Assembly (NCBI RefSeq): GCF_003369795.1
Contig: NZ_CP026730.1
Span: 3,596,001-3,660,000, forward strand
Origin: Streptomyces sp. CB09001
GTDB lineage: Bacteria; Actinomycetota; Actinomycetes; Streptomycetales; Streptomycetaceae
Direction of reading: 5' to 3'
Length of the DNA stretch: 64,000 bases
Shown: piece after piece, positions 1-64,000 of the stretch
How positions within the stretch are numbered: position 1 is the stretch's first letter
Layout of the letters: each line of letters opens with the position of its first letter
Made by a program: the position numbers and the translations under genes
The notes under the pieces: model-generated
Databases searched by the model: none
Told to the model about the DNA's origin: nothing
What the model saw: the letters and a program-made list of their open reading frames with translations, nothing else

Positions 1-1294
1 GGACCGGGGTCCACATCATCGCGCCGAACCTGCCGCGGGCGTTGAGGACCTGCCCCATCACCACGTGCAGACCCATGAAGAAGATGGACGGCAGGAAGTA
101 GCGGACGAAGGTGACACCGACCTCGTTGGCGGCCGGGTCACTGGCGACGGGGTTGGACAGGAGCCGGATCAGCAGGGGCGCGGCGAAGACCGTGATCACT
201 GTCAGCGTGCCCAGCGCGACCATGACGAGGGTCAGGAGGCGGTTGGCGTAGGCCTCGCCTCCGTCGTCGTCGTCCTTCATGGCGCGTACGAGCTGTGGAA
301 CGAAGACCGAGTTGAGGCCGCCGCCGACGGTGAGGATGTAGATCATCGTGGGCAGCTGGTAGGCGACCTGGAACGTGTCGCCGAGCAGACCGACGCCCAG
401 CGCCGAGACGATCAGCGCCGACCGGACGAACCCGGTCAGTCGCGACACCATCGTGCCGGCCGCCATCACGGCGCTCGACTTCAGCAGGCCTCCCGCGCGC
501 CCGCCCTTCTTGGGCGCGGCGGCCGGTGCGGGCTCGGGCTCCTGGAGGGGAGCCTCGGCCGCCTCGGGGGTGGGGGCCACCGCGTACTGGCCGGGGGCGG
601 GCGCCGCGTGCTGCCCGGGTGTCGGAGCGGGACCGCCGTACTGAGCGGGGCCGCCGTACTGACCGTGTGTCTGAGCGTTCCCGTACGGATCGGGGCCCTG
701 GTGCCCGCCGTACTGGCCCGGAGGCTGTGGCGCGCCGTACTGGCCCGGCCCGGCGGCCCCGCCGTACGGCCCCGGTGCCGGTGCGGGGGCCGGTACGGCA
801 GCCGGGTCGTCGTACGAGGGGTGGCCGCCGCCCTGCTGCTGGTCGCGGAACAGGTGCGCGAAGGCGTCCGGCTCCTGACGCTGGTCGCCGGCCTGGCCGA
901 CCAGGTCGTCGACGCCCACGAACTGGGTGGTCCGAGGATCGTCGCCGTACGGCAGGTACTGCGTCGGTCCCTCCGGTTCGGGGGCCGGTGTCTGGGCCCA
1001 CATACGGGGGTCGGGAGCGTAGGGCGACTGGGCGGGCTGGGAGTACAGCGGCTGCTGCGGCGGGTACGTGCCCGGGGGCGGAGGAGGGTGCGCCGCGCGG
1101 TCGTAGAGCGCCTCGGAGACCGGGTCCTGGGCGGAGAGGTCCTGAGCCCGGTAGGGATCCTGGTCGTAGGCGTCCTGGAGGTACATGTCCGCGGGCGGCT
1201 GCGGCGGCGTCTGGCGGGGGTCCGGCGGCGGGCCCTGGGGGTGACCCGAGCCGTCCGCGGCCTGACCGCGGTCACCGTCGTACGGCGCGTTCAT
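1..1294 (-). CDS. murJ: MurJ lipid II flippase, 3' part missing
   Basis: Gene truncated by the left edge; 431 codons are visible. The ATG lies 44 bp after the stop of the upstream gene. Residues 1 to about 255 are a hydrophilic Pro/Gln/Gly/Tyr-rich cytoplasmic extension with repeated QYGG and PYG units. The MOP-fold membrane part begins near residue 265 with a segment containing SSAVMAAGTMVSRLTGFVRS, the conserved MurJ/MviN first helix, followed by GLLGDTFQVAYQLPTMIY. MurJ flips lipid II across the membrane for peptidoglycan synthesis. In actinobacteria the long extensions are known to link to PknB/FHA-type regulation, which is inference here. It is probably co-transcribed with the secreted protein upstream. 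The family call is safe; the role of the extension is not known from sequence. Confidence 0.93.
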   Translation of the reverse strand, partial: MNAPYDGDRGQAADGSGHPQGPPPDPRQTPPQPPADMYLQDAYDQDPYRAQDLSAQDPVSEALYDRAAHPPPPPGTYPPQQPLYSQPAQSPYAPDPRMWAQTPAPEPEGPTQYLPYGDDPRTTQFVGVDDLVGQAGDQRQEPDAFAHLFRDQQQGGGHPSYDDPAAVPAPAPAPGPYGGAAGPGQYGAPQPPGQYGGHQGPDPYGNAQTHGQYGGPAQYGGPAPTPGQHAAPAPGQYAVAPTPEAAEAPLQEPEPAPAAAPKKGGRAGGLLKSSAVMAAGTMVSRLTGFVRSALIVSALGVGLLGDTFQVAYQLPTMIYILTVGGGLNSVFVPQLVRAMKDDDDGGEAYANRLLTLVMVALGTLTVITVFAAPLLIRLLSNPVASDPAANEVGVTFVRYFLPSIFFMGLHVVMGQVLNARGRFGAMMWTPV

Positions 1295-1338
1295 GGTTAC
1301 CCCACCTCATCGTCCCGGGCCGACCGGCCACGACATCC

Positions 1339-3702
1339 TCAACGGTCCACTCTCTCACCCGTGCCGGACGGGTCGTCGCTTTCCGCTGCGGTGTCCGGTG
1401 TCGGGTCACTCGGCTGCTCCGGATCGTCGTCGGCGTTCTCCGAAGCCTCCGACTCTCCGGAATCACCCTCCTCGACCTCCTCGCCGGCCTCGTCCGACTG
1501 CGCCTTCTCGGCGGCGCGGGCCGCGGCGCGCTTGCGCTGCGTGTACATCCGGAAGCCGGCGAGGACGAGCAGCAGGACGCCGCCTCCGATGACGAGCATC
1601 ACCGTGGCCGTGATCTCGGTGACCTTCACGTCGAAGGTGACCGGCTTGCCGTACGGCCGTCCGTCCGCCGTGTACAGCTGGGCGATCACCGTCGCCCGGC
1701 CGTTGGCGTTGGCCGACGTGGTGAACTTCACCGACTGGCTGTGGCCGCCGGAGACCGAGATCGGCTGCTCCTCGTAGCGGGCGCCGTCGATCTCGAGGCG
1801 GGTCGGGTTCGTCGAGGTGAGCCGCAGGACCAGGGGGCCGACGTCCTGCACCAGGTTGTTCTGCACCGTTACCGGGATGGTGGCGCTGCGGCCGGAGAGC
1901 TTCGTCTCCGACTTGTCGATCAGTCTGACCCGGCCGGACAGACCGTCGAGGTACCTCTTCACTCCGGCGCGGAACGACTGCGCCTCGGCGGGCCGACCGC
2001 GCCACGACACGGACAGCTCCCGGTTCAGGGCGCGTCCGAAGGGGGTCACCACCCGGGACGGGTCCGAGAGCACGACCTTGAAGCTGTCCAGCGCGTCCTG
2101 CGTCTGCGCGTTCTCCACGAACGCCGACCGGGGCAGCTCCTTCTTGCGCAGTGCCGACGGGTAGGAGGAGGTGCCCGGAACCTTGGTGGCGGCGTCCGGA
2201 TCCGGTTTGGCCGCGGCGGCCGCCGCCAGCTTCTGGGACTGGGACCACGTGCCGCTCTGGAGAGCCCGCAGGCCTTCGGCCATCGCCCGCGCCTGACTTC
2301 CGGAGGGCGTGCGCTGCGGGGCGATGACCACGCTGCGCTGCTTGTCGGTCTGGAGGCCCAGACCCAGGCTCTGGGCGAGGAAGCGCTGCACGGCGAGCGT
2401 GGACGCGGACGCCGTCGTCAGGTCGCCCTCGAACGCCGTGGACATCCGGGCGTCCGCCACCACGGCCGTGGTGCCCCCGCCGATGGGGCGGGCGGCGGAC
2501 GGTGTGTACGGCAGGGCGTCGGTCTCCTGGAGGCTGTCGCTGCGCGCGATCACCTTGTCGGCGCCCGCGGAGGTGGCGACCTTGACGATGGACCGGTCGA
2601 CGGCGCCTTCCACGGGCCAGGCGAACTCGGTGCTCGGCTTCACATGGAGGATCGGCTCGACGGTGTTGGCGACGACGTCCGTCGCGTCCTTGAGCTGACT
2701 CAGCGAGCCGGTGACGTCCGTGCCGTTGTGGGCGAGGGACGCCAGGTCGGGGTCGGCGAAGGGGAGGGCGACGACCTCCTCGTCGGCCACCGCGTCCTGC
2801 AGGTCGGCGAGCCACTGCTTGGCGACCGTCTGGTGGGTGCCGGCGGTGGTCTGGTCCCCGTCCCGGACGCGGTAGCTGCCCGTCATCGCGTCGACGGAGG
2901 CCAGCAGGTCCGGATCGACCACCCAGGTGACGTCGAGGTCCTTGCCCAGCGTCACCATCTGGTTCAGGCGGCCGCCGGGAGAGATCTCCTTCGCCAGGTC
3001 GTCGTTGAGGAAGACCGGGGTCTGCTCCTCGTTCGGTCCCGTTTCGGCGGCCATGTGCGTCGTCGAGACGAGTGGCCACAGCGCCGTGGTCCTGGTCTTG
3101 GTGTCGGCCTCGTCGGGCTGCCAGGGCAGGAAGGTCCGCTGGATGCCGAGGATCTGCTCCCACGGCTGTGCGGAGGTCTCCCCGGACAGCGAGACCGCGA
3201 ATTCGTAGACGCCGTCGCTGCCGAGGTTCAGCTCGTCGACCGGCACCGAGATGTTGAAGTGCTCTGCCACGCCGGGAGTGAGCTTGGAGAACTTCTCGGT
3301 GTACTCGTTGTCGATCTCCGGGGAGATGGAGCCCTGGAGATCGTCGCTGTCCTTGGCGATCGCGTCGACGGACGAGCGGGTGTCGAGCGGTGGGCCCACA
3401 CGCAGGCCCACATGGGCGTCGGTGACGGTCCGCTTGCCGTGGTTGGTCACGGTGCCCGCCACGGTCACCGTGTCCCCGTCCGTGGGCGCGGAGGGGGTGA
3501 GGGAGTCGACGGCCACGGCCACCGAGCCCGAGTCGGAGTCGGCCAGGGCGGCGGCCGCCTCGTCGGCGTGCGCCGAGCCGGCGGCGGGCAGCTGGACCAG
3601 ACCGGCCAGCAGCGGCGCCCCGGCGAGCAGCGCCGTGGTGCGCCGGAGCCACCGGCGGGCAGGTGAGGCACTGGTCCCCTGGAAGTCTGCCGCCTCGGCC
3701 AC
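1339..3702 (-). CDS. Secreted, membrane-anchored DUF6049-like protein upstream of murJ
   Basis: 787 residues. A twin-Arg-like basic N-terminus and hydrophobic stretch (about 17-47, ending AAGSAHADEA) form a signal peptide. A large extracytoplasmic region follows with Ig-like segments near both ends. One transmembrane helix lies near residues 697-720 (ATVMLVIGGGVLLLVLAGF), then a basic stop-transfer and an acidic Glu/Asp/Ser tail. The order pcnA, divergent secreted protein, murJ matches the mycobacterial pcnA-mutT4-Rv3909-mviN locus as I remember it, but no Nudix gene sits between here. Cotranscription with murJ suggests a cell-envelope role on the outer face of the membrane. Catalytic motifs were not recognised, so no reaction is proposed. 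Confidence 0.85.
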   Translation of the reverse strand: MAEAADFQGTSASPARRWLRRTTALLAGAPLLAGLVQLPAAGSAHADEAAAALADSDSGSVAVAVDSLTPSAPTDGDTVTVAGTVTNHGKRTVTDAHVGLRVGPPLDTRSSVDAIAKDSDDLQGSISPEIDNEYTEKFSKLTPGVAEHFNISVPVDELNLGSDGVYEFAVSLSGETSAQPWEQILGIQRTFLPWQPDEADTKTRTTALWPLVSTTHMAAETGPNEEQTPVFLNDDLAKEISPGGRLNQMVTLGKDLDVTWVVDPDLLASVDAMTGSYRVRDGDQTTAGTHQTVAKQWLADLQDAVADEEVVALPFADPDLASLAHNGTDVTGSLSQLKDATDVVANTVEPILHVKPSTEFAWPVEGAVDRSIVKVATSAGADKVIARSDSLQETDALPYTPSAARPIGGGTTAVVADARMSTAFEGDLTTASASTLAVQRFLAQSLGLGLQTDKQRSVVIAPQRTPSGSQARAMAEGLRALQSGTWSQSQKLAAAAAAKPDPDAATKVPGTSSYPSALRKKELPRSAFVENAQTQDALDSFKVVLSDPSRVVTPFGRALNRELSVSWRGRPAEAQSFRAGVKRYLDGLSGRVRLIDKSETKLSGRSATIPVTVQNNLVQDVGPLVLRLTSTNPTRLEIDGARYEEQPISVSGGHSQSVKFTTSANANGRATVIAQLYTADGRPYGKPVTFDVKVTEITATVMLVIGGGVLLLVLAGFRMYTQRKRAAARAAEKAQSDEAGEEVEEGDSGESEASENADDDPEQPSDPTPDTAAESDDPSGTGERVDR

Positions 3703-3912
3703 GCGCTCGCCCGTCCCTCGTCGTGATCAGTGGTCGTCGGAATGTGCGTCCACGCATGGTAACGAGGTGCGCGGAGGGGAAGTGCCGCGGACTACGTCAC
3801 AAGATCCGCTGCCAGGCCGGGCTTCCCTCTATGTGCGCCTATAAAGGGAGCGGTACGAAAGCGGGGGATTCGGTGCGCGCTTTATGGGGCGCCCGTCTCC
3901 GCCGAGGCCACG

Positions 3913-3929
3913 TACCCTGTTTTGTTGTG
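3913..3929 (+). promoter_or_regulatory. Candidate -10 element for a leaderless pcnA transcript
   Basis: TACCCT at 3913-3918 lies eight bases before the GTG at 3927, and no Shine-Dalgarno sequence precedes that GTG. This spacing fits transcription starting at the start codon, which is common in actinobacteria. A clear -35 was not found. Confidence 0.35.
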
Positions 3930-5378
3930 CCGAACGCCAACGAAGTCAGCCCCAGTGTCCTGAGCCAGGAGCAGCACCGCGCGACGGGTGAGCCGCTGCG
4001 GATCGCCCCTGTCGCCGACGATCTCGCCCGCCGATTTCAGGAGGCCGGGTTCTCACTCGCCCTGGTCGGCGGCTCGGTCCGGGACGCCTTGCTCGGGCGG
4101 CTCGGCAACGATCTGGACTTCACCACCGACGCCCGTCCTCAGGACGTACTGAAGATCATGCGTCCCTGGGCGGACGCGGTCTGGGAGGTCGGGATCGCCT
4201 TCGGCACGGTCGGGGGGCAGAAGGACGGCTGGCAGATCGAAGTGACCACCTACCGCTCAGAGGCGTACGACCGCACCTCGCGCAAGCCCGAGGTGTCCTA
4301 CGGCGACTCCATCGAGGAGGACCTCGTCCGGCGGGACTTCACGGTGAACGCGATGGCCGTCGCGCTTCCGGAGAAGGTGTTCATCGACCCGCACGGGGGA
4401 CTTGACGACCTCGCGGCCCGGGTGCTGCGCACTCCGGGTACTCCCGAGGACTCCTTCTCGGACGACCCGCTGAGGATGATGCGGGCCGCGCGCTTCGCCG
4501 CGCAGCTCGACTTCGAGGTGGCGCCGGAGGTGGTCAAGGCCATGCACGACATGGCCGGACGCATCGACATCGTCTCCGCCGAGCGGGTCCGGGACGAGCT
4601 GAACAAGCTCATCCTCTCCCCTCACCCGCGCAAGGGACTGAGTCTGCTGGTGGAGACGGGCCTCGCCGAGCGGGTCCTGCCCGAGCTGCCGGCCCTGCGG
4701 TTGGAGCGTGACGAGCACCACCGGCACAAGGACGTCTACGACCACACTCTCATCGTCCTGGAGCAGGCGATGGCGCTGGAGAGCGAGGGACCCGACCTGC
4801 CCCTTCGTCTGGCCGCCCTGCTGCATGACATCGGCAAGCCGCGCACCCGTCGCTTCGAGGAGGACGGCAGAGTCTCGTTCCACCACCACGAAGTGGTCGG
4901 GGCGAAGATGACGAAGAAGCGCATGCTGGCGCTCAAGTACTCCAACGAGCTGGTGAAGGACGTCTCGCGCCTGGTCGAGCTGCATCTGCGTTTCCACGGC
5001 TACGGCACGGGCGAGTGGACGGACTCCGCGGTCCGCCGCTACGTCCGGGACGCCGGGCCGCTGCTCGACCGACTCCACAAGCTGACGCGGTCGGACTGCA
5101 CGACGCGCAACAAGCGCAAGGCGTCAGCCCTCTCCCGTGCGTACGACGGTCTGGAGGAACGGATCGCGCAGCTTCAGGAGCAGGAGGAGCTCGACGCGAT
5201 CCGCCCGGACCTGGACGGCAACCAGATCATGGAGATCCTCGGCATCGGGCCCGGGCCGGCCGTCGGGCAGGCGTACAAGCACCTGCTGGAGCTTCGCCTG
5301 GAGAACGGGCCGATGGCGTACCCCGCGGCGGTGGCGGCACTGAAGGAGTGGTGGGCTCAGCACCCGGACAACGCATGA
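3927..5378 (+). CDS. pcnA: CCA tRNA nucleotidyltransferase / poly(A) polymerase family
   Basis: 483 residues from the GTG at 3927; the open frame continues upstream but homology begins here. The class II nucleotidyltransferase signature LVGGSVRDALLG is at residues 46-57, followed by the metal-binding DLDFTTDA and RRDFTVNAMA motifs. An HD domain (ALLHDIGKPRTRRF, then HHHE) lies around residue 300. It adds or repairs the 3'-CCA of tRNAs, or adds poly(A), using CTP/ATP; the two activities cannot be separated by sequence in streptomycetes. It is divergent from the secreted-protein/murJ operon. Two parS palindromes directly follow its stop and may act as its terminator. Confidence 0.93.
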   Translation: MPNANEVSPSVLSQEQHRATGEPLRIAPVADDLARRFQEAGFSLALVGGSVRDALLGRLGNDLDFTTDARPQDVLKIMRPWADAVWEVGIAFGTVGGQKDGWQIEVTTYRSEAYDRTSRKPEVSYGDSIEEDLVRRDFTVNAMAVALPEKVFIDPHGGLDDLAARVLRTPGTPEDSFSDDPLRMMRAARFAAQLDFEVAPEVVKAMHDMAGRIDIVSAERVRDELNKLILSPHPRKGLSLLVETGLAERVLPELPALRLERDEHHRHKDVYDHTLIVLEQAMALESEGPDLPLRLAALLHDIGKPRTRRFEEDGRVSFHHHEVVGAKMTKKRMLALKYSNELVKDVSRLVELHLRFHGYGTGEWTDSAVRRYVRDAGPLLDRLHKLTRSDCTTRNKRKASALSRAYDGLEERIAQLQEQEELDAIRPDLDGNQIMEILGIGPGPAVGQAYKHLLELRLENGPMAYPAAVAALKEWWAQHPDNA

Positions 5379-5381
5379 GAA

Positions 5382-5415
5382 CGGGCGGCACGTTTCACGT
5401 GAAACGTGCCGCCCG
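5382..5415. promoter_or_regulatory. parS site inside a 34-bp perfect palindrome
   Basis: The exact parS core GTTTCACGTGAAAC is at 5392-5405. Base pairing continues ten bases on each side without mismatch, with GC-rich outer arms. It sits three bases after the pcnA stop. ParB is known to bind this core near oriC in Streptomyces. The GC-rich stem could also terminate pcnA transcription. Confidence 0.92.
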
Positions 5416-5418
5416 CTG

Positions 5419-5444
5419 AGCCATGTTTCACGTGAAACATGGCT
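5419..5444. promoter_or_regulatory. parS site inside a 26-bp perfect palindrome
   Basis: Second exact parS core at 5425-5438, 33 bp centre to centre from the previous one. The palindrome extends six bases on each side. It lies between the convergent pcnA and the small membrane-protein gene, so it could serve as a two-way terminator as well as a ParB site. Confidence 0.92.
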
Positions 5445-5475
5445 GTGAAGCAGAAGAGGAGAGAACTCTCTTCCC

Positions 5476-6003
5476 TCAGGCCTCGCCGAGGCAGAGCAGG
5501 AACTCTTCACCGTCGCCGGTCTCGGCGTAGAAGCCGGTGGCTCCGTCGACCTTCCGGCACTCCGTCTCGGCGGTGAGCGACGTGAAGTGCCCCTTCACCT
5601 TCGACAGCACCTTGCCCTCGGCCTCCGAGGAGGAGCAGTCCACGACCTCCATGCGGTCCGAGGACGACGACGCGGACTTCAGGCAGTCACCCACGCCGGC
5701 CTGGTCGGCGTCGTCCCGGCTGGCGATGTAACCGCCGACCGCGACACCCACGATGACCACCGCGATGACGATGTTCTTGATCGTCTTGAAGCTCGGCTTG
5801 CGGCGGGCCGGCTGCGGCGGCACCGGAGCGTACGGTGCGCCCTGCTGCGGAAAACCGGGCTGACCAGGCTGTCCGGGCTGTCCGGCCTGCTGCGGGAAGC
5901 CGGGCTGCCCCTGGGCGTAGGGGTTCTGACCCTGAGGCTGCTGCGGAGCCTGCGGCTGGTTCTGCGCGAACGGGTTGCCCTGGGGCGGCGGCTGGGTGGT
6001 CAC
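5476..6003 (-). CDS. Small single-pass membrane protein with Pro/Gln/Gly-rich head and Cys-containing outer domain
   Basis: 175 residues from a GTG start, chosen because AGGGGG precedes it and the next in-frame start upstream (6114) lacks a ribosome site. Residues 1-70 are Pro/Gln/Gly repeats (QPGQPG, FPQQ) expected in the cytoplasm. One transmembrane helix (IVIAVVIVGVAVGGYIA) lies near 78-94. The outer domain of about 80 residues has four cysteines (GDCL, VDCS, TECR, LLCL) that could form two disulfides. This layout is common among uncharacterised actinobacterial envelope proteins. No function is assigned. It is convergent with pcnA across two parS palindromes. Confidence 0.8.
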   Translation of the reverse strand: MTTQPPPQGNPFAQNQPQAPQQPQGQNPYAQGQPGFPQQAGQPGQPGQPGFPQQGAPYAPVPPQPARRKPSFKTIKNIVIAVVIVGVAVGGYIASRDDADQAGVGDCLKSASSSSDRMEVVDCSSSEAEGKVLSKVKGHFTSLTAETECRKVDGATGFYAETGDGEEFLLCLGEA

Positions 6004-6110
6004 TGGGGGTCCCCCTGAAATAGGTGCGTGTCGCGGACATGCCCGCGAGATAAGACGCACGTAAGCTACCGGGTCCCACTGACAACTCTGTAGTCCGGTG
6101 GGGCTCTGTG

Positions 6111-7388
6111 TCACTGATGTGACACTTGCCGACTCTCAAACCGGGCCATAGCTGCCGCAACCACTCCGTAGATGGCGGCGACCGTCACGACCAGCGGCAC
6201 CGACCGGCCGTCCGGCGGCAGCATGAGCGCGGCAACCCCGGCCGCGCCGACGAAGGCCACGTTGAACAGCACGTCGTAGACGGAGAAGATCCGGCCCCGG
6301 AAGGTGTCGTCGACCGAGGACTGCACGACCGTGTCGGTCGCGATCTTCGCCCCTTGTGTCGTCAGGCCCAGCACGAACGCGGCGGCGAGCAGGGGCGCCG
6401 TTGCGAACGGCAGGCCCAGCGCCGGCACCAGCACGGTGGCGACTGCCGCGCACACTGCCATCCAACGGCCGGGCCCCAGCCGTCCCGCCGCCCAGGGGGT
6501 GACCACCGCCGCCGCGAAGAAGCCCGCCCCCGAGACCCCCAGCGCCAGCCCCAGCAGGGCGAGCCCCTCGTCCGTGTCCGAGGTCAGGGAGTACCGGCAC
6601 AGCATCAGCAGCATGACCAGCAGGGCGCCGTAGCAGAACCGCATCAGCGTCATGCCCGCGAGGGCCCAGGCCGCTTCGCGGCGGGCGGGGGCGGCGAGGT
6701 GGCGTACGCCCGCGGCCAGGTCGCGGGCGGTGCCGTTGAGCGCCGAGGTCAGCCTGGGCGGCACGAGTGCCGGATCGGGGCCCAGCAGTTCCACGGCGAT
6801 CCGCAGCGACGCCAGGGCTCCGCACAGATAGAGGCCGGCACCGAGCAGCACCACGGCGGCGTCGGAGTCCGAGACCACGAGGCGTACGACGAAGGCGAGG
6901 CCACCGCCCGCCGTGGCGGCCAGGGTGCCGGCCGTCGGGGAGAGCGCGTTGGCGATCACCAGTCGCTCGGCGTCGACCACCCGGGGCAGTGCGGCGGACA
7001 GGCCCGCGAGTACGAAACGGTTGACGGCCGTGACGCAGAGGGCGGAGACGTAGAAGAGCCAGTCGGGGACGGAGGCGATCATCAGAACGGCCGTCACCGA
7101 GGCCAGCGCGGCGCGCAGCAGGTTGCCGTACAGGAAGACCTGGCGGCGGCGCCAGCGATCCAGCAGGACACCGGCGAACGGGCCCACCAGGGAGTAGGGG
7201 AGCAGCAGGACCGCCATCGCGGAGGCGATCGCGGCGGGCGAGGTCTGCTTCTCCGGGGAGAACACGACGTAGGTGGCGAGCGCGACCTGGTAGACGCCGT
7301 CAGCGCCCTGGGAGAGCAGGCGAACGGCGAGCAGGCGCCGAAACCCCTTCAGGCGCAGCAGGACGCGCAGGTCACGGACGACGGCCAT
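6111..7388 (-). CDS. Major facilitator superfamily transporter
   Basis: 425 residues starting at the ATG followed by AVVRDLRVLLRLKGF; GAGG precedes it at suitable spacing. About twelve hydrophobic helices are visible in two halves separated by a basic loop. The first helix ends RLLSQGADGVYQVALATYVVFSP, typical of the MFS group related to macrolide/EntS-type exporters. The motif-A-like LLDRWRRRQVFLYGN follows helix 2-3. The substrate cannot be read from sequence. The nearest neighbours are a small membrane protein and the ino1 operon, neither of which suggests a substrate. Confidence 0.85.
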   Translation of the reverse strand: MAVVRDLRVLLRLKGFRRLLAVRLLSQGADGVYQVALATYVVFSPEKQTSPAAIASAMAVLLLPYSLVGPFAGVLLDRWRRRQVFLYGNLLRAALASVTAVLMIASVPDWLFYVSALCVTAVNRFVLAGLSAALPRVVDAERLVIANALSPTAGTLAATAGGGLAFVVRLVVSDSDAAVVLLGAGLYLCGALASLRIAVELLGPDPALVPPRLTSALNGTARDLAAGVRHLAAPARREAAWALAGMTLMRFCYGALLVMLLMLCRYSLTSDTDEGLALLGLALGVSGAGFFAAAVVTPWAAGRLGPGRWMAVCAAVATVLVPALGLPFATAPLLAAAFVLGLTTQGAKIATDTVVQSSVDDTFRGRIFSVYDVLFNVAFVGAAGVAALMLPPDGRSVPLVVTVAAIYGVVAAAMARFESRQVSHQ

Positions 7389-7411
7389 GGGGCACAGCCT
7401 CACATATGGGA

Positions 7412-7443
7412 AGGGTCCCCGGGTCATGCGACCCGGGGACCCT
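7412..7443 (-). terminator. Hairpin terminator of the inositol-phosphate synthase operon
   Basis: Perfect 13-bp inverted repeat (AGGGTCCCCGGGT and its complement) with a six-base loop, 24 bp after the ino1 stop. There is no U-tract, as is usual in Streptomyces. Confidence 0.7.
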
Positions 7444-7467
7444 CGGCAGACCGGGGTCAGCGGCTGA

Positions 7468-8550
7468 TCAGCGCTCGACCTCGCCCGCGATGAACTTCTC
7501 GACGTTGGCGCGGGCCTCGTCGTCGAAGTACTGGACCGGCGGGGACTTCATGAAGTAGCTCGACGCCGACAGGATCGGGCCGCCGATGCCGCGGTCCTTG
7601 GCGATCTTCGCGGCGCGCAGGGCGTCGATGATGACACCGGCCGAGTTCGGGGAGTCCCAGACCTCGAGCTTGTACTCCAGGTTCAGCGGGACGTCACCGA
7701 AGGCGCGGCCCTCGAGGCGGACGTAGGCCCACTTGCGGTCGTCCAGCCAGGCGACGTAGTCGGACGGGCCGATGTGGACGTTGTCCGCACCCAGGTCGCG
7801 GTCGGGGATCTGGGAGGTGACGGCCTGCGTCTTGGAGATCTTCTTGGACTCCAGGCGCTCGCGCTCGAGCATGTTCTTGAAGTCCATGTTGCCGCCGACG
7901 TTCAGCTGCATCGTGCGGTCCAGGACGACGCCCCGGTCCTCGAACAGCTTCGCCATGACGCGGTGCGTGATGGTGGCGCCGACCTGAGACTTGATGTCGT
8001 CGCCGACGATCGGGACGCCCGCCTCGGTGAACTTGTCCGCCCACTCCTTGGTGCCGGCGATGAAGACCGGGAGAGCGTTGACGAAGGCGACCTTGGCGTC
8101 GATGGCGCACTGGGCGTAGTACTTCGCCGCGTGCTCGGAACCGACGGGCAGGTAGCAGACCAGAACGTCGACCTGCTTGTCCTTGAGGACCTGGACGATG
8201 TCGACCGGCGCCTCGGCGGACTCCTCGATGGTCTCGCGGTAGTACTTGCCGAGACCGTCGTGCGTGTGGCCGCGCTGGACCTGGACGCCGCTGTTCGGCA
8301 CGTCGCAGATCTTGATGGTGTTGTTCTCGGAGGCGCCGATGGCGTCCGCGAGATCCAGGCCGACCTTCTTGGCATCCACGTCGAATGCGGCGACGAACTC
8401 GATGTCACTGACGTGGTAGTCGCCGAACTGGACGTGCATCAGGCCGGGGACCTTGGCCGCCGGGTCGGCGTCCTTGTAGTACTCGACGCCCTGCACCAGC
8501 GATGCGGCGCAGTTGCCCACACCGACGATGGCTACGCGAACCGAACCCAT
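7468..8550 (-). CDS. ino1: myo-inositol-1-phosphate synthase
   Basis: 360 residues from the ATG at 8550; a GGGAG ribosome site precedes it. The N-terminus [21 protein letters not shown] is the NAD-binding Rossmann motif of actinobacterial inositol-1-phosphate synthase. Further family motifs seen are [11 protein letters not shown] and [18 protein letters not shown]. The enzyme converts glucose-6-phosphate to inositol-1-phosphate, the precursor of mycothiol and phosphatidylinositol. It lies 44 bp downstream of a PadR-type repressor, so the two form an operon, and the repressor is the likely regulator. A strong hairpin ends the operon. Confidence 0.95.
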
Positions 8551-8594
8551 TCCGGTTGCTCCCTGTGTGTACGAGTGAGGCCCTGACTGGGCGC

Positions 8595-9272
8595 TCACGT
8601 GGCGGTGTCGCCGGGCGTATCCGGCCGGGGGTCGTCCCCCGGCCGGGGCAGGCCGCCCGTCGCTCCAGATGTCGTGTCCTGTTGAGCGGTCCCCTCGGTG
8701 GCGGAACCTCTGAGGTCCCGCCCCGCCCGCTCGCTCTCGATGAGCTCGTTCAGCCAGCGCACCTCGCGCTCCACGGACTCCATTCCGTGGCGCTGCAGCT
8801 CAAGCGTGTAGTCGTCGAGTCGCTCCCGGGTGCGGGCCAGCGAGGCCCCCATCTTCTCCAGGCGCTCCTCCAGCCGGCTGCGCCGGCCCTCGAGCACGCG
8901 CATGCGTACGTCTCGCGACGTCTGCCCGAAGAACGCGAAGCGGGCGGCGAAGGTCTCGTCGTCGTACGCGTCCGGGCCCGTCTGGGAGAGGAGCTGCTCG
9001 AAATGTTCCTTACCGTCGGCCGTCAACCGGTAGACGATCTTGGCGCGGCGTCCCGTGAGGGAAGCGGCGGCCTCGCCGACGTTCCCCGGTTCCTCGATCA
9101 ACCAGCCGTTGGCGACCAGCGTCTTGAGGCAGGGATAGAGCGTTCCGTAGCTGAACGCCCGGAACACACCCAGTGACGTGTTGAGCCGTTTACGCAGCTC
9201 ATAGCCGTGCATCGGGGACTCGCGGAGCAGGCCGAGTACGGCGAACTCGAGGATGCCGGATCTCCGGCTCAT
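8595..9272 (-). CDS. PadR-family transcriptional repressor
   Basis: 225 residues. The PadR winged-helix domain spans roughly residues 5-85 ([25 protein letters not shown] and [17 protein letters not shown]). A C-terminal helical part (about 110-180, rich in Arg/Glu heptads) should mediate dimerisation, as in PadR subfamily s1/AphA proteins. A Gly/Asp/Pro-rich tail follows. It is the first gene of an operon with inositol-phosphate synthase. A perfect 33-bp palindrome 25 bases upstream of the start codon is its probable operator, which implies autorepression and control of inositol synthesis. The inducing ligand is unknown. Confidence 0.9.
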
Positions 9273-9296
9273 CGTCGCCTCCTCTCGCCCTTATGC

Positions 9297-9329
9297 CGTG
9301 CTGATGTATCGAGTCGATACATCAGCACG
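9297..9329. promoter_or_regulatory. Perfect 15+3+15 palindrome, likely PadR operator
   Basis: Arms CGTGCTGATGTATCG and its exact complement flank the three bases AGT. The inner part TGTATCGAGTCGATACA resembles PadR-family operators (ATGT...ACAT). It lies just upstream of the PadR start codon, where it would block transcription of padR and ino1. Confidence 0.8.
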
Positions 9330-9477
9330 ATAGAACGAGCTTCTGCGTGCGACAAGGGGGGAACTGGTGAACGGGATCACATCAGGGTTTCATCGCGAGC
9401 AAGTTGCCTGATTTGAGGTGAACTTCGGGCCGCGGGGGTTTTGACGGTGCGTAGTGTGTGCGCCATGCAAACCACCG

Positions 9478-9504
9478 GGAACCGAGTGACGTCTGGGGGC
9501 GTCC
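9478..9504 (+). promoter_or_regulatory. Candidate ECF-type promoter for the penicillin-binding protein
   Basis: GGAACC at 9478-9483, sixteen bases, then CGTCC at 9500-9504, resembling the GGAAC...CGTC layout of ECF sigma factor promoters, about 120 bp upstream of the PBP start. It could place the PBP under envelope-stress control. The match is short and may be chance. Confidence 0.3.
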
Positions 9505-9624
9505 CTGTCCCCGGTGCAGTACGGGTGAATGCGGAAGGGGCCGCATCCGTACTTCGGGGGGACCGGAAACCAGCCGCCTTTACCAGGCGCGCAAAGGTGC
9601 GCCTGCCCGAGGAGTAGTCGTTCG

Positions 9625-12321
9625 ATGAGCGAGCACCGTCGCAAACCGCCGCAGCCGCAGGGAGGCGGACGTGCCGCGGCCCGACGCGGTCAGTCCGGCT
9701 CGTCCTCCGGCCGCCGTGCGGCACCGCGAGGCGCCACAGGGTCTCCGTCCGGCTCGTACGGTCCGGAGAACGAGGAGCGTGAGTACGGGAGCCGCGCCGA
9801 AGCCCGGCGCGCGGCACAGCGGAACGGGGGCGGCCGTCGCAGAGCGGCCGAGCCGGGCCGCGGCGGCCGGCGAGGGACACCCGGCGGCCCGGCAGGCCCC
9901 GGGCGAGGTCGTGCCGCGGCGCCCGGCAAGAAGCGAATGATCGACTACCCGCGCCACGACAGGGACGGGTGGCAGCGCTGGGTGCCCTCCTGGAGGCTCG
10001 TCTCCGGGCTGTGCATCGCGTTCTTCGGCTGCCTGATCGGTGCCGCCGGCCTCGCGTACGCCATGGTGAGCGTCCCCGTCATCGACGAGAGTGCCACCGC
10101 CCAGAACAACGTCTACTACTGGGCCGACAACACCCAGATGGTGGCCACGGGCGGTGACCGCAACCGCCAGAGCGTCAATCTCTCGCAGATTCCCAAGGAG
10201 ATGCGCTACGCCGTCATCTCGCAGGAGAACAAGACGTTCTACTCCGACAGCGGCATCGACCCCAAGGGCATCGCCCGCGCCGTGTTCAACATGGCCAAGG
10301 GCGGGGACACCCAGGGTGGCTCCACCATCACCCAGCAGTACGTCAAGAACGCGATGCTGAACGACCAGTCGCAGACGATCTCCCGCAAGGTCAAGGAGAT
10401 CTTCGTCTCGATCAAGGTCGGCGCCGAGGAGCCGAAGGACAAGATCCTCGAGGGCTACCTGAACTCCGCCTACTACGGCCGCGGTGCCTACGGCATCCAG
10501 GCGGCCGCACGGGCGTACTTCAACGTCGACGCCGTCGACCTCAACCCGGGACAGTGCGCCTTCCTGTCAGCGGTGCTCAAGGGCGCCACCTACTACGACC
10601 CGGCGGGCTCGATCGCGATCGACCCGGCGGCCACACCGGACGCCAACAAGAAGCGGGCCCAGTCCCAGATGCAGGACACCCTCGACAAGATGGTGGAGTA
10701 CGGGCATCTGAGTCAGGCGGAGCGGGCCAAGTACACCGAACTCCCCACCACGCAGAACCCGCAGTCGAACGCGAAGCTGGGCGGCCAGATCGGCTACCTC
10801 GTCAGGCTCGCCAAGGCCTCCGTGGTCAGGAGCGGTGCGGTGACGGAGCAGCAGCTGGAGAAGGGCGGCTACTCGGTCTACACGACCTTCGACAAGAAGA
10901 AGGTCAACGAGATGGAGAAGGCGGTCCAGAAGGTCTACAAGGAGGAGATCGACCCCAAGAAGCGGCCCGAGAAGGACACGCACGTCCAGTTCGGCGGGGC
11001 GTCCATCGATACCAGGACCGGGGCCATCAAGGCCATCTACGGTGGTCAGGACGCCACGAAGCACTTCACCAACAACGCCGACGTGACCGGTGCCCAGGTC
11101 GGTTCGACGTTCAAGCCGTTCGTGCTCGCGGCGGCGATGAAGTGGGGTGTGCGCGACCCGGACCTCGGTCCGGTCCAGGCCCAGGACGAGCGCACCGTCG
11201 TCTCCCCCAAGAGCCTCTACAGCGGCAAGAACGACCTGAAGATCAATAAATATGACGGGTCGATCTGGGAGAACGAGAAGGGCGAGCAGTGGCGTCAGGA
11301 GAACGACGGTCAGGACGACGTCGGTAGCCCGCCGGACTACAAGATCGACCTTCGTGAGGCGATGCGGGAGTCGGTGAACTCCGCCTTCGTGCAGCTCGGC
11401 ATGGACGTCGGTCTGGACAAGGTGAAGGAGTCCGCCGAAGACGCGGGACTCCTGGAGGACAGCCTGGCCGGCGCCGGCTACCCGTCCTTCTCCATCGGTG
11501 TGTCGGACCCCAGCGCCATCCGCATGGCGGGCGCGTACGCCACCTTCGCCGACAGCGGCAAGCAGCGCGAGCCTTACTCCGTCACGAAGGTGACGAACAA
11601 GGACGGCACGCTCTACACGCACAAGGTGGAGGAGAAGCAGGCGTTCACGGCGAAGGTCGCGGACAACGTGACGGACGTCCTGAAGACCGTCGTCGAGAAG
11701 GGAACGGGTACGAACGCCAGGCTTCCCGGTCGTGAGGTGGCGGGCAAGACCGGTACCACCGACGGCAACAAGTCCGCCTGGTTCGTCGGCTACACCCCGC
11801 AGCTGTCGACCGCGATCAGCATGTACCGCTATCCGGACGACGAGACCATCAAGGACCGCACGTTCCTGGAGATGTACGGAACGGGTGGCGAGAAGAAGAT
11901 CCACGGTGCCTCCTTCCCGTCCACGATCTGGCAGGACTACATGTCGGACGCGGTCAAGGGCATGAAGGTGGAGAAGTTCCCGAAGCCGGAGTCCATCGGC
12001 GAGGTCATCAACGACACGCCGTCGCCGACTCCGACTCCCTCCCCGTCTCCGTCCGCTTCCGAGACCGAGGAAGTCAGTCCGTCGCCGAGCCCGTCGCCCA
12101 GCGACACGGGGACCAGCCCCTCGCCTTCCGCGACTGAGACGTGCAGCGTCTGGGACTGGAACTGCGACGACGGGAGTAGCGCCGGCAACGGAAACGCGGG
12201 CACCGGCCCAGGCGGCTCCGAGGGCAGCGAATCGCCTTCACCATCAACCAGCGAGACGGAGGGCGACGGCGACAACAACGGAAACAGCCGTGGAAACTCC
12301 ATCTTGGGGCCAAACGGCTAG
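9625..12321 (+). CDS. Class A penicillin-binding protein (bifunctional transglycosylase/transpeptidase)
   Basis: 898 residues from the ATG beginning MSEHRRKPPQ, chosen because it follows a purine-rich GAGGAG. A basic Gly/Arg/Ser-rich cytoplasmic head of about 115 residues precedes one membrane anchor (about 120-145). The GT51 transglycosylase domain shows ISQENKTFYSDSGID near residue 200 and GGSTITQQYVKN. The transpeptidase domain has the catalytic S494-T-F-K497, S583-V-N and K708-T-G. The last 100 residues are a Ser/Pro/Thr-rich and Gly-rich extracellular tail containing a CSVWDWNC pair of cysteines. It polymerises and cross-links peptidoglycan. A hairpin and two parS sites follow its stop. 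Confidence 0.95.
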   Translation: MSEHRRKPPQPQGGGRAAARRGQSGSSSGRRAAPRGATGSPSGSYGPENEEREYGSRAEARRAAQRNGGGRRRAAEPGRGGRRGTPGGPAGPGRGRAAAPGKKRMIDYPRHDRDGWQRWVPSWRLVSGLCIAFFGCLIGAAGLAYAMVSVPVIDESATAQNNVYYWADNTQMVATGGDRNRQSVNLSQIPKEMRYAVISQENKTFYSDSGIDPKGIARAVFNMAKGGDTQGGSTITQQYVKNAMLNDQSQTISRKVKEIFVSIKVGAEEPKDKILEGYLNSAYYGRGAYGIQAAARAYFNVDAVDLNPGQCAFLSAVLKGATYYDPAGSIAIDPAATPDANKKRAQSQMQDTLDKMVEYGHLSQAERAKYTELPTTQNPQSNAKLGGQIGYLVRLAKASVVRSGAVTEQQLEKGGYSVYTTFDKKKVNEMEKAVQKVYKEEIDPKKRPEKDTHVQFGGASIDTRTGAIKAIYGGQDATKHFTNNADVTGAQVGSTFKPFVLAAAMKWGVRDPDLGPVQAQDERTVVSPKSLYSGKNDLKINKYDGSIWENEKGEQWRQENDGQDDVGSPPDYKIDLREAMRESVNSAFVQLGMDVGLDKVKESAEDAGLLEDSLAGAGYPSFSIGVSDPSAIRMAGAYATFADSGKQREPYSVTKVTNKDGTLYTHKVEEKQAFTAKVADNVTDVLKTVVEKGTGTNARLPGREVAGKTGTTDGNKSAWFVGYTPQLSTAISMYRYPDDETIKDRTFLEMYGTGGEKKIHGASFPSTIWQDYMSDAVKGMKVEKFPKPESIGEVINDTPSPTPTPSPSPSASETEEVSPSPSPSPSDTGTSPSPSATETCSVWDWNCDDGSSAGNGNAGTGPGGSEGSESPSPSTSETEGDGDNNGNSRGNSILGPNG

Positions 12322-12345
12322 CTGGTCCCGGAAGTCGCTGAGAAT

Positions 12346-12367
12346 GGGTGTTTCACGTGAAACACCC
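12346..12367. promoter_or_regulatory. parS site inside a 22-bp palindrome
   Basis: Exact parS core at 12350-12363 with four extra paired bases on each side, 25 bp after the PBP stop. Confidence 0.9.
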
Positions 12368-12371
12368 GCAA

Positions 12372-12385
12372 GTTTCACGTGAAAC
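12372..12385. promoter_or_regulatory. parS site, exact core
   Basis: Exact GTTTCACGTGAAAC, 22 bp centre to centre from the preceding site, so both lie on nearly the same face of the helix. The flanks do not pair further. Confidence 0.9.
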
Positions 12386-12386
12386 A

Positions 12387-12420
12387 GGGGCCGCCGCACC
12401 CACGAGGGTGCGGCGGCCCC
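12387..12420 (+). terminator. Strong hairpin after the PBP gene
   Basis: 15-bp perfect GC-rich stem (GGGGCCGCCGCACCC and its complement) with loop ACGA, immediately after two parS sites. It probably terminates the PBP transcript. Confidence 0.7.
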
Positions 12421-12456
12421 GCCGTGTTCCCAGGCGCGTACGGCAGGATGTGCCCC

Positions 12457-13956
12457 ATGCCCAGTGCAGAATCGACGCCAGCGAGCGTGCACGAGCCGGA
12501 CCCGGTGCCGCCGACCACGCAGGACACGGTCGCCGCAGCCGGCAGCGAGCTGATCGGCGGCCCGCTGGGACGACGTGCCCTGCTCGGCACGTCCTGGTGG
12601 ACCCCCGTACGGGTGATCGCGCTCGTGGCGATCGGCATGTTCGCCCTAGGACTGGTGCAGAAAGCACCCTGCTACAACGGGGCCTGGTTCTTCGGAGCCA
12701 GTTCCCAATACACGCACGCGTGCTACTCGGACATCCCGCACCTCTATCAGGGACGTGGATTCGTCGACGGGCTCGTGCCGTACTTCGACAAGCTCCCCGG
12801 CGACATGGAGTACCTGGAGTACCCCGTGCTGACCGGCCTGTTCATGGAGGTCGCGTCCTGGCTCACGCCGGGCGGCGGCTCCATCCAGCACCAGGAACAG
12901 TGGTACTGGATGGTCAACGCCGGGATGCTCATGGTCTGTGCGGCCGTGATCGCCGTCTGTGTGACCCGCACGCACACCCGGCGCCCCTGGGACGGTCTGC
13001 TGGTTGCCCTGGCCCCCGCTTTCGCGCTGACCGCCACCGTCAACTGGGACCTGCTGGCCGTCGCCCTCACAGCCGCCGCCGTCCTCATGTGGTCCCGGGA
13101 GCGTCCGCTGGCCTTCGGCGTGCTGCTGGGCCTGGCCACGGCCGCCAAGCTCTACCCCTTCCTCATCCTCGGGCCCCTGCTCGTCCTGTGCTGGCGTGCG
13201 GGGAAATGGCGGGCGTTCGGAACGGCGCTGGGGGGTGCGGCCGTCGCCTGGCTCGTGGTGAACCTGCCGGTGATGCTCTACGCCTTCGACGGCTGGTCGA
13301 AGTTCTACACGTTCAGCCAGGAACGGGGCGTGGACTTCGGGTCCTTCTGGCTGATCCTCGTCCAGAACTCCGACAACCCGCCCAGCACCGAGACCGTCAA
13401 CACCCTCGCCACGCTTCTGATGCTGCTGTGCTGCGGCGCCGTCGCGGCGCTCACGCTGACCGCCCCCCGGCGCCCGCGGTTCGCCCAGCTCGCCTTCCTG
13501 ATCGTCGCGGCGTTCATCCTCACCAACAAGGTCTACTCACCGCAGTACGTGCTCTGGCTGGTGCCGCTGGCCGCGCTGGCCCGGCCGAAGTGGCGGGACT
13601 TCCTGATCTGGCAGGCGTGCGAGGTCGCCTACTTCCTCGGCATCTGGATGTACCTCGCGTACACGACCAGCGGCGACGCCCACAAGGGATTGCCGACGGA
13701 CGGCTACCACTGGGCCATCGGCCTGCACCTGTTGGGAACGCTGTTCCTCTGTGCCATGGTCGTGCGCGACATCCTGATGCCGGACCGGGACCCTGTCCGG
13801 CGGACGGGTGACGACGACCCGTCGGGCGGCGTGCTGGACGGCGCGGAGGACGTCTTCGTTTTGGGCCCCGCGGCTCGGACCGAGCGGCCCACGGCTCACT
13901 TCGAGGGGCCCCAGGTGCACTGGGGCAAGGGCCGACAGCCGAACGGTTCGCTCTGA
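12457..13956 (+). CDS. Polytopic membrane glycosyltransferase, GT87/DUF2029-like
   Basis: 499 residues; the ATG at 12457 has AGGA nine bases upstream. About ten to twelve hydrophobic helices are visible. The first outer loop contains ACYSDIPHLYQGRGFVDGLVPYFD and LEYPVLTGLFMEV, with the acidic and EYP motifs seen in GT87 polyprenol-phosphate-mannose-dependent mannosyltransferases of actinobacteria. The C-terminus is a soluble tail. It probably moves a sugar from a lipid carrier to an outer-face acceptor, but substrate and acceptor are unknown. The cell-wall neighbourhood (PBP upstream, femX downstream) fits an envelope role. Confidence 0.75.
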   Translation: MPSAESTPASVHEPDPVPPTTQDTVAAAGSELIGGPLGRRALLGTSWWTPVRVIALVAIGMFALGLVQKAPCYNGAWFFGASSQYTHACYSDIPHLYQGRGFVDGLVPYFDKLPGDMEYLEYPVLTGLFMEVASWLTPGGGSIQHQEQWYWMVNAGMLMVCAAVIAVCVTRTHTRRPWDGLLVALAPAFALTATVNWDLLAVALTAAAVLMWSRERPLAFGVLLGLATAAKLYPFLILGPLLVLCWRAGKWRAFGTALGGAAVAWLVVNLPVMLYAFDGWSKFYTFSQERGVDFGSFWLILVQNSDNPPSTETVNTLATLLMLLCCGAVAALTLTAPRRPRFAQLAFLIVAAFILTNKVYSPQYVLWLVPLAALARPKWRDFLIWQACEVAYFLGIWMYLAYTTSGDAHKGLPTDGYHWAIGLHLLGTLFLCAMVVRDILMPDRDPVRRTGDDDPSGGVLDGAEDVFVLGPAARTERPTAHFEGPQVHWGKGRQPNGSL

Positions 13957-13968
13957 GCGAGCGTGTGA

Positions 13969-14010
13969 AGGGCCGTACACGAGGATCACGAAGACGTCGT
14001 GTACGGCCCT
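13969..14010. terminator. Bidirectional hairpin between convergent genes
   Basis: 14-bp perfect inverted repeat (AGGGCCGTACACGA and complement) with a 14-base loop, between the membrane glycosyltransferase stop and the racemase-like stop. Confidence 0.7.
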
Positions 14011-14031
14011 CTCGCCGGCGGAGCCGGCTCG

Positions 14032-15063
14032 CTAGCGATCGAGGATGCGGTCGAACTGCGTGGTGGTGTGCCGAAGATGGGCCACCAGCTCGTCACCCAC
14101 CTGGGGCTCCGACGCGTCCGAGGGAACGAAAAGGATCGACACCTGCATGTGCGGCGGCTCCGCGAACCAACGCTGCTTGCCGCTCCAGACGAACGGCGAG
14201 AGGTTCCGGTTGACCGTGGCAAGGCCGGCCCGGGCGACACCCTTGGCGCGCGGCATGACGCCGTGCAACGCCTTCGGGGCCTCCAGCCCCACCCCGTGCG
14301 ACGTGCCGCCCGCCACGACCACCAGGAAGCCGTCCGAGGCGGCCTTCTGCTGCCGGTAGCCGAAACGCTCGCCCTTGGCGACGCGCGTGACGTCCAGGAC
14401 CGCCCCGCGGTACTCGGTGGCCTCGTGGTCCCCCAGCCACAGCCGGGTGCCGATCCGGGCGCGGAAGCGGGTCTGCGGGAACTGCTGCTGGAGCCGGGCC
14501 AGTTCGTCGGCCTTGAGATGGCTGACGAACATGGTGTGCAGTGGCAGCCGGGCCGCGCGCAGCCGGTCCATCCAGCCGATGACCTCCTCGACGGCGTCCG
14601 AGCCGTCGGTACGGTCCAGCGGCAGGTGGATGGCGAAGCCCTCCAGCCGGACGTTCTCTATGGCGGCGTGCAGCTGTGGCAGGTCCTGCTCGCTGATGCC
14701 GTGCCGCTTCATCGAGGACATCACCTCGATGACCACGCGCGCGCCCACCAGGCCGTACACGCCGTCGATGGACGACACCGAGCGCACGACCCGGTCGGGC
14801 AGCGGAACGGGCTCCTCACCGCGGCGGTACGGCGTGAGGACCAGCAGGTCGCCGCCGAAGAAGTCCTTGATCCGGGCGGCCTCGTAGGTGGTGCCGACAG
14901 CCAGCACGTCCGAGCCCAGCCGCGTGGCCTCCTCCGCCAGCCGCTCGTGACCGAATCCGTAGCCGTTGCCCTTGCAGACCGGGACCAGTCCGGGGAACTG
15001 CTCCTGTACGTGCTTGTGGTGCGCCCGCCAGCGCGCGGTGTCGACGTAGAGCGTGAGCGCCAT
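14032..15063 (-). CDS. Alanine racemase-like PLP protein paired with femX
   Basis: 343 residues. The N-terminal TIM-barrel half has the PLP lysine K31 in PVCKGNGYGFG, the equivalent of KANAYGHG in alanine racemase. GTSHG stands where true racemases have the conserved GYADG, and a tyrosine in GERFGYRQ may or may not replace the second catalytic base. It lies 61 bp downstream of femX on the same strand, so the two are probably co-transcribed. The housekeeping alanine racemase of Streptomyces is encoded elsewhere as I recall, so this is a paralogue, perhaps acting on an amino acid of the peptidoglycan branch. The PLP fold is clear; the reaction is not. Confidence 0.8.
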   Translation of the reverse strand: MALTLYVDTARWRAHHKHVQEQFPGLVPVCKGNGYGFGHERLAEEATRLGSDVLAVGTTYEAARIKDFFGGDLLVLTPYRRGEEPVPLPDRVVRSVSSIDGVYGLVGARVVIEVMSSMKRHGISEQDLPQLHAAIENVRLEGFAIHLPLDRTDGSDAVEEVIGWMDRLRAARLPLHTMFVSHLKADELARLQQQFPQTRFRARIGTRLWLGDHEATEYRGAVLDVTRVAKGERFGYRQQKAASDGFLVVVAGGTSHGVGLEAPKALHGVMPRAKGVARAGLATVNRNLSPFVWSGKQRWFAEPPHMQVSILFVPSDASEPQVGDELVAHLRHTTTQFDRILDR

Positions 15064-15124
15064 GGCCGGACCTGGAACCTTTCTCGTGGCTGTCAGAGGT
15101 GCGGATCGGGGATGGGCGGTGCGG

Positions 15125-16246
15125 TCAGCGGCGCGACATGTAGATGTCGAGCGCCTTGTGGAGCAGCTTGTTCAGCGGGAAGTCCCACTCGCCGAGGTAC
15201 TCGGCCGCCTGACCGCCCGTACCCACCTTGAACTGGATCAGGCCGAAGAGGTGGTCGCTCTCGTCCAGCGAGTCGGAGATGCCGCGCAGGTCGTAGACGG
15301 TGGCGCCGAGCGCGTAGGAGTCGCGGAGCATGGCCCACTGCATGGCGTTCGACGGCCGGACCTCGCGACCGATGTTGTCGGAGGCGCCGTAGGAGTACCA
15401 GACGTGTCCGCCGACGACCAGCATGGTCGCCGCCGACAGGTTGACCCCGTTGTGCCGGGCGAAGTACAGCCGCATGCGGTTGGGGTCCTCGTTGTTGAGG
15501 GCCGCCCACATGCGCTGGAAGTACGACAGCGGCCGCGGCCGGAAGTGGTCGCGCACGGCCGTGATCTCGTACAGGCGCTGCCACTCCTCGAGGTCGTGGT
15601 AACCGCCCTGGACGACCTCGACACCGGCCTTCTCGGCCTTCTTGATGTTGCGGCGCCACAGCTGGTTGAAGTTCTTGTGGACCTCTTCCAGGGAGCGGTT
15701 GGCCAACGGCACCTGGAAGACGTAACGGGGCTGCACGTCACCGAAGCCGGCGCCGCCGTCCTCGCCCTGCTGCCAGCCCATGCGGCGCAGCTTGTCGGCC
15801 ACCTCGAAGGCGCGCGGCTCGATGTGGTCGGCCTCTATGTCCCGCAGTCGCTTGACGTCCGGGTCCTGGATGCCCTTCTTGATGGACGTCGCGTCCCAGC
15901 GCCGGATGATCACCGGCGGGCCCATCTTCACGGAGAAGGCGCCCTGCTGCTTGAGGTGCGCCAGCATCGGCTCCATCCAGTCCTGGAGGTTCGGCGCGAA
16001 CCAGTTGATGACCGGGCCCTCGGGGAGGTAGGCGAGGTAGCGCTTGATCTTGGGCAGCTGCCGGTACAGGACGAGACCCACACCGACGAGCTCACCGGTC
16101 CGGTCGTCGAACCAGCCGAGGTTCTCCGAGCGCCATTCCGCCTTGACGTCCGCCCATGCCGGGACCTGCATGTGACTCGCCGCCGGCAGGCTCTGGATGT
16201 AGGCCAGATGCTGCTCGCGGCTGATGGTCCTCAGGGTCAGGCTCAT
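15125..16246 (-). CDS. femX: FemX-type tRNA-dependent aminoacyl-ligase for peptidoglycan branching
   Basis: 373 residues, the usual length of FemABX proteins. Two GNAT-like halves are visible; the second has RNIKKAEKAGVEV, HDLEEWQRLYEITAVRDHF, YSYGASDNIGREVRPSNAMQWAMLRDSY and DLRGISDSLDESDHLFGLIQFK, all diagnostic of the family. In Streptomyces FemX adds the single glycine to the lysine/diaminopimelate side chain of lipid II from glycyl-tRNA, from work on S. coelicolor as I recall. The gene precedes the racemase-like gene on the same strand. It acts in the cytoplasm on membrane lipid II, upstream of MurJ and the PBPs also found in this window. Confidence 0.93.
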   Translation of the reverse strand: MSLTLRTISREQHLAYIQSLPAASHMQVPAWADVKAEWRSENLGWFDDRTGELVGVGLVLYRQLPKIKRYLAYLPEGPVINWFAPNLQDWMEPMLAHLKQQGAFSVKMGPPVIIRRWDATSIKKGIQDPDVKRLRDIEADHIEPRAFEVADKLRRMGWQQGEDGGAGFGDVQPRYVFQVPLANRSLEEVHKNFNQLWRRNIKKAEKAGVEVVQGGYHDLEEWQRLYEITAVRDHFRPRPLSYFQRMWAALNNEDPNRMRLYFARHNGVNLSAATMLVVGGHVWYSYGASDNIGREVRPSNAMQWAMLRDSYALGATVYDLRGISDSLDESDHLFGLIQFKVGTGGQAAEYLGEWDFPLNKLLHKALDIYMSRR

Positions 16247-16383
16247 TCGGGGCGCTCCTCGGGCTGGTGTGTCCCCATGGGTACAGGGGCTCCGGCTCTC
16301 GCGCGAAGCCTACTGCGCCCTGTGAGCGCCCCGTCCGGCGTACGGCTGGAAGGGCTTGTGCGGCGGGCAGCCGCCGACGGGGC

Positions 16384-16689
16384 TCAGCCGACGAGCCCGC
16401 CGTGGTAGATGCCGAAGAACAGACCGAGTGCGGAGGCGCCGAGTCCGAGTACCAGGCCGAAGCGCTCCCGTGTCGTCTCGGACACGTACTGACCGTACCC
16501 GCCGGTCAGGACGCCGAGCAGCCCCGCCCAGGAGGTCAGGACGTGCAGTCCGCGGAAGCTCGCGGTGGCCAGGGCGAGCACCCCGAGCACCACGGTCACG
16601 GCCAGCAGTGCGTCCTGGAGGGGGTGTCGTTTGCCGTCGGTGGCCAGCAGGCCGGTCCGGGGCCTGGCGGGTCGCATGATCTGTGCCAT
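16384..16689 (-). CDS. Small four-helix membrane protein of unknown function
   Basis: 101 residues. Three to four hydrophobic segments are visible (LLAVTVVLGVLALAT, VLTSWAGLLGVLTGGY, FGLVLGLGASALGLFFGIYHG). An AGGAGG-like site precedes the ATG. It lies between femX and the divergent rpsF operon. No family motif was recognised; related small proteins are, from memory, conserved at this locus in streptomycetes. Confidence 0.7.
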   Translation of the reverse strand: MAQIMRPARPRTGLLATDGKRHPLQDALLAVTVVLGVLALATASFRGLHVLTSWAGLLGVLTGGYGQYVSETTRERFGLVLGLGASALGLFFGIYHGGLVG

Positions 16690-16917
16690 GGAGAACCTCC
16701 TGCCGAAGGCAGTGTGTTTTAGCCCTCACATCCCTGACTACCGATTGTGTCCCCTCGGGGCCGGATTTCAACCGCAAGGCAGGGGCCGGGTACGCTGTAC
16801 CTTCCGCACCGGTGTCTGTTGCCGGCCCCGGCCGGGCCACCTCCTCGGAGGAGACCCGATTGTCAGTGGGTCCTGGTTAACTCGTTGATGCCGGTGCGAA
16901 CGCATCGCAACCCTCCT

Positions 16918-16936
16918 GCCACGGAACGACCGTGGC
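16918..16936 (+). promoter_or_regulatory. Stem-loop in the rpsF leader, possible S6:S18 control element
   Basis: GCCACGG and its complement pair around AACGA, 29 bases before the rpsF start and just upstream of the strong AAAGGAGGTGG ribosome site. Bacterial rpsF-rpsR operons often carry a leader bound by the S6:S18 complex. This stem sits where such an element would be, but the CCG bulge consensus was not verified. Confidence 0.3.
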
Positions 16937-16964
16937 CGCTGAGTCCAAAGGAGGTGGGTTCCAC

Positions 16965-17255
16965 ATGCGTCACTACGAGGTGATGGTCATCCTCGACCCC
17001 GATCTCGAGGAGCGCTCTGTCTCCCCGCTGATCGAGAACTTCCTCTCTGTCGTCCGTGACGGCGGCGGAAAGGTCGAGAAGGTCGACACCTGGGGCCGTC
17101 GTCGTCTCTCGTACGAGATCAAGAAGAAGCCCGAGGGCATCTACTCGGTCATCGACCTGCAGGCCGAGCCTGCGGTCGTCAAGGAGCTCGACCGCCAGAT
17201 GAACCTGAACGAGTCGGTCCTCCGGACCAAGGTCCTCCGTCCCGAGATGCACTGA
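16965..17255 (+). CDS. rpsF: 30S ribosomal protein S6 (bS6)
   Basis: 96 residues, the normal bS6 length. The ATG at 16965 follows an excellent AAAGGAGGTGG ribosome site; an earlier in-frame GTG (16932) is not supported. [15 protein letters not shown] and [24 protein letters not shown] are signature S6 sequences. First gene of the rpsF-ssb-rpsR-rplI operon, in which S6 and S18 form a heterodimer on the 30S platform. Confidence 0.97.
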
Positions 17256-17335
17256 GCCTTCCCGCTCAGCTGATCCCGGGATTCGAGTAGCAGCAACCAA
17301 GCAGCCAGAGCAGCAAACCCGCCGAGAGGTTCCCC

Positions 17336-17941
17336 ATGGCAGGCGAGACCGTCATCACGGTCGTCGGCAATCTTGTCGACGACCCCGAGCTGCGCTTCAC
17401 CCCGTCCGGTGCGGCCGTCGCGAAGTTCCGCGTCGCGTCGACTCCCCGCACCTTCGACCGCCAGACGAACGAGTGGAAGGACGGCGAAAGCCTCTTCCTG
17501 ACCTGCTCGGTCTGGCGTCAGGCGGCGGAGAACGTCGCCGAGTCGCTCCAGCGAGGCATGCGCGTCATCGTGCAGGGCCGGCTGAAGCAGCGGTCCTACG
17601 AGGACCGTGAGGGCGTCAAGCGCACGGTCTACGAGCTGGACGTCGACGAGGTCGGCGCCAGCCTGCGCAGCGCCACGGCCAAGGTCACCAAGACCTCCGG
17701 CCAGGGCCGCGGAGGCCAGGGCGGTTACGGCGGCGGTGGCGGCCAGGGTGGCGGCGGCTGGGGCGGCGGCTCCGGCGGCGGCCAGCAGGGCGGCGGCGCT
17801 CCGGCCGACGACCCCTGGGCGACCGGTGGTGCTCCCGCCGGTGGCCAGCAGGGCGGTGGCGGCCAGGGTGGCGGCGGCTGGGGCGGTGGCTCCGGCGGCG
17901 GCCAGCAGGGCGGCGGCTACTCGGACGAGCCCCCCTTCTAA
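17336..17941 (+). CDS. ssb: Single-stranded DNA-binding protein
   Basis: 201 residues. The OB fold covers 1-115 ([53 protein letters not shown]). Residues 120-195 form a Gly/Gln/Trp-rich linker with an almost exact internal duplication. The acidic tip YSDEPPF matches the conserved SSB tail that docks replication and repair proteins. It sits between rpsF and rpsR as in most bacteria. This is the housekeeping SSB used in replication; dnaB lies 2.7 kb downstream. Confidence 0.97.
17735..17917 (+). repeat. Direct repeat in the ssb linker
   Basis: Two 63-bp copies (17735-17797 and 17855-17917), offset by exactly 120 bp and differing at one base seen. They encode two copies of a 21-residue Gly/Gln/Trp-rich unit. 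An in-frame duplication of the intrinsically disordered linker best explains it. Confidence 0.9.
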
Positions 17942-17987
17942 GGGGACGGGCTCTACCCACACTTCTTGATCACACAGGAGAAACATC

Positions 17988-18224
17988 ATGGCTAAGCCGC
18001 CTGTGCGCAAGCCGAAGAAGAAGGTCTGCGCGTTCTGCAAGGACAAGGTCACGTACGTGGACTACAAGGACACGAACATGCTGCGGAAGTTCATTTCCGA
18101 CCGCGGCAAGATCCGTGCCCGCCGCGTGACCGGCAACTGCACCCAGCACCAGCGCGACGTCGCCACGGCTGTGAAGAACAGCCGTGAGATGGCGCTGCTG
18201 CCCTACACCTCCACCGCGCGATAA
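17988..18224 (+). CDS. rpsR: 30S ribosomal protein S18 (bS18)
   Basis: 78 residues. [19 protein letters not shown] at the N-terminus and [24 protein letters not shown] are bS18 signatures. The CxxC pair near the start marks the zinc-containing (C+) form. An AGGAG site precedes the ATG. Third gene of the rpsF operon, 46 bp after ssb. Streptomycetes often also carry a zinc-free paralogue elsewhere under zinc control. Confidence 0.97.
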
Positions 18225-18242
18225 GGGAAGGGTGACCGAAAC

Positions 18243-18689
18243 ATGAAGATCATCCTCACCCACGAGGTCACCGGCCTCGGTGCCGCGGGCGACGTCGTCG
18301 ACGTCAAGGACGGTTACGCTCGCAACTACCTGATCCCGCGGAAGTTCGCGATCCGCTGGACCAAGGGTGGCGAGAAGGACGTCGCGCAGATCCGTCGGGC
18401 TCGCAAGATCCACGAGATCCAGACCATCGAGCAGGCCAACCAGGTGAAGGCCCAGCTCGAGGGTGTGAAGGTCCGTCTGGCCGTCCGCTCCGGCGACGCC
18501 GGTCGTCTCTTCGGCTCCGTCACCCCGGCCGACGTCGCTTCGGCGATCAAGGCCGCCGGTGGCCCCGAGGTCGACAAGCGCCGCATCGAGCTGGGCTCGC
18601 CGATCAAGACCCTGGGCGCCCACGAGACGTCCGTGCGTCTGCACCCCGAGGTTGACGCCAAGGTCAGCGTCGAGGTTGTCGCTGCCTGA
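18243..18689 (+). CDS. rplI: 50S ribosomal protein L9 (bL9)
   Basis: 148 residues, the normal length. [33 protein letters not shown] is the conserved N-terminal domain. A long connecting helix (about 45-75) and the C-terminal domain ending [12 protein letters not shown] follow. It begins 18 bp after rpsR and closes the operon. A strong hairpin lies 23 bp downstream. Confidence 0.97.
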
Positions 18690-18712
18690 GCACTGCTCTC
18701 GCTGAAGCGATG

Positions 18713-18750
18713 AGAGGGGCCGCATCTCCCGTCGGAGATGCGGCCCCTCT
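18713..18750 (+). terminator. Terminator of the rpsF-ssb-rpsR-rplI operon
   Basis: 17-bp perfect GC-rich stem with loop CGTC, 24 bp after the rplI stop and before two parS-type sites. It could also serve the convergent MATE gene. Confidence 0.8.
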
Positions 18751-18772
18751 TCGTGACCGCACTCGTAGCCGT

Positions 18773-18786
18773 GTTTCACGTGGAAC
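18773..18786. promoter_or_regulatory. parS-like site, one mismatch
   Basis: GTTTCACGTGGAAC differs from the consensus at one base in the right half. It lies 42 bp centre to centre from the perfect site at 18815, about four helical turns. Confidence 0.7.
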
Positions 18787-18811
18787 GTCGCGTTTCACCA
18801 TTTCACCGTTC

Positions 18812-18831
18812 ACCGTTTCACGTGAAACGGT
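18812..18831. promoter_or_regulatory. parS site inside a 20-bp palindrome
   Basis: Exact core at 18815-18828 with three extra paired bases each side. It abuts the stop of the MATE gene. The TTTCACC words at 18792-18806 are half-site-like but do not form a further palindrome. Confidence 0.9.
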
Positions 18832-20168
18832 CAGCGCGTCGCCCCGGTGACGATCCAGCGCCCCGATCGGGTACGCAGCCACAGCGTCACCAGACGCATC
18901 GCCATCATCAGCGTCATGGCCGCCCACAGGGCGGTGAGCCCACCGCCGAGCGTCGGGACGAGAAGCGCCGCGGGAGTGAAGACCGCCAGAGTGAGCAGCA
19001 TGGCCCAGGCCAGGTAGGGTCCGTCGCCCGCACCCATGAGGACGCCGTCCAGGACGTAGACCACGCCGCAGACCGGCTGTGCGACGGCCACGATCACCAG
19101 CGCGGGCAGCGCGGCGTCCTTGACCAAGGAGTCGCCGGTGAACAGGGGCAGGAACGCCGGGCGGGACAGCACCACGAGCAGACCCAGTACGACCCCGACC
19201 GCGACGCCCCACTCCACCATCCTGCGACACGCGTCGCGCGCACCCTGGGCGTCGCCCGCGCCCAGATAGCGCCCGATAATGGCCTGCCCCGCGATGGCGA
19301 TGGCGTCGAGGGCGAACGCGAGCAGGCTCCACAGGGACAGGACGATCTGATGCGCGGCGATGTCGGCGTCTCCGAGGCGGGCCGCCACGGCCGTCGCGAT
19401 CATGAGAATCGCCCGCAGGGAGAGCGTGCGCACGAGCAGGGGCATCCCGGCCTGGGCGGAAGCCCTGATGCCGGCCAGGTCCGGGCGCAAGGAGGCGCCG
19501 TGACGTCGGGCTCCGCGGACGACCACCCACAGGTAGACCGCGGCCATGCCGCACTGGGCGATGACGGTGCCCCAGGCGGAGCCCGCGATGCCGAGTCCGG
19601 CGCCGTAGACGAGCAGGACGTTGAGGACGGCGTTGGCGATGAAGCCGGCCACGGCCACGTAGAGAGGGGTCCGGGTGTTCTGCAGTCCCCTCAGGACACC
19701 GGTCGAAGCCAGCACGACGAGCATGGCGGGGATGCCGAGGGAGGAAATCCGCAGATAGGTGGTGGCATAGGGGGCTGCGGTGTCGGAAGCGCCGAAGAGT
19801 TCCACGAGGGAGGGGGCCGTGGGCAGAAAGACGGCGATGACGGCGGCGCCGAGCAGCAGTGCCAGCCAGATGCCGTCCATGCCCTGACGGATCGCTGCTT
19901 GCAGGTCGCCCGCGCCGACGCGGCGCGAGACGGCCGCGGTGGTGGCGTAGGCGAGGAAGACGAATACGCTGACGGCCGTGGTGAGCAGGGCCGAGGCGAT
20001 GCCGAGTCCGGCGAGCTGAGCGGTTCCGAGATGGCCGACGATGGCACTGTCGGCCATGACGAAGAGGGGCTCGGCGACGAGCGCTCCGAAGGCCGGAACG
20101 GCCAGCGCGACGATCTCTCGGTCATGCCGACGCCGGACGGACCGGGTACGCGCGGGGGCCTGTGTCAT
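18831..20168 (-). CDS. MATE-family multidrug/cation antiporter (DinF-like)
   Basis: 445 residues from the ATG at 20168; TTG at 20177 is an alternative. Twelve hydrophobic helices in two pseudo-symmetric halves are visible. PAFGALVAEPLFVMADSAIVGHLGTAQLAGLGIASA is the typical DinF/NorM N-terminal helix pair, and the second half has AIAIAGQAIIGRYLGAGD. These proteins export cationic drugs by proton or sodium antiport; the substrate here is unknown. It is divergent from dnaB across 459 bp holding DnaA-box-like sequences. Confidence 0.9.
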   Translation of the reverse strand: MTQAPARTRSVRRRHDREIVALAVPAFGALVAEPLFVMADSAIVGHLGTAQLAGLGIASALLTTAVSVFVFLAYATTAAVSRRVGAGDLQAAIRQGMDGIWLALLLGAAVIAVFLPTAPSLVELFGASDTAAPYATTYLRISSLGIPAMLVVLASTGVLRGLQNTRTPLYVAVAGFIANAVLNVLLVYGAGLGIAGSAWGTVIAQCGMAAVYLWVVVRGARRHGASLRPDLAGIRASAQAGMPLLVRTLSLRAILMIATAVAARLGDADIAAHQIVLSLWSLLAFALDAIAIAGQAIIGRYLGAGDAQGARDACRRMVEWGVAVGVVLGLLVVLSRPAFLPLFTGDSLVKDAALPALVIVAVAQPVCGVVYVLDGVLMGAGDGPYLAWAMLLTLAVFTPAALLVPTLGGGLTALWAAMTLMMAMRLVTLWLRTRSGRWIVTGATR

Positions 20169-20182
20169 GAGCACCAATCTAA

Positions 20183-20445
20183 TCGTCCACAGGTAAGAGA
20201 TGCAAAGCTTTGATGACCCTTACGTCTGGTCTCGAACCGTGTACTTCCGGGTACGGTTCGAAGTGATCTTGGTCCAACTGGGAAAGTTTTTCTTCTGCAC
20301 AGGCGGTGGACGGCAAAGGTGCAGCTCAAGGGGGGTTGCCGGGTCAGGGTGCGGGCTTGTTCACAGGGCTGTCCACCGGGTCGTGCACAGGTTTCGCGGG
20401 GTTCTCCACAGCATCTGGCCAGTCGTCCACATGGCCTGTGGATAA
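20183..20445. promoter_or_regulatory. DnaA-box-like cluster upstream of dnaB
   Basis: TTATCCACA is perfect on the minus strand at 20437-20445. One-mismatch matches to TTGTCCACA occur at 20183 (TCGTCCACA), 20357 (TTGTTCACA), 20402 (TTCTCCACA) and 20423 (TCGTCCACA). Four of them fall within 90 bp. This could be a DnaA-regulated dnaB promoter or a DnaA-titrating site. It is not large enough to be oriC. Confidence 0.6.
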
Positions 20446-20627
20446 CCAGATTGGCTGACGGTGCCCGCGGGCCTACGGTTATCCGGCGCCCGCTCCGTCC
20501 GTCGGCCGGTGAACCCTCACAAAACCGACGCGCCAGAACCGGAGTTGGGCGTCTTATTTGTCAGTGCCGTGCCGTAGAAATGAGGGGCACGGCGAGGTCC
20601 GCTCGGCGGACGGGAGGAGGTGGCTCG

Positions 20628-22103
20628 GTGAGCATTTCCGAGCCCTTGGACGACCCGTGGGCCGACAGTGGTCCCAGTGATCGTCTGCCTGCTTCCCGCC
20701 GCCGCAGCGAGGGCGGCCGCAGCCGGGACGAGCAGCACGAGCGCGGCCCGGACAGCGGGTGGGACGGCGGTGGCGCGTCCTTCGAGCGGGTGCCGCCGCA
20801 GGACCTGGACGCCGAGCAGTCCGTCCTCGGCGGGATGCTCCTGTCCAAGGACGCCATCGCCGACGTCGTCGAGATCCTCAAGGGCCACGACTTCTACAAG
20901 CCGGCCCACGAGACGGTCTACCAGGCCATCCTCGACGTCTACGCCAAGGGCGAGCCGGCCGACCCCATCACGATCGCCGCCGAGCTCACCAAGCGCGGGG
21001 AGATCAACAAGGTCGGCGGCGCCTCGTACCTGCACACCCTCGTCCAGACGGTGCCGACGGCCGCGAACGCCGCGTATTACGCGGAGATCGTGCACGAGCG
21101 CGCGGTGCTGCGCCGCCTGGTGGAGGCCGGTACCCGGATCACACAGATGGGGTACGCGGCCGACGACGACGTCGACGAGATCGTCAACCGCGCCCAGGCC
21201 GAGATCTACGCCGTCACCGAGCAGCGCACCAGCGAGGACTACCTTCCGCTGGGCGACATCATGGAGGGCGCGCTCGACGAGATCGAGGCCATTGGATCGC
21301 GCAGCGGCGAGATGACCGGGGTGCCGACGGGTTTCACGGACTTCGATTCGCTGACCAACGGCCTTCACCCCGGGCAGATGGTCGTGATCGCCGCACGTCC
21401 CGCGATGGGCAAGTCGACGTTGGCGCTGGACTTCGCCCGGGCCGCCTCGATCAAGAACAACCTGCCGAGCGTCATCTTCTCGCTCGAGATGGGGCGGAAC
21501 GAGATCGCGATGCGACTGCTGTCCGCCGAGGCCCGCGTCGCCCTGCACCACATGCGGTCGGGCACGATGACGGACGACGACTGGACCCGGCTGGCCCGCC
21601 GGATGCCCGACGTGTCGGCCGCCCCGCTCTACATCGACGACTCCCCCAACCTGTCGATGATGGAGATCCGCGCCAAGTGCCGTCGCCTCAAACAGCGCAA
21701 CGACCTGAAGCTGGTCGTCATCGACTACCTCCAGCTGATGCAGTCCGGTGGTTCGAAGCGCGCCGAAAGCCGACAGCAGGAGGTTTCGGACATGTCCCGA
21801 AACCTGAAGCTGCTGGCGAAGGAGCTGGAGCTCCCGGTTATCGCGCTCTCCCAGCTGAACCGTGGTCCGGAGCAGCGCACCGACAAGAAGCCCATGGTCT
21901 CCGACCTGCGTGAGTCCGGTTCGATCGAGCAGGACGCCGACATGGTCATCCTGTTGCACCGCGAGGACGCCTACGAGAAGGAGTCACCGCGCGCGGGCGA
22001 GGCGGACCTGATCGTGGCCAAGCACCGTAACGGTCCGACGGCGACGATCACGGTCGCCTTCCAGGGCCACTACTCGCGCTTCGTGGACATGGCACAGACC
22101 TGA
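20628..22103 (+). CDS. dnaB: Replicative DNA helicase DnaB
   Basis: 491 residues from the GTG at 20628, which follows GGGAGGAGG; longer in-frame starts upstream overlap the DnaA-box region. A streptomycete-specific Arg/Ser/Asp-rich head (about 55 residues) precedes the N-terminal domain (PPQDLDAEQSVLGGMLL). The RecA-like helicase domain has Walker A ARPAMGKSTLALD, Walker B LVVIDYLQLM and the H4 region DLRESGSIEQDADMVILLHRED. There is no intein. It unwinds DNA at the fork as a hexamer. The linker and N-domain are of standard length. Confidence 0.96.
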   Translation: MSISEPLDDPWADSGPSDRLPASRRRSEGGRSRDEQHERGPDSGWDGGGASFERVPPQDLDAEQSVLGGMLLSKDAIADVVEILKGHDFYKPAHETVYQAILDVYAKGEPADPITIAAELTKRGEINKVGGASYLHTLVQTVPTAANAAYYAEIVHERAVLRRLVEAGTRITQMGYAADDDVDEIVNRAQAEIYAVTEQRTSEDYLPLGDIMEGALDEIEAIGSRSGEMTGVPTGFTDFDSLTNGLHPGQMVVIAARPAMGKSTLALDFARAASIKNNLPSVIFSLEMGRNEIAMRLLSAEARVALHHMRSGTMTDDDWTRLARRMPDVSAAPLYIDDSPNLSMMEIRAKCRRLKQRNDLKLVVIDYLQLMQSGGSKRAESRQQEVSDMSRNLKLLAKELELPVIALSQLNRGPEQRTDKKPMVSDLRESGSIEQDADMVILLHREDAYEKESPRAGEADLIVAKHRNGPTATITVAFQGHYSRFVDMAQT

Positions 22104-22199
22104 CGGTCACGGTCCGATTCGGCTCCGCCCTCGTCGGTTCGCTGCGGCCTCAGCGGAAATGGGCTCGACGTGAGGTGTCCCGGCCGGTGGACTGAGCCC

Positions 22200-23585
22200 A
22201 TGACGACACCTCAGGGAGAGCTGCTCCCCACCACCCGGCGAGCGCTGACGCACCGGATCGCCGTGGCCCAGGCGGAGGGGCGTACGCCGTCGCTCGTCGC
22301 GGCGGTGGTCCGGGGCGGGCGGGCCGTGTGGCACGGTGCGCGGACCTCGGTCGACGGGCACGGTCCGGACGAGAACGTGCAGTACCGGATCGGCTCGATC
22401 ACCAAGACGTTCACCGCCGTCCTCGTCCTGCGGCTGCGCGACGAAGGCGTGCTCGACCTCGGGGATCCGCTGGAGAAGCACCTGCCGGGCACCGGGGCGG
22501 GAGAGGCCACCATCGCCGAACTGCTCGCGCACTCGGGAGGACTGGCCGCCGAGTCACCCGCGCCCTGGTGGGAGCGGACGCCGGGCTCGCTGCGGCCCGA
22601 ACTCGCCGATGTGCTGGGCCAGCAGCCGCTCCTGCACCCGGTGGGCCGTCGGCACCACTACTCCAACCCCGGCTACACGCTTCTCGGCGCGCTGGTCGAG
22701 AAGCTGCGTGGCGCTCCGTGGGAAGAGGTGTTGCAGCGAGAGGTGTTGGACCCGCTGGGGCTGCGGCGTACGGCCACCCGGCCCAGCGCCCCGCATGCCG
22801 GTGGCTGGGCGGTGCACCCGTGGGCCGACGTGATGCTTTCCGAGCCCGTCGAGGACCTCGGCCGGATGGCCCCGGCCGGCCAGCTCTGGTCCACCACCGG
22901 GGACCTGGCACGGTTCGCCGTCTTTCTGACGGCGGGGGACGACCAGGTCCTCGCGGCGGAGACCGTGCGGGAGATGCGGGCGCCCGCCGCCCCGGCCGAG
23001 GCCGCGGATGTCGTGGACGGCGCGGCCTACGGACTGGGGCTGCAGATCCAGCACCGGGACGGGCGGCTGCTCGTCGGGCACTCCGGGTCCCTGCCGGGCT
23101 TTCTGGCCAACCTCACCATCGCGGTGGAGGACGACGTGGCCGCGGTGGTCCTGACCAACTGCACCTCGGGGCCGCTCCTCGCCGGGGTCGGCGCCGACCT
23201 CGTGCGCATCGTCGCCGAGGCGGAGCCCCGGATTCCCGAACCGTGGCGTCCACTGCGAGAGGTCGACTCCTCCGTACTGGAGTTGGCGGGGCAGTGGTAC
23301 TGGGGGACGCACGCCTTCGCCCTGCGGCTGACGCCGGACGGAGGGGTCTCGCTGGGGCCGCTGTCCGGCCAGGGGCGCCGCTCACGCTTCCGGGTGAACG
23401 GTGACGGCAGCTGGACGGGCCTGGAGGGGTATTACGCGGGGGAGTCGCTGCGTGCGGTGAGGCGTCCGGACGGCAGTGTCAGCCATCTGGACCTCGGTTC
23501 GTTCGTCTTCACGCGTCAGCCGTACGACGAGGGTGCTTCCGTACCGGGCGGAGTGGACCCGGAGGGTTGGCGGGGGATCGGCTAG
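22200..23585 (+). CDS. Serine hydrolase, class C beta-lactamase/esterase family
   Basis: 461 residues. The catalytic S66-I-T-K69 is preceded by QYRIG, and Y154-S-N156 is in HHYSNPGYTLLG. GHSGSLPGF near residue 295 replaces the KTG motif, as in many DD-peptidase/esterase relatives. The last 110 residues form a separate beta-rich domain (LAGQWYWGTHAFALRL). No signal peptide is visible, so it probably acts in the cytoplasm and is more likely an esterase or peptidase than a true beta-lactamase. A seven-base stem (22160-22166 with 22194-22200) includes the first base of the start codon. Confidence 0.85.
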   Translation: MTTPQGELLPTTRRALTHRIAVAQAEGRTPSLVAAVVRGGRAVWHGARTSVDGHGPDENVQYRIGSITKTFTAVLVLRLRDEGVLDLGDPLEKHLPGTGAGEATIAELLAHSGGLAAESPAPWWERTPGSLRPELADVLGQQPLLHPVGRRHHYSNPGYTLLGALVEKLRGAPWEEVLQREVLDPLGLRRTATRPSAPHAGGWAVHPWADVMLSEPVEDLGRMAPAGQLWSTTGDLARFAVFLTAGDDQVLAAETVREMRAPAAPAEAADVVDGAAYGLGLQIQHRDGRLLVGHSGSLPGFLANLTIAVEDDVAAVVLTNCTSGPLLAGVGADLVRIVAEAEPRIPEPWRPLREVDSSVLELAGQWYWGTHAFALRLTPDGGVSLGPLSGQGRRSRFRVNGDGSWTGLEGYYAGESLRAVRRPDGSVSHLDLGSFVFTRQPYDEGASVPGGVDPEGWRGIG

Positions 23586-23603
23586 CAGCCGTCCGTGCTG
23601 AAG

Positions 23604-23631
23604 CGGCCCTGTTTCACGTGAAACAGGGCCG
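23604..23631. promoter_or_regulatory. parS site inside a 28-bp palindrome between convergent genes
   Basis: Exact core at 23611-23624, extended seven paired bases on each side by CGGCCCT and its complement. It lies between the hydrolase stop and the acetyltransferase stop and can fold as a bidirectional terminator. Confidence 0.92.
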
Positions 23632-23666
23632 TGCGCCGTTGACGGCGGGTGACGGGATCCGGGCAC

Positions 23667-24119
23667 TCAGAGCTGGAGTTTGAAGCCCGTGTGGGAGGCC
23701 TCGAAGCCGAGTCGCTCGTAGAAGCGGTGGGCGTCGGTCCGGGTCTTGTCGGAGGTGAGCTGCACCAGGTGGCAGCCCTGCCGCCGGGACTCGTCGATCG
23801 CCCACTCGATCAGCTGCGTGCCCAGTCCGCTGCCGCGTTCGTCACCGTGGATGCGTACCCCTTCGACGATCGAACGGGTGGCTCCGCGCCGGGACAGGCC
23901 GGGGACGATCGTCAGTTGGAGCGTGCCTACGACGCGACCGTCGCGGAGGGCCACCACCAGATGCTGGTTCGGATCAACCCTGAGGCGTTCGAAGACGGCC
24001 AGGTACGGGCCCAGGTCGTCCGGTGATTCGCGCTGTGCGCCCAGCGGGTCGTCGGCGAGCATCGCGACGACCGCCGGGATGTCCTCGGCGGCGGTGGGGC
24101 GTATTTCGAGATCTCCCAT
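23667..24119 (-). CDS. GNAT-family N-acetyltransferase
   Basis: 150 residues, single GNAT domain. The acetyl-CoA pyrophosphate loop appears as RGSGLGTQLIEWAI (motif A), preceded by the beta-4 strand TRSIVEGVRIH and followed by LVQLTSDKTRTDAHRFYERLGFE (motif B). The N-terminus LEIRPTAAEDIPAVVAML is the usual first strand and helix. The substrate is not known. It is convergent with the serine hydrolase. Confidence 0.88.
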   Translation of the reverse strand: MGDLEIRPTAAEDIPAVVAMLADDPLGAQRESPDDLGPYLAVFERLRVDPNQHLVVALRDGRVVGTLQLTIVPGLSRRGATRSIVEGVRIHGDERGSGLGTQLIEWAIDESRRQGCHLVQLTSDKTRTDAHRFYERLGFEASHTGFKLQL

Positions 24120-24161
24120 GCCGGCACTCTAGAACCGGACCCGGGCTCGATCGGACAGTTC

Positions 24162-24626
24162 CTAGGCGGGCACCGGTGCCTTCAGGGTCTCCACGGCCCG
24201 GACCAGCGGGGCGAGGTCGGGGTTCGTCGCTGCCTCGTCGAGGGCCTCGCGCAGGGCGGCGTCATTGGTGGGCCGGGCCTCGTCCAGCAGTTGCAGTCCC
24301 GCAGCGGTGACGTTGGTGTAGATGCCGCGCCGGTCGGTGGGGCACAGGTAGCGCTCGAGCAGGCCCCGGTCCTCGAGCCGGGTGACCAGCCGGGTGGTCG
24401 CGCTCTGGCTGAGGACGACGGCGTCGGCGACCTGCTTCATCTGCAGATGCCCCCCGTCGCCGTCGTGCTGGCGGCTGAGCACGTCGAGCAGGGAGTACTC
24501 GCGGACGCTCAGGTCGTGCCCGGTCTGCAGAGCGCGCTCGATGTGTGCCTCGATCCTCCCGTGCAGCAGGGAGAGGGCGCACCAGCCCTGGGAGAGGGCG
24601 GTGAGCGCGGGGTCCGTCGCTGTCAT
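24162..24626 (-). CDS. MarR-family transcriptional regulator
   Basis: 154 residues. The winged helix is seen as LSVREYSLLDVLSRQ, MKQVADAVVLSQSATTRLVTRLEDRGLLERYLCPTDRRGIYTNVT, with the DRR wing motif. It is divergent from an MFS exporter gene that starts 141 bp away, the classical arrangement of a MarR repressor and its efflux target. The intergenic region contains TTGCA and TGCAA half-sites. The effector is probably an exported compound, by inference. Confidence 0.9.
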   Translation of the reverse strand: MTATDPALTALSQGWCALSLLHGRIEAHIERALQTGHDLSVREYSLLDVLSRQHDGDGGHLQMKQVADAVVLSQSATTRLVTRLEDRGLLERYLCPTDRRGIYTNVTAAGLQLLDEARPTNDAALREALDEAATNPDLAPLVRAVETLKAPVPA

Positions 24627-24687
24627 GTGGATCCTCCGTCCAGGAGCGGCTCACACCAGGGTAGACCAGTCGCGCGATTGTCGGCGC

Positions 24688-24710
24688 TTGCATATTGCCC
24701 GCGTGTGCAA
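24688..24710. promoter_or_regulatory. Candidate MarR operator
   Basis: TTGCA at 24688-24692 and TGCAA at 24706-24710 form a five-base inverted repeat with a 13-base spacer between the divergent MarR and MFS genes. Short and unverified. Confidence 0.3.
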
Positions 24711-24766
24711 TTATTGTGAGCGAACGCAAAGCGCTCCTGCAATCGTTTGGGAAGGTGTACTCCTCC

Positions 24767-25981
24767 ATGCCTCTCGCGCTTCTGGCCCTCGCGATCGGGG
24801 CCTTCGGGATAGGAACGACCGAGTTCGTGATCATGGGCTTGCTGCCCGAGGTCGCGAGCGACTACGGGGTCTCCATCCCCACCGCCGGCTACCTGGTGAC
24901 CGGATACGCGCTCGGTGTGATGTTCGGCGCCCCGCTGATGACCGTGCTCGGCACCAGGGTTCCGCGCAAGCGGATGCTGATGCTGCTGATGGGCCTGTTC
25001 ATCGTCGGCAACCTGCTCTCCGCCCTCGCCCCCGCCTTCTCGGTCATGCTGATCGGCCGCGTGGTCGCCTCGCTCGCCCATGGCGCCTTCTTCGGCATCG
25101 GATCGGTCGTGGCGGCCGGCCTGGTCGCTCCGCACAAGAAGGCCGGCGCCATCGCGATGATGTTCACCGGACTGACCGTCGCCAATGTCGTCGGCGTCCC
25201 GCTGGGCACGCTGATCGGGCAGTCCGTCGGCTGGCGCGTCACCTTCGCCGTCGTCGCCGCGCTCGGAGTCGTCGGCCTGGCCGGAGTCGCCAAGCTGGTC
25301 CCCGACGTGCCCAGGGCCGAGGGCGTGCGGCTGCGCCACGAAATGGCCGCTTTCAAGAACGTGCAGGTCCTGCTCGCGATGGCGATGACCGTTCTCGGAT
25401 TCGGCGGGGTCTTCGCGGCGATCACCTACATCGCGCCGATGATGACCCATGTCGCGGGCTTCGCCGACGGCTCGGTCACCTGGCTGCTGGTCCTCTTCGG
25501 CCTCGGCATGGTCGGCGGCAACCTCGTCGGCGGCCGGTTCGCCGACCGCGCCTTGATGCCCATGCTGTACATCTCCCTGGGCGCCCTGTCCGTCGTACTC
25601 GCCCTCTTCACCCTCACCGCGCACGACAAGATCGCGTCCGCCGTGACCATCGTCCTGATCGGGGCCCTGGGCTTCGCCACCGTCCCTCCGCTGCAGAAGC
25701 GCGTCCTGGACCACGCGCACGGCGCCCCGACGCTGGCCTCCGCGGTGAACATCGGCGCCTTCAACCTCGGCAACGCCCTCTCCGCATGGCTGGGCGGGGT
25801 CGTGATCGCGGCCGGCTTCGGATACACCGCCCCCAACTGGGTCGGCGCCGTGCTCGCCGCCGCCGCGCTGGTCCTCGCCGTCCTCTTGGCCGCCCTGGAA
25901 CGGCGCGGGAGCGCTCGCGGCACGGTCGTCGCGGGGTCCGTGTCCTCCACCGAGCAGCAGGCAGCCGTCGTCCACCACTGA
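24767..25981 (+). CDS. MFS efflux transporter, DHA1/AraJ type
   Basis: 404 residues from the ATG before PLALLALAIGAFGIGTTEFVIMGLLPEVA, the sequence typical of the AraJ/NepI/YdhP DHA1 group. Twelve helices are predicted. Motif A-like GTRVPRKRMLML lies after helix 2. It is divergent from a MarR regulator that probably represses it. A GlcG/HbpS-like gene follows 110 bp downstream on the same strand. Substrate unknown; sugars or small aromatic compounds are typical for the group. Confidence 0.88.
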   Translation: MPLALLALAIGAFGIGTTEFVIMGLLPEVASDYGVSIPTAGYLVTGYALGVMFGAPLMTVLGTRVPRKRMLMLLMGLFIVGNLLSALAPAFSVMLIGRVVASLAHGAFFGIGSVVAAGLVAPHKKAGAIAMMFTGLTVANVVGVPLGTLIGQSVGWRVTFAVVAALGVVGLAGVAKLVPDVPRAEGVRLRHEMAAFKNVQVLLAMAMTVLGFGGVFAAITYIAPMMTHVAGFADGSVTWLLVLFGLGMVGGNLVGGRFADRALMPMLYISLGALSVVLALFTLTAHDKIASAVTIVLIGALGFATVPPLQKRVLDHAHGAPTLASAVNIGAFNLGNALSAWLGGVVIAAGFGYTAPNWVGAVLAAAALVLAVLLAALERRGSARGTVVAGSVSSTEQQAAVVHH

Positions 25982-26091
25982 GCCACCCACCCCGGCCCCC
26001 GGGACACGGGGCCAGGGCCGTCCCCACACCACCACCGCCTCGACGACCACCGAGGCACCGCACCGCTCGGCACAGCCAAGGAGAAGGACCC

Positions 26092-26511
26092 ATGAGCACC
26101 ACCACTGTCACCCCGCTGACGATCCAGGACGCCGAAGCGCTCGTCACCGCGGCCCACCGCGCGGCCGAGGCGGCCGGTGTCACCGTCAGCGTCACCGTCC
26201 TCGACGCCGGGGGGCACCTGCTCGCCTTCCGGCGCGACGACCGGGCCGTGCTGATCTCCGGGGAGACCAGCACGCGCAAGGCCTACACGGCGCTCCAGCT
26301 GAACGCTCCCACCGCTGACCTGGTCGACGCCGTGCAGCCCGGAGGCCTCTTCCACACCCTGCCCACCGCCCTCGACCGGCCGCTGCTGTTCCTCGCGGGC
26401 GGCGTGCCCCTGCACCGCGACGGCCGGCTGATCGGAGCGATCGGTGTGGGCGGCGGCGCGCCCGACCAGGACCACGGCTTCGCCTCGGCCGCCGCACGGG
26501 CGCTCGCCTGA
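26092..26511 (+). CDS. GlcG/HbpS-family small heme- or cofactor-binding protein
   Basis: 139 residues; GGAGAAGGAC precedes the ATG. The whole protein is one GlcG (PduO-like) domain with LTIQDAEALVTAAHRAAEAAGVTVSVTVLDAGGHLLAFRRDD and GGVPLHRDGRLIGAIGVGGG. Family members include HbpS, an extracytoplasmic redox heme sensor of S. reticuli, and GlcG of glycolate operons. No signal peptide is seen here. The gene follows the MFS exporter and may share its MarR control. Its role in this cassette is unknown. Confidence 0.82.
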   Translation: MSTTTVTPLTIQDAEALVTAAHRAAEAAGVTVSVTVLDAGGHLLAFRRDDRAVLISGETSTRKAYTALQLNAPTADLVDAVQPGGLFHTLPTALDRPLLFLAGGVPLHRDGRLIGAIGVGGGAPDQDHGFASAAARALA

Positions 26512-26628
26512 CCCTCGTGCGACGGCAACAGCCGTCCAGCGGTCGGCGGCGCGGCCGCCGACCCGACCGCCGGTTCCCGAGAGACCCGGGAACCGGTCGC
26601 GTCGTTTTGGAGGCCCCACCCGCCGGAG

Positions 26629-27495
26629 TCAGCCCGCCGCCACCGTCAGCGGCGCGAAGCGCCGGGTCCAGTCCCCGGGCAGCTCGGTGATCCCGTAGGT
26701 CATGACCGCGTTGGGGGCGACCGAGGAGAGGCCTCGCTCCCTCACCCACTCCAGCAGCTCCTGGTGCCGTACGTCGATGTCCGTGCGCAGCGGTCGGTCG
26801 GTGCGGGCGGCGAGCGAGCCGATCAGAGCCTTGGCCGTCTCGGTGTCACGGGCGATCAGTGGGCCCACCACGTGGGTGTCCATGTTCGGCCAGGCCGCGG
26901 CGTATCCGATGATCCGGCCGCCCTCCTCGGCGACGCGCAACTGGTCGGCGAAGGCCGGCAGCCGCGTGAGGATGGGGGTGCGGTCCGCACCGAAGACCTC
27001 CTCGTCGAGCCGGAGGACGGCGGCGAGGTCCTCGGCGGTGGCCGCGCGGGTGGCGGTCTTCGATTCCGGCCCGCCCGGGACGAAACGGCCCCGCACCATC
27101 TCCGCCCCGCCCGTCACCTTGAAACCGAGCTCCTCGTAGAGCGGCCGGCCGTACGGCGTCGCGTGCAGGGTCAGCGGAAGGGTGCCCAGCCCGGAGACGA
27201 TGTGCCGCATCAGACGGCGTCCGACGCCCTGACGGGCGTGCCGCTCGGCGACCAGCACCATGCCGATGGCGGCGAGCGAGGGGCGTTCCTGCGGTCCGTA
27301 CTCGGTGACGGTGCAGGCGGCGACCAGACCGCCGCCGGGGTCGTCGATGCCGTACCCCTGTCCGGCCGTGAGGAGGAACCCCCACTTGTGCTCCTCGCGC
27401 GGCCACCCCCGGTCCTCGGACAGGTCGGCGCAGGCGGTGAGATCGCGCAGCGTCAGACGGCGGATCGGAGCAGAGGCGAGGAAAGGTGTCGGCAC
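26629..27495 (-). CDS. Tandem GNAT-domain acetyltransferase (Eis-like layout)
   Basis: 288 residues from a GTG at 27495; an in-frame TTG at 27567 is possible, and no ribosome site decides. Two GNAT-like halves are visible: RHARQGVGRRLMRHIV with TPYGRPLYEELGFKV in the first, and a degenerate one (VAEEGGRIIGYAAAWPNMDTHVVGPLIARD) in the second. It lacks the C-terminal sterol-carrier domain of true Eis. Substrate unknown. The gene lies downstream of the Nudix gene on the same strand with 78 bp between them. Confidence 0.75.
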   Translation of the reverse strand: MPTPFLASAPIRRLTLRDLTACADLSEDRGWPREEHKWGFLLTAGQGYGIDDPGGGLVAACTVTEYGPQERPSLAAIGMVLVAERHARQGVGRRLMRHIVSGLGTLPLTLHATPYGRPLYEELGFKVTGGAEMVRGRFVPGGPESKTATRAATAEDLAAVLRLDEEVFGADRTPILTRLPAFADQLRVAEEGGRIIGYAAAWPNMDTHVVGPLIARDTETAKALIGSLAARTDRPLRTDIDVRHQELLEWVRERGLSSVAPNAVMTYGITELPGDWTRRFAPLTVAAG

Positions 27496-27573
27496 GCAGG
27501 TCAGGCTGTCCGACGGCGGCCTCCCGCGTCCACCTCTTTCCGGTGGAACCTGCGAGCTTTCGGCCAAGTCGGT

Positions 27574-28056
27574 TCAGCCGAGGTCGGGGGCGTGCAGAGC
27601 ACGTACACCTTCGATGTTGCCGTCCAGGTAGTGCCGCAGGGACAACGGCACGAGGTGGACGGAGGCGATCCCGACCCGGGTGAAGGGCACTCTGACGATC
27701 TCGTACTCACCGGCCGGCTCGTCGACCTCGGGACCGTGACGCAGGGACGGATCCATGGATTCCAGGTGACAGACGAAGAAGTGCTGCACCTTCACGCCGG
27801 TCGCGCCGCCGTCCTCGCCGATGTGCTCGACGGTGTCGACGAAGCAGGGCACCACGTCGCTGATCTTGGCGCCGAGTTCCTCGTACACCTCGCGGTGCAG
27901 GGCGTCCACGACGGTGGTGTCGTCCGGCTCGACCCCGCCGCCGGGAGTGACCCAGTAGGGGTCGACGCCGGGCTTGGTCCGCTTGATCAGGATCAGGTGG
28001 CCGCCGTCCAGCAGGACGGCGCGAGCGGTGCGCTTGACCACGGGTCGGACGGTCAT
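27574..28056 (-). CDS. Nudix hydrolase
   Basis: 160 residues from the ATG at 28056. The Nudix box reads GVEPDDTTVVDALHREVYEELGA, with the catalytic REVYEE core intact, but the first glutamate of the G-x5-E motif is a threonine. The fold otherwise matches (KRTARAVLLDGGHLILIKR and WVTPGGGV). Nudix enzymes hydrolyse nucleoside diphosphate derivatives; the substrate is not deducible. A degenerate parS lies just upstream of the start. Confidence 0.87.
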   Translation of the reverse strand: MTVRPVVKRTARAVLLDGGHLILIKRTKPGVDPYWVTPGGGVEPDDTTVVDALHREVYEELGAKISDVVPCFVDTVEHIGEDGGATGVKVQHFFVCHLESMDPSLRHGPEVDEPAGEYEIVRVPFTRVGIASVHLVPLSLRHYLDGNIEGVRALHAPDLG

Positions 28057-28077
28057 GGGAGAAATGTGGCCCGGCTG

Positions 28078-28091
28078 GTTCCACGTGAAAC
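28078..28091. promoter_or_regulatory. parS-like site, one mismatch
   Basis: GTTCCACGTGAAAC differs from the consensus at one base in the left half. It is in the short gap between the LysR stop and the Nudix start. Confidence 0.65.
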
Positions 28092-28126
28092 ATCGTGGCG
28101 CGCGACCGGTTCGTGAGTCCGCCGGC

Positions 28127-29032
28127 TCAGTTCCAGTCGGCTGCCGCGCGCAGCAGCCACTCGTGGGCCCGGGCGATGCGCGGCACCGCCACCGTGCCGG
28201 CGCGCACCACCAGGAAGTATGTCCGCAGCGGCGGCACCGGCGGATCGTGCAGGGCGACGACGTCACCGCGCTCCAGCGCCTCCGCGCACAGATAGCGGGG
28301 CAGGACGGCCAGCCCGGCGCCCGCGACCGCGCAGGCGAGAACTGCACGCAGGTCGGGGGCGACGACCGTGGCCGGGGCGGCCGGACGGGAGTCGAAGACG
28401 GAGGCCCAGTAACGGGAGACAAAGGGCAGTGACTCGTGCACTTCGACCACGGGGACGTGTTTCAGGGCGGGAGCATCGGTGTCGCGTGCTTCTTCGACGC
28501 CCGCGCGCTCCGCCCAGTGCGGCGTGGCGACCAGGACGTGCACTTCGTCGCAGAGCGGAGTCGCGGTGAGCAGCGCCCCGCGTGGACGAGCCGTTCCGAT
28601 GGCCAGATCGTGATGCCCGGCGGCCAGGCCCTCCAGGGTCTCCTCGGCGTTCCCGAACGAGGCGCGCAGGGCGAAGGCCTGGCCGTCCTCGCCGGTGAGT
28701 TCGCCGAGCGCGGGCAGTGCCCGTTCGGCGGTGAACTCGGGCGGTCCGGCCAGGTGCAGGGTCCGCAGGGAGGAGTCGTCCTCCAGTCCGGTCTCGGCGA
28801 TCTCCACCAGGGCGTCGAGATGCGGTGCGGCCTTGTGGGCGAGTTCGTCGCCGATGGTCGTCGGGGTCACGCCGCGGGCCTGTCGAAGGAACAGCGGGCG
28901 GCCGAGCTGACGCTCCAGCGTGCGGATCTGCGAGGTGACGGCGGGCTGCGAGAGGCCGAGCAGAGCGGCCGCGCGGGTGAAGGAACCGGACCGGTGCACG
29001 GTGACGAACGTGCGGAGCAAGGCCAGATCCAC
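28127..29032 (-). CDS. LysR-family transcriptional regulator
   Basis: 301 residues. The N-terminal winged helix MDLALLRTFVTVHRSGSFTRAAALLGLSQPAVTSQIRTLERQLGRPLF is the standard LysR motif. The co-inducer domain follows from about residue 90. It is on the same strand as the downstream Nudix and acetyltransferase genes. An AT-rich stretch (CTATAAATAAGTCGATAGG, near 29083-29101) just upstream is its probable promoter or operator. Target genes and ligand unknown. Confidence 0.9.
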   Translation of the reverse strand: MDLALLRTFVTVHRSGSFTRAAALLGLSQPAVTSQIRTLERQLGRPLFLRQARGVTPTTIGDELAHKAAPHLDALVEIAETGLEDDSSLRTLHLAGPPEFTAERALPALGELTGEDGQAFALRASFGNAEETLEGLAAGHHDLAIGTARPRGALLTATPLCDEVHVLVATPHWAERAGVEEARDTDAPALKHVPVVEVHESLPFVSRYWASVFDSRPAAPATVVAPDLRAVLACAVAGAGLAVLPRYLCAEALERGDVVALHDPPVPPLRTYFLVVRAGTVAVPRIARAHEWLLRAAADWN

Positions 29033-29181
29033 GGAAAACCCGTCCCCTCTTCTGTTCTTCTCCAGCCCCCGCCCGTGCCCAACTATAAATAAGTCGATAG
29101 GTCGCTGTCGCTACCGTGATTGGACACTGACACTGAGTCAACTAGCCTTGTGCGCGCGGTTCTTCGCGCGCGGAACCGGAG

Positions 29182-29220
29182 GACGGTCCGAGCCACGAGG
29201 GGGGAGGCTCGGACCGTCCG
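29182..29220 (-). terminator. Hairpin after the PLP-enzyme operon
   Basis: 14-bp perfect stem (GGACGGTCCGAGCC and complement) with an 11-base loop, 31 bp downstream of the trans-sulfuration-type enzyme stop. Confidence 0.7.
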
Positions 29221-29250
29221 TCGACGTCCGCCGACGTCATTGAGCCGACG

Positions 29251-30429
29251 TCATTCCGTCGTTTCGTCCAGCGCACGCAGCAGATCCGCCACCAGGTCGT
29301 CGGGGTCCTCCGCGCCGACGGAGAGCCGGATGAAGCCCTCCGGCACCGCGTCGCCGCCCCATCGCCCGCGCCGCTCCGCGGTGGATCGCACCCCGCCGAA
29401 GCTCGTCGCGCCCTCGACGAGGCGCAGCGCGTCGAGGAAACGATCGGCACGCGCGCGCGAGGGCAGCGTGAAGGAGACGACACAGCCGTAGCGCAGCATC
29501 TGCTGCGAGGCGACCTTGTGGGACGGGTCGTCGGGCAGTCCGGGGTACCGCAGGCCGGTGATCTCGGACCGCGTCCGGAGGGCTTCGGCCACCTTGAGCG
29601 CGGTGGCGTCCTGCCGGTCCACGCGCAGCTGGAGGGTGGCGATCGAGCGGTGGGCGAGCCAGGCCTCCATGGGGCCGGGAATCGCACCGACGATCTTGCG
29701 CCAGCGCCGAACGGCGGCCATCGCTCCGGTGTCGCGGCCGGCCACGTAGCCCAGCAGGACGTCTCCGTGGCCGGTGAGCTGCTTGGTTCCGCTGGCCACC
29801 GAGAAGTCCGCGCCGAGCTCCAGCGGGCGCTGCCCGAGCGGTGTGGCGAGGGTGTTGTCGACGGCGACCAGGGCACCGCCCGCGTGCGCCGCCTCGACGA
29901 GCCGCCGTACGTCGCACACGTCGAGGCCGGGGTTCGACGGCGTCTCGATCCACAGCAGCTTCGCCCCGTCCAGGACGTCGAGCTGGGCGTCCCGGCCGGT
30001 CGGCGCGGTGCGCACCTCGATGCCGTACGCCTCCAGCTGCGCACGGACCAGAGGCAGCGCCTGGTAGCCGTCGTCGGGCAGGACGGCCGTGTCGCCGGCG
30101 CGCAGCTGCGAGAAGAGCACGGCGGAGATCGCGGCCATGCCCGAGGCGAAGACGATGGTCTCCGCGTCGGACCGTCCCGGAGCCTCCAGCTCGCCGATGG
30201 CGCGCTCGAGATGGGTCCAGGTCGGATTCTCGTCGCGGCCGTAGGTGTACGGCCCGGTCGGGTCGCCCGGCAGGTGGAAATGGGCGGCGAACACCGGGCC
30301 GGGCAGGGTGGGCTCGTGTTTGACCGGTTCGGGCAGCCCGGCCCGCACCGCGCGCGTGCCGTCACCGGTGCCGGTGGCGGATCTCTCCGCGCTCCCACCG
30401 GAGCCGTCGTTCGTAGCGGAATCACTCAT
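29251..30429 (-). CDS. Cystathionine gamma-synthase/lyase family PLP enzyme
   Basis: 392 residues. The PLP-binding lysine is K216 in SGTKQLTGHGDVLLGYV. YTYGRDENPTWTHLE, ETPSNPGLDVCDV and VDNTLATPLGQRPLELGADF are family signatures. Enzymes of this family act in trans-sulfuration (cystathionine formation or cleavage, methionine gamma-lyase, sulfhydrylase); the exact reaction cannot be chosen. Its ATG overlaps the stop of the upstream tyrosine phosphatase by four bases, so translation is coupled. A hairpin follows its stop. Confidence 0.9.
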   Translation of the reverse strand: MSDSATNDGSGGSAERSATGTGDGTRAVRAGLPEPVKHEPTLPGPVFAAHFHLPGDPTGPYTYGRDENPTWTHLERAIGELEAPGRSDAETIVFASGMAAISAVLFSQLRAGDTAVLPDDGYQALPLVRAQLEAYGIEVRTAPTGRDAQLDVLDGAKLLWIETPSNPGLDVCDVRRLVEAAHAGGALVAVDNTLATPLGQRPLELGADFSVASGTKQLTGHGDVLLGYVAGRDTGAMAAVRRWRKIVGAIPGPMEAWLAHRSIATLQLRVDRQDATALKVAEALRTRSEITGLRYPGLPDDPSHKVASQQMLRYGCVVSFTLPSRARADRFLDALRLVEGATSFGGVRSTAERRGRWGGDAVPEGFIRLSVGAEDPDDLVADLLRALDETTE

Positions 30430-30920
30430 GCCGCCCGTCCTTCCACTTGCTCGCGTACCGCGGCGAGCAGTCCGGTGCTCGCCGCCTCCACCATCTCAAG
30501 GCATTCCTCGAAGCCGTCCCGGCCCCCGTAGTACGGGTCCGGGACGTCCAGGTCATCGCCCCTGGCCGCGGGGTCGTACGACCGCAGCAGACGCACCTTG
30601 GCCGCGTCCCGCTCCGTGGGGGCGAGACGCCGCAGCGCCCTCAGGTGACCGGCGTCGAGGGCGACGACCAGGTCGAGACGGGAGAACCAGGACTGCTGGA
30701 ACTGCCGGGCCGTGTGATCGAGGGCGTACCCGTGCTCCGCCAGCACGGCCACGGTGCGCGGGTCGGCCCCCTCGCCCTCGTGCCAGCCGCCGGTGCCGGC
30801 GCTGTCGGCCTCGACCCGGTCGCCGAGCCCGACGTCCGCCACGCGCGCGTGGAAGACCGCCTCGGCCATCGGGGAACGGCAGATGTTGCCCGTGCACACG
30901 AAACAGACGCGGTAGGTCAT
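30426..30920 (-). CDS. Low-molecular-weight protein tyrosine phosphatase
   Basis: 164 residues. The P-loop C9-TGNIC-R15-S16 is at the N-terminus and the catalytic Asp lies in VPDPYYGGRDGFEECLEMVE near residue 128. The length is normal for the family. It removes phosphate from protein tyrosine or small phosphate esters in the cytoplasm. It lies between a holin-like membrane protein (five bases upstream) and the PLP enzyme (overlapping), as one operon. Confidence 0.93.
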   Translation of the reverse strand: MTYRVCFVCTGNICRSPMAEAVFHARVADVGLGDRVEADSAGTGGWHEGEGADPRTVAVLAEHGYALDHTARQFQQSWFSRLDLVVALDAGHLRALRRLAPTERDAAKVRLLRSYDPAARGDDLDVPDPYYGGRDGFEECLEMVEAASTGLLAAVREQVEGRAA

Positions 30921-30925
30921 CGGGA

Positions 30926-31303
30926 TCAGTCCCCGTCGGGCAGGAAGGCGTTGAGGGCCCAGGAGACGATCGAGATGATCAGGCCGCCCAGTACGGCGGT
31001 CCAGAACCCGTCCACGTGGAAGCTCAGGTCGAGCTTGTCGGCCACCCACGACGTGAGCAGCAGCATCAGCGCGTTGACCACCAGCGTGAACAGGCCGAGG
31101 GTCAGGATGAACAGCGGGAAGGTCAGCACCTGCACGATCGGCTTCACGACCATGTTGACCAGGCCGAACACCAGGGCGACCACGATCAGCGTGAGGGCCT
31201 TCTCCCCGGTGCTGCCCCCGGACAGGGTGATCTTGTCCAGCAGCCACACGGCGACGGCGAGGGCGCCGGCGTTGGCGATCGTCTTGACTAGGAAATTCTT
31301 CAT
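30926..31303 (-). CDS. Phage-holin-superfamily (DUF360/YvlD-like) membrane protein
   Basis: 125 residues from the ATG before KNFLVKTIANAGALAVAVWLL. Four hydrophobic helices are visible. KALTLIVVALVFGLVNMVVKPIVQVLTFPLFILTLGLF is the conserved core of the YvlD/holin-IV group, in which the NxxVKP motif recurs. Despite the family name these chromosomal proteins are not lysis proteins; some are linked to membrane stress. First gene of the operon with the tyrosine phosphatase. Confidence 0.85.
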   Translation of the reverse strand: MKNFLVKTIANAGALAVAVWLLDKITLSGGSTGEKALTLIVVALVFGLVNMVVKPIVQVLTFPLFILTLGLFTLVVNALMLLLTSWVADKLDLSFHVDGFWTAVLGGLIISIVSWALNAFLPDGD

Positions 31304-31362
31304 GTGTCTGATCGTGGCAGACGCGATCGGACACGAACGGCGAGGCAGGGGCGGACGAGGCG

Positions 31363-31680
31363 ATGAAGGCATTCCGGCTGGACGAACTGGAGGCGGAGCG
31401 CGCCGCCAACGACGGTGCCTACCTGCAGTTCCTGCGGGAGCGGAACATGTCGGTCGGTCTGTACGCCCTCGACGCGGGCACGACCGACCCGCAGAAGCCG
31501 CACGCGCAGGACGAGGTGTACTTCGTGGTGAGCGGGCGGGCCGCGATCACCGTGGGCATGGAGACCACCCAGGTCGCCCGGGGCAGTGTGGTCTACGTTC
31601 CGGCCGGGGTCGCCCACAAGTTCCATCACATCAGCGAGGACCTGCGGGTTCTGGTGGTGTTCTCTCCGCCGGAGAGCTGA
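31363..31680 (+). CDS. Cupin-domain protein
   Basis: 105 residues, single cupin barrel. The metal-binding motif 1 is visible as PHAQDEVYFVVSGRAAITVG and motif 2 as PAGVAHKFHHISEDLRV. Histidines and a glutamate are in the usual positions for a metal site. It could be a small dioxygenase or sugar-binding protein; no function is assigned. It is divergent from the holin-like operon with 59 bp between them. Confidence 0.85.
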   Translation: MKAFRLDELEAERAANDGAYLQFLRERNMSVGLYALDAGTTDPQKPHAQDEVYFVVSGRAAITVGMETTQVARGSVVYVPAGVAHKFHHISEDLRVLVVFSPPES

Positions 31681-31831
31681 CGCGCGACGCCGGGGTTCCC
31701 TAGGGGATCGGTCAGGGGGAGACAAGGGGTGCGGGGCCCCCGCCATGGCGCTCGCGGCTCTAGCATCGAGTGCAGGACATCAGAGGATTCCCCAGACTCC
31801 CTGGGGCTCCCCGAAAGGTGAGGCAAGGGCG

Positions 31832-32044
31832 ATGCGAGAGATCTTCACGGGACTGCCGTGGTGGGTGAAGTGGATCGCGGTGCCGGTCATCGCCCTGGTC
31901 GTGTTCGGCGGGCTGATCGCCAGCGTGGTCGGGTTCGTGGTCGGACTGCTGTTCAAGCTGCTGGTCTTCGTCGCGCTCGTCGGCGGACTGATCTACGTCG
32001 TACGCAAGTTCATGTCGAGCTCGTCGTCGCGCAGCGACTGGTGA
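31832..32044 (+). CDS. Small membrane protein, DUF5326-like
   Basis: 70 residues. The N-terminus MREIFTGLPWWVKWIAVPVIALVVFGG is followed by two overlapping hydrophobic helices and a Ser-rich basic C-terminus (RKFMSSSSSRSDW). AAAGGTGAGG precedes the ATG. Similar short proteins sit next to ssgR in other streptomycetes as I recall. Function unknown. Confidence 0.75.
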   Translation: MREIFTGLPWWVKWIAVPVIALVVFGGLIASVVGFVVGLLFKLLVFVALVGGLIYVVRKFMSSSSSRSDW

Positions 32045-32239
32045 GAGAGGTGGGACACCGGTGGCGGTAACAGGAACCACCGGTTCCCTCGGGCGAGGGA
32101 AGTTTCCCGGACGGGGCGTCGGTGAGCGGTGACCGACGGTTAGAGTCCGGAACTCCACGCGGGGGTGACTCCGCGAACGGCGTACACCCCCACTCGTGTT
32201 CCCCGCACGGGCTGCCACCTCGCGTTCCGGGAGTGACCC

Positions 32240-33088
32240 TTGGCCACGGCTGACACCGCATTCGCTCAGCTGCACGCCCCTCCCGTGCAGCCCTGCTCGA
32301 CGCCTCGGACACCCCCCGCGCCGGCCTCCGCCGACCCGCCGTCCGCCACTCTGATCGGCTCCGTGCAGCGGGCGATGCGCCTGCTCGAGCGCGTCGCGGA
32401 GCACGAGTACGGAGCCCCCGCCAAACAGCTGGCCCGCGAGACGGGGCTGGCCTTGCCCACGGCGTACCACCTGCTGCGCACCCTGGTGCACGAGGGCTAT
32501 CTGCGCCGGGAGAAGGGACTGTTCTTCCTCGGTGAGGCCGCCGAGCGGCTGAGCAGCAGCGGGGCCGAGCAGAAACGTCGCAGCACGGTGGTGGACACCA
32601 TGGCGCGCTGGCGCGACGCGATCGGCGTTCCCGTGTACTACGCCATGTACCGGGACGGCGAGATCGAGGTCATGTGCGTCTCCGACACCCCGGGCAATCC
32701 GGCGGTCGAGGAGTGGGCGGACTTCCGGGAGACGGGACACGCACACGCCATCGGACAGTGCCTGCTGTCCCAGCTGGACGAGGACGCGCGCCGCGACCAC
32801 CTGCACCGCTACCCGGTGCAGCCCCTCACTCCGTACACGGTGCGTGACGGCCACAGTCTCCTGAAGCGACTGGAACGCATGCGCCGGATGACGCCGGTGA
32901 CCGAGCGCCAGGAGTACGCGCTGGGGACGGTCTGCGCGGCGATCCCGATCACCGTCGGCACCACGGCCGCCACGATGGCCATCTCACTGCCCCTCCATCA
33001 GGCGGACCGTTTGCTCCCCGCGGCTCAGCGGCTGCAGAACGAGGTGGGGAGGCGTCTGGGGTCCCTCGCGCTCTCTATCAGTATCTGA
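32240..33088 (+). CDS. ssgR: IclR-family regulator SsgR, activator of ssgA
   Basis: 282 residues if translation starts at the TTG with GGGAG seven bases upstream. A start at the GTG at 32363 would give 241 residues, the length I recall for S. coelicolor SsgR, but would cut into the conserved IGSVQRAMRLLERVA helix. The HTH is at about 38-100 (GAPAKQLARETGLALPTAYHLLRTLVHEGYLRREKG), then an IclR effector domain. The gene lies 100 bp upstream of ssgA, as in known streptomycetes where SsgR activates ssgA for sporulation-specific division. Confidence 0.92.
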   Translation: MATADTAFAQLHAPPVQPCSTPRTPPAPASADPPSATLIGSVQRAMRLLERVAEHEYGAPAKQLARETGLALPTAYHLLRTLVHEGYLRREKGLFFLGEAAERLSSSGAEQKRRSTVVDTMARWRDAIGVPVYYAMYRDGEIEVMCVSDTPGNPAVEEWADFRETGHAHAIGQCLLSQLDEDARRDHLHRYPVQPLTPYTVRDGHSLLKRLERMRRMTPVTERQEYALGTVCAAIPITVGTTAATMAISLPLHQADRLLPAAQRLQNEVGRRLGSLALSISI

Positions 33089-33188
33089 AAACTCACTCCT
33101 TGTGATCTGGTGTGTACGTTGAGCAAGATGCCACCAGTGTTAGAGGTTTGATTCCCGGACAGTCGACGGCGAATGACGGGGTAGGCGA

Positions 33189-33626
33189 ATGGGCGAGTCC
33201 GTACAGGCAGAGGTCATGATGAGCTTTCTCGTGTCCGAGGAGCTCTCTTTCCGCATCCCGGTGGAACTGCGCTACGAGACCCGGGATCCCTATGCCGTAC
33301 GCCTGACCTTCCATCTGCCCGGAGACGCGCCGGTGACCTGGGCCTTCGGCCGGGAGCTGCTGGTCGACGGGGTGGGCCGGCCCTGCGGCGACGGTGACGT
33401 ACGCATCGCACCGGTGGAGCCCGAGCCGCTGGCCGAGGTGCTGATCCGCCTTCAGGTCGGCAGCGACCAGGCACTGTTCCGTTCCTCCGCCGCGCCCCTG
33501 GTGGCCTTCCTCGACCGCACCGACAAGCTGGTGCCGCTGGGCCAGGAGGGTGCGCTCGCCGACTTCGACAGCCACCTCGACGAGGCCCTGGACCGCATCC
33601 TGGCGGAGGAACAGAGCGCGGGCTGA
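33189..33626 (+). CDS. ssgA: SsgA, sporulation-specific cell division activator
   Basis: 145 residues. VQAEVMMSFLVSEELSFRIPVELRYETRDPYAVRLTFHLPGDAPVTWAFGRELL and PLVAFLDRTDKLVPLGQEGALADFD are SsgA signatures; the founding protein is similar in length. SsgA marks sites of septation and branching and, with SsgB, brings FtsZ to sporulation septa. Acts in the cytoplasm. It has its own 100-bp upstream region after ssgR. The protein is confined to morphologically complex actinomycetes, which is the best single proof of the genus. Confidence 0.96.
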   Translation: MGESVQAEVMMSFLVSEELSFRIPVELRYETRDPYAVRLTFHLPGDAPVTWAFGRELLVDGVGRPCGDGDVRIAPVEPEPLAEVLIRLQVGSDQALFRSSAAPLVAFLDRTDKLVPLGQEGALADFDSHLDEALDRILAEEQSAG

Positions 33627-33674
33627 ACCGTTCCGGCAGCCAGGCGGTGGTGGCGTAACGCTTCGCCGGACGCG

Positions 33675-35210
33675 TCAGCGCTTGCGGCGACGGCCCCGCC
33701 CGCCACGGGCCGGGGCACTGGCCCCGCCACCCGCCGTCGCCGCCCGGGCCGGTCGTTCGGCCGGCCGGTCCGCCGACACGACCAGGGCGGCCAGGGCCGT
33801 GGTGACCGGCACGGAGGCCACCAGCCCGATCGAGCCGACCAGCGTCCGCACGATCTCCTCCGCGACCAGCTCGCTGTTGGCGACGGTCCCGACACCGCTC
33901 TGCGCGATCGAGAACAGCAGCAGCAGGGGCAGCGCCGCGCCCGCGTAGGCGAGGACGAGCGTGTTCACGACCGAGGCGATGTGGTCGCGGCCGATGCGGA
34001 TGCCCGCGCGGTACAGACCGCGCCAGCCCATCGTCGGGTTGGCCTCGTGCAGTTCCCACACCGCCGAGGTCTGGGTGACCGTCACGTCGTCGAGGACACC
34101 GAGCGAACCGATGATGACCCCGGCGAGCAGCAGACCACTCATGTCGATGGACGGGTACAGGCCGTGGATGAGGCCGGTGTTGTCGTCCGTGTTGCCGGTG
34201 AGCGCGGCCCAGCCGATGAAGAGCGACCCGAGCACGCCGATCAGCAGCAGCGAGATCAGGGTGCCGAGCACCGCCACGGAGGTGCGGGCCGACAGTCCGT
34301 GGCACAGGTACAACGCGATCAGCATGATGGCGCTGGACCCGATCACCGCCACGACCAGGGGGTTCGAGCCCTGCAGGATGGCGGGCAGGATGAAGAAGTT
34401 CAGCAGCAGGAAGCTGATGGCCAGCGAAACCAGCGCCATGAGTCCGCGCAGTCGTCCGACGACCACGACGGCGAGGGCGAAGATGCCGGCGAGCAGGGCC
34501 AGGGGGAGCCTGCGGTTGATGTCGGTCACCGAGTACTGCAGGTCCTTCGGCGCGGAGGGCTCGTAGGCGACCACCACCTCCTGCCCCTCGTGCAACTGCC
34601 GTGACTGGTCCGGCTGCACGATCTCGTCGAACGTGCGGCCCTTGTCGTCGCCGGTGTCGACGCGGATGGTCGCCCGTTTGCAGTCGCCCTTCGCCTGCTG
34701 CACCGCGGAGGAACCCTCGGCGGTGGATGTGTCGCCGGTCGGGACACCGCCCGAGGCGTTGACGGACTGGCAGCTCAGTTCGACCACCTTGGTGACCGTG
34801 GCCTGCTGCGTCTGCCGGTCGAAGCCGACGCCGGTGCGCTCGTGCGGCGGTGCGCCGCCCGGCCACAGCACCGCCAACCCGACCAGTACGGCCGCGGTGA
34901 AGGGGATCAGGATCGCGGCGATGACCTTCCGCAGATGCCGGGAGACGGGAGCCGCCGGTCCGTGCCCGTGCGAGTGCCCGTGCCCGCCGCCGTGTCCGTC
35001 GCCCGCGCCGTGCCCGCCGCCCGCGCCGTGTCCACCGCCCGCGCCGTGTCCATGGTCCGCATCGTGCCCGTAACCCGCCTCATGTCTGCCGGCGTTCACG
35101 TCGTCAGCGACGCCGGGGACGTGGCCGGCTGCCCGGCCGTCGCCCTCTTCGGCGTTCGGTCCCCGGCGGGGCCGGCGCGGCGGGAAGGAGGGATGCTGCG
35201 GTGTGGTCAC
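33675..35210 (-). CDS. YibE/F-like polytopic membrane protein with His/Gly-rich N-terminus
   Basis: 511 residues from a GTG. Residues about 45-85 are (G)HG repeats: GYGHDADHGHGAGGGHGAGG and further HGHSHGHG units, which can bind metal. A membrane helix near 97-115 precedes an extracytoplasmic beta-rich domain, then about eight helices with SLGVLDDVTVTQTSAVWEL and MGWRGLYRAGIRIGRDHIASVVNTLVLAYAG, typical of the YibE/F family. A basic Ala/Gly/Arg tail ends the protein. The function of the family is unknown. It is convergent with ssgA. Confidence 0.88.
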   Translation of the reverse strand: MTTPQHPSFPPRRPRRGPNAEEGDGRAAGHVPGVADDVNAGRHEAGYGHDADHGHGAGGGHGAGGGHGAGDGHGGGHGHSHGHGPAAPVSRHLRKVIAAILIPFTAAVLVGLAVLWPGGAPPHERTGVGFDRQTQQATVTKVVELSCQSVNASGGVPTGDTSTAEGSSAVQQAKGDCKRATIRVDTGDDKGRTFDEIVQPDQSRQLHEGQEVVVAYEPSAPKDLQYSVTDINRRLPLALLAGIFALAVVVVGRLRGLMALVSLAISFLLLNFFILPAILQGSNPLVVAVIGSSAIMLIALYLCHGLSARTSVAVLGTLISLLLIGVLGSLFIGWAALTGNTDDNTGLIHGLYPSIDMSGLLLAGVIIGSLGVLDDVTVTQTSAVWELHEANPTMGWRGLYRAGIRIGRDHIASVVNTLVLAYAGAALPLLLLFSIAQSGVGTVANSELVAEEIVRTLVGSIGLVASVPVTTALAALVVSADRPAERPARAATAGGGASAPARGGRGRRRKR

Positions 35211-35287
35211 CGCCCGATCATCGCAAGAACGAGGGGGGCCCTCTGTTCACCGCGCCCGAATGGGGGCTAGCGTGGAGGCACCTTTGT

Positions 35288-37302
<2,015 letters not shown>

Positions 37303-37310
37303 GTGCACCC

Positions 37311-37353
37311 GCGTGGGGAGGGGGACAGGCCGCAGGGTCGGCCCTCTCCCCGC
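37311..37353 (+). terminator. Imperfect hairpin after thiC
   Basis: A GTGGGGAGGG arm pairs with CCCTCTCCCCGC around a GC-rich loop, 9 bp after the thiC stop. The stem has a few mismatches. Confidence 0.4.
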
Positions 37354-37382
37354 GGAGGGGCCCTGCTCGGCAGACTGGGCGC

Positions 37383-38819
37383 ATGACAGCCACCTCCCTG
37401 AGCAAGGGTGCCAACGTCGCCGTCGACTCCCCCGCGGTGCGCGCCGAACTCGTGTGGTCCCCGGGACCGGGCGTCCCCGAGGTCGACGCCTCCGCCCTGC
37501 TGCTCACCTCGGCCGGACGGGTGCGGGACGACGGTGACTTCGTCTTCTACAACCAACCCCGTCACACGTCCGGCGCGGTGGGCCACCTGGGCAAGCGGGT
37601 CGGCCCCGGCACGGAGGCGGGTGTCACGACCGATGCCGTCGAAGTGGATCTGAGTGCGGTCGAGTCGGCGGTCGAACGCATCGTCCTGTGCGCCTCGGCG
37701 GACGGCGGCACCTTCGGCCGGGTCCCGGGGCTGTCGCTGCGGCTGCTGGACGCCACGAGCGGTACCGAACTGGCCCGGTTCGACATCACGGCCGGTACGG
37801 AGACCGCGCTGGTCGGCGGCGAGTTGTACCGGCGCCAGGGGGCGTGGAAATTCCGTGCGGTCGGGCAGGGCTACGCCTCCGGGCTCGCGGGGCTGGCGAC
37901 CGACTTCGGCATCACCGTCGACGACGAGGCTCCCCCGACGGGGCCCGCCACCCCGGCCACCGTCCCGCCGACGGCTCCTCCGGTGCCCGCCCGGCCGACG
38001 ACGGCCGTACCGCCGCCGCCACCGGCCTCGGCCCCGGCGCCGGCCGCCACCGGCCCCCGGCTCACCAAGGGCGAGGAGCGCCTGCCCGTGGACATGCGCA
38101 AGCGGTTGTCCCTGCGCAAGGAGCAGGTCGCGGTCAGCCTGAGCAAGCACGGGGCGGCCGGGATCACCGCGCGCGTCGTCCTCGTACTGGACGCCTCCGG
38201 GTCCATGTCCTTCCTCTATTCCAAGGGCGTCGTAGCGGACGTCGTGGAGCGGATGGCCGCCGTCGCCGCGCAGTTGGACGACGACGGGGAGATGCAGGCC
38301 TGGACCTTCGCCTCCCATCCGGCCCGCCTGCCCGACCTGCGCCTGGGCGAGCTGCCCGAGTGGCTGCGGCTGCACGTGCGGGTGGGGGAGATCAGCCTGT
38401 TCCGGCGGGGCAGGAAGAAGGGCCTGCACCCCGATCAGGTCGACATGCGGGCGGTCGGCATCCAGAACGAGGAGCAGAAGGTGATCGCCGAGGTCCGTGC
38501 CTTCGTCCGGGCCGATCCGGCACCGGTCCCGACGCTGGTGCTGTTCTTCTCCGACGGCGGTGTCTACCGCAACGCCGAGATCGAGCGGGAGCTGCGGGAA
38601 GCCGTGGAGGAGCCTGTCTTCTGGCAGTTCGTCGGGCTCGGGCGCTCCAACTACGGGGTGCTGGAGCGGTTCGACACCCTGCCGGGCCGTCGCGTCGACA
38701 ACGTCGGCTTCTTCGCCGTCGACGACATCGGCACCGTACCGGACCCGGAGCTGTACGACCGTCTGCTGTCCGAGTTCCCGTCCTGGATCACTGCCGCCGG
38801 CCGGGCGGGCATCCTCTGA
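37383..38819 (+). CDS. TerD-domain / von Willebrand A fusion protein
   Basis: 478 residues. Residues 1-180 are TerD-like ([76 protein letters not shown]). A Pro/Ala-rich linker (about 181-220) leads to a vWA domain with the MIDAS motif VLDASGSM near residue 270, and to [11 protein letters not shown] later in the domain. TerD domains bind calcium and occur in tellurite/stress-response systems. The fusion probably couples a metal-dependent adhesion module to the stress machinery. It does not lie beside other ter genes here. Function unknown. Confidence 0.87.
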
Positions 38820-38843
38820 ACCGCTGCCCGCCCGTGCCGGTGG

Positions 38844-39710
38844 CTATTCGGGCCGGTGTTCCGGGCCCCCGAAGTCCGGGCTGCTGTAGTCCGGGCTCGA
38901 GTAGCTCGGCCGCGGGCCCGCGTCGGGCCCGCCGTCGGGGCTGGTGAACCCGGGGCGGCCGTAGCCCAGGTGCGGCATACGACTGCTGCCCGGGGCGGCC
39001 GGTGCGGTGCGGCGCAGTGCCGCCGTGCCCGGGTCGCTGAGCGCCTCCCGGAGGAAGGGCAGTATGCCGCGTTCCAGCAGGGCCTCGTGCCAGGCGTCCC
39101 TGGCTCGGGCCACCTCCTCGTCGCGTGCGCTGTAGAAGCCGGACTCGGCCGAGGGGCGGTTGCGCAGTGCGGTGAGCAGTAGCCCCACGGCGGCGACGAG
39201 GATCGCCACCGCGGTCACGGCGCCGAACACCCATCCCGTGGTGAGCATGGTCTGGGCGAAGGTCTGCCCCGGGTCGAGCATCTTCAGGAGATAGCCGACC
39301 AGCAGGAATATCGCCGCGGCCGTGCCGGCCAGGACCGGCGCCAGGACGGCTACGACGGCGACGGCCCCCGCACCGGTCGCCTCGGCCATCTCGCCCATGG
39401 TGGCGGCCAGTCCCCCCGCGCCGGTGGCCTGCTCCTGGGAGCCTGACTCGCGCGTGGCGGGCGACGGTGCCGAGGGCGCCGGGTGGCGCAGTTCCTCGCG
39501 GACCTTCACGTAGTGCTGGTACTCGGTCGTGGCCGCCGCCGTGATGAGGGCGGTGGCGTTGAGTGCCATGGTGCGCAGTTGTTCGGAGTTGAGCCGCTGA
39601 CCGACGGCGGCCAGCTCCGGGCGGTGTGGTGCGGAGCGCAGCGCCTCGTCGAGGATCCGCTCGTACTCTTGGCGGTCCTCGCTCGGCAGGTGCTGCGGAA
39701 CGCTGTTCAT
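38844..39710 (-). CDS. Two-helix membrane protein of unknown function
   Basis: 288 residues from the ATG at 39710, which has GGGGG six bases upstream; an ATG at 39716 has no spacer. A cytoplasmic head of about 110 residues precedes two long hydrophobic helices (about 115-145 and 160-185). The C-terminal 70 residues are Pro/Ser/Gly/Tyr-rich (YGRPGFTSPDGGP, SYSSPDYSSPDFGG). It is convergent with the TerD/vWA gene, with 24 bp between the stops. Family not recognised. Confidence 0.75.
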   Translation of the reverse strand: MNSVPQHLPSEDRQEYERILDEALRSAPHRPELAAVGQRLNSEQLRTMALNATALITAAATTEYQHYVKVREELRHPAPSAPSPATRESGSQEQATGAGGLAATMGEMAEATGAGAVAVVAVLAPVLAGTAAAIFLLVGYLLKMLDPGQTFAQTMLTTGWVFGAVTAVAILVAAVGLLLTALRNRPSAESGFYSARDEEVARARDAWHEALLERGILPFLREALSDPGTAALRRTAPAAPGSSRMPHLGYGRPGFTSPDGGPDAGPRPSYSSPDYSSPDFGGPEHRPE

Positions 39711-39898
39711 GTGCATCCCCCGATGCTCCGTAGGGCTTGGGGCTCGCATGCCAACGAGCCGTCGGGCAGAAACGGAGGGGAGCCTGCTACGGATAAGCCG
39801 ATGGTAGAGCGGTGACGGCGGACGGTGACAGGGGGTTTCCAGAAATTGGGTGCCGGTCTGTACGAACGGTACCCCCGCGAAAGCCGTCCGGTGAACGG

Positions 39899-40990
39899 TC
39901 AGACGTCCAAGGGAAGCTGTTGGACCAGCAGCTTTCCGGCCATGGTCACGCCGCCGTCCATCGCGATGGCCAGGCCCTCCGCGTAGACGTGCGGTCCCTC
40001 GACCACGGTGCGGGTGTCGTCCTCGCCGTCCTCGGAGCCGACTTCGCCCAGCAGGTAGGGGATGGGGCTGTGACCGTGAACGATCCGGGTGCCGCCGTAC
40101 GTATCAAGCAGTGAGCGCACGGCGTCGGCGCCGCCCTCGTCGCGGAAGGAGAAGCGCTTGGTGAACTTGCGGAACAGGTCCCACACCTCCTCCGCGTCGT
40201 TGCGCGTGAGCGTCTCGCGGACGGTGTCGTTGACCTCTTCGATGGAGCGGCCGTAGTCGAGGTAGGTCGTGGCGTCCGAGTGGACCAGGAGGTGGTCGTC
40301 GACCTCCTCCATGGCGTCGAGGCGGGCCATCCACTGCAGGTGGTGGTCCTGCAGGCGGTCCATGTCGGTCTTCTGGCCGCCGTTCAGCAGCCAGGCGGCC
40401 TGGAAGGTGGCGGTGCCCGCCCCGGAGTTGACGGGCGTGTCGCCGAAGCGCTTGGCGCCGAGCAGCAGCAGCTCGTGGTTGCCCATCAGCGCCTTGCAGT
40501 AGCCGCCGGCCGCGGCGGCCTCGGCGGACAGCCGCATCACCAGGTCGATGACGCCGATGCCGTCCGGGCCGCGGTCGGTGAAGTCGCCGAGGAACCACAG
40601 CCGGGAGGTGCCCGCGCACCACTGGCCGGCGTCGTCGACGAGGCCCTTCTCCCGCAGGGCGGCCAGCAGCTCGTCCAGGTAGCCGTGCACGTCGCCGACG
40701 ACGAACAGGGGGCCCTGCCCGGTGGCGGGCTGCTGCACCGCCGCCGGTGCCGGCTCGACGGTGACCTGAACCGTGTCACCCCGACGGATGACGGGCAGAT
40801 CGCGCTGCGTGGGCGTGTAGCCCTCGGGAAGGGCCTCCTCGAGCTCCTCCTCGGAGGGAGGCGCGGACTCGCCCGTGTGCGTGCCGGGGGCAGCGTACGG
40901 AGCGGTCTCGTGGACGTACGCGGGTACCCGGAAGTCGCGCACCGTCGCCGTCCGCTCCACCTCGGGTCCCTGACCGGCCCCCTGAGTCAT
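39899..40990 (-). CDS. Calcineurin-like metallophosphoesterase
   Basis: 363 residues from the ATG at 40990, preceded by GGAGGGG. An N-terminal low-complexity region of about 100 residues is followed by the metallophosphoesterase motifs GDVHG, GDFTDRGPD, GNHE and HGHSP in order. The family is PPP-type serine/threonine phosphatase-like. Substrate unknown; cytoplasmic. The 149-bp gap before the membrane-protein gene is empty of recognisable features. Confidence 0.9.
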   Translation of the reverse strand: MTQGAGQGPEVERTATVRDFRVPAYVHETAPYAAPGTHTGESAPPSEEELEEALPEGYTPTQRDLPVIRRGDTVQVTVEPAPAAVQQPATGQGPLFVVGDVHGYLDELLAALREKGLVDDAGQWCAGTSRLWFLGDFTDRGPDGIGVIDLVMRLSAEAAAAGGYCKALMGNHELLLLGAKRFGDTPVNSGAGTATFQAAWLLNGGQKTDMDRLQDHHLQWMARLDAMEEVDDHLLVHSDATTYLDYGRSIEEVNDTVRETLTRNDAEEVWDLFRKFTKRFSFRDEGGADAVRSLLDTYGGTRIVHGHSPIPYLLGEVGSEDGEDDTRTVVEGPHVYAEGLAIAMDGGVTMAGKLLVQQLPLDV

Positions 40991-41449
40991 CGACCCCTCC
41001 ACCATCGCGCCGCATCTGCACCGCTTCGGACTGCCTGGTCGCAGCGGCCCGCGGTGTGTGGGCCCATCATAGGAATGCGGATCGCGCTGTGTGATGACCC
41101 AGGGGTGGTGAATCAGGCCAGGACTCCGGTTCGCTGCGGCTTTCGCCCTGATTGGGCCCGGCTTCGCCCGCCCGCGACCGTGGCCCGGCCGTGGTTCTGC
41201 CGTGTTCCGGACGTGCCGGGTGTGGCCCTCGCCGCCCTGTTTCGCCGTCGTTCCGCGTCGTCGTTCTTCGTCGTTCTTCGGGGCAGCTCGCCGCTCTTCG
41301 TCGTGCTTCGCCGTTCCACCGTGCTTCCCGCCGCGACCGGGACGCGCCGCCGTGCGGTGCGCTGCCGGGCTCCAGGGGGCGTCGGCCGGGTCGTGCGTAC
41401 GGCCGCGACCCGGTCCCGCATCCGGCGTCCCGGGGGTGCCGGACGACCC
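40991..41449. other. 459-bp noncoding gap with 10-bp-periodic GC-rich repeat
   Basis: No reading frame with family similarity was found. From 41261 to about 41330 the sequence falls into 10-base units of the type TCGTTCTTCG: two exact copies at 41261-41280, then related units CCGCTCTTCG and TCGTGCTTCG at 41291-41310. Nothing else is recognised. Confidence 0.6.
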
Positions 41450-42562
41450 CTACTCGCCCTCCGGCGACCGCGGTGGGCTGACCGTCGTACGCGGCGGGCG
41501 CCGCTGCGACGAGGTACGCACGATCAGTTCGGTCGGTATGACCTGCTCGACCGGCTGGTCGGAGTGCAGCCCCTCGATCGCGTCGATGAGGACCTGGATC
41601 ACGGCGGTGCCGATGCGGCGGGGCTTCAACGAGAGGGTGGTGATGGGCGGCTCGGTGCTGGCGTACACGGTGGACTCGCTGCAGCAGACCAGCAACAGGT
41701 CCTCGGGAACGCGCAGGCCGTAGCGGCGGGCGGCGGCGAGCAGGTCGGTGCCGTTCGGATCGAACAGCCCGTATACGGCGTCGGGCCGGTCGGGGCGGGC
41801 GAGCAGCCGGTCGGCGGCGACCGCGCCGGCGCACGGGTCGTGCGCGGGGTAGGCCTCGTAGACCGGGTCCTGGCCGACGCGCTCGCACCAGCGCAGGTAG
41901 GCGGTGGTCGACAGATGGGTGTACGTGTCGGTCGTGGTACCGGTGAGCAGGCCGATCCTGCGGGCGCCCGCGTCGGCGAGGTGGTCGAGGATGCCGAGTA
42001 CGGCCGCCTCGTGGTCGTTGTCCACCCAGGCGGTGACCGGCAGTGAGCCGGCCGGGCGACCGTCGGAGACGACGGGCAGGCCCTGGCGGACGAGTTCGCT
42101 GACGACCGGGTCGTGGTCCGAGGGGTCGATGACGACCGTGCCGTCGAGCGCGACGTTGGACCACACGTCGTGACGGGACGTCGCCGGGAGGATGACGAGG
42201 GCGTAGCCGCGGGCGAGCGCGGCGGACGTGGCGGCGCGCGCCATCTCGGCGAAGTACGCGAACTCGGTGAAGGTGAAAGGTTCATCCCCGTACGTCGTCA
42301 CGGTCAGGCCGATGAGTCCGGACTTGCCGGTGCGGAGTGTGCGGGCGGCCGCCGAGGGCCGGTAGCCCAGTCGGTCGGCGACCTCGCGCACATGGCGCCG
42401 GGTGGCATCCGGGAGTCGGCCCTTGCCGTTGAGGGCGTCGGAGACGGTAGTGATGGATACTCCGGCGGCGGCGGCCACGTCCCTGATGCCTGCCCGACCC
42501 GGCCGACTGCCTCGACGTGAGGTTTCCGCGCGGCTCACCTGGTGCTTCCCTGCTGCTGTCAT
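41450..42562 (-). CDS. LacI-family transcriptional regulator
   Basis: 370 residues from the ATG at 42562. The HTH is GIRDVAAAAGVSITTVSDALNGKGRLPDATRRHVREVADRLGYRP. A periplasmic-binding-like effector domain follows (LIGLTVTTYGDEPF, FDPNGTDLLAAARRYGLRVPEDLLLV). It should bind a palindromic operator and a small ligand, often a sugar. The target is probably itself or nearby genes; the next gene (hisC) is divergent across 419 bp. Ligand unknown. Confidence 0.9.
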   Translation of the reverse strand: MTAAGKHQVSRAETSRRGSRPGRAGIRDVAAAAGVSITTVSDALNGKGRLPDATRRHVREVADRLGYRPSAAARTLRTGKSGLIGLTVTTYGDEPFTFTEFAYFAEMARAATSAALARGYALVILPATSRHDVWSNVALDGTVVIDPSDHDPVVSELVRQGLPVVSDGRPAGSLPVTAWVDNDHEAAVLGILDHLADAGARRIGLLTGTTTDTYTHLSTTAYLRWCERVGQDPVYEAYPAHDPCAGAVAADRLLARPDRPDAVYGLFDPNGTDLLAAARRYGLRVPEDLLLVCCSESTVYASTEPPITTLSLKPRRIGTAVIQVLIDAIEGLHSDQPVEQVIPTELIVRTSSQRRPPRTTVSPPRSPEGE

Positions 42563-42981
42563 GGCGAGCCGATAGTAGGGCTCATGGGGTGGGGTAGTGC
42601 GGACGCATATGCACGCGTTGACAGTCACGTTTCTGCAAGATCATTAATGCTTAACGGCCTTGGAAAGTAAGCCAGTTGAGCCCATCCACCCCATTACCTG
42701 GCGCGTTGACCAGTGAGGGCCTGCGGGGTGGCGGATGTTGCGAAGAGGTCTCAACTCACCTGCACGAGGGATGCGCGCCACGGCGCGAGCCACCGGCGCG
42801 TAGATATATGTGCGGCGCGCCCCCCGAATCGTGCGCCTTCGTGCACTGATGCCCCTGATGCCAGTGTGACGAACGAGGTCTGCTCCCACCTCTCCCGTCT
42901 CTCCCGCCTATACGCAGCGGCGGTGAATCCTCATAAGGTGAGAAGTATTCGATGCCGGTGCTGGTCACGAGGAGGACTGCG
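42563..42981 (+). promoter_or_regulatory. 419-bp divergent intergenic region upstream of hisC
   Basis: No gene was found. TTGACA at 42618-42623 is followed, 17 bases later, by TCATTA at 42641-42646, a near-consensus housekeeping promoter reading toward hisC that would give a leader of about 330 bases. An octamer palindrome GCATATGC lies at 42606-42613, near the LacI start. The final part carries a clear GAGGAGG ribosome site for hisC. Confidence 0.35.
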
Positions 42982-44061
42982 GTGAGCGAGACGAGCCCCA
43001 AGCTGCGCGCCGAGCTGGAGGGGATTCCCACCTACAAGCCGGGCAAGCCCGCCGCGGCCGACGGCCCGGTGGCCTACAAGCTGTCCTCCAACGAGAACCC
43101 GTACCCGCCGCTGCCGGGAGTGATGGAGACGGTGACGGCCGCCGCTTCCTCCTTCAACCGCTACCCGGACATGGCCTGCACGTCGCTGATGGCCGAGCTG
43201 TCCGACCGCTTCGGGGTGCCCCTGGCCCACCTGGCCACCGGCACCGGCTCGGTCGGTGTGGCCCAGCAGCTGATCCAGGCGACCTCGGGCCCCGGCGACG
43301 AGGTGATCTACGCCTGGCGCTCCTTCGAGGCGTACCCGATCATCACGCAGATCAGCGGCGCGAGGTCCGTGCAGGTGCCGCTGACGCCGGACGAGGTGCA
43401 CGACCTGGACGCCATGGCGGACGCGATCACCGACCGCACCCGCCTGATCTTCGTCTGCAACCCCAACAACCCCACGGGCACGGTGGTGCGGCGGGCCGAG
43501 CTGGAGCGGTTCCTGGACCGGGTGCCGAGCGACGTGCTGGTGGTCCTGGACGAGGCCTACCGCGAGTTCATCCGGGACGCCGAGGTTCCGGACGGCGTCG
43601 AGTTCTACCGTGAGCGGTCCAACGTCTGCGTTCTGCGCACCTTCTCCAAGGCCTACGGCCTGGCGGGACTGCGGGTCGGGTTCGCGATCGCCCACGAGCC
43701 GGTGGCGGCGGCGCTGCGCAAGACGGCGGTGCCCTTCGGGGTCAGCCAGATCGCGCAGGAGGCGGCGATCGCCTCGCTGCGCGCGGAGGACGAGCTGATC
43801 GGCCGGGTCGGCTCCCTGGTGTGCGAGCGCACGCGGGTGGCCGACGCGCTGCGCGCGCAGGGCTGGACGGTGCCGGAGACCCAGGCCAACTTCGTCTGGC
43901 TGCGGCTGGGGGAGCGCACGCTCGCCTTCGCGAACGCCTGTGAGCAGGCCGGCGTGGTCGTCCGCCCCTTCGCGGGCGAGGGCGTGCGCGTGACGGTCGG
44001 GGAGAGCGAGGCGAACGACATCTTCCTGAAGGTGTCGGAGGAGTTCCGCAAGGAGCTGTAG
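42982..44061 (+). CDS. hisC: Histidinol-phosphate aminotransferase family (HisC-type)
   Basis: 359 residues from the GTG at 42982, chosen because GAGGAGG precedes it; an ATG ten codons upstream has no site. Class II PLP aminotransferase: [35 protein letters not shown] and the PLP lysine in [19 protein letters not shown]. It converts imidazole-acetol phosphate to histidinol phosphate or acts on aromatic amino acids. It lies outside the his operon, so a second copy with aromatic activity is possible. A hairpin follows. Confidence 0.92.
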
Positions 44062-44083
44062 CCCCGCACGGGTCGGGACGACG

Positions 44084-44115
44084 AAGCGCGGGACGGCAGG
44101 TGCCGTCCCGCGCTT
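44084..44115 (+). terminator. Hairpin terminator of hisC
   Basis: 14-bp perfect stem (AAGCGCGGGACGGC and complement) with loop AGGT, 23 bp after the hisC stop. Confidence 0.8.
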
Positions 44116-44242
44116 GCGCATGCCGCGAGGCCGTCACCCTCCCTCTAATTCAACGGTTTGTTGAAGTTCCGGCGGAGGGGTTGACGTCACAGGGGACCCC
44201 CCTTCCGGTGTCGAAAAGCAGTAGGTCATAATTGCTTGTGAA

Positions 44243-44258
44243 TGTGAACGCGTTCACA
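44243..44258. promoter_or_regulatory. Rex operator upstream of cydABCD
   Basis: TGTGAACGCGTTCACA is a perfect 16-base palindrome and identical to the Rex operator consensus known from S. coelicolor. It lies 93 bp before the cydA start and just after a plausible -10 (CATAAT, 44227-44232). Rex releases this site when NADH rises relative to NAD, so cyd is expressed under oxygen limitation. Confidence 0.93.
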
Positions 44259-44350
44259 AGCGTGTCCCGATTGCGCCCGCGCTGGGTGTGACAAACACGC
44301 TCAAACTGCCGCTGACCACGGCGGTGTGGCGATGTGAGGAGAGTGACCAC

Positions 44351-45856
44351 GTGGACCTGGCTCTGGCGCCGGAGACGCTGGCGCGATGGCAGTTCGGCAT
44401 CACGACCGTCTACCACTTCCTGTTCGTCCCGCTGACGATCTCGCTGGCCGCCCTCACGGCCGGACTGCAGACCGCCTGGGTCCGCACGGAGAAGGAGAAG
44501 TACCTCAGGGCGACGAAGTTCTGGGGGAAGCTCTTCCTGATCAACATCGCGATGGGTGTCGTCACCGGCATCGTGCAGGAGTTCCAGTTCGGCATGAACT
44601 GGTCCGACTACTCCCGCTTCGTCGGTGACGTCTTCGGTGCCCCGCTCGCCTTCGAGGCGCTGATCGCCTTCTTCTTCGAGTCCACCTTCATCGGCCTGTG
44701 GATCTTCGGCTGGGACAAGCTGCCCAAGAAGATCCACCTGGCCTGCATCTGGATGGTCTCGATCGGCACCCTGCTGTCGGCCTACTTCATCCTCGCGGCC
44801 AACTCCTGGATGCAGCACCCCGTCGGCTACCGGATCAACGAGGAGAAGGGCCGCGCCGAACTCACCGACTTCTGGCAGGTCCTCACCCAGAACACCACCC
44901 TCAACCAGGTCTTCCACAGCTTCTCGGCGGCCTTCCTCACGGGCGGCGCCTTCATGGTCGGCATCGCCGCCTTCCACCTGATGCGCAAGAAGCACATCCC
45001 GGTGATGCGGACCTCGCTCCGGCTCGGCCTGGTGACCCTGGCGGTCGGCGGCCTGCTCACCGCGGTCAGCGGCGACACCCTCGGCAAGGTCATGTACGAG
45101 CAGCAGCCCATGAAGATGGCCGCCGCCGAGGCCCTGTGGGACGGCGAGAAGCCCGCACCGTTCTCGGTCTTCGCCTACGGGGACGTGGACAAGGGACACA
45201 ACAAGGTCGCCCTGGAGATCCCCGGACTGCTCTCCTTCCTCGCCCACAGCGACTTCGAGTCCTACGTGCCCGGTATCAACGACACCAACAAGGCCCTCCA
45301 GGAGCAGTTCGGGCCCGGTGACTACAAGCCCATCGTCCCCGTCGCCTACTGGGGCTTCCGCTGGATGATCGGCTTCGGCATGGCGTCCTTCTCCCTCGGC
45401 CTGCTGGGCCTGTGGCTGACGCGGAAGCGTTTCCTGCTGCCACCGGCCCTGCGTACCGGGGAGGACGAGGTCCCGCACCTGGTGCTGCTGAGGAAGCCGC
45501 TCGGGGCGAAACTCTCCCGGATGTACTGGCTGCTGGCGCTGTGGACGATGGCGTTCCCGCTGATCGCCAACTCCTGGGGCTGGATCTTCACGGAGATGGG
45601 CCGGCAGCCCTGGGTGGTCTACGGCGTGATGCAGACCCGGGACGCCGTCTCCCCCGGTGTCTCCACTGCCGAGGTCATCATCTCGATGTCCGTCTTCACC
45701 CTGCTGTACGCCGTCCTGGCCGTCATCGAGGTCAAGCTCCTGGCGAAGTACGTGAAGGCCGGACCGCCCGAGCTGACCGAGGCCGACCTCAACCCGCCCA
45801 CGAAGATCGGCGGCGATCTCCGTGACGCCGACAAGCCGATGGCCTTCTCGTACTAG
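44351..45856 (+). CDS. cydA: Cytochrome bd oxidase subunit I
   Basis: 501 residues from the GTG at 44351 preceded by GAGGAGAG. Nine hydrophobic helices. H22 in QFGITTVYHFLFVPLT corresponds to a heme b ligand. NQVFHSFSAAFLTGG carries the next heme histidine. GRQPW near the C-terminus is the conserved quinol-oxidase motif. The Q-loop is short, as in actinobacterial CydA. Together with CydB it reduces oxygen with high affinity. It is the first gene of cydA-cydB-cydCD under the Rex operator. Confidence 0.97.
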   Translation: MDLALAPETLARWQFGITTVYHFLFVPLTISLAALTAGLQTAWVRTEKEKYLRATKFWGKLFLINIAMGVVTGIVQEFQFGMNWSDYSRFVGDVFGAPLAFEALIAFFFESTFIGLWIFGWDKLPKKIHLACIWMVSIGTLLSAYFILAANSWMQHPVGYRINEEKGRAELTDFWQVLTQNTTLNQVFHSFSAAFLTGGAFMVGIAAFHLMRKKHIPVMRTSLRLGLVTLAVGGLLTAVSGDTLGKVMYEQQPMKMAAAEALWDGEKPAPFSVFAYGDVDKGHNKVALEIPGLLSFLAHSDFESYVPGINDTNKALQEQFGPGDYKPIVPVAYWGFRWMIGFGMASFSLGLLGLWLTRKRFLLPPALRTGEDEVPHLVLLRKPLGAKLSRMYWLLALWTMAFPLIANSWGWIFTEMGRQPWVVYGVMQTRDAVSPGVSTAEVIISMSVFTLLYAVLAVIEVKLLAKYVKAGPPELTEADLNPPTKIGGDLRDADKPMAFSY

Positions 45857-45876
45857 GCCGAGGGAGCTGCACAGTC

Positions 45877-46881
45877 ATGGAACTGCACGACGTCTGGTTC
45901 GTTCTGATCGCCGTCCTGTGGACCGGCTACTTCTTCCTGGAGGGCTTCGACTTCGGGGTGGGGGTGCTCACCAAGCTGCTCGCCCGCAACCGGGCCGAGA
46001 AGCGGGTGCTGATCAACACCATCGGGCCCGTGTGGGACGGCAACGAGGTGTGGCTGCTCACGGCCGGCGGTGCCACCTTCGCCGCCTTCCCCGAGTGGTA
46101 CGCCACGCTCTTCTCCGGGTTCTACCTTCCCCTGCTGGTCATCCTGGTCTGCCTGATCGTCCGCGGGGTCGCCTTCGAGTACCGCGTGAAGCGGCCCGAG
46201 GAGAACTGGCAGCGCAACTGGGAGACGGCGATCTTCTGGACCTCGCTGCTCCCCGCGTTCCTGTGGGGCGTGGCCTTCGGCAACATCGTCCACGGCGTGG
46301 AGATCGACCGGAACCTGGAGTACGTCGGCTCGGTCTGGGACCTGCTCAACCCGTACGCCCTCCTCGGCGGCCTGGTGACGCTGACGCTGTTCACCTTCCA
46401 CGGCACGGTGTTCACCGCGCTCAAGACCGTCGGTGAGATCCGTGAGCGGGCGCGGACCCTGGCGCTGCGGGTCGGTCTGGTCACGGCCGTACTGGCCCTC
46501 GCCTTCCTGCTCTGGACGCAGGCCGCCAGCGGGGACGCCAAGAGCCTGGTCGCCCTCGTGGTGGCCGTGGCCGCCCTGGTCGCCGCGCTGATGACGAACC
46601 AGGCGGGGCGGGAGGGCTGGTCGTTCGCCCTGTCCGGCGTCACCATCGTGGCCGCCGTGGCGATGCTCTTCCTGACGCTCTTCCCGAACGTCATGCCGTC
46701 GACGCTGAACGCGGACTGGAGCCTCACCGTCACCAACGCCTCGTCCAGCGCCTACACGCTGAAGATCATGACCTGGCTGGCCGTGATCGCCACGCCCGTC
46801 GTCCTGCTCTACCAGGGCTGGACGTACTGGGTGTTCCGCAAGCGCATCGGCACCCAGCACCTCGCCGACGCCGCGCACTGA
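45877..46881 (+). CDS. cydB: Cytochrome bd oxidase subunit II
   Basis: 334 residues. MELHDVWFVLIAVLWTGYFFLEGFDFGVGVL is the CydB N-terminus; GPVWDGNEVWLLTAGGATFAAFPEWYATLFSGFYLPLLVIL is a signature, with eight hydrophobic helices in all. It starts 21 bp after cydA and completes the oxidase. A parS lies 13 bp after its stop. Confidence 0.97.
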   Translation: MELHDVWFVLIAVLWTGYFFLEGFDFGVGVLTKLLARNRAEKRVLINTIGPVWDGNEVWLLTAGGATFAAFPEWYATLFSGFYLPLLVILVCLIVRGVAFEYRVKRPEENWQRNWETAIFWTSLLPAFLWGVAFGNIVHGVEIDRNLEYVGSVWDLLNPYALLGGLVTLTLFTFHGTVFTALKTVGEIRERARTLALRVGLVTAVLALAFLLWTQAASGDAKSLVALVVAVAALVAALMTNQAGREGWSFALSGVTIVAAVAMLFLTLFPNVMPSTLNADWSLTVTNASSSAYTLKIMTWLAVIATPVVLLYQGWTYWVFRKRIGTQHLADAAH

Positions 46882-46893
46882 GTCCTGGGGTGC

Positions 46894-46907
46894 GTTTCAC
46901 GTGAAAC
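46894..46907. promoter_or_regulatory. parS site between cydB and cydCD
   Basis: Exact core. One extra base pairs on each side. 56 bp centre to centre from the next site. Confidence 0.9.
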
Positions 46908-46949
46908 GTTGCGAAACGCTGGAACGCATCCCGCCGGGCAGGAAGGCCT

Positions 46950-46963
46950 GTTTCACGTGAAAC
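46950..46963. promoter_or_regulatory. parS site overlapping the cydCD start codon
   Basis: Exact core at 46950-46963. The probable GTG start of cydCD (46957-46959) lies inside it, with GGAAGG (46941-46946) upstream. A ParB site directly over a translation start is unusual. Confidence 0.9.
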
Positions 46964-49900
46964 CCATCGATCCACGTCTTCTGCGGTACGCCCGCGCCAC
47001 GCGGTTCTTCCTGGCGGCGGTGGTCGTCCTGGGCACCGTCGGGGCCGGACTGCTCGTCGCCCAGGCCATGCTCGTCGCCGAGGTGGTGGTCGGCGCCTTC
47101 CAGCACGGCACGACGGCCGCCGGACTCCGCACCCCGCTGCTGCTGTTGGTGGCCGTCGCCTGCGGCCGGGCGCTGGTCGGCTGGCTCACCGAACTGGCCG
47201 CGCACCGGGCCAGCGCGGCGGTCAAGTCGGAGCTGCGGGGCCGACTGCTGGAACGGGCCACCGCGCTCGGCCCCGGCTGGCTGGGCGGACAGCGGACCGG
47301 CTCCCTGGTCGCCCTCGCCACCAGGGGAGTCGACGCCCTCGACGACTACTTCTCGCGCTACCTTCCGCAACTGGGCCTCGCGGTGGTCGTGCCCGTGGCG
47401 GTGCTGGCCCGCATCGTCACCGAGGACTGGGTGTCGGCGGCCATCGTCGTCGGCACCCTCCCCCTCATCCCGGTCTTCATGATGCTGATCGGCTGGGCCA
47501 CCCAGTCCCGGATGGACCGCCAGTGGCGGCTGCTGTCGCGGCTGTCGGGACACTTCCTGGACGTGGTCGCGGGGCTGCCCACGCTGAAGGTCTTCGGCCG
47601 GGCCAAGGCGCAGGCCGAGTCGATCAAACGCATCACCGGCGAGTACCGCCAGGCGACCATGCGCACCCTGCGGATCGCCTTCCTGTCGTCCTTCGCGCTG
47701 GAACTGCTGGCCACGCTGTCCGTCGCCCTCGTCGCCGTCACCATCGGTATGCGCCTGGTCCACGGGGACATGGCCCTGTACGACGGCCTGGTCGTGCTGG
47801 TCCTCGCACCCGAGGCCTATCTGCCGTTGCGGCAGGTGGGGGCGCAGTACCACGCGGCGGCCGAGGGTCTCGCCGCCGCCGAGGACATCTTCTCGGTGCT
47901 GGAGCGTCCGGTACCGGCGTCGGGAACCGGCCCGGTTCCGGCGGACAATGCGCTGCGCTTCGAGGGCGTGACGGTCCGCTATCCCGGACGTGCCGCGGCG
48001 GCCGTCACGGACGTGGACTTCACCGTCGAGCCCGGGGAGACGGTCGCACTCGTCGGTCCCAGCGGGGCGGGCAAGTCGACGCTCCTGAACGCCCTGCTCG
48101 GCTTCGTGTCCCCGGCCGGGGGGCGGGTCCGGGTAGGGGGAGCCGACCTCGCCTCGCTCGATGTCGCGCAGTGGCACACCCGCGTCGCCTGGGTGCCGCA
48201 GCACCCGTACCTGTACGCCGGCACCATCGCGGAGAACGTACGGCTGGCCCGGCCCGACGCCGACGACACCGCCCTGCGCCGGGCCCTGCGGGACGCGGGC
48301 GCCCTGGAATTCGTGGACGCGCTGCCCGAGCGCACGGCGACCGTCCTCGGGGAGGACGGAACCGGTCTGTCCGCGGGACAGCTGCAGCGGCTGGCGCTGG
48401 CCCGGGCGTTTCTCGCGGACCGGCCGGTGCTGCTGCTCGACGAGCCGACGGCGGCCCTGGACGGTGCCACCGAGGCGGAGGTCGTGGACGCGGTCCGCAG
48501 GCTGGCACAGGGGCGGACGGTCCTGCTGGTGGTGCACCGTCCGGCGCTGCTGGAGGTCGCCGACCGGGTGGTGCGGCTGGACGTGCCGGCGAGCGACGCC
48601 GGGGCCGAGGACACCAGCGGGCCGCCGGTCGCTGCGCAGGTCAGCCCGCGCGCCGCCGCTCCGGACTCCTTCGACGAGCCGCGCTCCGCGTCCGCCGGGC
48701 CCGCTGAGCCCGCCGCGATGGTGCGGGGAGGCGTGCTGCCCCGGGTCCGCGCCATGTCGGGCGCCCGGCGCGGGCGGCTCGGCCTGGCGCTGCTGCTCAG
48801 CAGCCTGGCACTCGGCAGCGCCGTCGGCCTGATGGCGACCTCGGGGTACCTCATCTCGCGGGCCTCCGAGCAGCCGCCGGTGCTGTACCTCATGGTGGCC
48901 GTGACGGCGACGCGGGCCTTCGGCATCGGGCGGGCCGTGTTCCGCTACGCGGAGCGGCTGGTGTCGCACGACGCCGTGCTGCGGATGCTGGCCGACACGC
49001 GGGTCGCCGTGTACCGGAGGCTGGAGCGGCTGGCCCCGGCGGGGCTGCGCCACAGCCGCCGGGGCGACCTGCTGTCCCGGCTCGTCACCGACGTCGACGC
49101 CTTGCAGGACTACTGGCTGCGCTGGCTGCTGCCCGCCGGAAGCGCGCTGGTCGTCTCCGCCGCCTCGGTCGGGTTCACGGCCTGGCTGCTGCCGGAGGCG
49201 GGCGTCGTGCTCGCGGTCGGCCTGCTCGCGGCCGGTGTCGGTGTTCCGCTCCTCACCGCGGCCGTGGCACGGCGCGCGGAGCGCCGGCTTGCCCCCGCGA
49301 GGGGCGTGCTCGCCAACCGGGTGACGGACCTGCTCACCGGTACCGCCGAGCTGACCGTCACCGGCGCCCTGCCCGGTCGTGCCGCCGAGGCGCGGCGGGC
49401 CGACGGCGCCCTCACCCGGATCGCCTCGCGTGCCGCCACGGCCACCGCGCTGGGCGACGGGCTCACCGCGCTGGTCTCCGGCCTGACCGTCGCGGGCGCC
49501 GCCCTCGTCGGGATCCAGGCGGTCGCCGACGGCCGGCTCGCCGGCGTGGCCATGGCCGTCGTCGTCCTGACCCCGCTGGCCGCCTTCGAGGCCGTCCTCG
49601 GACTGCCGCTCGCCGTGCAGTACCGCCAGCGTGTGCACAGGAGCGCCGAGCGCGTCTACGAGGTGCTCGACGCCCCGGAGCCGGTGCGCGAGCCGGAGAG
49701 GCCCGGGCAGGCGCCCGCCTCGCCGTTCCCGGTGGTCCTCGAAGGGCTGGCCGCGCGTCACCCCGGGCAGGACAGGGACGCGCTGGCGGGGCTGGACCTG
49801 ACCCTGGAGAAGGGGCGCCGCGTCGCCGTGGTCGGTCCGTCCGGGTCCGGCAAGACGACCCTCGCCCAGGTGCTGCTGCGCTTCCTCGACTCGGCGGCGG

Positions 49901-50475
49901 GCTCCTACACGCTGGCCGGTGTCGACGCCTACGCCCTGGCCGGCGACGACGTACGGCGCCTCGTCGGGCTGTGCGCCCAGGACGCGCACCTCTTCGACAG
50001 CTCGGTGCGCGAGAACCTGCTGCTGGCCAGGAAGGACGCCACCGAGGCCGAGCTGCGCGACGCGCTGGCGCGGGCCCGGCTGCTGGAGTGGGCCGACAGT
50101 GTGCCCGACGGTCTGGACACGCTGGTCGGCGAGCACGGGGCCCGGTTGTCCGGCGGTCAGCGCCAGCGGCTCGCCCTGGCCCGGGCGCTGCTCGCCGACT
50201 TCCCCGTCCTCGTGCTCGACGAGCCCGCCGAGCACCTCGACCTGCCGACCGCCGACGCGCTCACCGCCGATCTGCTGGCCGCCACCGAGGGCCGTACGAG
50301 CCTGCTGATCACACACCGGCTCGCGGGGCTGCGGGCCGTGGACGAGGTAATCGTCCTGGACCGCGGTCGGGTCGTGCAGCGTGGTACGTACGAGGAACTG
50401 GCGGCCGTTCCGGGGCCGCTGCGGGAGATGGCCGGACGGGAGGCTGCCGCGGAACTGCTGGTGGGAGCGGTGTGA
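46957..50475 (+). CDS. cydCD: Fused CydD-CydC ABC exporter
   Basis: 1172 residues from the GTG at 46957 (GGAAGG ten bases upstream); the frame is also open from a TTG at 46909 with no ribosome site. The first half has membrane helices, Walker A GPSGAGKSTLLNALLG and signature LSAGQLQRLALARAF; the second half repeats this with GPSGSGKTTLAQVLL and LSGGQRQRLALARALL. CydC and CydD are separate in E. coli, where they export cysteine/glutathione needed for cytochrome bd; in actinobacteria they are fused. Third gene of the cyd operon. Confidence 0.95.
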   Translation: MKPIDPRLLRYARATRFFLAAVVVLGTVGAGLLVAQAMLVAEVVVGAFQHGTTAAGLRTPLLLLVAVACGRALVGWLTELAAHRASAAVKSELRGRLLERATALGPGWLGGQRTGSLVALATRGVDALDDYFSRYLPQLGLAVVVPVAVLARIVTEDWVSAAIVVGTLPLIPVFMMLIGWATQSRMDRQWRLLSRLSGHFLDVVAGLPTLKVFGRAKAQAESIKRITGEYRQATMRTLRIAFLSSFALELLATLSVALVAVTIGMRLVHGDMALYDGLVVLVLAPEAYLPLRQVGAQYHAAAEGLAAAEDIFSVLERPVPASGTGPVPADNALRFEGVTVRYPGRAAAAVTDVDFTVEPGETVALVGPSGAGKSTLLNALLGFVSPAGGRVRVGGADLASLDVAQWHTRVAWVPQHPYLYAGTIAENVRLARPDADDTALRRALRDAGALEFVDALPERTATVLGEDGTGLSAGQLQRLALARAFLADRPVLLLDEPTAALDGATEAEVVDAVRRLAQGRTVLLVVHRPALLEVADRVVRLDVPASDAGAEDTSGPPVAAQVSPRAAAPDSFDEPRSASAGPAEPAAMVRGGVLPRVRAMSGARRGRLGLALLLSSLALGSAVGLMATSGYLISRASEQPPVLYLMVAVTATRAFGIGRAVFRYAERLVSHDAVLRMLADTRVAVYRRLERLAPAGLRHSRRGDLLSRLVTDVDALQDYWLRWLLPAGSALVVSAASVGFTAWLLPEAGVVLAVGLLAAGVGVPLLTAAVARRAERRLAPARGVLANRVTDLLTGTAELTVTGALPGRAAEARRADGALTRIASRAATATALGDGLTALVSGLTVAGAALVGIQAVADGRLAGVAMAVVVLTPLAAFEAVLGLPLAVQYRQRVHRSAERVYEVLDAPEPVREPERPGQAPASPFPVVLEGLAARHPGQDRDALAGLDLTLEKGRRVAVVGPSGSGKTTLAQVLLRFLDSAAGSYTLAGVDAYALAGDDVRRLVGLCAQDAHLFDSSVRENLLLARKDATEAELRDALARARLLEWADSVPDGLDTLVGEHGARLSGGQRQRLALARALLADFPVLVLDEPAEHLDLPTADALTADLLAATEGRTSLLITHRLAGLRAVDEVIVLDRGRVVQRGTYEELAAVPGPLREMAGREAAAELLVGAV

Positions 50476-50557
50476 CCGGCCGACCCGGCCACGGGTCCGC
50501 GAAAATATGCCGCAATACGACTTTCGTGAACAAAAAGGTCTCATTAGGCTCGGGGTC

Positions 50558-52240
50558 ATGCCTCAGGCGCCGCCTCCCGGTTCCCCGCCGCCCCGTGCGG
50601 GAGCCTCGGCCGAACTACTGGCACGGGTGCCGAAACTGCTGGACGCGATGCGGTCCGTCGGCAGCGGACTGGAGCTGCACTCCACCCTGCACCGGATCTG
50701 CGAGACGGCCGCCGACCTGGCGCACGCCCGCTACGCGGCCATCGGCGTCGCCGACGAGGACGGCGACGGCCTCGCCGACTTCGTGCACCACGGCCTCGAC
50801 GAGGCGACGGTCCAGCGCGTCGGCCGCCTCCCGGACGGCCGCAGGGGACTGCTCGGCGCGCTCATCCGCGCCCCCGAGCCGGTCCGGGTGACCGACCTGA
50901 CCCAGGACCCGCGCTCGTGCGGCTTTCCCGAGCACCATCCGCCGATGCGCAGCTTCCTGGGGGTTCCCATCCGGGTGCAGGGCGAGATCTTCGGCAACCT
51001 CTACCTGACCGACAAGCACGGGGGCGAGCCCTTCGACGACCACGACCTCGCCATGGTCCGGGTCCTGGCCACGGAGGCCGGTATCGCCATCGGCAACGCG
51101 CGACTGCACGAGGCCGCCCAGCAGCGGGAGCGGTGGATCGACGGATCGGTCGCCGTCACCACCGCCCTGCTGTCCGGCGGCGACACCGACGACGCCCTGC
51201 AGATCGTCGCCGAGCAGGCCCGCCGCCTCTCCGGGGCGGCCGCCGGGATCGTCCTGCTGCCGGCCGACGGGGGCGGCCTGGAGATCGTGGCCGTCGACGC
51301 ACCGCATCCCACGAACGCCCTTGGCGCGGTCATCCCACCGGAGAACGGCATCGTGGCGGAACTGCTCGCCGGACGCGCCGTGTTCGTGGACGACGCCGCC
51401 ACCGACCCGCGCCTGAACGCCGGACCGGCGCGCTCCTACGGTCCGGTCATGCTGGTGCCACTGTGCCGGGACGGGAAGGTCCTCGGGAGCCTGGTCATGC
51501 CGCGCGCCCGGGGAGAGCGCCCGTTCACCCGGACGGAGCGAGCGCTCGGCGACCAGTTCGCCTCGCAGGCCGCGCTGGCGCTCATGATGGCCGAGGCCCA
51601 GCGTGACCGGGAGCGGCTCGCCGTGTACGAGGACCGGGACCGGATCGCCCGGGACCTGCACGATCTCGTCATCCAGCGGCTGTTCGCGACGGGGATGATG
51701 CTGGAGAGCGCCCAGCGCAGGTCGGCCGTGCCCGAGGTGCGCGACGGGGTCGGTGGAGCCGTCGACGAACTCGACGTCACCATCCAGGAGATCCGCTCGG
51801 CGATCTTCGCGCTCCAGCAGCCCGCCGAGGTGCCCACGGGACTGCGCACCCGTGTACTGCGCGAGATCAGCATGGCCGCCGCCCCGCTGGGCTTCACGCC
51901 CTCGCACCGCTTCCTCGGCCCGGTCGACACCGCCGTCGGCGACCTGACCGGCAAGAACCTCATCGCCGCGCTGCGCGAAACCCTGTCCAACGCCTTCCGG
52001 CACGCCCACGCCGGCCGGATCGAGGTGGTCGTGGACGCGACGGTGACTCTGCCGGACGGCCGGCCGGGCGTCCGGCTGACCGTCGCGGACGACGGTGTCG
52101 GCGTTCCCGAGGGCGGTCGGCGCAGCGGCCTGCACAACCTGGAGCGCCGCGCCGAGACCGTGGGCGGCGCCAGTCGGCTCGGGCCGGGCATCGGGGCGGA
52201 CGGGGGTGGCACGACGGTGCTGTGGGAGGCGCCGTACTGA
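50558..52240 (+). CDS. GAF-GAF sensor histidine kinase, DevS/DosS-like
   Basis: 560 residues. Two GAF domains (about 35-190 and 205-355) precede HisKA_3 dimerisation and a HATPase domain. The phospho-acceptor is the His in DRIARDLHDLVIQRLF; ATP-binding boxes are NLIAALRETLSNAFRHAHA, DDGVGVPEGG and GLHNLERRAETVGG. EHHPPMRSFLGVPIRVQGEIFGNLYLTDK around H126-H127 resembles the heme-binding GAF of mycobacterial DevS/DosS. No response regulator is adjacent. It lies directly after cydCD, which suggests oxygen or redox sensing by inference. The ATG at 50558 is the chosen start; 50507 is possible. Confidence 0.9.
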   Translation: MPQAPPPGSPPPRAGASAELLARVPKLLDAMRSVGSGLELHSTLHRICETAADLAHARYAAIGVADEDGDGLADFVHHGLDEATVQRVGRLPDGRRGLLGALIRAPEPVRVTDLTQDPRSCGFPEHHPPMRSFLGVPIRVQGEIFGNLYLTDKHGGEPFDDHDLAMVRVLATEAGIAIGNARLHEAAQQRERWIDGSVAVTTALLSGGDTDDALQIVAEQARRLSGAAAGIVLLPADGGGLEIVAVDAPHPTNALGAVIPPENGIVAELLAGRAVFVDDAATDPRLNAGPARSYGPVMLVPLCRDGKVLGSLVMPRARGERPFTRTERALGDQFASQAALALMMAEAQRDRERLAVYEDRDRIARDLHDLVIQRLFATGMMLESAQRRSAVPEVRDGVGGAVDELDVTIQEIRSAIFALQQPAEVPTGLRTRVLREISMAAAPLGFTPSHRFLGPVDTAVGDLTGKNLIAALRETLSNAFRHAHAGRIEVVVDATVTLPDGRPGVRLTVADDGVGVPEGGRRSGLHNLERRAETVGGASRLGPGIGADGGGTTVLWEAPY

Positions 52241-52364
52241 GCGCCGCCGACGCCGCGTTACCCCGTGTGCAGCAGCCGCACTGAGCTGTGTGCAGCAACG
52301 GGTCCCCCACTCGTACGACCTGAACGAGACCCCGGGCGCCGAGCAGGTCCACGATCGCTGACAT
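52240..52364 (-). pseudogene. Possible remnant of a peptide deformylase N-terminus
   Basis: On the minus strand, MSAIVDLLGARGLVQVVRVGDPLLHTAQ (positions 52364 down to about 52281) resembles the start of peptide deformylases (VGDPVLH). The similarity stops after some 28 residues. The stretch fills the gap between the kinase and the M23 gene. Weak and based on memory. Confidence 0.25.
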
Positions 52365-53409
52365 GTGCTCATCCCGCCGACGTCCGCTGCTGGTTCCGGT
52401 GCTGCTGTGCGCACTGGCCCTGCTCGCCGCCCGCCCCACCGACGGCATGGACGGGGACGCCGGGCCCGGCACCGGCCTCGGCCCGCAGGTGGCGCGACTG
52501 TACGAGGACGCGGCGAAGGCCACCCGGCAGTACGAGGACGGGCGGCGAGAGGCCGAGGCGCAACGGTCGAGGGCCCTGGAGTACGAGCGTCGGCTCGACG
52601 GGCAACGGCAGAGGACCGATGCCATGCACGAGGACCTGGGGCGTATCGCCCGTGCCCAGTACCGCGACGGCGGGCTTCCGCTCACCGCGCGGATGCTCCT
52701 CGCCGACGACCCCGAGGAGCTGATGCGCGGTCAGCGGGCCGTCTCCCGAGCGAATCTGGCCGTCGACCGGGCCATCGGGCAGAACCTGCGGGCCGAGGCC
52801 CGGCTCGCCGCCGAGGAGGCCAAGGCGCGGGCGGCCTGGCAGGCGCTGGACAAGCGCAACGCCGACCTGGCGAAGCTGAAGAAGGAGATCGAGAGCAAGC
52901 TGGAGGCGGTCCGGTCACGGCTGGAGGGGCAGGCGGACTCCTCCGTCGCGGCCGGCGCGTGCCCCGGAGCGGTCCGCCTCGACCAGCCGGACATGCCCTC
53001 GGGCCAGGCCTGGGTGGCCCCGGTCGAGGCCTACGAGCTGTCGGCGTCCTTCGGCAGCGGCGGATCGCGGTGGGCGCACCGGCACACCGGCCAGGACTTC
53101 GCGGTGCCGGTCGGGACACCGGTGCGGTCGGTCGGCACGGGCCGGGTCCTGAAGGTGTCCTGCGGCGGGGCCTTCGGCATCCAGGTCGTCATCGAGCACG
53201 CGGGCGGCTACTACACGCAGTACGCGCACCTTGCCGCCGTCGCCGTCGACCAGGGCGACCGGGTCGACGCCGGGCAGTGGATCGGGCAGTCCGGCAGCAC
53301 CGGCAACTCCACCGGTCCCCACCTGCACTTCGAGGTCCGGGTCACCCCGGAGATGGGTTCGGCGCTGGACCCGGTGCCGTGGCTGTCACAGCGCGGGGTG
53401 CCGCTGTGA
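52363..53409 (+). CDS. Secreted M23-family metallopeptidase with coiled coil
   Basis: 348 residues. A short basic signal peptide (about 1-25) leads to an Arg/Glu-rich coiled coil (about 45-190) and a LytM/M23 domain (about 235-340). The zinc ligands are visible as HTGQDFAVPVG and HLHFEV, with GNSTGPHLHFE the conserved active-site loop. It resembles NlpD/EnvC-type proteins that hydrolyse or regulate peptidoglycan cleavage outside the membrane. It starts beside the orphan kinase; no ribosome site is obvious. Confidence 0.88.
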   Translation: MCSSRRRPLLVPVLLCALALLAARPTDGMDGDAGPGTGLGPQVARLYEDAAKATRQYEDGRREAEAQRSRALEYERRLDGQRQRTDAMHEDLGRIARAQYRDGGLPLTARMLLADDPEELMRGQRAVSRANLAVDRAIGQNLRAEARLAAEEAKARAAWQALDKRNADLAKLKKEIESKLEAVRSRLEGQADSSVAAGACPGAVRLDQPDMPSGQAWVAPVEAYELSASFGSGGSRWAHRHTGQDFAVPVGTPVRSVGTGRVLKVSCGGAFGIQVVIEHAGGYYTQYAHLAAVAVDQGDRVDAGQWIGQSGSTGNSTGPHLHFEVRVTPEMGSALDPVPWLSQRGVPL

Positions 53410-53456
53410 CAGCCACGGGTGCGGGGCGGCACCGGGCGGTCCGCCGAGGTGGGAGG

Positions 53457-54326
53457 TCAGGGCAGGTCCGCCAGCATCCGCTCGATCACGACCGCCACCC
53501 CGTCGTCGTTGTTGGCGACCGTCCGCCCCGACGCGGCGGCGATCACGTCCGGGTGGGCGTTGCCCATCGCGTACGACCGTCCCGCCCAGGTGAGCATCTC
53601 GACGTCGTTCGGCATGTCGCCGAAGGCCACGACCTCCTCGTGCGAGATGCCGCGCTCGGCGCAGCACAGGGCGAGCGTGCTGGCCTTGGAGACGTCGGGG
53701 CCGCTGATCTCCAGCAGGGAGCTGGGGCTGGACCGGGTGACGTTGGCGCGGTCGCCGACGGCGAGGCGGGCCAGCGTGAGGAAGCCGTCGGGGTCGAGCT
53801 CCGGATGGAAGGCAAGGATCTTGAGGACGGGCTCGGTGGCGGCGCGCCCACCCGGCGCCAGGATCTCCTCGGCGGGCAGAAGGTCGTCGGGGACCTCCAT
53901 GTGCAGTTTCGGGTACGCCGGCTCCTGGTGGAAGCCGTACGTCTGCTCGACCGCGAACACCGTGCCGGGCGCCGCCTCCCGCAGCAGCCGTACGGCGTCC
54001 AGCGCGTTCTCCTGGGGCAGCTCGCGGACCTTCACGAACCTGTGTTTGCCGGGGCCGCCGTGCAGGTCGACCACGGCGGCACCGTTTCCGCAGATGGCGA
54101 GGCCATGCCCGTGGACGTGGGCGCTGACCACGTCCATCCAGCGGGCGGGGCGTCCGGTGACGAAGAAGACCTCGAGGCCCGCCTTCTCCGCGGCGGCCAG
54201 CGCGGCGACCGTACGCGGGGAGACCGACTTGTCGTCGCGCAGCAGGGTGCCGTCGAGGTCGGTGGCGATGAGTCGCGGGCGGGTGGCGGCGGCCGGGGGC
54301 TCGGGCTGTCGGGTCGCTGAGGTCAC
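53457..54326 (-). CDS. HAD-superfamily (Cof-type) phosphatase
   Basis: 289 residues from a GTG at 54326; an ATG at 54344 would add six residues. HAD motif I is LIATDLDGTLLRDD and motif IV is EEVVAFGDMPNDVEMLTWAG, with the Cof C2-type cap between. It dephosphorylates small sugar phosphates or similar metabolites; substrate unknown. It lies convergent with the M23 gene, with 47 bp between the stops. Confidence 0.88.
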   Translation of the reverse strand: MTSATRQPEPPAAATRPRLIATDLDGTLLRDDKSVSPRTVAALAAAEKAGLEVFFVTGRPARWMDVVSAHVHGHGLAICGNGAAVVDLHGGPGKHRFVKVRELPQENALDAVRLLREAAPGTVFAVEQTYGFHQEPAYPKLHMEVPDDLLPAEEILAPGGRAATEPVLKILAFHPELDPDGFLTLARLAVGDRANVTRSSPSSLLEISGPDVSKASTLALCCAERGISHEEVVAFGDMPNDVEMLTWAGRSYAMGNAHPDVIAAASGRTVANNDDGVAVVIERMLADLP

Positions 54327-54393
54327 CCGGTCATTGTCACGCATATGCGTGCACGCCCGTGCGCGGGTCCGCACATATGTGAGCTACGGCTCT

Positions 54394-54494
54394 CCTGCCC
54401 GGCCTGCCCGGCCTGCCCGGCCTGCCCGGCCTGCCCGGCCTGCCCGGCCTGCCCGGTCGCTCCCGGCCTGCCCGGCCTGCCCGGTCGCTCCCGG
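54394..54494. repeat. 9-bp minisatellite CCTGCCCGG
   Basis: Seven exact tandem copies at 54394-54456, then TCGCTCCCGG, two more exact copies at 54467-54484, and TCGCTCCCGG again. It lies between the LLM gene stop and the HAD start, outside both. On the minus strand the unit reads Gly-Gln-Ala in one frame but no gene uses it. Confidence 0.95.
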
Positions 54495-54555
54495 CTTCCA
54501 GTCGCTCCTGGCTCCGAGTCGCTCCCGGCTCCCCACCCCGCTCGATTCCGTGCCC

Positions 54556-55452
54556 TCATTCCTTCAGCTGGGCCAGTGCCTCCATCGCGATCCGCTCGAA
54601 GACCTTCTCGTCGGCGGCGAAGTCCGAGTCGGGGATCGGCCAGTGGACGGCCAGCTCGGTGAAGCCCAGGTCGCGGTGGCGTCCGGCGAAGTCCACGAAC
54701 GCGTCCACGGACTCCAGCGGGCGGCTGCGCTCCGGAGTGAAGCCGGTGAGGAGGACCCGCTCCAGCTCGCCCGCCTCGCGGCCGATCGCGGCACAGGCGT
54801 CGGCCAGCCGGTCGCCCTGCTGCCGCAGCGCCCGGTCCGACTGCTGGGGGGTGCCGTTCTCGAACAGCTTCGGGTCGCCGGTGGTCACCCATGCCTGGCC
54901 GTGACGGGCGGCGAGCGCCAGACCCCGCGGGCCGGTCGCGGCCACCGCGAAGGGCAGCCGGGGCCGCTGTACACACCCCGGGATGTTGCGGGCCTCGTGT
55001 GCCGAGTAGAAGTCGCCCTCGTACGACACGGCGTCCTCGGTCAGCAGCCGGTCGAGCAACGGCAGGAACTCGCCGAACCGGTCCGCCCGCTCGCGCGGCG
55101 TCCACGGCTCCTGGCCCAGCGCCGTGGCGTCGAAGCCGGTGCCGCCCGCTCCTATGCCGAGGGTGATCCGGCCGCCGGAGATGTCGTCGAGGGAGATCAG
55201 TTCCTTGGCGAGCGTCACCGGGTGCCGGAAGTTCGGCGAGGTGACGAGGGTGCCGATGCGGATGCTTTCCGTAGCCGCAGCCGCTGCGGTGAGAGTCGGC
55301 ACAGCGCCGAACCACGACTGATCTCGAAAGCTCCGCCAGGACAGGTGGTCGTAGGTGTACGCGGTGTGGAAGCCGAGCTCCTCGGCCCGGCGCCAGACCT
55401 TCCGGCCCTCGGCCCAGCGGTGGATGGGCAGGATGACAGTGCTCAGACGCAT
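54556..55452 (-). CDS. LLM-class F420/FMN-dependent oxidoreductase
   Basis: 298 residues. The luciferase-like barrel is shown by MRLSTVILPIHRWAEG, FHTAYTYDHLSWRS, IRIGTLVTSPNFRHPVTLAKELISLDDISGGRITLGIGAGG and RPRLPFAVAATGPRGLALAARHG. In actinobacteria such proteins often use coenzyme F420. Substrate unknown. The 3' flank carries the 9-bp minisatellite. Confidence 0.9.
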   Translation of the reverse strand: MRLSTVILPIHRWAEGRKVWRRAEELGFHTAYTYDHLSWRSFRDQSWFGAVPTLTAAAAATESIRIGTLVTSPNFRHPVTLAKELISLDDISGGRITLGIGAGGTGFDATALGQEPWTPRERADRFGEFLPLLDRLLTEDAVSYEGDFYSAHEARNIPGCVQRPRLPFAVAATGPRGLALAARHGQAWVTTGDPKLFENGTPQQSDRALRQQGDRLADACAAIGREAGELERVLLTGFTPERSRPLESVDAFVDFAGRHRDLGFTELAVHWPIPDSDFAADEKVFERIAMEALAQLKE

Positions 55453-55651
55453 GCCGTGACCTTAATCCCTGTGGGCGGGCGGCTCGTGGCGGTCGGCCGA
55501 GCCGACGGACGTCGCGCACGAGGTCGCGTCGTACGACCTTGACCTGTGGTGGTGACGCCGCTTCGAGGCCTGTGACCCAGGTCTCAGTGCAGTCGTGCAG
55601 CAGATGAGGCGGTGTTCACGTCGAGGAGGGGTGACAGGAAGGGAGGAGCGT

Positions 55652-56173
55652 ATGGAGACGGACTTCCAGGCTTTCGTCGCCGCGAGGTCGACCGCGCTGT
55701 TCCGGGGAGCCTTCGTCCTGACGGGCAACCGTGAGGCAGCGGAGGATCTGGTCCAGGAGACCCTGGAGCGGGCCTGCCGCAAATGGCGCACCATCGCAGG
55801 GAAGGACGCTCCGGACCTCTATGTGCGGCGGATCATGGTGAACCTGGCCAACGACCGCTGGCGCAGGTTCCGCCGTCTGGGCATGACCTCCGATCCGGAG
55901 AGCGACGACAAGGCCGCTGCGGGAGACGAGTTCGGCCAGGTGGACAACCGGGACCAGTTGGTGCGCGCCCTGCAACAACTGCCCATGCGGATGCGCACGG
56001 TCGTGGTGCTGCGGTACTTCCACGACCTCTCCGACACCGAGATCGCAGCCGACATGGGCATATCGCCCAGCACGGTGCGCTCCCAGCTGGCTCGTGGGAT
56101 CGAGAAACTCAGAAGTCAGATCCCCGTGCTCTCCGCCCCTTCGCCACGGCAGCACACGGAAGGAATCCGATGA
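55652..56173 (+). CDS. SigE-family (ECF) RNA polymerase sigma factor
   Basis: 173 residues from the ATG preceded by GGGAGGAG. Region 2 (FVAARSTALFRGAFVLTGNREAAEDLVQETLERACRKWRTI) and region 4 (LPMRMRTVVVLRYFHDLSDTEIAADMGISPSTVRSQLARGIEKLR) are clear. It belongs to the SigE-like group common in streptomycetes. Its stop overlaps the start of the next gene by four bases, which couples translation and points to that gene as its partner. Target promoters unknown. Confidence 0.92.
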   Translation: METDFQAFVAARSTALFRGAFVLTGNREAAEDLVQETLERACRKWRTIAGKDAPDLYVRRIMVNLANDRWRRFRRLGMTSDPESDDKAAAGDEFGQVDNRDQLVRALQQLPMRMRTVVVLRYFHDLSDTEIAADMGISPSTVRSQLARGIEKLRSQIPVLSAPSPRQHTEGIR

Positions 56174-56703
56174 CCTCTTACGGCGACGCACGGCCTTCCG
56201 GCTGCACACCTTTCGAAGAGGAACTGATGAACGCCATGGACCGATTCGCGAACTCCGCCAACGCCCCCGACTTCGACGCGTCCCAGATCCTGCGCCGCAC
56301 CCGGCGCAGGCGCACCATCGGCGTCGCCGCCGTTGCCGCCGCCCTCATCGCTGCGGGCGGGGGCACCGCCCTGGCCACCTCGGTAGCCGGCGGCAGCAGC
56401 TCGACCCCGGCGGCTACCAGCGCGGCCACCAACAGCGCGGCCACCAACAGCGACGCCACCAGCAGCGACGCCACCACCATGCTGTACCTCTTCTCCAACG
56501 GCCAGAGCGTCCCGATCGACTTCGCGGGCTGGAGCCAGTACGAGGCCAAGAGGTACATGCAGAAGACGCAGACGACGCTCGGCACCGTCACCGAGAAGGC
56601 CGTCAAGGGCTGCAAGCCGGGCTCGGTGCTCGGCGTGTCCCCGCACGCCCCGAAGACCGTCAAGAAGGGCGACACGGTCGACTTCACCGTATGCGCCGGC
56701 TGA
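56170..56703 (+). CDS. Single-pass membrane protein with PASTA-like outer domain, probable sigma-factor partner
   Basis: 177 residues. A cytoplasmic head of about 48 residues has no zinc-anti-sigma motif (no HxxxCxxC). One membrane helix (IGVAAVAAALIAAGGGTALA, about 50-70) follows, then a Ser/Thr/Ala linker with repeats of ATNSDATSSDAT, and a C-terminal PASTA-like domain (DFAGWSQYEAKRYMQKTQTTLGTVTEKAVKGCKPGSVLGVSPHA, GDTVDFTVCAG) with two cysteines. Translational coupling to the sigma factor suggests an anti-sigma or co-regulator that senses the cell wall. Inference. Confidence 0.8.
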   Translation: MTSYGDARPSGCTPFEEELMNAMDRFANSANAPDFDASQILRRTRRRRTIGVAAVAAALIAAGGGTALATSVAGGSSSTPAATSAATNSAATNSDATSSDATTMLYLFSNGQSVPIDFAGWSQYEAKRYMQKTQTTLGTVTEKAVKGCKPGSVLGVSPHAPKTVKKGDTVDFTVCAG

Positions 56704-56725
56704 CCAGGTCCTGAGCCGATAGGAC

Positions 56726-56754
56726 GCCCGCCCCTGCGTCAATCAGGGGCGGGC
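56726..56754 (+). terminator. Hairpin after the sigma-factor operon
   Basis: 11-bp stem (GCCCGCCCCTG and complement) with a seven-base loop, 22 bp after the PASTA-like gene stop. Confidence 0.75.
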
Positions 56755-56796
56755 CCCCGTCACAACATCACACCGGACCAGACTCCCGCAGCGGAA

Positions 56797-56912
56797 TTGG
56801 CTGGAGAGGGACGACTGGTGGACACGCGCTCTCTGGTGCGATCAGGTCCGGGCACTACCCCGCTGCCCAGACGGTTCTCCGGAAGGATCACGGTGCTCAG
56901 GCTCAGACTCAT
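56797..56912 (-). pseudogene. Possible remnant of an LLM-class flavoenzyme
   Basis: On the minus strand a frame from 56912 reads MSLSLSTVILPENRL, which shares LSTVILP with the intact LLM protein 1.4 kb away. The following residues no longer match and the frame is short. Either a decayed paralogue or coincidence. Confidence 0.25.
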
Positions 56913-56940
56913 GTCTCCGAGCCTGAGCGGCCGTCCCCCG

Positions 56941-56954
56941 GTTTCACGTGAAAC
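56941..56954. promoter_or_regulatory. parS site
   Basis: Exact core between the sigma operon and the hypothetical/kptA pair. Flanks do not pair further. Confidence 0.9.
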
Positions 56955-56965
56955 AGCGTCCGTCG

Positions 56966-57424
56966 TCACCGTACGCGACTGCTCAGCCACGGGGTGAGGA
57001 GGAGCATCGACACGTGCTCCTTGTGGGCCCGGTCGCCCGGCAACGGAACGATCAGGCGGTATCCGGGCGGAAAGCGGCGCCCGTGGACGTGGGCGAGGCC
57101 GCCGAAGACGGAGCGCAGGAACGCGGGCACGTCGTCGCGTTCGACATCAGGAAACTCCACGTTCTCGACGGTGATCAGGGCATCGCCCTCGTGGAAGAGC
57201 CGGACGCTCACCCGGGGAGCACCGCCGAACTCGACGAACGCCTCGTGCGGGAGAGAGCCGTCGGTGTCGGTGGTCACTCCCACCCCGGCGGCGCTGTGGC
57301 GGGAGGTCTGGTCGGCGCCGATGTCGTCGGTGACCTCGATCTCCAGCGCGTACTCCTGGGCGACGGCGCGGAGGGCGGTGACGGCGGCCTGGGTGGTGGG
57401 CAGGTGCTCCATGCCTTCGATCAT
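56966..57424 (-). CDS. Hypothetical protein downstream of kptA
   Basis: 152 residues; ATG at 57424 six bases after the kptA stop, or ATG at 57412. No membrane helix. Acidic and soluble, with a beta-rich middle (HEAFVEFGGAPRVSVRLFHEGDALITVENVEFPDVERDDVPAFLRSVFGGL) and a C-terminus LIVPLPGDRAHKEHVSMLLLTPWLSSRVR. Co-transcription with the RNA phosphotransferase suggests a related function. Not recognised. Confidence 0.72.
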   Translation of the reverse strand: MIEGMEHLPTTQAAVTALRAVAQEYALEIEVTDDIGADQTSRHSAAGVGVTTDTDGSLPHEAFVEFGGAPRVSVRLFHEGDALITVENVEFPDVERDDVPAFLRSVFGGLAHVHGRRFPPGYRLIVPLPGDRAHKEHVSMLLLTPWLSSRVR

Positions 57425-57430
57425 GCTGGG

Positions 57431-57979
57431 TCAGTGCGGAGCGGGAAAGCGCAGATAGCGGGACGGCACGTGCTGCGTCAGCCAGACCCCGTTCGCGCTG
57501 ACGTGGAAGAGGTGTCCGTCGTGGTGCATGGCGGCGGCGTCCACCGGGAGGACGACCGGCCGGCCACGGCGTGCTCCGACCCGGGTCGCGGTCTCCCGGT
57601 CCGGCGAGAGGTGGACGTCGTGCCGGTTCATCGGCCGCAGGCCCTCGGCGCGAATGGCCTCCAGATGCCGGGCCACGGTCCCGTGGTAGAGGTACGGCGG
57701 CGGGGTGGCCACGGGCAGCTGGAGATCCACCTCGATGCTGTGGCCCTGGCTGGCCCGGATGCGGGTCCCCTCCACCGCGAAGCGCCGCTTGTCGTTGGTG
57801 GCGACCACGTGGTCGAGCTCTTGGCGGGTGAAGCGGAAGCCGTGCGCGGCCGCCGCGGCGACGAGTGTGTCGATCTCGACCCAGCCGCCCTCGTCGAGCG
57901 TGAGGCCGATCCTCTCCGGCTGGTGGCGCAGGTGCTTCGACAGATACTTGGACACCTTCACCGTGCGTTCCTGTTGCAT
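57431..57979 (-). CDS. kptA: RNA 2'-phosphotransferase, Tpt1/KptA family
   Basis: 182 residues, typical bacterial length. KVSKYLSKHLRHQPERIGLTLDEGGWVEI, FRFTRQELDHVVATNDKRRFAVEGTRIRASQGHS, YHGT, HLSPDRETATRVGARRGRPVVLPVDA and NGVWLTQHVP are the conserved blocks, including the RHQPE and SQGHS catalytic parts. The enzyme uses NAD to remove a 2'-phosphate from spliced tRNA in eukaryotes; bacterial copies may instead remove or ADP-ribosylate RNA 2'- or 5'-phosphates. It forms a pair with the hypothetical gene six to seven bases downstream. Confidence 0.93.
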   Translation of the reverse strand: MQQERTVKVSKYLSKHLRHQPERIGLTLDEGGWVEIDTLVAAAAAHGFRFTRQELDHVVATNDKRRFAVEGTRIRASQGHSIEVDLQLPVATPPPYLYHGTVARHLEAIRAEGLRPMNRHDVHLSPDRETATRVGARRGRPVVLPVDAAAMHHDGHLFHVSANGVWLTQHVPSRYLRFPAPH

Positions 57980-58035
57980 GACACCAGCCTGCCTAGTGAG
58001 ACGCGTGTCACGCGATCGATTTTGGCGCCAGGGTT

Positions 58036-58090
58036 TGATCCACAGTCAAGTCGAGTTATCCACAGGATGGTTGGGGGATCCTGTGGAAAC
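58036..58090. promoter_or_regulatory. DnaA-box-like sequences between kptA and the fusion gene
   Basis: TTATCCACA at 58056-58064 is a perfect box, with weaker copies TGATCCACA (58036-58044) and the minus-strand GTTTCCACA (58082-58090). A small DnaA-binding cluster or a chance group. Confidence 0.5.
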
Positions 58091-59847
58091 TACAGGGGCG
58101 GCTTCACCCGGGCGAGGCGCCGCAGCACCCGGGGTGCGAAGCGGGACACGAGGTGAGCACCGCGCGCCTCCGGCGTCACCGGGACCACCGCCCGGTTGCG
58201 CACGACCGCCTCCAGTACGGCGTCCGCCACCTTCTCCGGCGGATAGTTGCGCGCCCCGTACAGCCGGGCGGCGCGCTGCTGCCGGCGCTTCTCCTCCTCG
58301 GCGTCCACGCCCGCGAAGTGGGCCGTGGAGGTGATGTTGGTGTTGACCAGGCCGGGGCAGATCGCCGTGACGCCGATGCCCTGGTCGGCCAGCTCGGCAC
58401 GCAGGCACTCGCTCAGAATCAGCACGGCCGCCTTGGAGGTGGCGTAGGCGGGCAGCACCCTGGAGGGCTGGAAGGCCGCCGCCGACGCGGTGTTGACGAT
58501 GTGGCCGCCCTGCCCGCGCTCGGCCATCTGCCGGCCGAACAGACGGCAGCCGTGGATCACACCCCACAGGTTGACGTCGAGGACCTTCTTCCAGTCCTCC
58601 GGCGTGGTGTCGAAGAAGGAGCCGGACAGCCCGATCCCGGCGTTGTTCACGAGCACGTCCACCACGCCGTACTCGGCGGCGACCCTGGCCGCCAGCTTCT
58701 CCATGGCCTGCTCGTCGGAGACGTCCACGGCCTCCGCCCAGGCGGCCGGCGCGCCGATCAGCCGGCACAGCTCCGCGGTCCGGGCGGCGGCCTCGGCCTC
58801 CCGGTCGACGGCCACCACGCGCGCGCCGGCCTCGGCGAACGCGAAGGCCGTCGCCCGCCCGATGCCGCTGCCCGCGCCGGTGACCAGGACCAACTGCCCG
58901 CCGAAGCGGTCCGCGTACCTCCCGTTCGCCGCGATCTCGGACCGGCCGTCCTCGGTGGCGGTGACGAACTCCGTGATCCAGTCCGCCAGCCGGTCCGGCC
59001 GGGTGCGCGGCACCCAGTGCTTCGCGGGCAGCGTGCGCCGGGTGAGCGACGGCGCCCACTGCTCAAGACCGTCGTAGAGCCGCTCCGACAGGAAGGCGTC
59101 GCCGAGGGGTGTGATGAGCTGCACGGGCGCGTGCGCGTAGGCGTCCTCGCGCGGCCTGCGCAGCCGGGGCCGGACGTTGTCCCGGTACAGCCACGCCCCG
59201 TGTGCGGCGTCCGACGGCAGCGACGGGGTCGGGTAGTCGCCGCCGGGCACCTTCTCGAGGCGCTCCAGGATGCCCGGCCAGCGCTTGCCGAGGGGGCCGC
59301 GCCAGGCCAGCTCCGGGAGCACGGGGGTGTGGAGCAGGTAGACGTACCAGGACTTGGCGCCCTGGCCGAGCAGCTGTCCGACCCGGCGCGGGGTGGGACG
59401 CCTGAGGCGCTTGTTGATCCAGTGCCCGAAGTGGTCGAGGGAGGGTCCGGACATCGAGGTGAAGGAGGCGATGCGGCCCTCGGTGCGCTTGACCGTGACG
59501 AACTCCCAGGACTGCACCGAGCCCCAGTCGTGGCCCACCAGGTGCACGGGACGGTCAGGGCTGACCGCGTCGGCCACCGCCAGGAAGTCGTCCGTCAGCT
59601 TCTCCAGCGTGAACCCGCCCCGCAGCGGGCTCGGCGCGGTGGACCGGCCGTGGCCGCGGACGTCGTAGAGGACCACGTGGAAGCGGCCGGCCAGGCGGGC
59701 GGCGACCTCGGACCAGACCTCCTTGCTGTCCGGGTAGCCGTGCACCAGGACGACCGTGGGCCGCCGCGGATCGCCCAGCTCCGCCACGCACAGCTCGACC
59801 CCGCCCGTGCGCAGCCGGCGCTCCCGCGCACCCTCCAGCACCGTCAT
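58090..59847 (-). CDS. Alpha/beta hydrolase-SDR fusion protein
   Basis: 585 residues from the ATG at 59847, which follows GGAGGAGAC. Residues 1-290 are an alpha/beta hydrolase with VHGYPDSKEVW and the nucleophile D107 in GHDWGS (haloalkane dehalogenase/epoxide hydrolase type). Residues about 310-585 are an NAD(P) short-chain dehydrogenase with TGAGSGIG, VNNAG and the YATSK catalytic pair. The two domains probably act on one lipid or epoxide-like substrate in series. It overlaps the upstream gene by four bases. Substrate unknown. Confidence 0.9.
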   Translation of the reverse strand: MTVLEGARERRLRTGGVELCVAELGDPRRPTVVLVHGYPDSKEVWSEVAARLAGRFHVVLYDVRGHGRSTAPSPLRGGFTLEKLTDDFLAVADAVSPDRPVHLVGHDWGSVQSWEFVTVKRTEGRIASFTSMSGPSLDHFGHWINKRLRRPTPRRVGQLLGQGAKSWYVYLLHTPVLPELAWRGPLGKRWPGILERLEKVPGGDYPTPSLPSDAAHGAWLYRDNVRPRLRRPREDAYAHAPVQLITPLGDAFLSERLYDGLEQWAPSLTRRTLPAKHWVPRTRPDRLADWITEFVTATEDGRSEIAANGRYADRFGGQLVLVTGAGSGIGRATAFAFAEAGARVVAVDREAEAAARTAELCRLIGAPAAWAEAVDVSDEQAMEKLAARVAAEYGVVDVLVNNAGIGLSGSFFDTTPEDWKKVLDVNLWGVIHGCRLFGRQMAERGQGGHIVNTASAAAFQPSRVLPAYATSKAAVLILSECLRAELADQGIGVTAICPGLVNTNITSTAHFAGVDAEEEKRRQQRAARLYGARNYPPEKVADAVLEAVVRNRAVVPVTPEARGAHLVSRFAPRVLRRLARVKPPL

Positions 59848-60248
59848 GTCTCCTCCGCCCAGCGCCGCACGTGCGGCAGATCGTCGTCCAGCCAGAAGGC
59901 GCTCTCCTCGGGATCCGCGGAGTCGGTGACGACCAGGATCTCCTCGAACTTCGCGCCCGTACCCCGGAGACCGGGGCGGGGTTCGACCGCCCACAGCCCC
60001 GCGCGGGGCGGGTGGGCGGAGAAGCGGTACGGGCCGAGCGCCCCGGAGCGGCCGATGTCGGCGGTGCATCCCCGGTACACGGGTGCCAGGTCCAGGATGA
60101 ACGGCATTCTCGGCTCCCGCCGGGCGGCCACGGAGTCGGCGCACTCGTAGGCGAGGCGCCGCACCTCGCGGAACCCCCGCAGTCCCGCGCGGAGTCCGGT
60201 CGCCGTCGTCATCGTCATCGCCGTCGCCGTCGCCGTCGTGCCACCCAT
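59844..60248 (-). CDS. Small hypothetical protein, coupled to the hydrolase-SDR fusion
   Basis: 134 residues. GGGGGTG lies eight bases before the ATG, so the start is well supported although the first 15 residues (GGTTATATAMTMTTAT) come from a GACGGC microsatellite. The rest has no membrane helix and ends in an acidic stretch (SADPEESAFWLDDDLPHVRRW). Its stop overlaps the start of the hydrolase-SDR gene (ATGA). Function unknown. Confidence 0.7.
   Translation of the reverse strand: MGGTTATATAMTMTTATGLRAGLRGFREVRRLAYECADSVAARREPRMPFILDLAPVYRGCTADIGRSGALGPYRFSAHPPRAGLWAVEPRPGLRGTGAKFEEILVVTDSADPEESAFWLDDDLPHVRRWAEET
60203..60239. repeat. GAC-rich microsatellite at the start of the small hypothetical gene
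   Basis: Tandem GACGGC/GACGAT units (seen on the minus strand) encode Thr-Ala/Thr-Met at the N-terminus. Copy-number change would alter only the first residues. Confidence 0.6.
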
Positions 60249-60496
60249 GCCGTGTCACCCCCGTCCCACCGTCCCGGCGCGGTCCGCGCCGACCGTGCTA
60301 CTCGCCCGTAACGTGACGCCGCCGAATCTCCCAGTTGTTAGACCCATCGTCAATAGGGTGGTCGGTGCGGACTCGGAAGCCGGCGCCGTGGCTCTCAGGT
60401 ACGGCATCCCCTACGGGCCCGTACTACTCGAGACTGACGCCAAGACGGCTCTGCGGTCTGACGACCGCAGTGGCGGACGTCACTACTGTCATCGAT

Positions 60497-61465
60497 GTGA
60501 CTGTGATCGCGACCGAAAGCCTGAGCAAGCGGTTCCCCCGGGTGACCGCGCTCGACCGGCTCTCCGTGGACGTCGGACCCGGTGTGACCGGACTCGTCGG
60601 TGCCAACGGCGCCGGCAAGTCCACCCTGATCAAGATCCTGCTGGGTCTGTCTTCCGCCACCGAGGGCCGGGCCGAAGTGCTCGGACTCGATGTCGCCACC
60701 AAGGGCGCCGACATCCGCGAGCGGGTCGGCTACATGCCGGAGCACGACTGCCTGCCACCCGACGTCTCGGCCACCGAGTTCGTCGTCCACATGGCACGCA
60801 TGTCCGGCCTGCCGCCCACCGCCGCCCGCGAGCGCACCGCCGACACCCTGCGCCACGTCGGCCTCTACGAGGAGCGCTACCGTCCCATCGGCGGCTACTC
60901 GACGGGCATGAAGCAGCGTGTGAAGCTCGCGCAGGCCCTCGTCCACGACCCCCAGCTGGTCTTCCTCGACGAGCCGACCAACGGCCTCGACCCGGTCGGC
61001 CGCGACGAGATGCTCGGCCTCATCCGCCGCATCCACACCGACTTCGGCATCTCCGTCCTGGTCACCTCGCACCTGCTGGGCGAGCTCGAGCGCACCTGCG
61101 ACCACGTCGTCGTCGTGGACGGCGGCAAGCTGCTGCGCTCCAGCTCCACCACGGACTTCACCCAGACCACCACGACCCTCGCGATCGAGGTCACCGACAC
61201 CGACGCCCACCCCGACGGCACCCTCGCGGTGCGCGACGCGCTCGACGCGCGCGGGGTGACCGTCCAGGACGGCAGCGGCCTGCCCGGCGCCGGCCACGTC
61301 CTGCTGCTCACCTCGGCGGGCGAGGAGACCTACGACCTGGTCCGCGACGTCATAGCGGACCTCGGCGTCGGCCTGGTGCGCATGGAGCAGCGCCGGCACC
61401 ACATCTCGGAGGTCTTCACCGACAGCGACGCAGCACGGAAGGAGGCGGTCGGCCATGGCAGCTGA
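60497..61465 (+). CDS. ABC transporter ATP-binding protein
   Basis: 322 residues from the GTG at 60497; the next GTG (60503) is equally possible and no ribosome site is visible, so the mRNA may be leaderless. Walker A GANGAGKSTLIKILLG, signature YSTGMKQRVKLAQAL, Walker B LVFLDEPTNGLDP. ABC-2 type ATPase. Overlaps the next gene by 11 bp. Part of a four-gene operon. Confidence 0.92.
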   Translation: MTVIATESLSKRFPRVTALDRLSVDVGPGVTGLVGANGAGKSTLIKILLGLSSATEGRAEVLGLDVATKGADIRERVGYMPEHDCLPPDVSATEFVVHMARMSGLPPTAARERTADTLRHVGLYEERYRPIGGYSTGMKQRVKLAQALVHDPQLVFLDEPTNGLDPVGRDEMLGLIRRIHTDFGISVLVTSHLLGELERTCDHVVVVDGGKLLRSSSTTDFTQTTTTLAIEVTDTDAHPDGTLAVRDALDARGVTVQDGSGLPGAGHVLLLTSAGEETYDLVRDVIADLGVGLVRMEQRRHHISEVFTDSDAARKEAVGHGS

Positions 61466-62363
61466 ACAGCCCACAGCCACGGTGCCGGGTGACCAGACCC
61501 GCATCCACAACATCGGCTACCGCAGTTACGACGGCCCCCGCCTCGGCCGCGCCTACGCCCGCCGTTCGCTGTACTCGCAGTCCCTGCGCGGTGCCTACGG
61601 CCTCGGCCGCTCGGCCAAGTCCAAGGTGCTGCCGATGCTGCTGTTCGTGGTGATGTGCCTCCCGGCGGGCATCATGGTCGCGGTCGCCGTCGCCACCAAG
61701 GCCGACGACCTGCCCGTGGACTACACGCGCTACGCGATCGTCCTGCAGGCCGTCATCAGTCTCTACGTCGCGGCCCAGGCCCCCCAGTCCGTCTCGCGCG
61801 ACCTGCGCTTCAAGACCGTGCCGCTGTACTTCTCCCGGCCGATCGAGACCTCCGACTACGTGCGCGCCAAGTACGCCTCGCTGGCCTCGGCCCTGTTCAT
61901 CCTCACCGCCGCACCCCTGCTGGTGCTCTACGTGGGTGCGCTGCTCGCCAAACTCGACTTCGCGGACCAGACCAAGGGGTTCGCCCAGGGGCTGGTCTCC
62001 GTGGCACTGCTCTCCCTGCTCTTCGCCGGCCTCGGCCTGGTCGTCGCGTCGGTCACCCCCCGTCGCGGCTTCGGCATCGCGGCCGTCATCGCAGTCCTGA
62101 CCATCACCTACGGGGCGGTCTCCACGCTCCAGGCCATCGCGGACGTCCAGGGCAGCTCCGGAGCCGTCGCCTGGATAGGCCTGTTCTCGCCGATCACCTT
62201 GATCGACGGAGTCTCATCGGCCTTCCTGGGAGCGACCTCGGCCTTCCCCAGCGGGGTCGGCCCGAGCAACGGCGAGGGCGCCGTCTACGTCCTCGTCACC
62301 CTCGGCCTGATCGCCGGCGCCTACGGCATGCTGATGCGCCGCTACAAGAAGGTGGGACTGTGA
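61455..62363 (+). CDS. ABC-2 type transporter permease
   Basis: 302 residues, six or so hydrophobic helices. An N-terminal cytoplasmic segment (IHNIGYRSYDGPRLGRAYARRSLY) is typical of ABC-2 permeases in this group, followed by LPMLLFVVMCLPAGIMVAVAVA. The last codon overlaps the next start (GTGA). Substrate unknown. Confidence 0.88.
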   Translation: MAAEQPTATVPGDQTRIHNIGYRSYDGPRLGRAYARRSLYSQSLRGAYGLGRSAKSKVLPMLLFVVMCLPAGIMVAVAVATKADDLPVDYTRYAIVLQAVISLYVAAQAPQSVSRDLRFKTVPLYFSRPIETSDYVRAKYASLASALFILTAAPLLVLYVGALLAKLDFADQTKGFAQGLVSVALLSLLFAGLGLVVASVTPRRGFGIAAVIAVLTITYGAVSTLQAIADVQGSSGAVAWIGLFSPITLIDGVSSAFLGATSAFPSGVGPSNGEGAVYVLVTLGLIAGAYGMLMRRYKKVGL

Positions 62364-63271
62364 CCACGCTGAACATCGACCACGTCTCCCGCTGGTTCGG
62401 CAACGTGGTCGCCGTCAACGACATCACCATGACGATCGGCCCCGGCGTCACCGGCCTGCTCGGCCCCAACGGCGCCGGAAAGTCCACCCTCATCAACATG
62501 ATGGGCGGCTTCCTCGCCCCCTCCACCGGCAGCGTCACCCTCGACGGCCAGGCGGTCTGGCGCAACGAGGACATCTACAAGCACATCGGCATCGTCCCCG
62601 AGCGGGAGGCGATGTACGACTTCCTCACCGGCCGCGAGTTCGTCCTCGCCAACGCCGAACTGCACGGGCTGGGGGCCAAGGCGGCCGACGAGGCCCTCGC
62701 CACCGTGGAGATGGCCTACGCCCAGGACCGGAAGATCGCCACGTACTCCAAGGGCATGCGCCAGCGCGTGAAGATGGCGTCCGCCCTCGTCCACCAGCCG
62801 TCGCTGCTCCTGCTCGACGAGCCGTTCAACGGCATGGACCCGCGCCAGCGCATGCAGCTGATGGACCTGCTGCGGCGCATGGGTGACGAGGGCCGCACCG
62901 TGCTGTTCTCCTCGCACATCCTGGAAGAGGTCGAACAGCTCGCCTGGCACATCGAGGTCATCGTCGCCGGACGCCACGCGGCCAGCGGCGACTTCCGCAA
63001 GATCCGTCGCCTGATGACCGACCGGCCGCACCGCTACCTGGTGCGTTCCAGCGACGACCGGGCCCTCGCGGCCGCGCTGATCGCCGACCCGTCGACGTCC
63101 GGCATCGAGGTCGACCTCGCCGAGGGAGCCCTGCGCATCCAGGCAGTCGACTTCGGCCGGTTCACGGTCCTGCTGCCGAAGGTCGCCCGCGACCACGGCA
63201 TCCGGCTGCTCACGGTCTCGCCGTCCGACGAGTCCCTCGAGTCCGTCTTCTCGTATCTCGTCGCGGCGTAG
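62360..63271 (+). CDS. ABC transporter ATP-binding protein
   Basis: 303 residues from a GTG. Walker A GPNGAGKSTLINMMGG, signature YSKGMRQRVKMASAL, Walker B LLLLDEPFNGMDP. Second ATPase of the operon, presumably paired with the following permease. The four genes form two ATPase-permease pairs, probably one heteromeric exporter. Confidence 0.92.
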   Translation: MTTLNIDHVSRWFGNVVAVNDITMTIGPGVTGLLGPNGAGKSTLINMMGGFLAPSTGSVTLDGQAVWRNEDIYKHIGIVPEREAMYDFLTGREFVLANAELHGLGAKAADEALATVEMAYAQDRKIATYSKGMRQRVKMASALVHQPSLLLLDEPFNGMDPRQRMQLMDLLRRMGDEGRTVLFSSHILEEVEQLAWHIEVIVAGRHAASGDFRKIRRLMTDRPHRYLVRSSDDRALAAALIADPSTSGIEVDLAEGALRIQAVDFGRFTVLLPKVARDHGIRLLTVSPSDESLESVFSYLVAA

Positions 63272-63282
63272 GAGGCCGAAGA

Positions 63283-64000
63283 ATGTACGACCCCACAGTC
63301 GCCCGACTCACCTACCGGGCCCTGCTCGGCCGCCGCCGGGCCCTCATCCTGGGCGTGCTCCCCCTGCTGCTGCTCGTCATCGCCGTCGCGGTGCGCGCGC
63401 TCGCCGGGGCCGACGACCAGACCTCGGTCGACGTGCTGGGCGGGTTCGCCCTCGCCACCATGGTGCCGATCATCGGCGTCATCGCCGGTACCGGCGCCAT
63501 CGGCCCCGAGATCGACGACGGCTCGGTGGTGTATCTGCTGTCCAAGCCGATCAAGCGGCCGACGATCATCTTCACCAAGCTGATCGTCGCCATAGCCGTG
63601 ACCATGGTCTTCTCCGCCGTGCCCACGCTCCTCGCGGGCCTGATCCTCAACGGCAACGGCCAGCAGGTCGCCATCGCCTACACGATCGCCGCGTTGGTCG
63701 CCTCCATCGCCTACGCCGCGCTGTTCCTGCTGCTGGGCACGGTGTCCCGGCACGCGGTGGTCTTCGGGCTCGTCTACGCCCTCGTCTGGGAGGCCCTGTT
63801 CGGCTCCCTGGTGCCGGGGGCCCGCACGCTGAGCGTCCAGCAGTGGTCGCTGGCGGTGGCCCAGAAGGTCGCCGACGGGGACATGGTGACCTCCGACGTC
63901 GGTCTGCCGACCGCGACGGTGCTGCTCGCCGCGGTGACCGTGCTCGCCACCTGGTACGCCGGCCAGAAGCTGCGCTCCCTGACCCTCGCCGGGGAGGAGT
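63283..64000 (+). CDS. ABC-2 type permease, cut by the window edge
   Basis: At least 239 residues; the end is just beyond the right edge. Hydrophobic helices include LILGVLPLLLLVIAVAVRAL, ALATMVPIIGVIAGTGAIGPEIDDGSVVYLLSKPIKR and TIAALVASIAYAALFLLLGTVS. GSVVYLLSKP is the ABC-2 gate motif. It starts 11 bp after the second ATPase. Substrate unknown. Confidence 0.88.
   Translation, partial: MYDPTVARLTYRALLGRRRALILGVLPLLLLVIAVAVRALAGADDQTSVDVLGGFALATMVPIIGVIAGTGAIGPEIDDGSVVYLLSKPIKRPTIIFTKLIVAIAVTMVFSAVPTLLAGLILNGNGQQVAIAYTIAALVASIAYAALFLLLGTVSRHAVVFGLVYALVWEALFGSLVPGARTLSVQQWSLAVAQKVADGDMVTSDVGLPTATVLLAAVTVLATWYAGQKLRSLTLAGEE

Follow-up and report, generated by a model that had tools for sequence, protein, structure and literature searches.

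Gene pair, junction, and promoter region

The window analyzed here, a 64,000-nucleotide stretch of Streptomyces sp. CB09001 DNA, carries two codirectional, overlapping genes, the first coding for an ECF sigma factor and the second for a membrane partner made up of a short head, a single helix, and a PASTA domain (Table 1).

Table 1. Features of the sigma factor/membrane partner locus (positions in the window)
Feature	Position	Strand	Basis
Crp-type palindrome TGTGACCCAGGTCTCA, putative operator	55571..55586	+	Aligned upstream regions; Crp consensus as given in PMC10033298
Candidate -10 region: CGTGCAGCA box, conserved, 7 bases downstream of the palindrome	55594..55602	+	Aligned upstream regions
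Conserved leader with ribosome-binding site	55619..55651	+	Near-invariant nucleotides
SigE-family ECF sigma factor, 173 aa	55652..56173	+	TIGR02983 above cut-off
Membrane partner, 177 aa, putative anti-sigma factor; ATGA shared with the sigma gene	56170..56703	+	Translation, conserved overlap
Predicted cytoplasmic head, residues 1-48	56170..56313	+	Alignment A5, profile match to other SigE-family partner heads
Membrane helix, about residues 49-69, ending in the invariant A67-x-A69	56314..56376	+	Hydropathy, column counts (36/36)
Outer PASTA domain (Cys148, Cys175), residues 103-177	56476..56700	+	Pfam, model, fold matches, column counts
GC-rich, terminator-like hairpin 3' of the stop codon, lacking a T run	56726..56754	+	Sequence, RNA fold

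The first-pass annotation had described a four-base overlap of the two ORFs, and the shared ATGA confirms it. The same -4 overlap occurs in all 27 pairs extracted from loci L009-L041 (the window's own copy is counted, and L010 equals L038, leaving 26 distinct partners); the other six of these 33 loci yielded no pair, being L022 (no match), L019, L020, and L021 (broken copies from two genomes), and L032 and L039, in which the sigma start codon was not recognized during extraction and the ATGA junction is present. It further recurs in 16/16 loci L097-L112, drawn partly from the same genomes as the other loci, and in all 10 loci kept from a second lineage (see below), a count made without L187 and L188, where another SigE-family sigma/partner pair lies close to the expected one and was picked instead. 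This conservation rules out a chance overlap. Since a hairpin follows the stop codon of the partner gene and the next sizeable gene-like ORF downstream (56966-57424) is on the opposite strand, the segment looks like a two-gene operon. Elsewhere in the window, at about 54380-54500, a short-period tandem repeat lies between two minus-strand genes, with PARPARPAR and CPACPACPA runs in the overlapping ORFs.

The 34 distinct upstream regions that we aligned have in common the palindrome TGTGACCCAGGTCTCA, a 7-base spacer, the CGTGCAGCA box, and the leader, with few substitutions, and the CGTGCAGCA box is also found upstream of sister pairs and of L096. The leader (about 30 bases) is conserved beyond the needs of a ribosome-binding site; its length differs in L031 and L012. 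For Streptomyces Crp, PMC10033298 (citing Gao 2012) gives the consensus GTG(N)6GNCAC; within 200 bases upstream, 31/34 regions have such a site in relaxed form and 6/34 in strict form. The sisters, one of them from another genus, have strict GTG(N)6GNCAC sites with other center bases, and in them 4-5 more bases separate the palindrome from the GTGCAGCA box, a shift in spacing that points to an operator rather than a fixed -35 element. Its retention within the clade and its strictness in the sisters despite the different center bases argue for a real operator, which suggests that the operon is under the control of Crp, the cAMP receptor. Genome-wide, the strict bipartite promoter pattern has a single match, namely the operon itself (0 matches for the reversed control), and so delineates no nameable regulon.

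The sigma factor and the head of its partner

The assignment of the sigma factor to the SigE family, also made on first pass, is borne out by TIGR02983 (E = 1.4e-48; 164.9 bits, cut-off 141.55). Nine sigma factors of this genome pass that cut-off, and at six of them (L045-L050, the window pair being L048) the next gene codes for a single-pass protein whose short head is zinc-free, the partner having been assigned in this set by nearness to the sigma stop codon only. Another SigE-family sigma factor of the genome, L044 (G000:C1:3084167-3084634), lies upstream of a lipoprotein-like and a response-regulator-like ORF and is presumably the true sigE/cseABC locus, sigE/cseABC being a transcriptionally controlled case. 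At the level of the class, 29 loci with related sigma factors (L124-L152, taken from many more sigma matches; two with PASTA) all have a single-pass partner, with the -4 overlap in 23/29, figures that arise partly by construction because partners with a membrane helix and with a start at -4 or -1 were picked preferentially. The same biased picking was used for the second-lineage loci and the second-family partner set described below. None of the 27 class-level partners without PASTA matches a Pfam family at E 1e-3.

The 48-residue head of the window partner has one cysteine and no histidine and, as the first-pass annotation had stated, is devoid of the zinc anti-sigma motif (Hx3Cx2C), which rules out a class I zinc anti-sigma factor. 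The single-pass topology claimed there likewise stands, with one hydrophobic stretch (about residues 49-69) following an RRTRRRR run; by the positive-inside tendency, this run predicts that the head lies on the cytoplasmic side. Its invariant residues in the alignment (A5) are F15, E16, E18, L19, M23, P33, F35, D36, R45, and R46, and helices are modeled at 14-29 and 37-43 with low confidence (pLDDT about 63-66). An hhalign comparison of the clade head profile with that of the 27 non-PASTA partner heads gave a probability of 88.6 and a score of 28.0, as against at most 13.6 in 100 column shuffles and 0.13 for the heads of seven partners of this genome's other ECF sigma factors. Because the profile comparison exceeds both controls, the head is a module common to SigE-family partners that probably binds SigE-family sigma factors. 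A weaker test, a single-sequence HMM of the clade heads, did not bring this out, with 4/27 non-PASTA heads, 1/5 paralogous heads of this genome, and 1/8 non-SigE controls above the 95% shuffle level.

Matches of the head to described families are few. It hits no Pfam family, and a search against PDB sequences returned five chance-level matches, none of them an anti-sigma factor. Two further models align weakly with the partner, namely NF052375 ('anti-sigma factor'; residues 33-107, 19.9 bits with a cut-off of 100) and NF038083 (CU044_5270 family; 22.2 bits, far below its cut-off of 100), the latter recovering 26/36 clade rows and 5/27 other partners at E 1e-3. In a large survey that dropped domains of less than 50 aa as possible class II factors, the class I anti-sigma domain (ASDI) measures about 101 +/- 33 aa and comprises a bundle of three helices and an additional fourth one (PMC7406223); with 48 aa and two weakly predicted helices, the head differs from the ASDI and falls below the size limit of that survey.

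Thus, the first-pass claim of a new type of sigma switch does not extend to the core of the system, which is ordinary: non-zinc single-pass partners with a homologous head occur at six of the nine SigE-family sigma factors of this genome and at the 27 class-level loci without PASTA. The pair is real and conserved, with a common sigma/membrane chassis, and the PASTA outer domain, the putative sensor, is its sole unusual part.

Membrane helix and outer PASTA domain

The A67-x-A69 motif occurs at the C-terminal end of the helix in all 36 rows of the clade alignment (35 of them distinct). The helix is alanine-rich, and shuffling is expected to place an A-x-A in its second half in 21.6/36 rows; moreover, the motif is not enriched in other SigE-family partners (14/27 versus 11.7 expected), and the G-T-A-x-A form of the site is not kept in the sister L094. 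The one notable property of the motif is hence its fixed place, which we treat as a lead to possible signal-peptidase gating of the kind known from RsiV, a protein that signal peptidase cleaves only in the presence of lysozyme (PMC6066255).

The outer domain, labeled PASTA-like on first pass, is a genuine but divergent PASTA. It matches PF03793 over residues 117-174 with 29.9 bits (gathering score 23.2), and structure prediction, which the same annotation had named as a check, gives residues 103-177 a PASTA fold at a pLDDT of about 90. This AlphaFold model, built from 20 aligned relatives, shows a weak head helix and a disordered linker, the latter being the Ser/Thr/Ala segment between the helix and the PASTA domain. 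The best Foldseek matches are the PASTA domains of PknB, PrkC, StkP, and PBP2x (best E 1.2e-3, none below 1e-3), and in VIA-align the top 24 rows (Z 9.7 to 6.2) are all PASTA-bearing chains, the first non-PASTA chain being row 25. Pfam, the model, and the fold searches together rule out a sequence artefact. The divergence is apparent in that PF03793 matches 23/36 clade rows at E 1e-3, and in a pair of cysteines, Cys175 (36/36 rows) and Cys148 (33/36), that is absent from the canonical PASTA domains of the sisters. The pN/pS values, meaningful only as a comparison between regions given that pS is probably depressed by the high GC content, are 1.17 for PASTA, 1.21 for the linker, 0.58 for the head, and 0.52 for the helix; the head is therefore better conserved than the PASTA domain, which drifts as fast as the linker. 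A kinase domain is absent from the 177-residue protein, and the kinase model NF033483 is matched by its PASTA end alone (23 bits against 450).

The associated claim that the domain could sense muropeptides fares unevenly. Because the outer domain really is a PASTA, a cell-wall sensor is plausible; muropeptides would be no more than a possible ligand for one divergent domain that drifts like the linker, and a single PASTA domain may do without binding them. The proposed ligand residues of PknB are in the linker between two PASTA domains (PMC6428115), whereas the window partner has one PASTA domain.

Distribution and separate occurrences of PASTA partners

The partner is found in 12/150 genomes of the genus, as 10 intact copies, each adjoining a sigma gene, and two broken ones, and the 10 full-length sigma factors of 76-100% identity come from the same 10 genomes as the intact partners. 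The sigma factor is detected at E 1e-40 in 15/150, i.e., in the 10 intact pairs plus G128, G063, G019, G075, and G074. Those of G019 and G075 (56-58% identity) have a partner with a canonical PASTA domain, and that of G074 (57% identity) has one with a similar head and a different outer domain. G128 (L093, L019) and G140 (L020) carry damage in the sigma gene as well as in the partner gene, and in G063 (L092) the sigma gene has a split frame and extraction yielded no partner, all of these being possible assembly errors. The damage to both genes in the broken copies, along with the conserved overlap and promoter, supports the sigma factor and membrane protein behaving as one unit. At the level of the order, 20/372 genomes have a partner of the window kind (E 1e-20), and a scan of the collection gave at least 19 loci, comprising, among the matches listed, 16 from Streptomyces, two from Actinacidiphila, and one from an unclassified actinobacterium.

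A second set of such loci is present in another family of the class (f19), where a SigE-family sigma factor is joined by the -4 overlap to a partner with a head, a helix, a canonical PASTA domain, and an extra C-terminal domain. PF03793 is found in 15/15 partners from the sisters and this second lineage, as against 0/27 of the other class-level partners. On both sigma trees (70 and 85 sequences), the distribution of PASTA requires at least two changes, forced by starred branches, and a single origin of all PASTA partners is disfavored both on this count and by a marginal AU test (one-clade p = 0.0447), with the reservation that the sigma trees hold long branches and the bootstrap of the 85-sigma tree is not fully settled. 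Most simply, the pairing with PASTA would have arisen by two gains, one in the Streptomycetaceae and the other in another actinobacterial family.

The extra C-terminal domain of the second lineage (L181-L186, L189-L192, L201-L215) is marked by DLGDLGDG..FG.V..GYLP.GL.W and has no Pfam match at E 1e-3; PASTA is positioned between the helix and this domain in some of these partners and is absent in others. The 15 partners fetched from the second family all have the same C-terminal domain, with PASTA in seven and without it in eight. In the 85-sigma tree, seven of the eight PASTA-less partners (L201-L207) belong to another sigma clade, and L214 alone is inside the PASTA sigma clade yet without PASTA, which narrows the possibility of one chassis swapping PASTA in and out across the family. 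As PASTA occurs in two sigma clades and the C-terminal domain exists with and without it, PASTA looks like a plug-in sensor module on these sequence grounds, with L214 offering the closest before/after comparison. When the class was searched with the profile of the PASTA partners, the yield consisted mainly of PASTA domains within long frames, and of the 28 loci checked (L153-L180) two have a sigma gene within 1.5 kb.

Proposed signaling mechanism and its relation to known systems

The non-zinc single-pass partners of other actinobacterial SigE-family (TIGR02983) sigma factors, weakly NF038083/CU044_5270-like, share the sigma family, topology, homologous head, and frequent -4 overlap with the window pair and differ from it in lacking PASTA. 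RsiV, which pairs with SigV in B. subtilis, is a single-pass anti-sigma factor responding to a cell-wall threat, whose signal-peptidase site adjoins the membrane segment (PMC6066255); the likeness of the window partner would consist in the invariant A-x-A after its helix, a candidate cleavage site, whereas RsiV is a DUF4179 protein from another phylum and the window partner, with its PASTA, has no DUF4179 among its Pfam matches up to E 1. In the PknB-RseA-SigE system of M. tuberculosis a lipid II-interacting PASTA reports to an ECF sigma factor, and a loss of the contact between PknB and lipid II is hypothesized to result in phosphorylation of RseA and release of SigE (PMC10027907). There, PASTA belongs to a kinase whose phosphorylation target is a separate anti-sigma factor, whereas in the window it is on the putative anti-sigma factor itself, with no kinase domain; M. 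tuberculosis SigE and the window sigma factor have only the name in common. The ECF43 systems with Hanks kinases (EcfP/PknT, EcfK/PknS) similarly encode a membrane sensor of varied outer domains with an ECF sigma factor (PMC13147305), but that sigma factor is activated by phosphorylation. Finally, in CnrY/CnrH (class II) a short two-helix cytoplasmic segment of CnrY embraces the sigma factor (PMC4598750); the window head is in a similar size class (less than 50 residues) but has no detectable sequence relation to it, and CnrY receives its signal from a separate CnrX, whereas the outer domain is fused in the window partner. A search of titles and abstract openings, mostly of papers outside subscription, found no PASTA-bearing anti-sigma factor.

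We propose, as the more probable reading, that the partner acts as a non-zinc anti-sigma factor with a short head, and that its outer domain signals the state of the cell wall with no kinase in between. The two genes of the operon would then code for an ECF sigma factor and for an anti-sigma factor embedded in the membrane, with the ATGA overlap keeping their synthesis matched. Sequence and computation support the operon, the overlap, the SigE family, the PASTA fold, the conserved head, and the modularity of the outer domain; sigma binding, inhibition, a ligand, and proteolysis of the partner are inferred. The 48-residue head, with an amphipathic helix, a PxFD turn, and a second short helix, would hold the sigma factor at the membrane, away from RNA polymerase, and a single helix would join it to the outer PASTA domain, whose contact would be the cell wall itself, a wall protein, or wall precursors such as lipid II and uncrosslinked stem peptides. 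A change in that contact would cause the partner to be cleaved or rearranged, freeing the sigma factor; in the most specific route, the invariant A-x-A would be a gated signal-peptidase site 1, with intramembrane proteolysis to follow, as in RsiV. A bolder version, which we offer tentatively and hold to be less likely than not, is that PASTA, fused to a minimal non-zinc anti-sigma head of less than 50 aa, links cell-wall precursors to the sigma factor independently of any kinase: the ligand state would gate signal peptidase at A-L-A and thereby free the SigE-family sigma factor. In this version the arrangement evolved twice, PASTA having been added to a widespread actinobacterial chassis of sigma partners, and the Streptomyces operon additionally reads the cAMP/developmental state via the Crp-type operator.

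Other readings place the switch elsewhere. The partner might still be an anti-sigma factor with PASTA as a passive anchor or localizer (at the septum, the tip, or a protein contact), the switching being left to redox of the PASTA cysteines, a third protein, or cytoplasmic proteolysis. This would agree with a PASTA domain that evolves as fast as the linker and with the retention of Cys175 and Cys148 across the clade, and localization has been proposed as a major role of the PknB PASTA domains (PMC3145798). We nevertheless consider it rather unlikely, since PASTA on such partners in two separate sigma clades fits an input module, and the sisters' canonical PASTA domains lack the cysteine pair on which a redox switch would depend. 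The upstream palindrome bears on another reading, namely that the partner is a positive co-factor or tether, or merely tunes a sigma factor mainly under transcriptional control through the Crp-type site: the relaxed site is nearly general in the clade, the strict one is found in a minority of it and in the sisters, and L044 supplies, in this very genome, a SigE-family sigma factor with the gene order of sigE/cseABC. Against this, the head is conserved across partners with differing outer parts, and the membrane partners encoded beside ECF sigma factors are commonly anti-sigma factors, as is established and set out in PMC8103513 and PMC7406223, which makes this reading improbable.

The invariant A-x-A at the C-terminal end of the hydrophobic stretch is also what would be expected of a signal peptide cut constitutively at A-L-A, in which case the product would be a secreted or shed PASTA protein and its co-transcription with the sigma gene incidental. 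Such a signal peptide hardly accounts for a 48-residue head better conserved than the PASTA domain and common to partners without a fixed A-x-A, and we regard this reading as very improbable. The anti-sigma reading with an outer wall sensor is the one we retain.

PASTA domains are a textbook link between the state of peptidoglycan and Ser/Thr kinases. The sigma/PASTA-partner pair is likely a cell-envelope sensor without a kinase, putative as this assignment is on genomic grounds; if true, PASTA on the partner of a sigma factor would give these domains a second, kinase-free output and would serve antibiotic producers as a compact reporter of the state of their wall. The existence of related partners with PASTA, without PASTA, and with other outer domains makes the contribution of PASTA to signaling addressable by a sigma-reporter assay, and the head, short and common to these partners, would represent an anti-sigma module matched by no Pfam model here.
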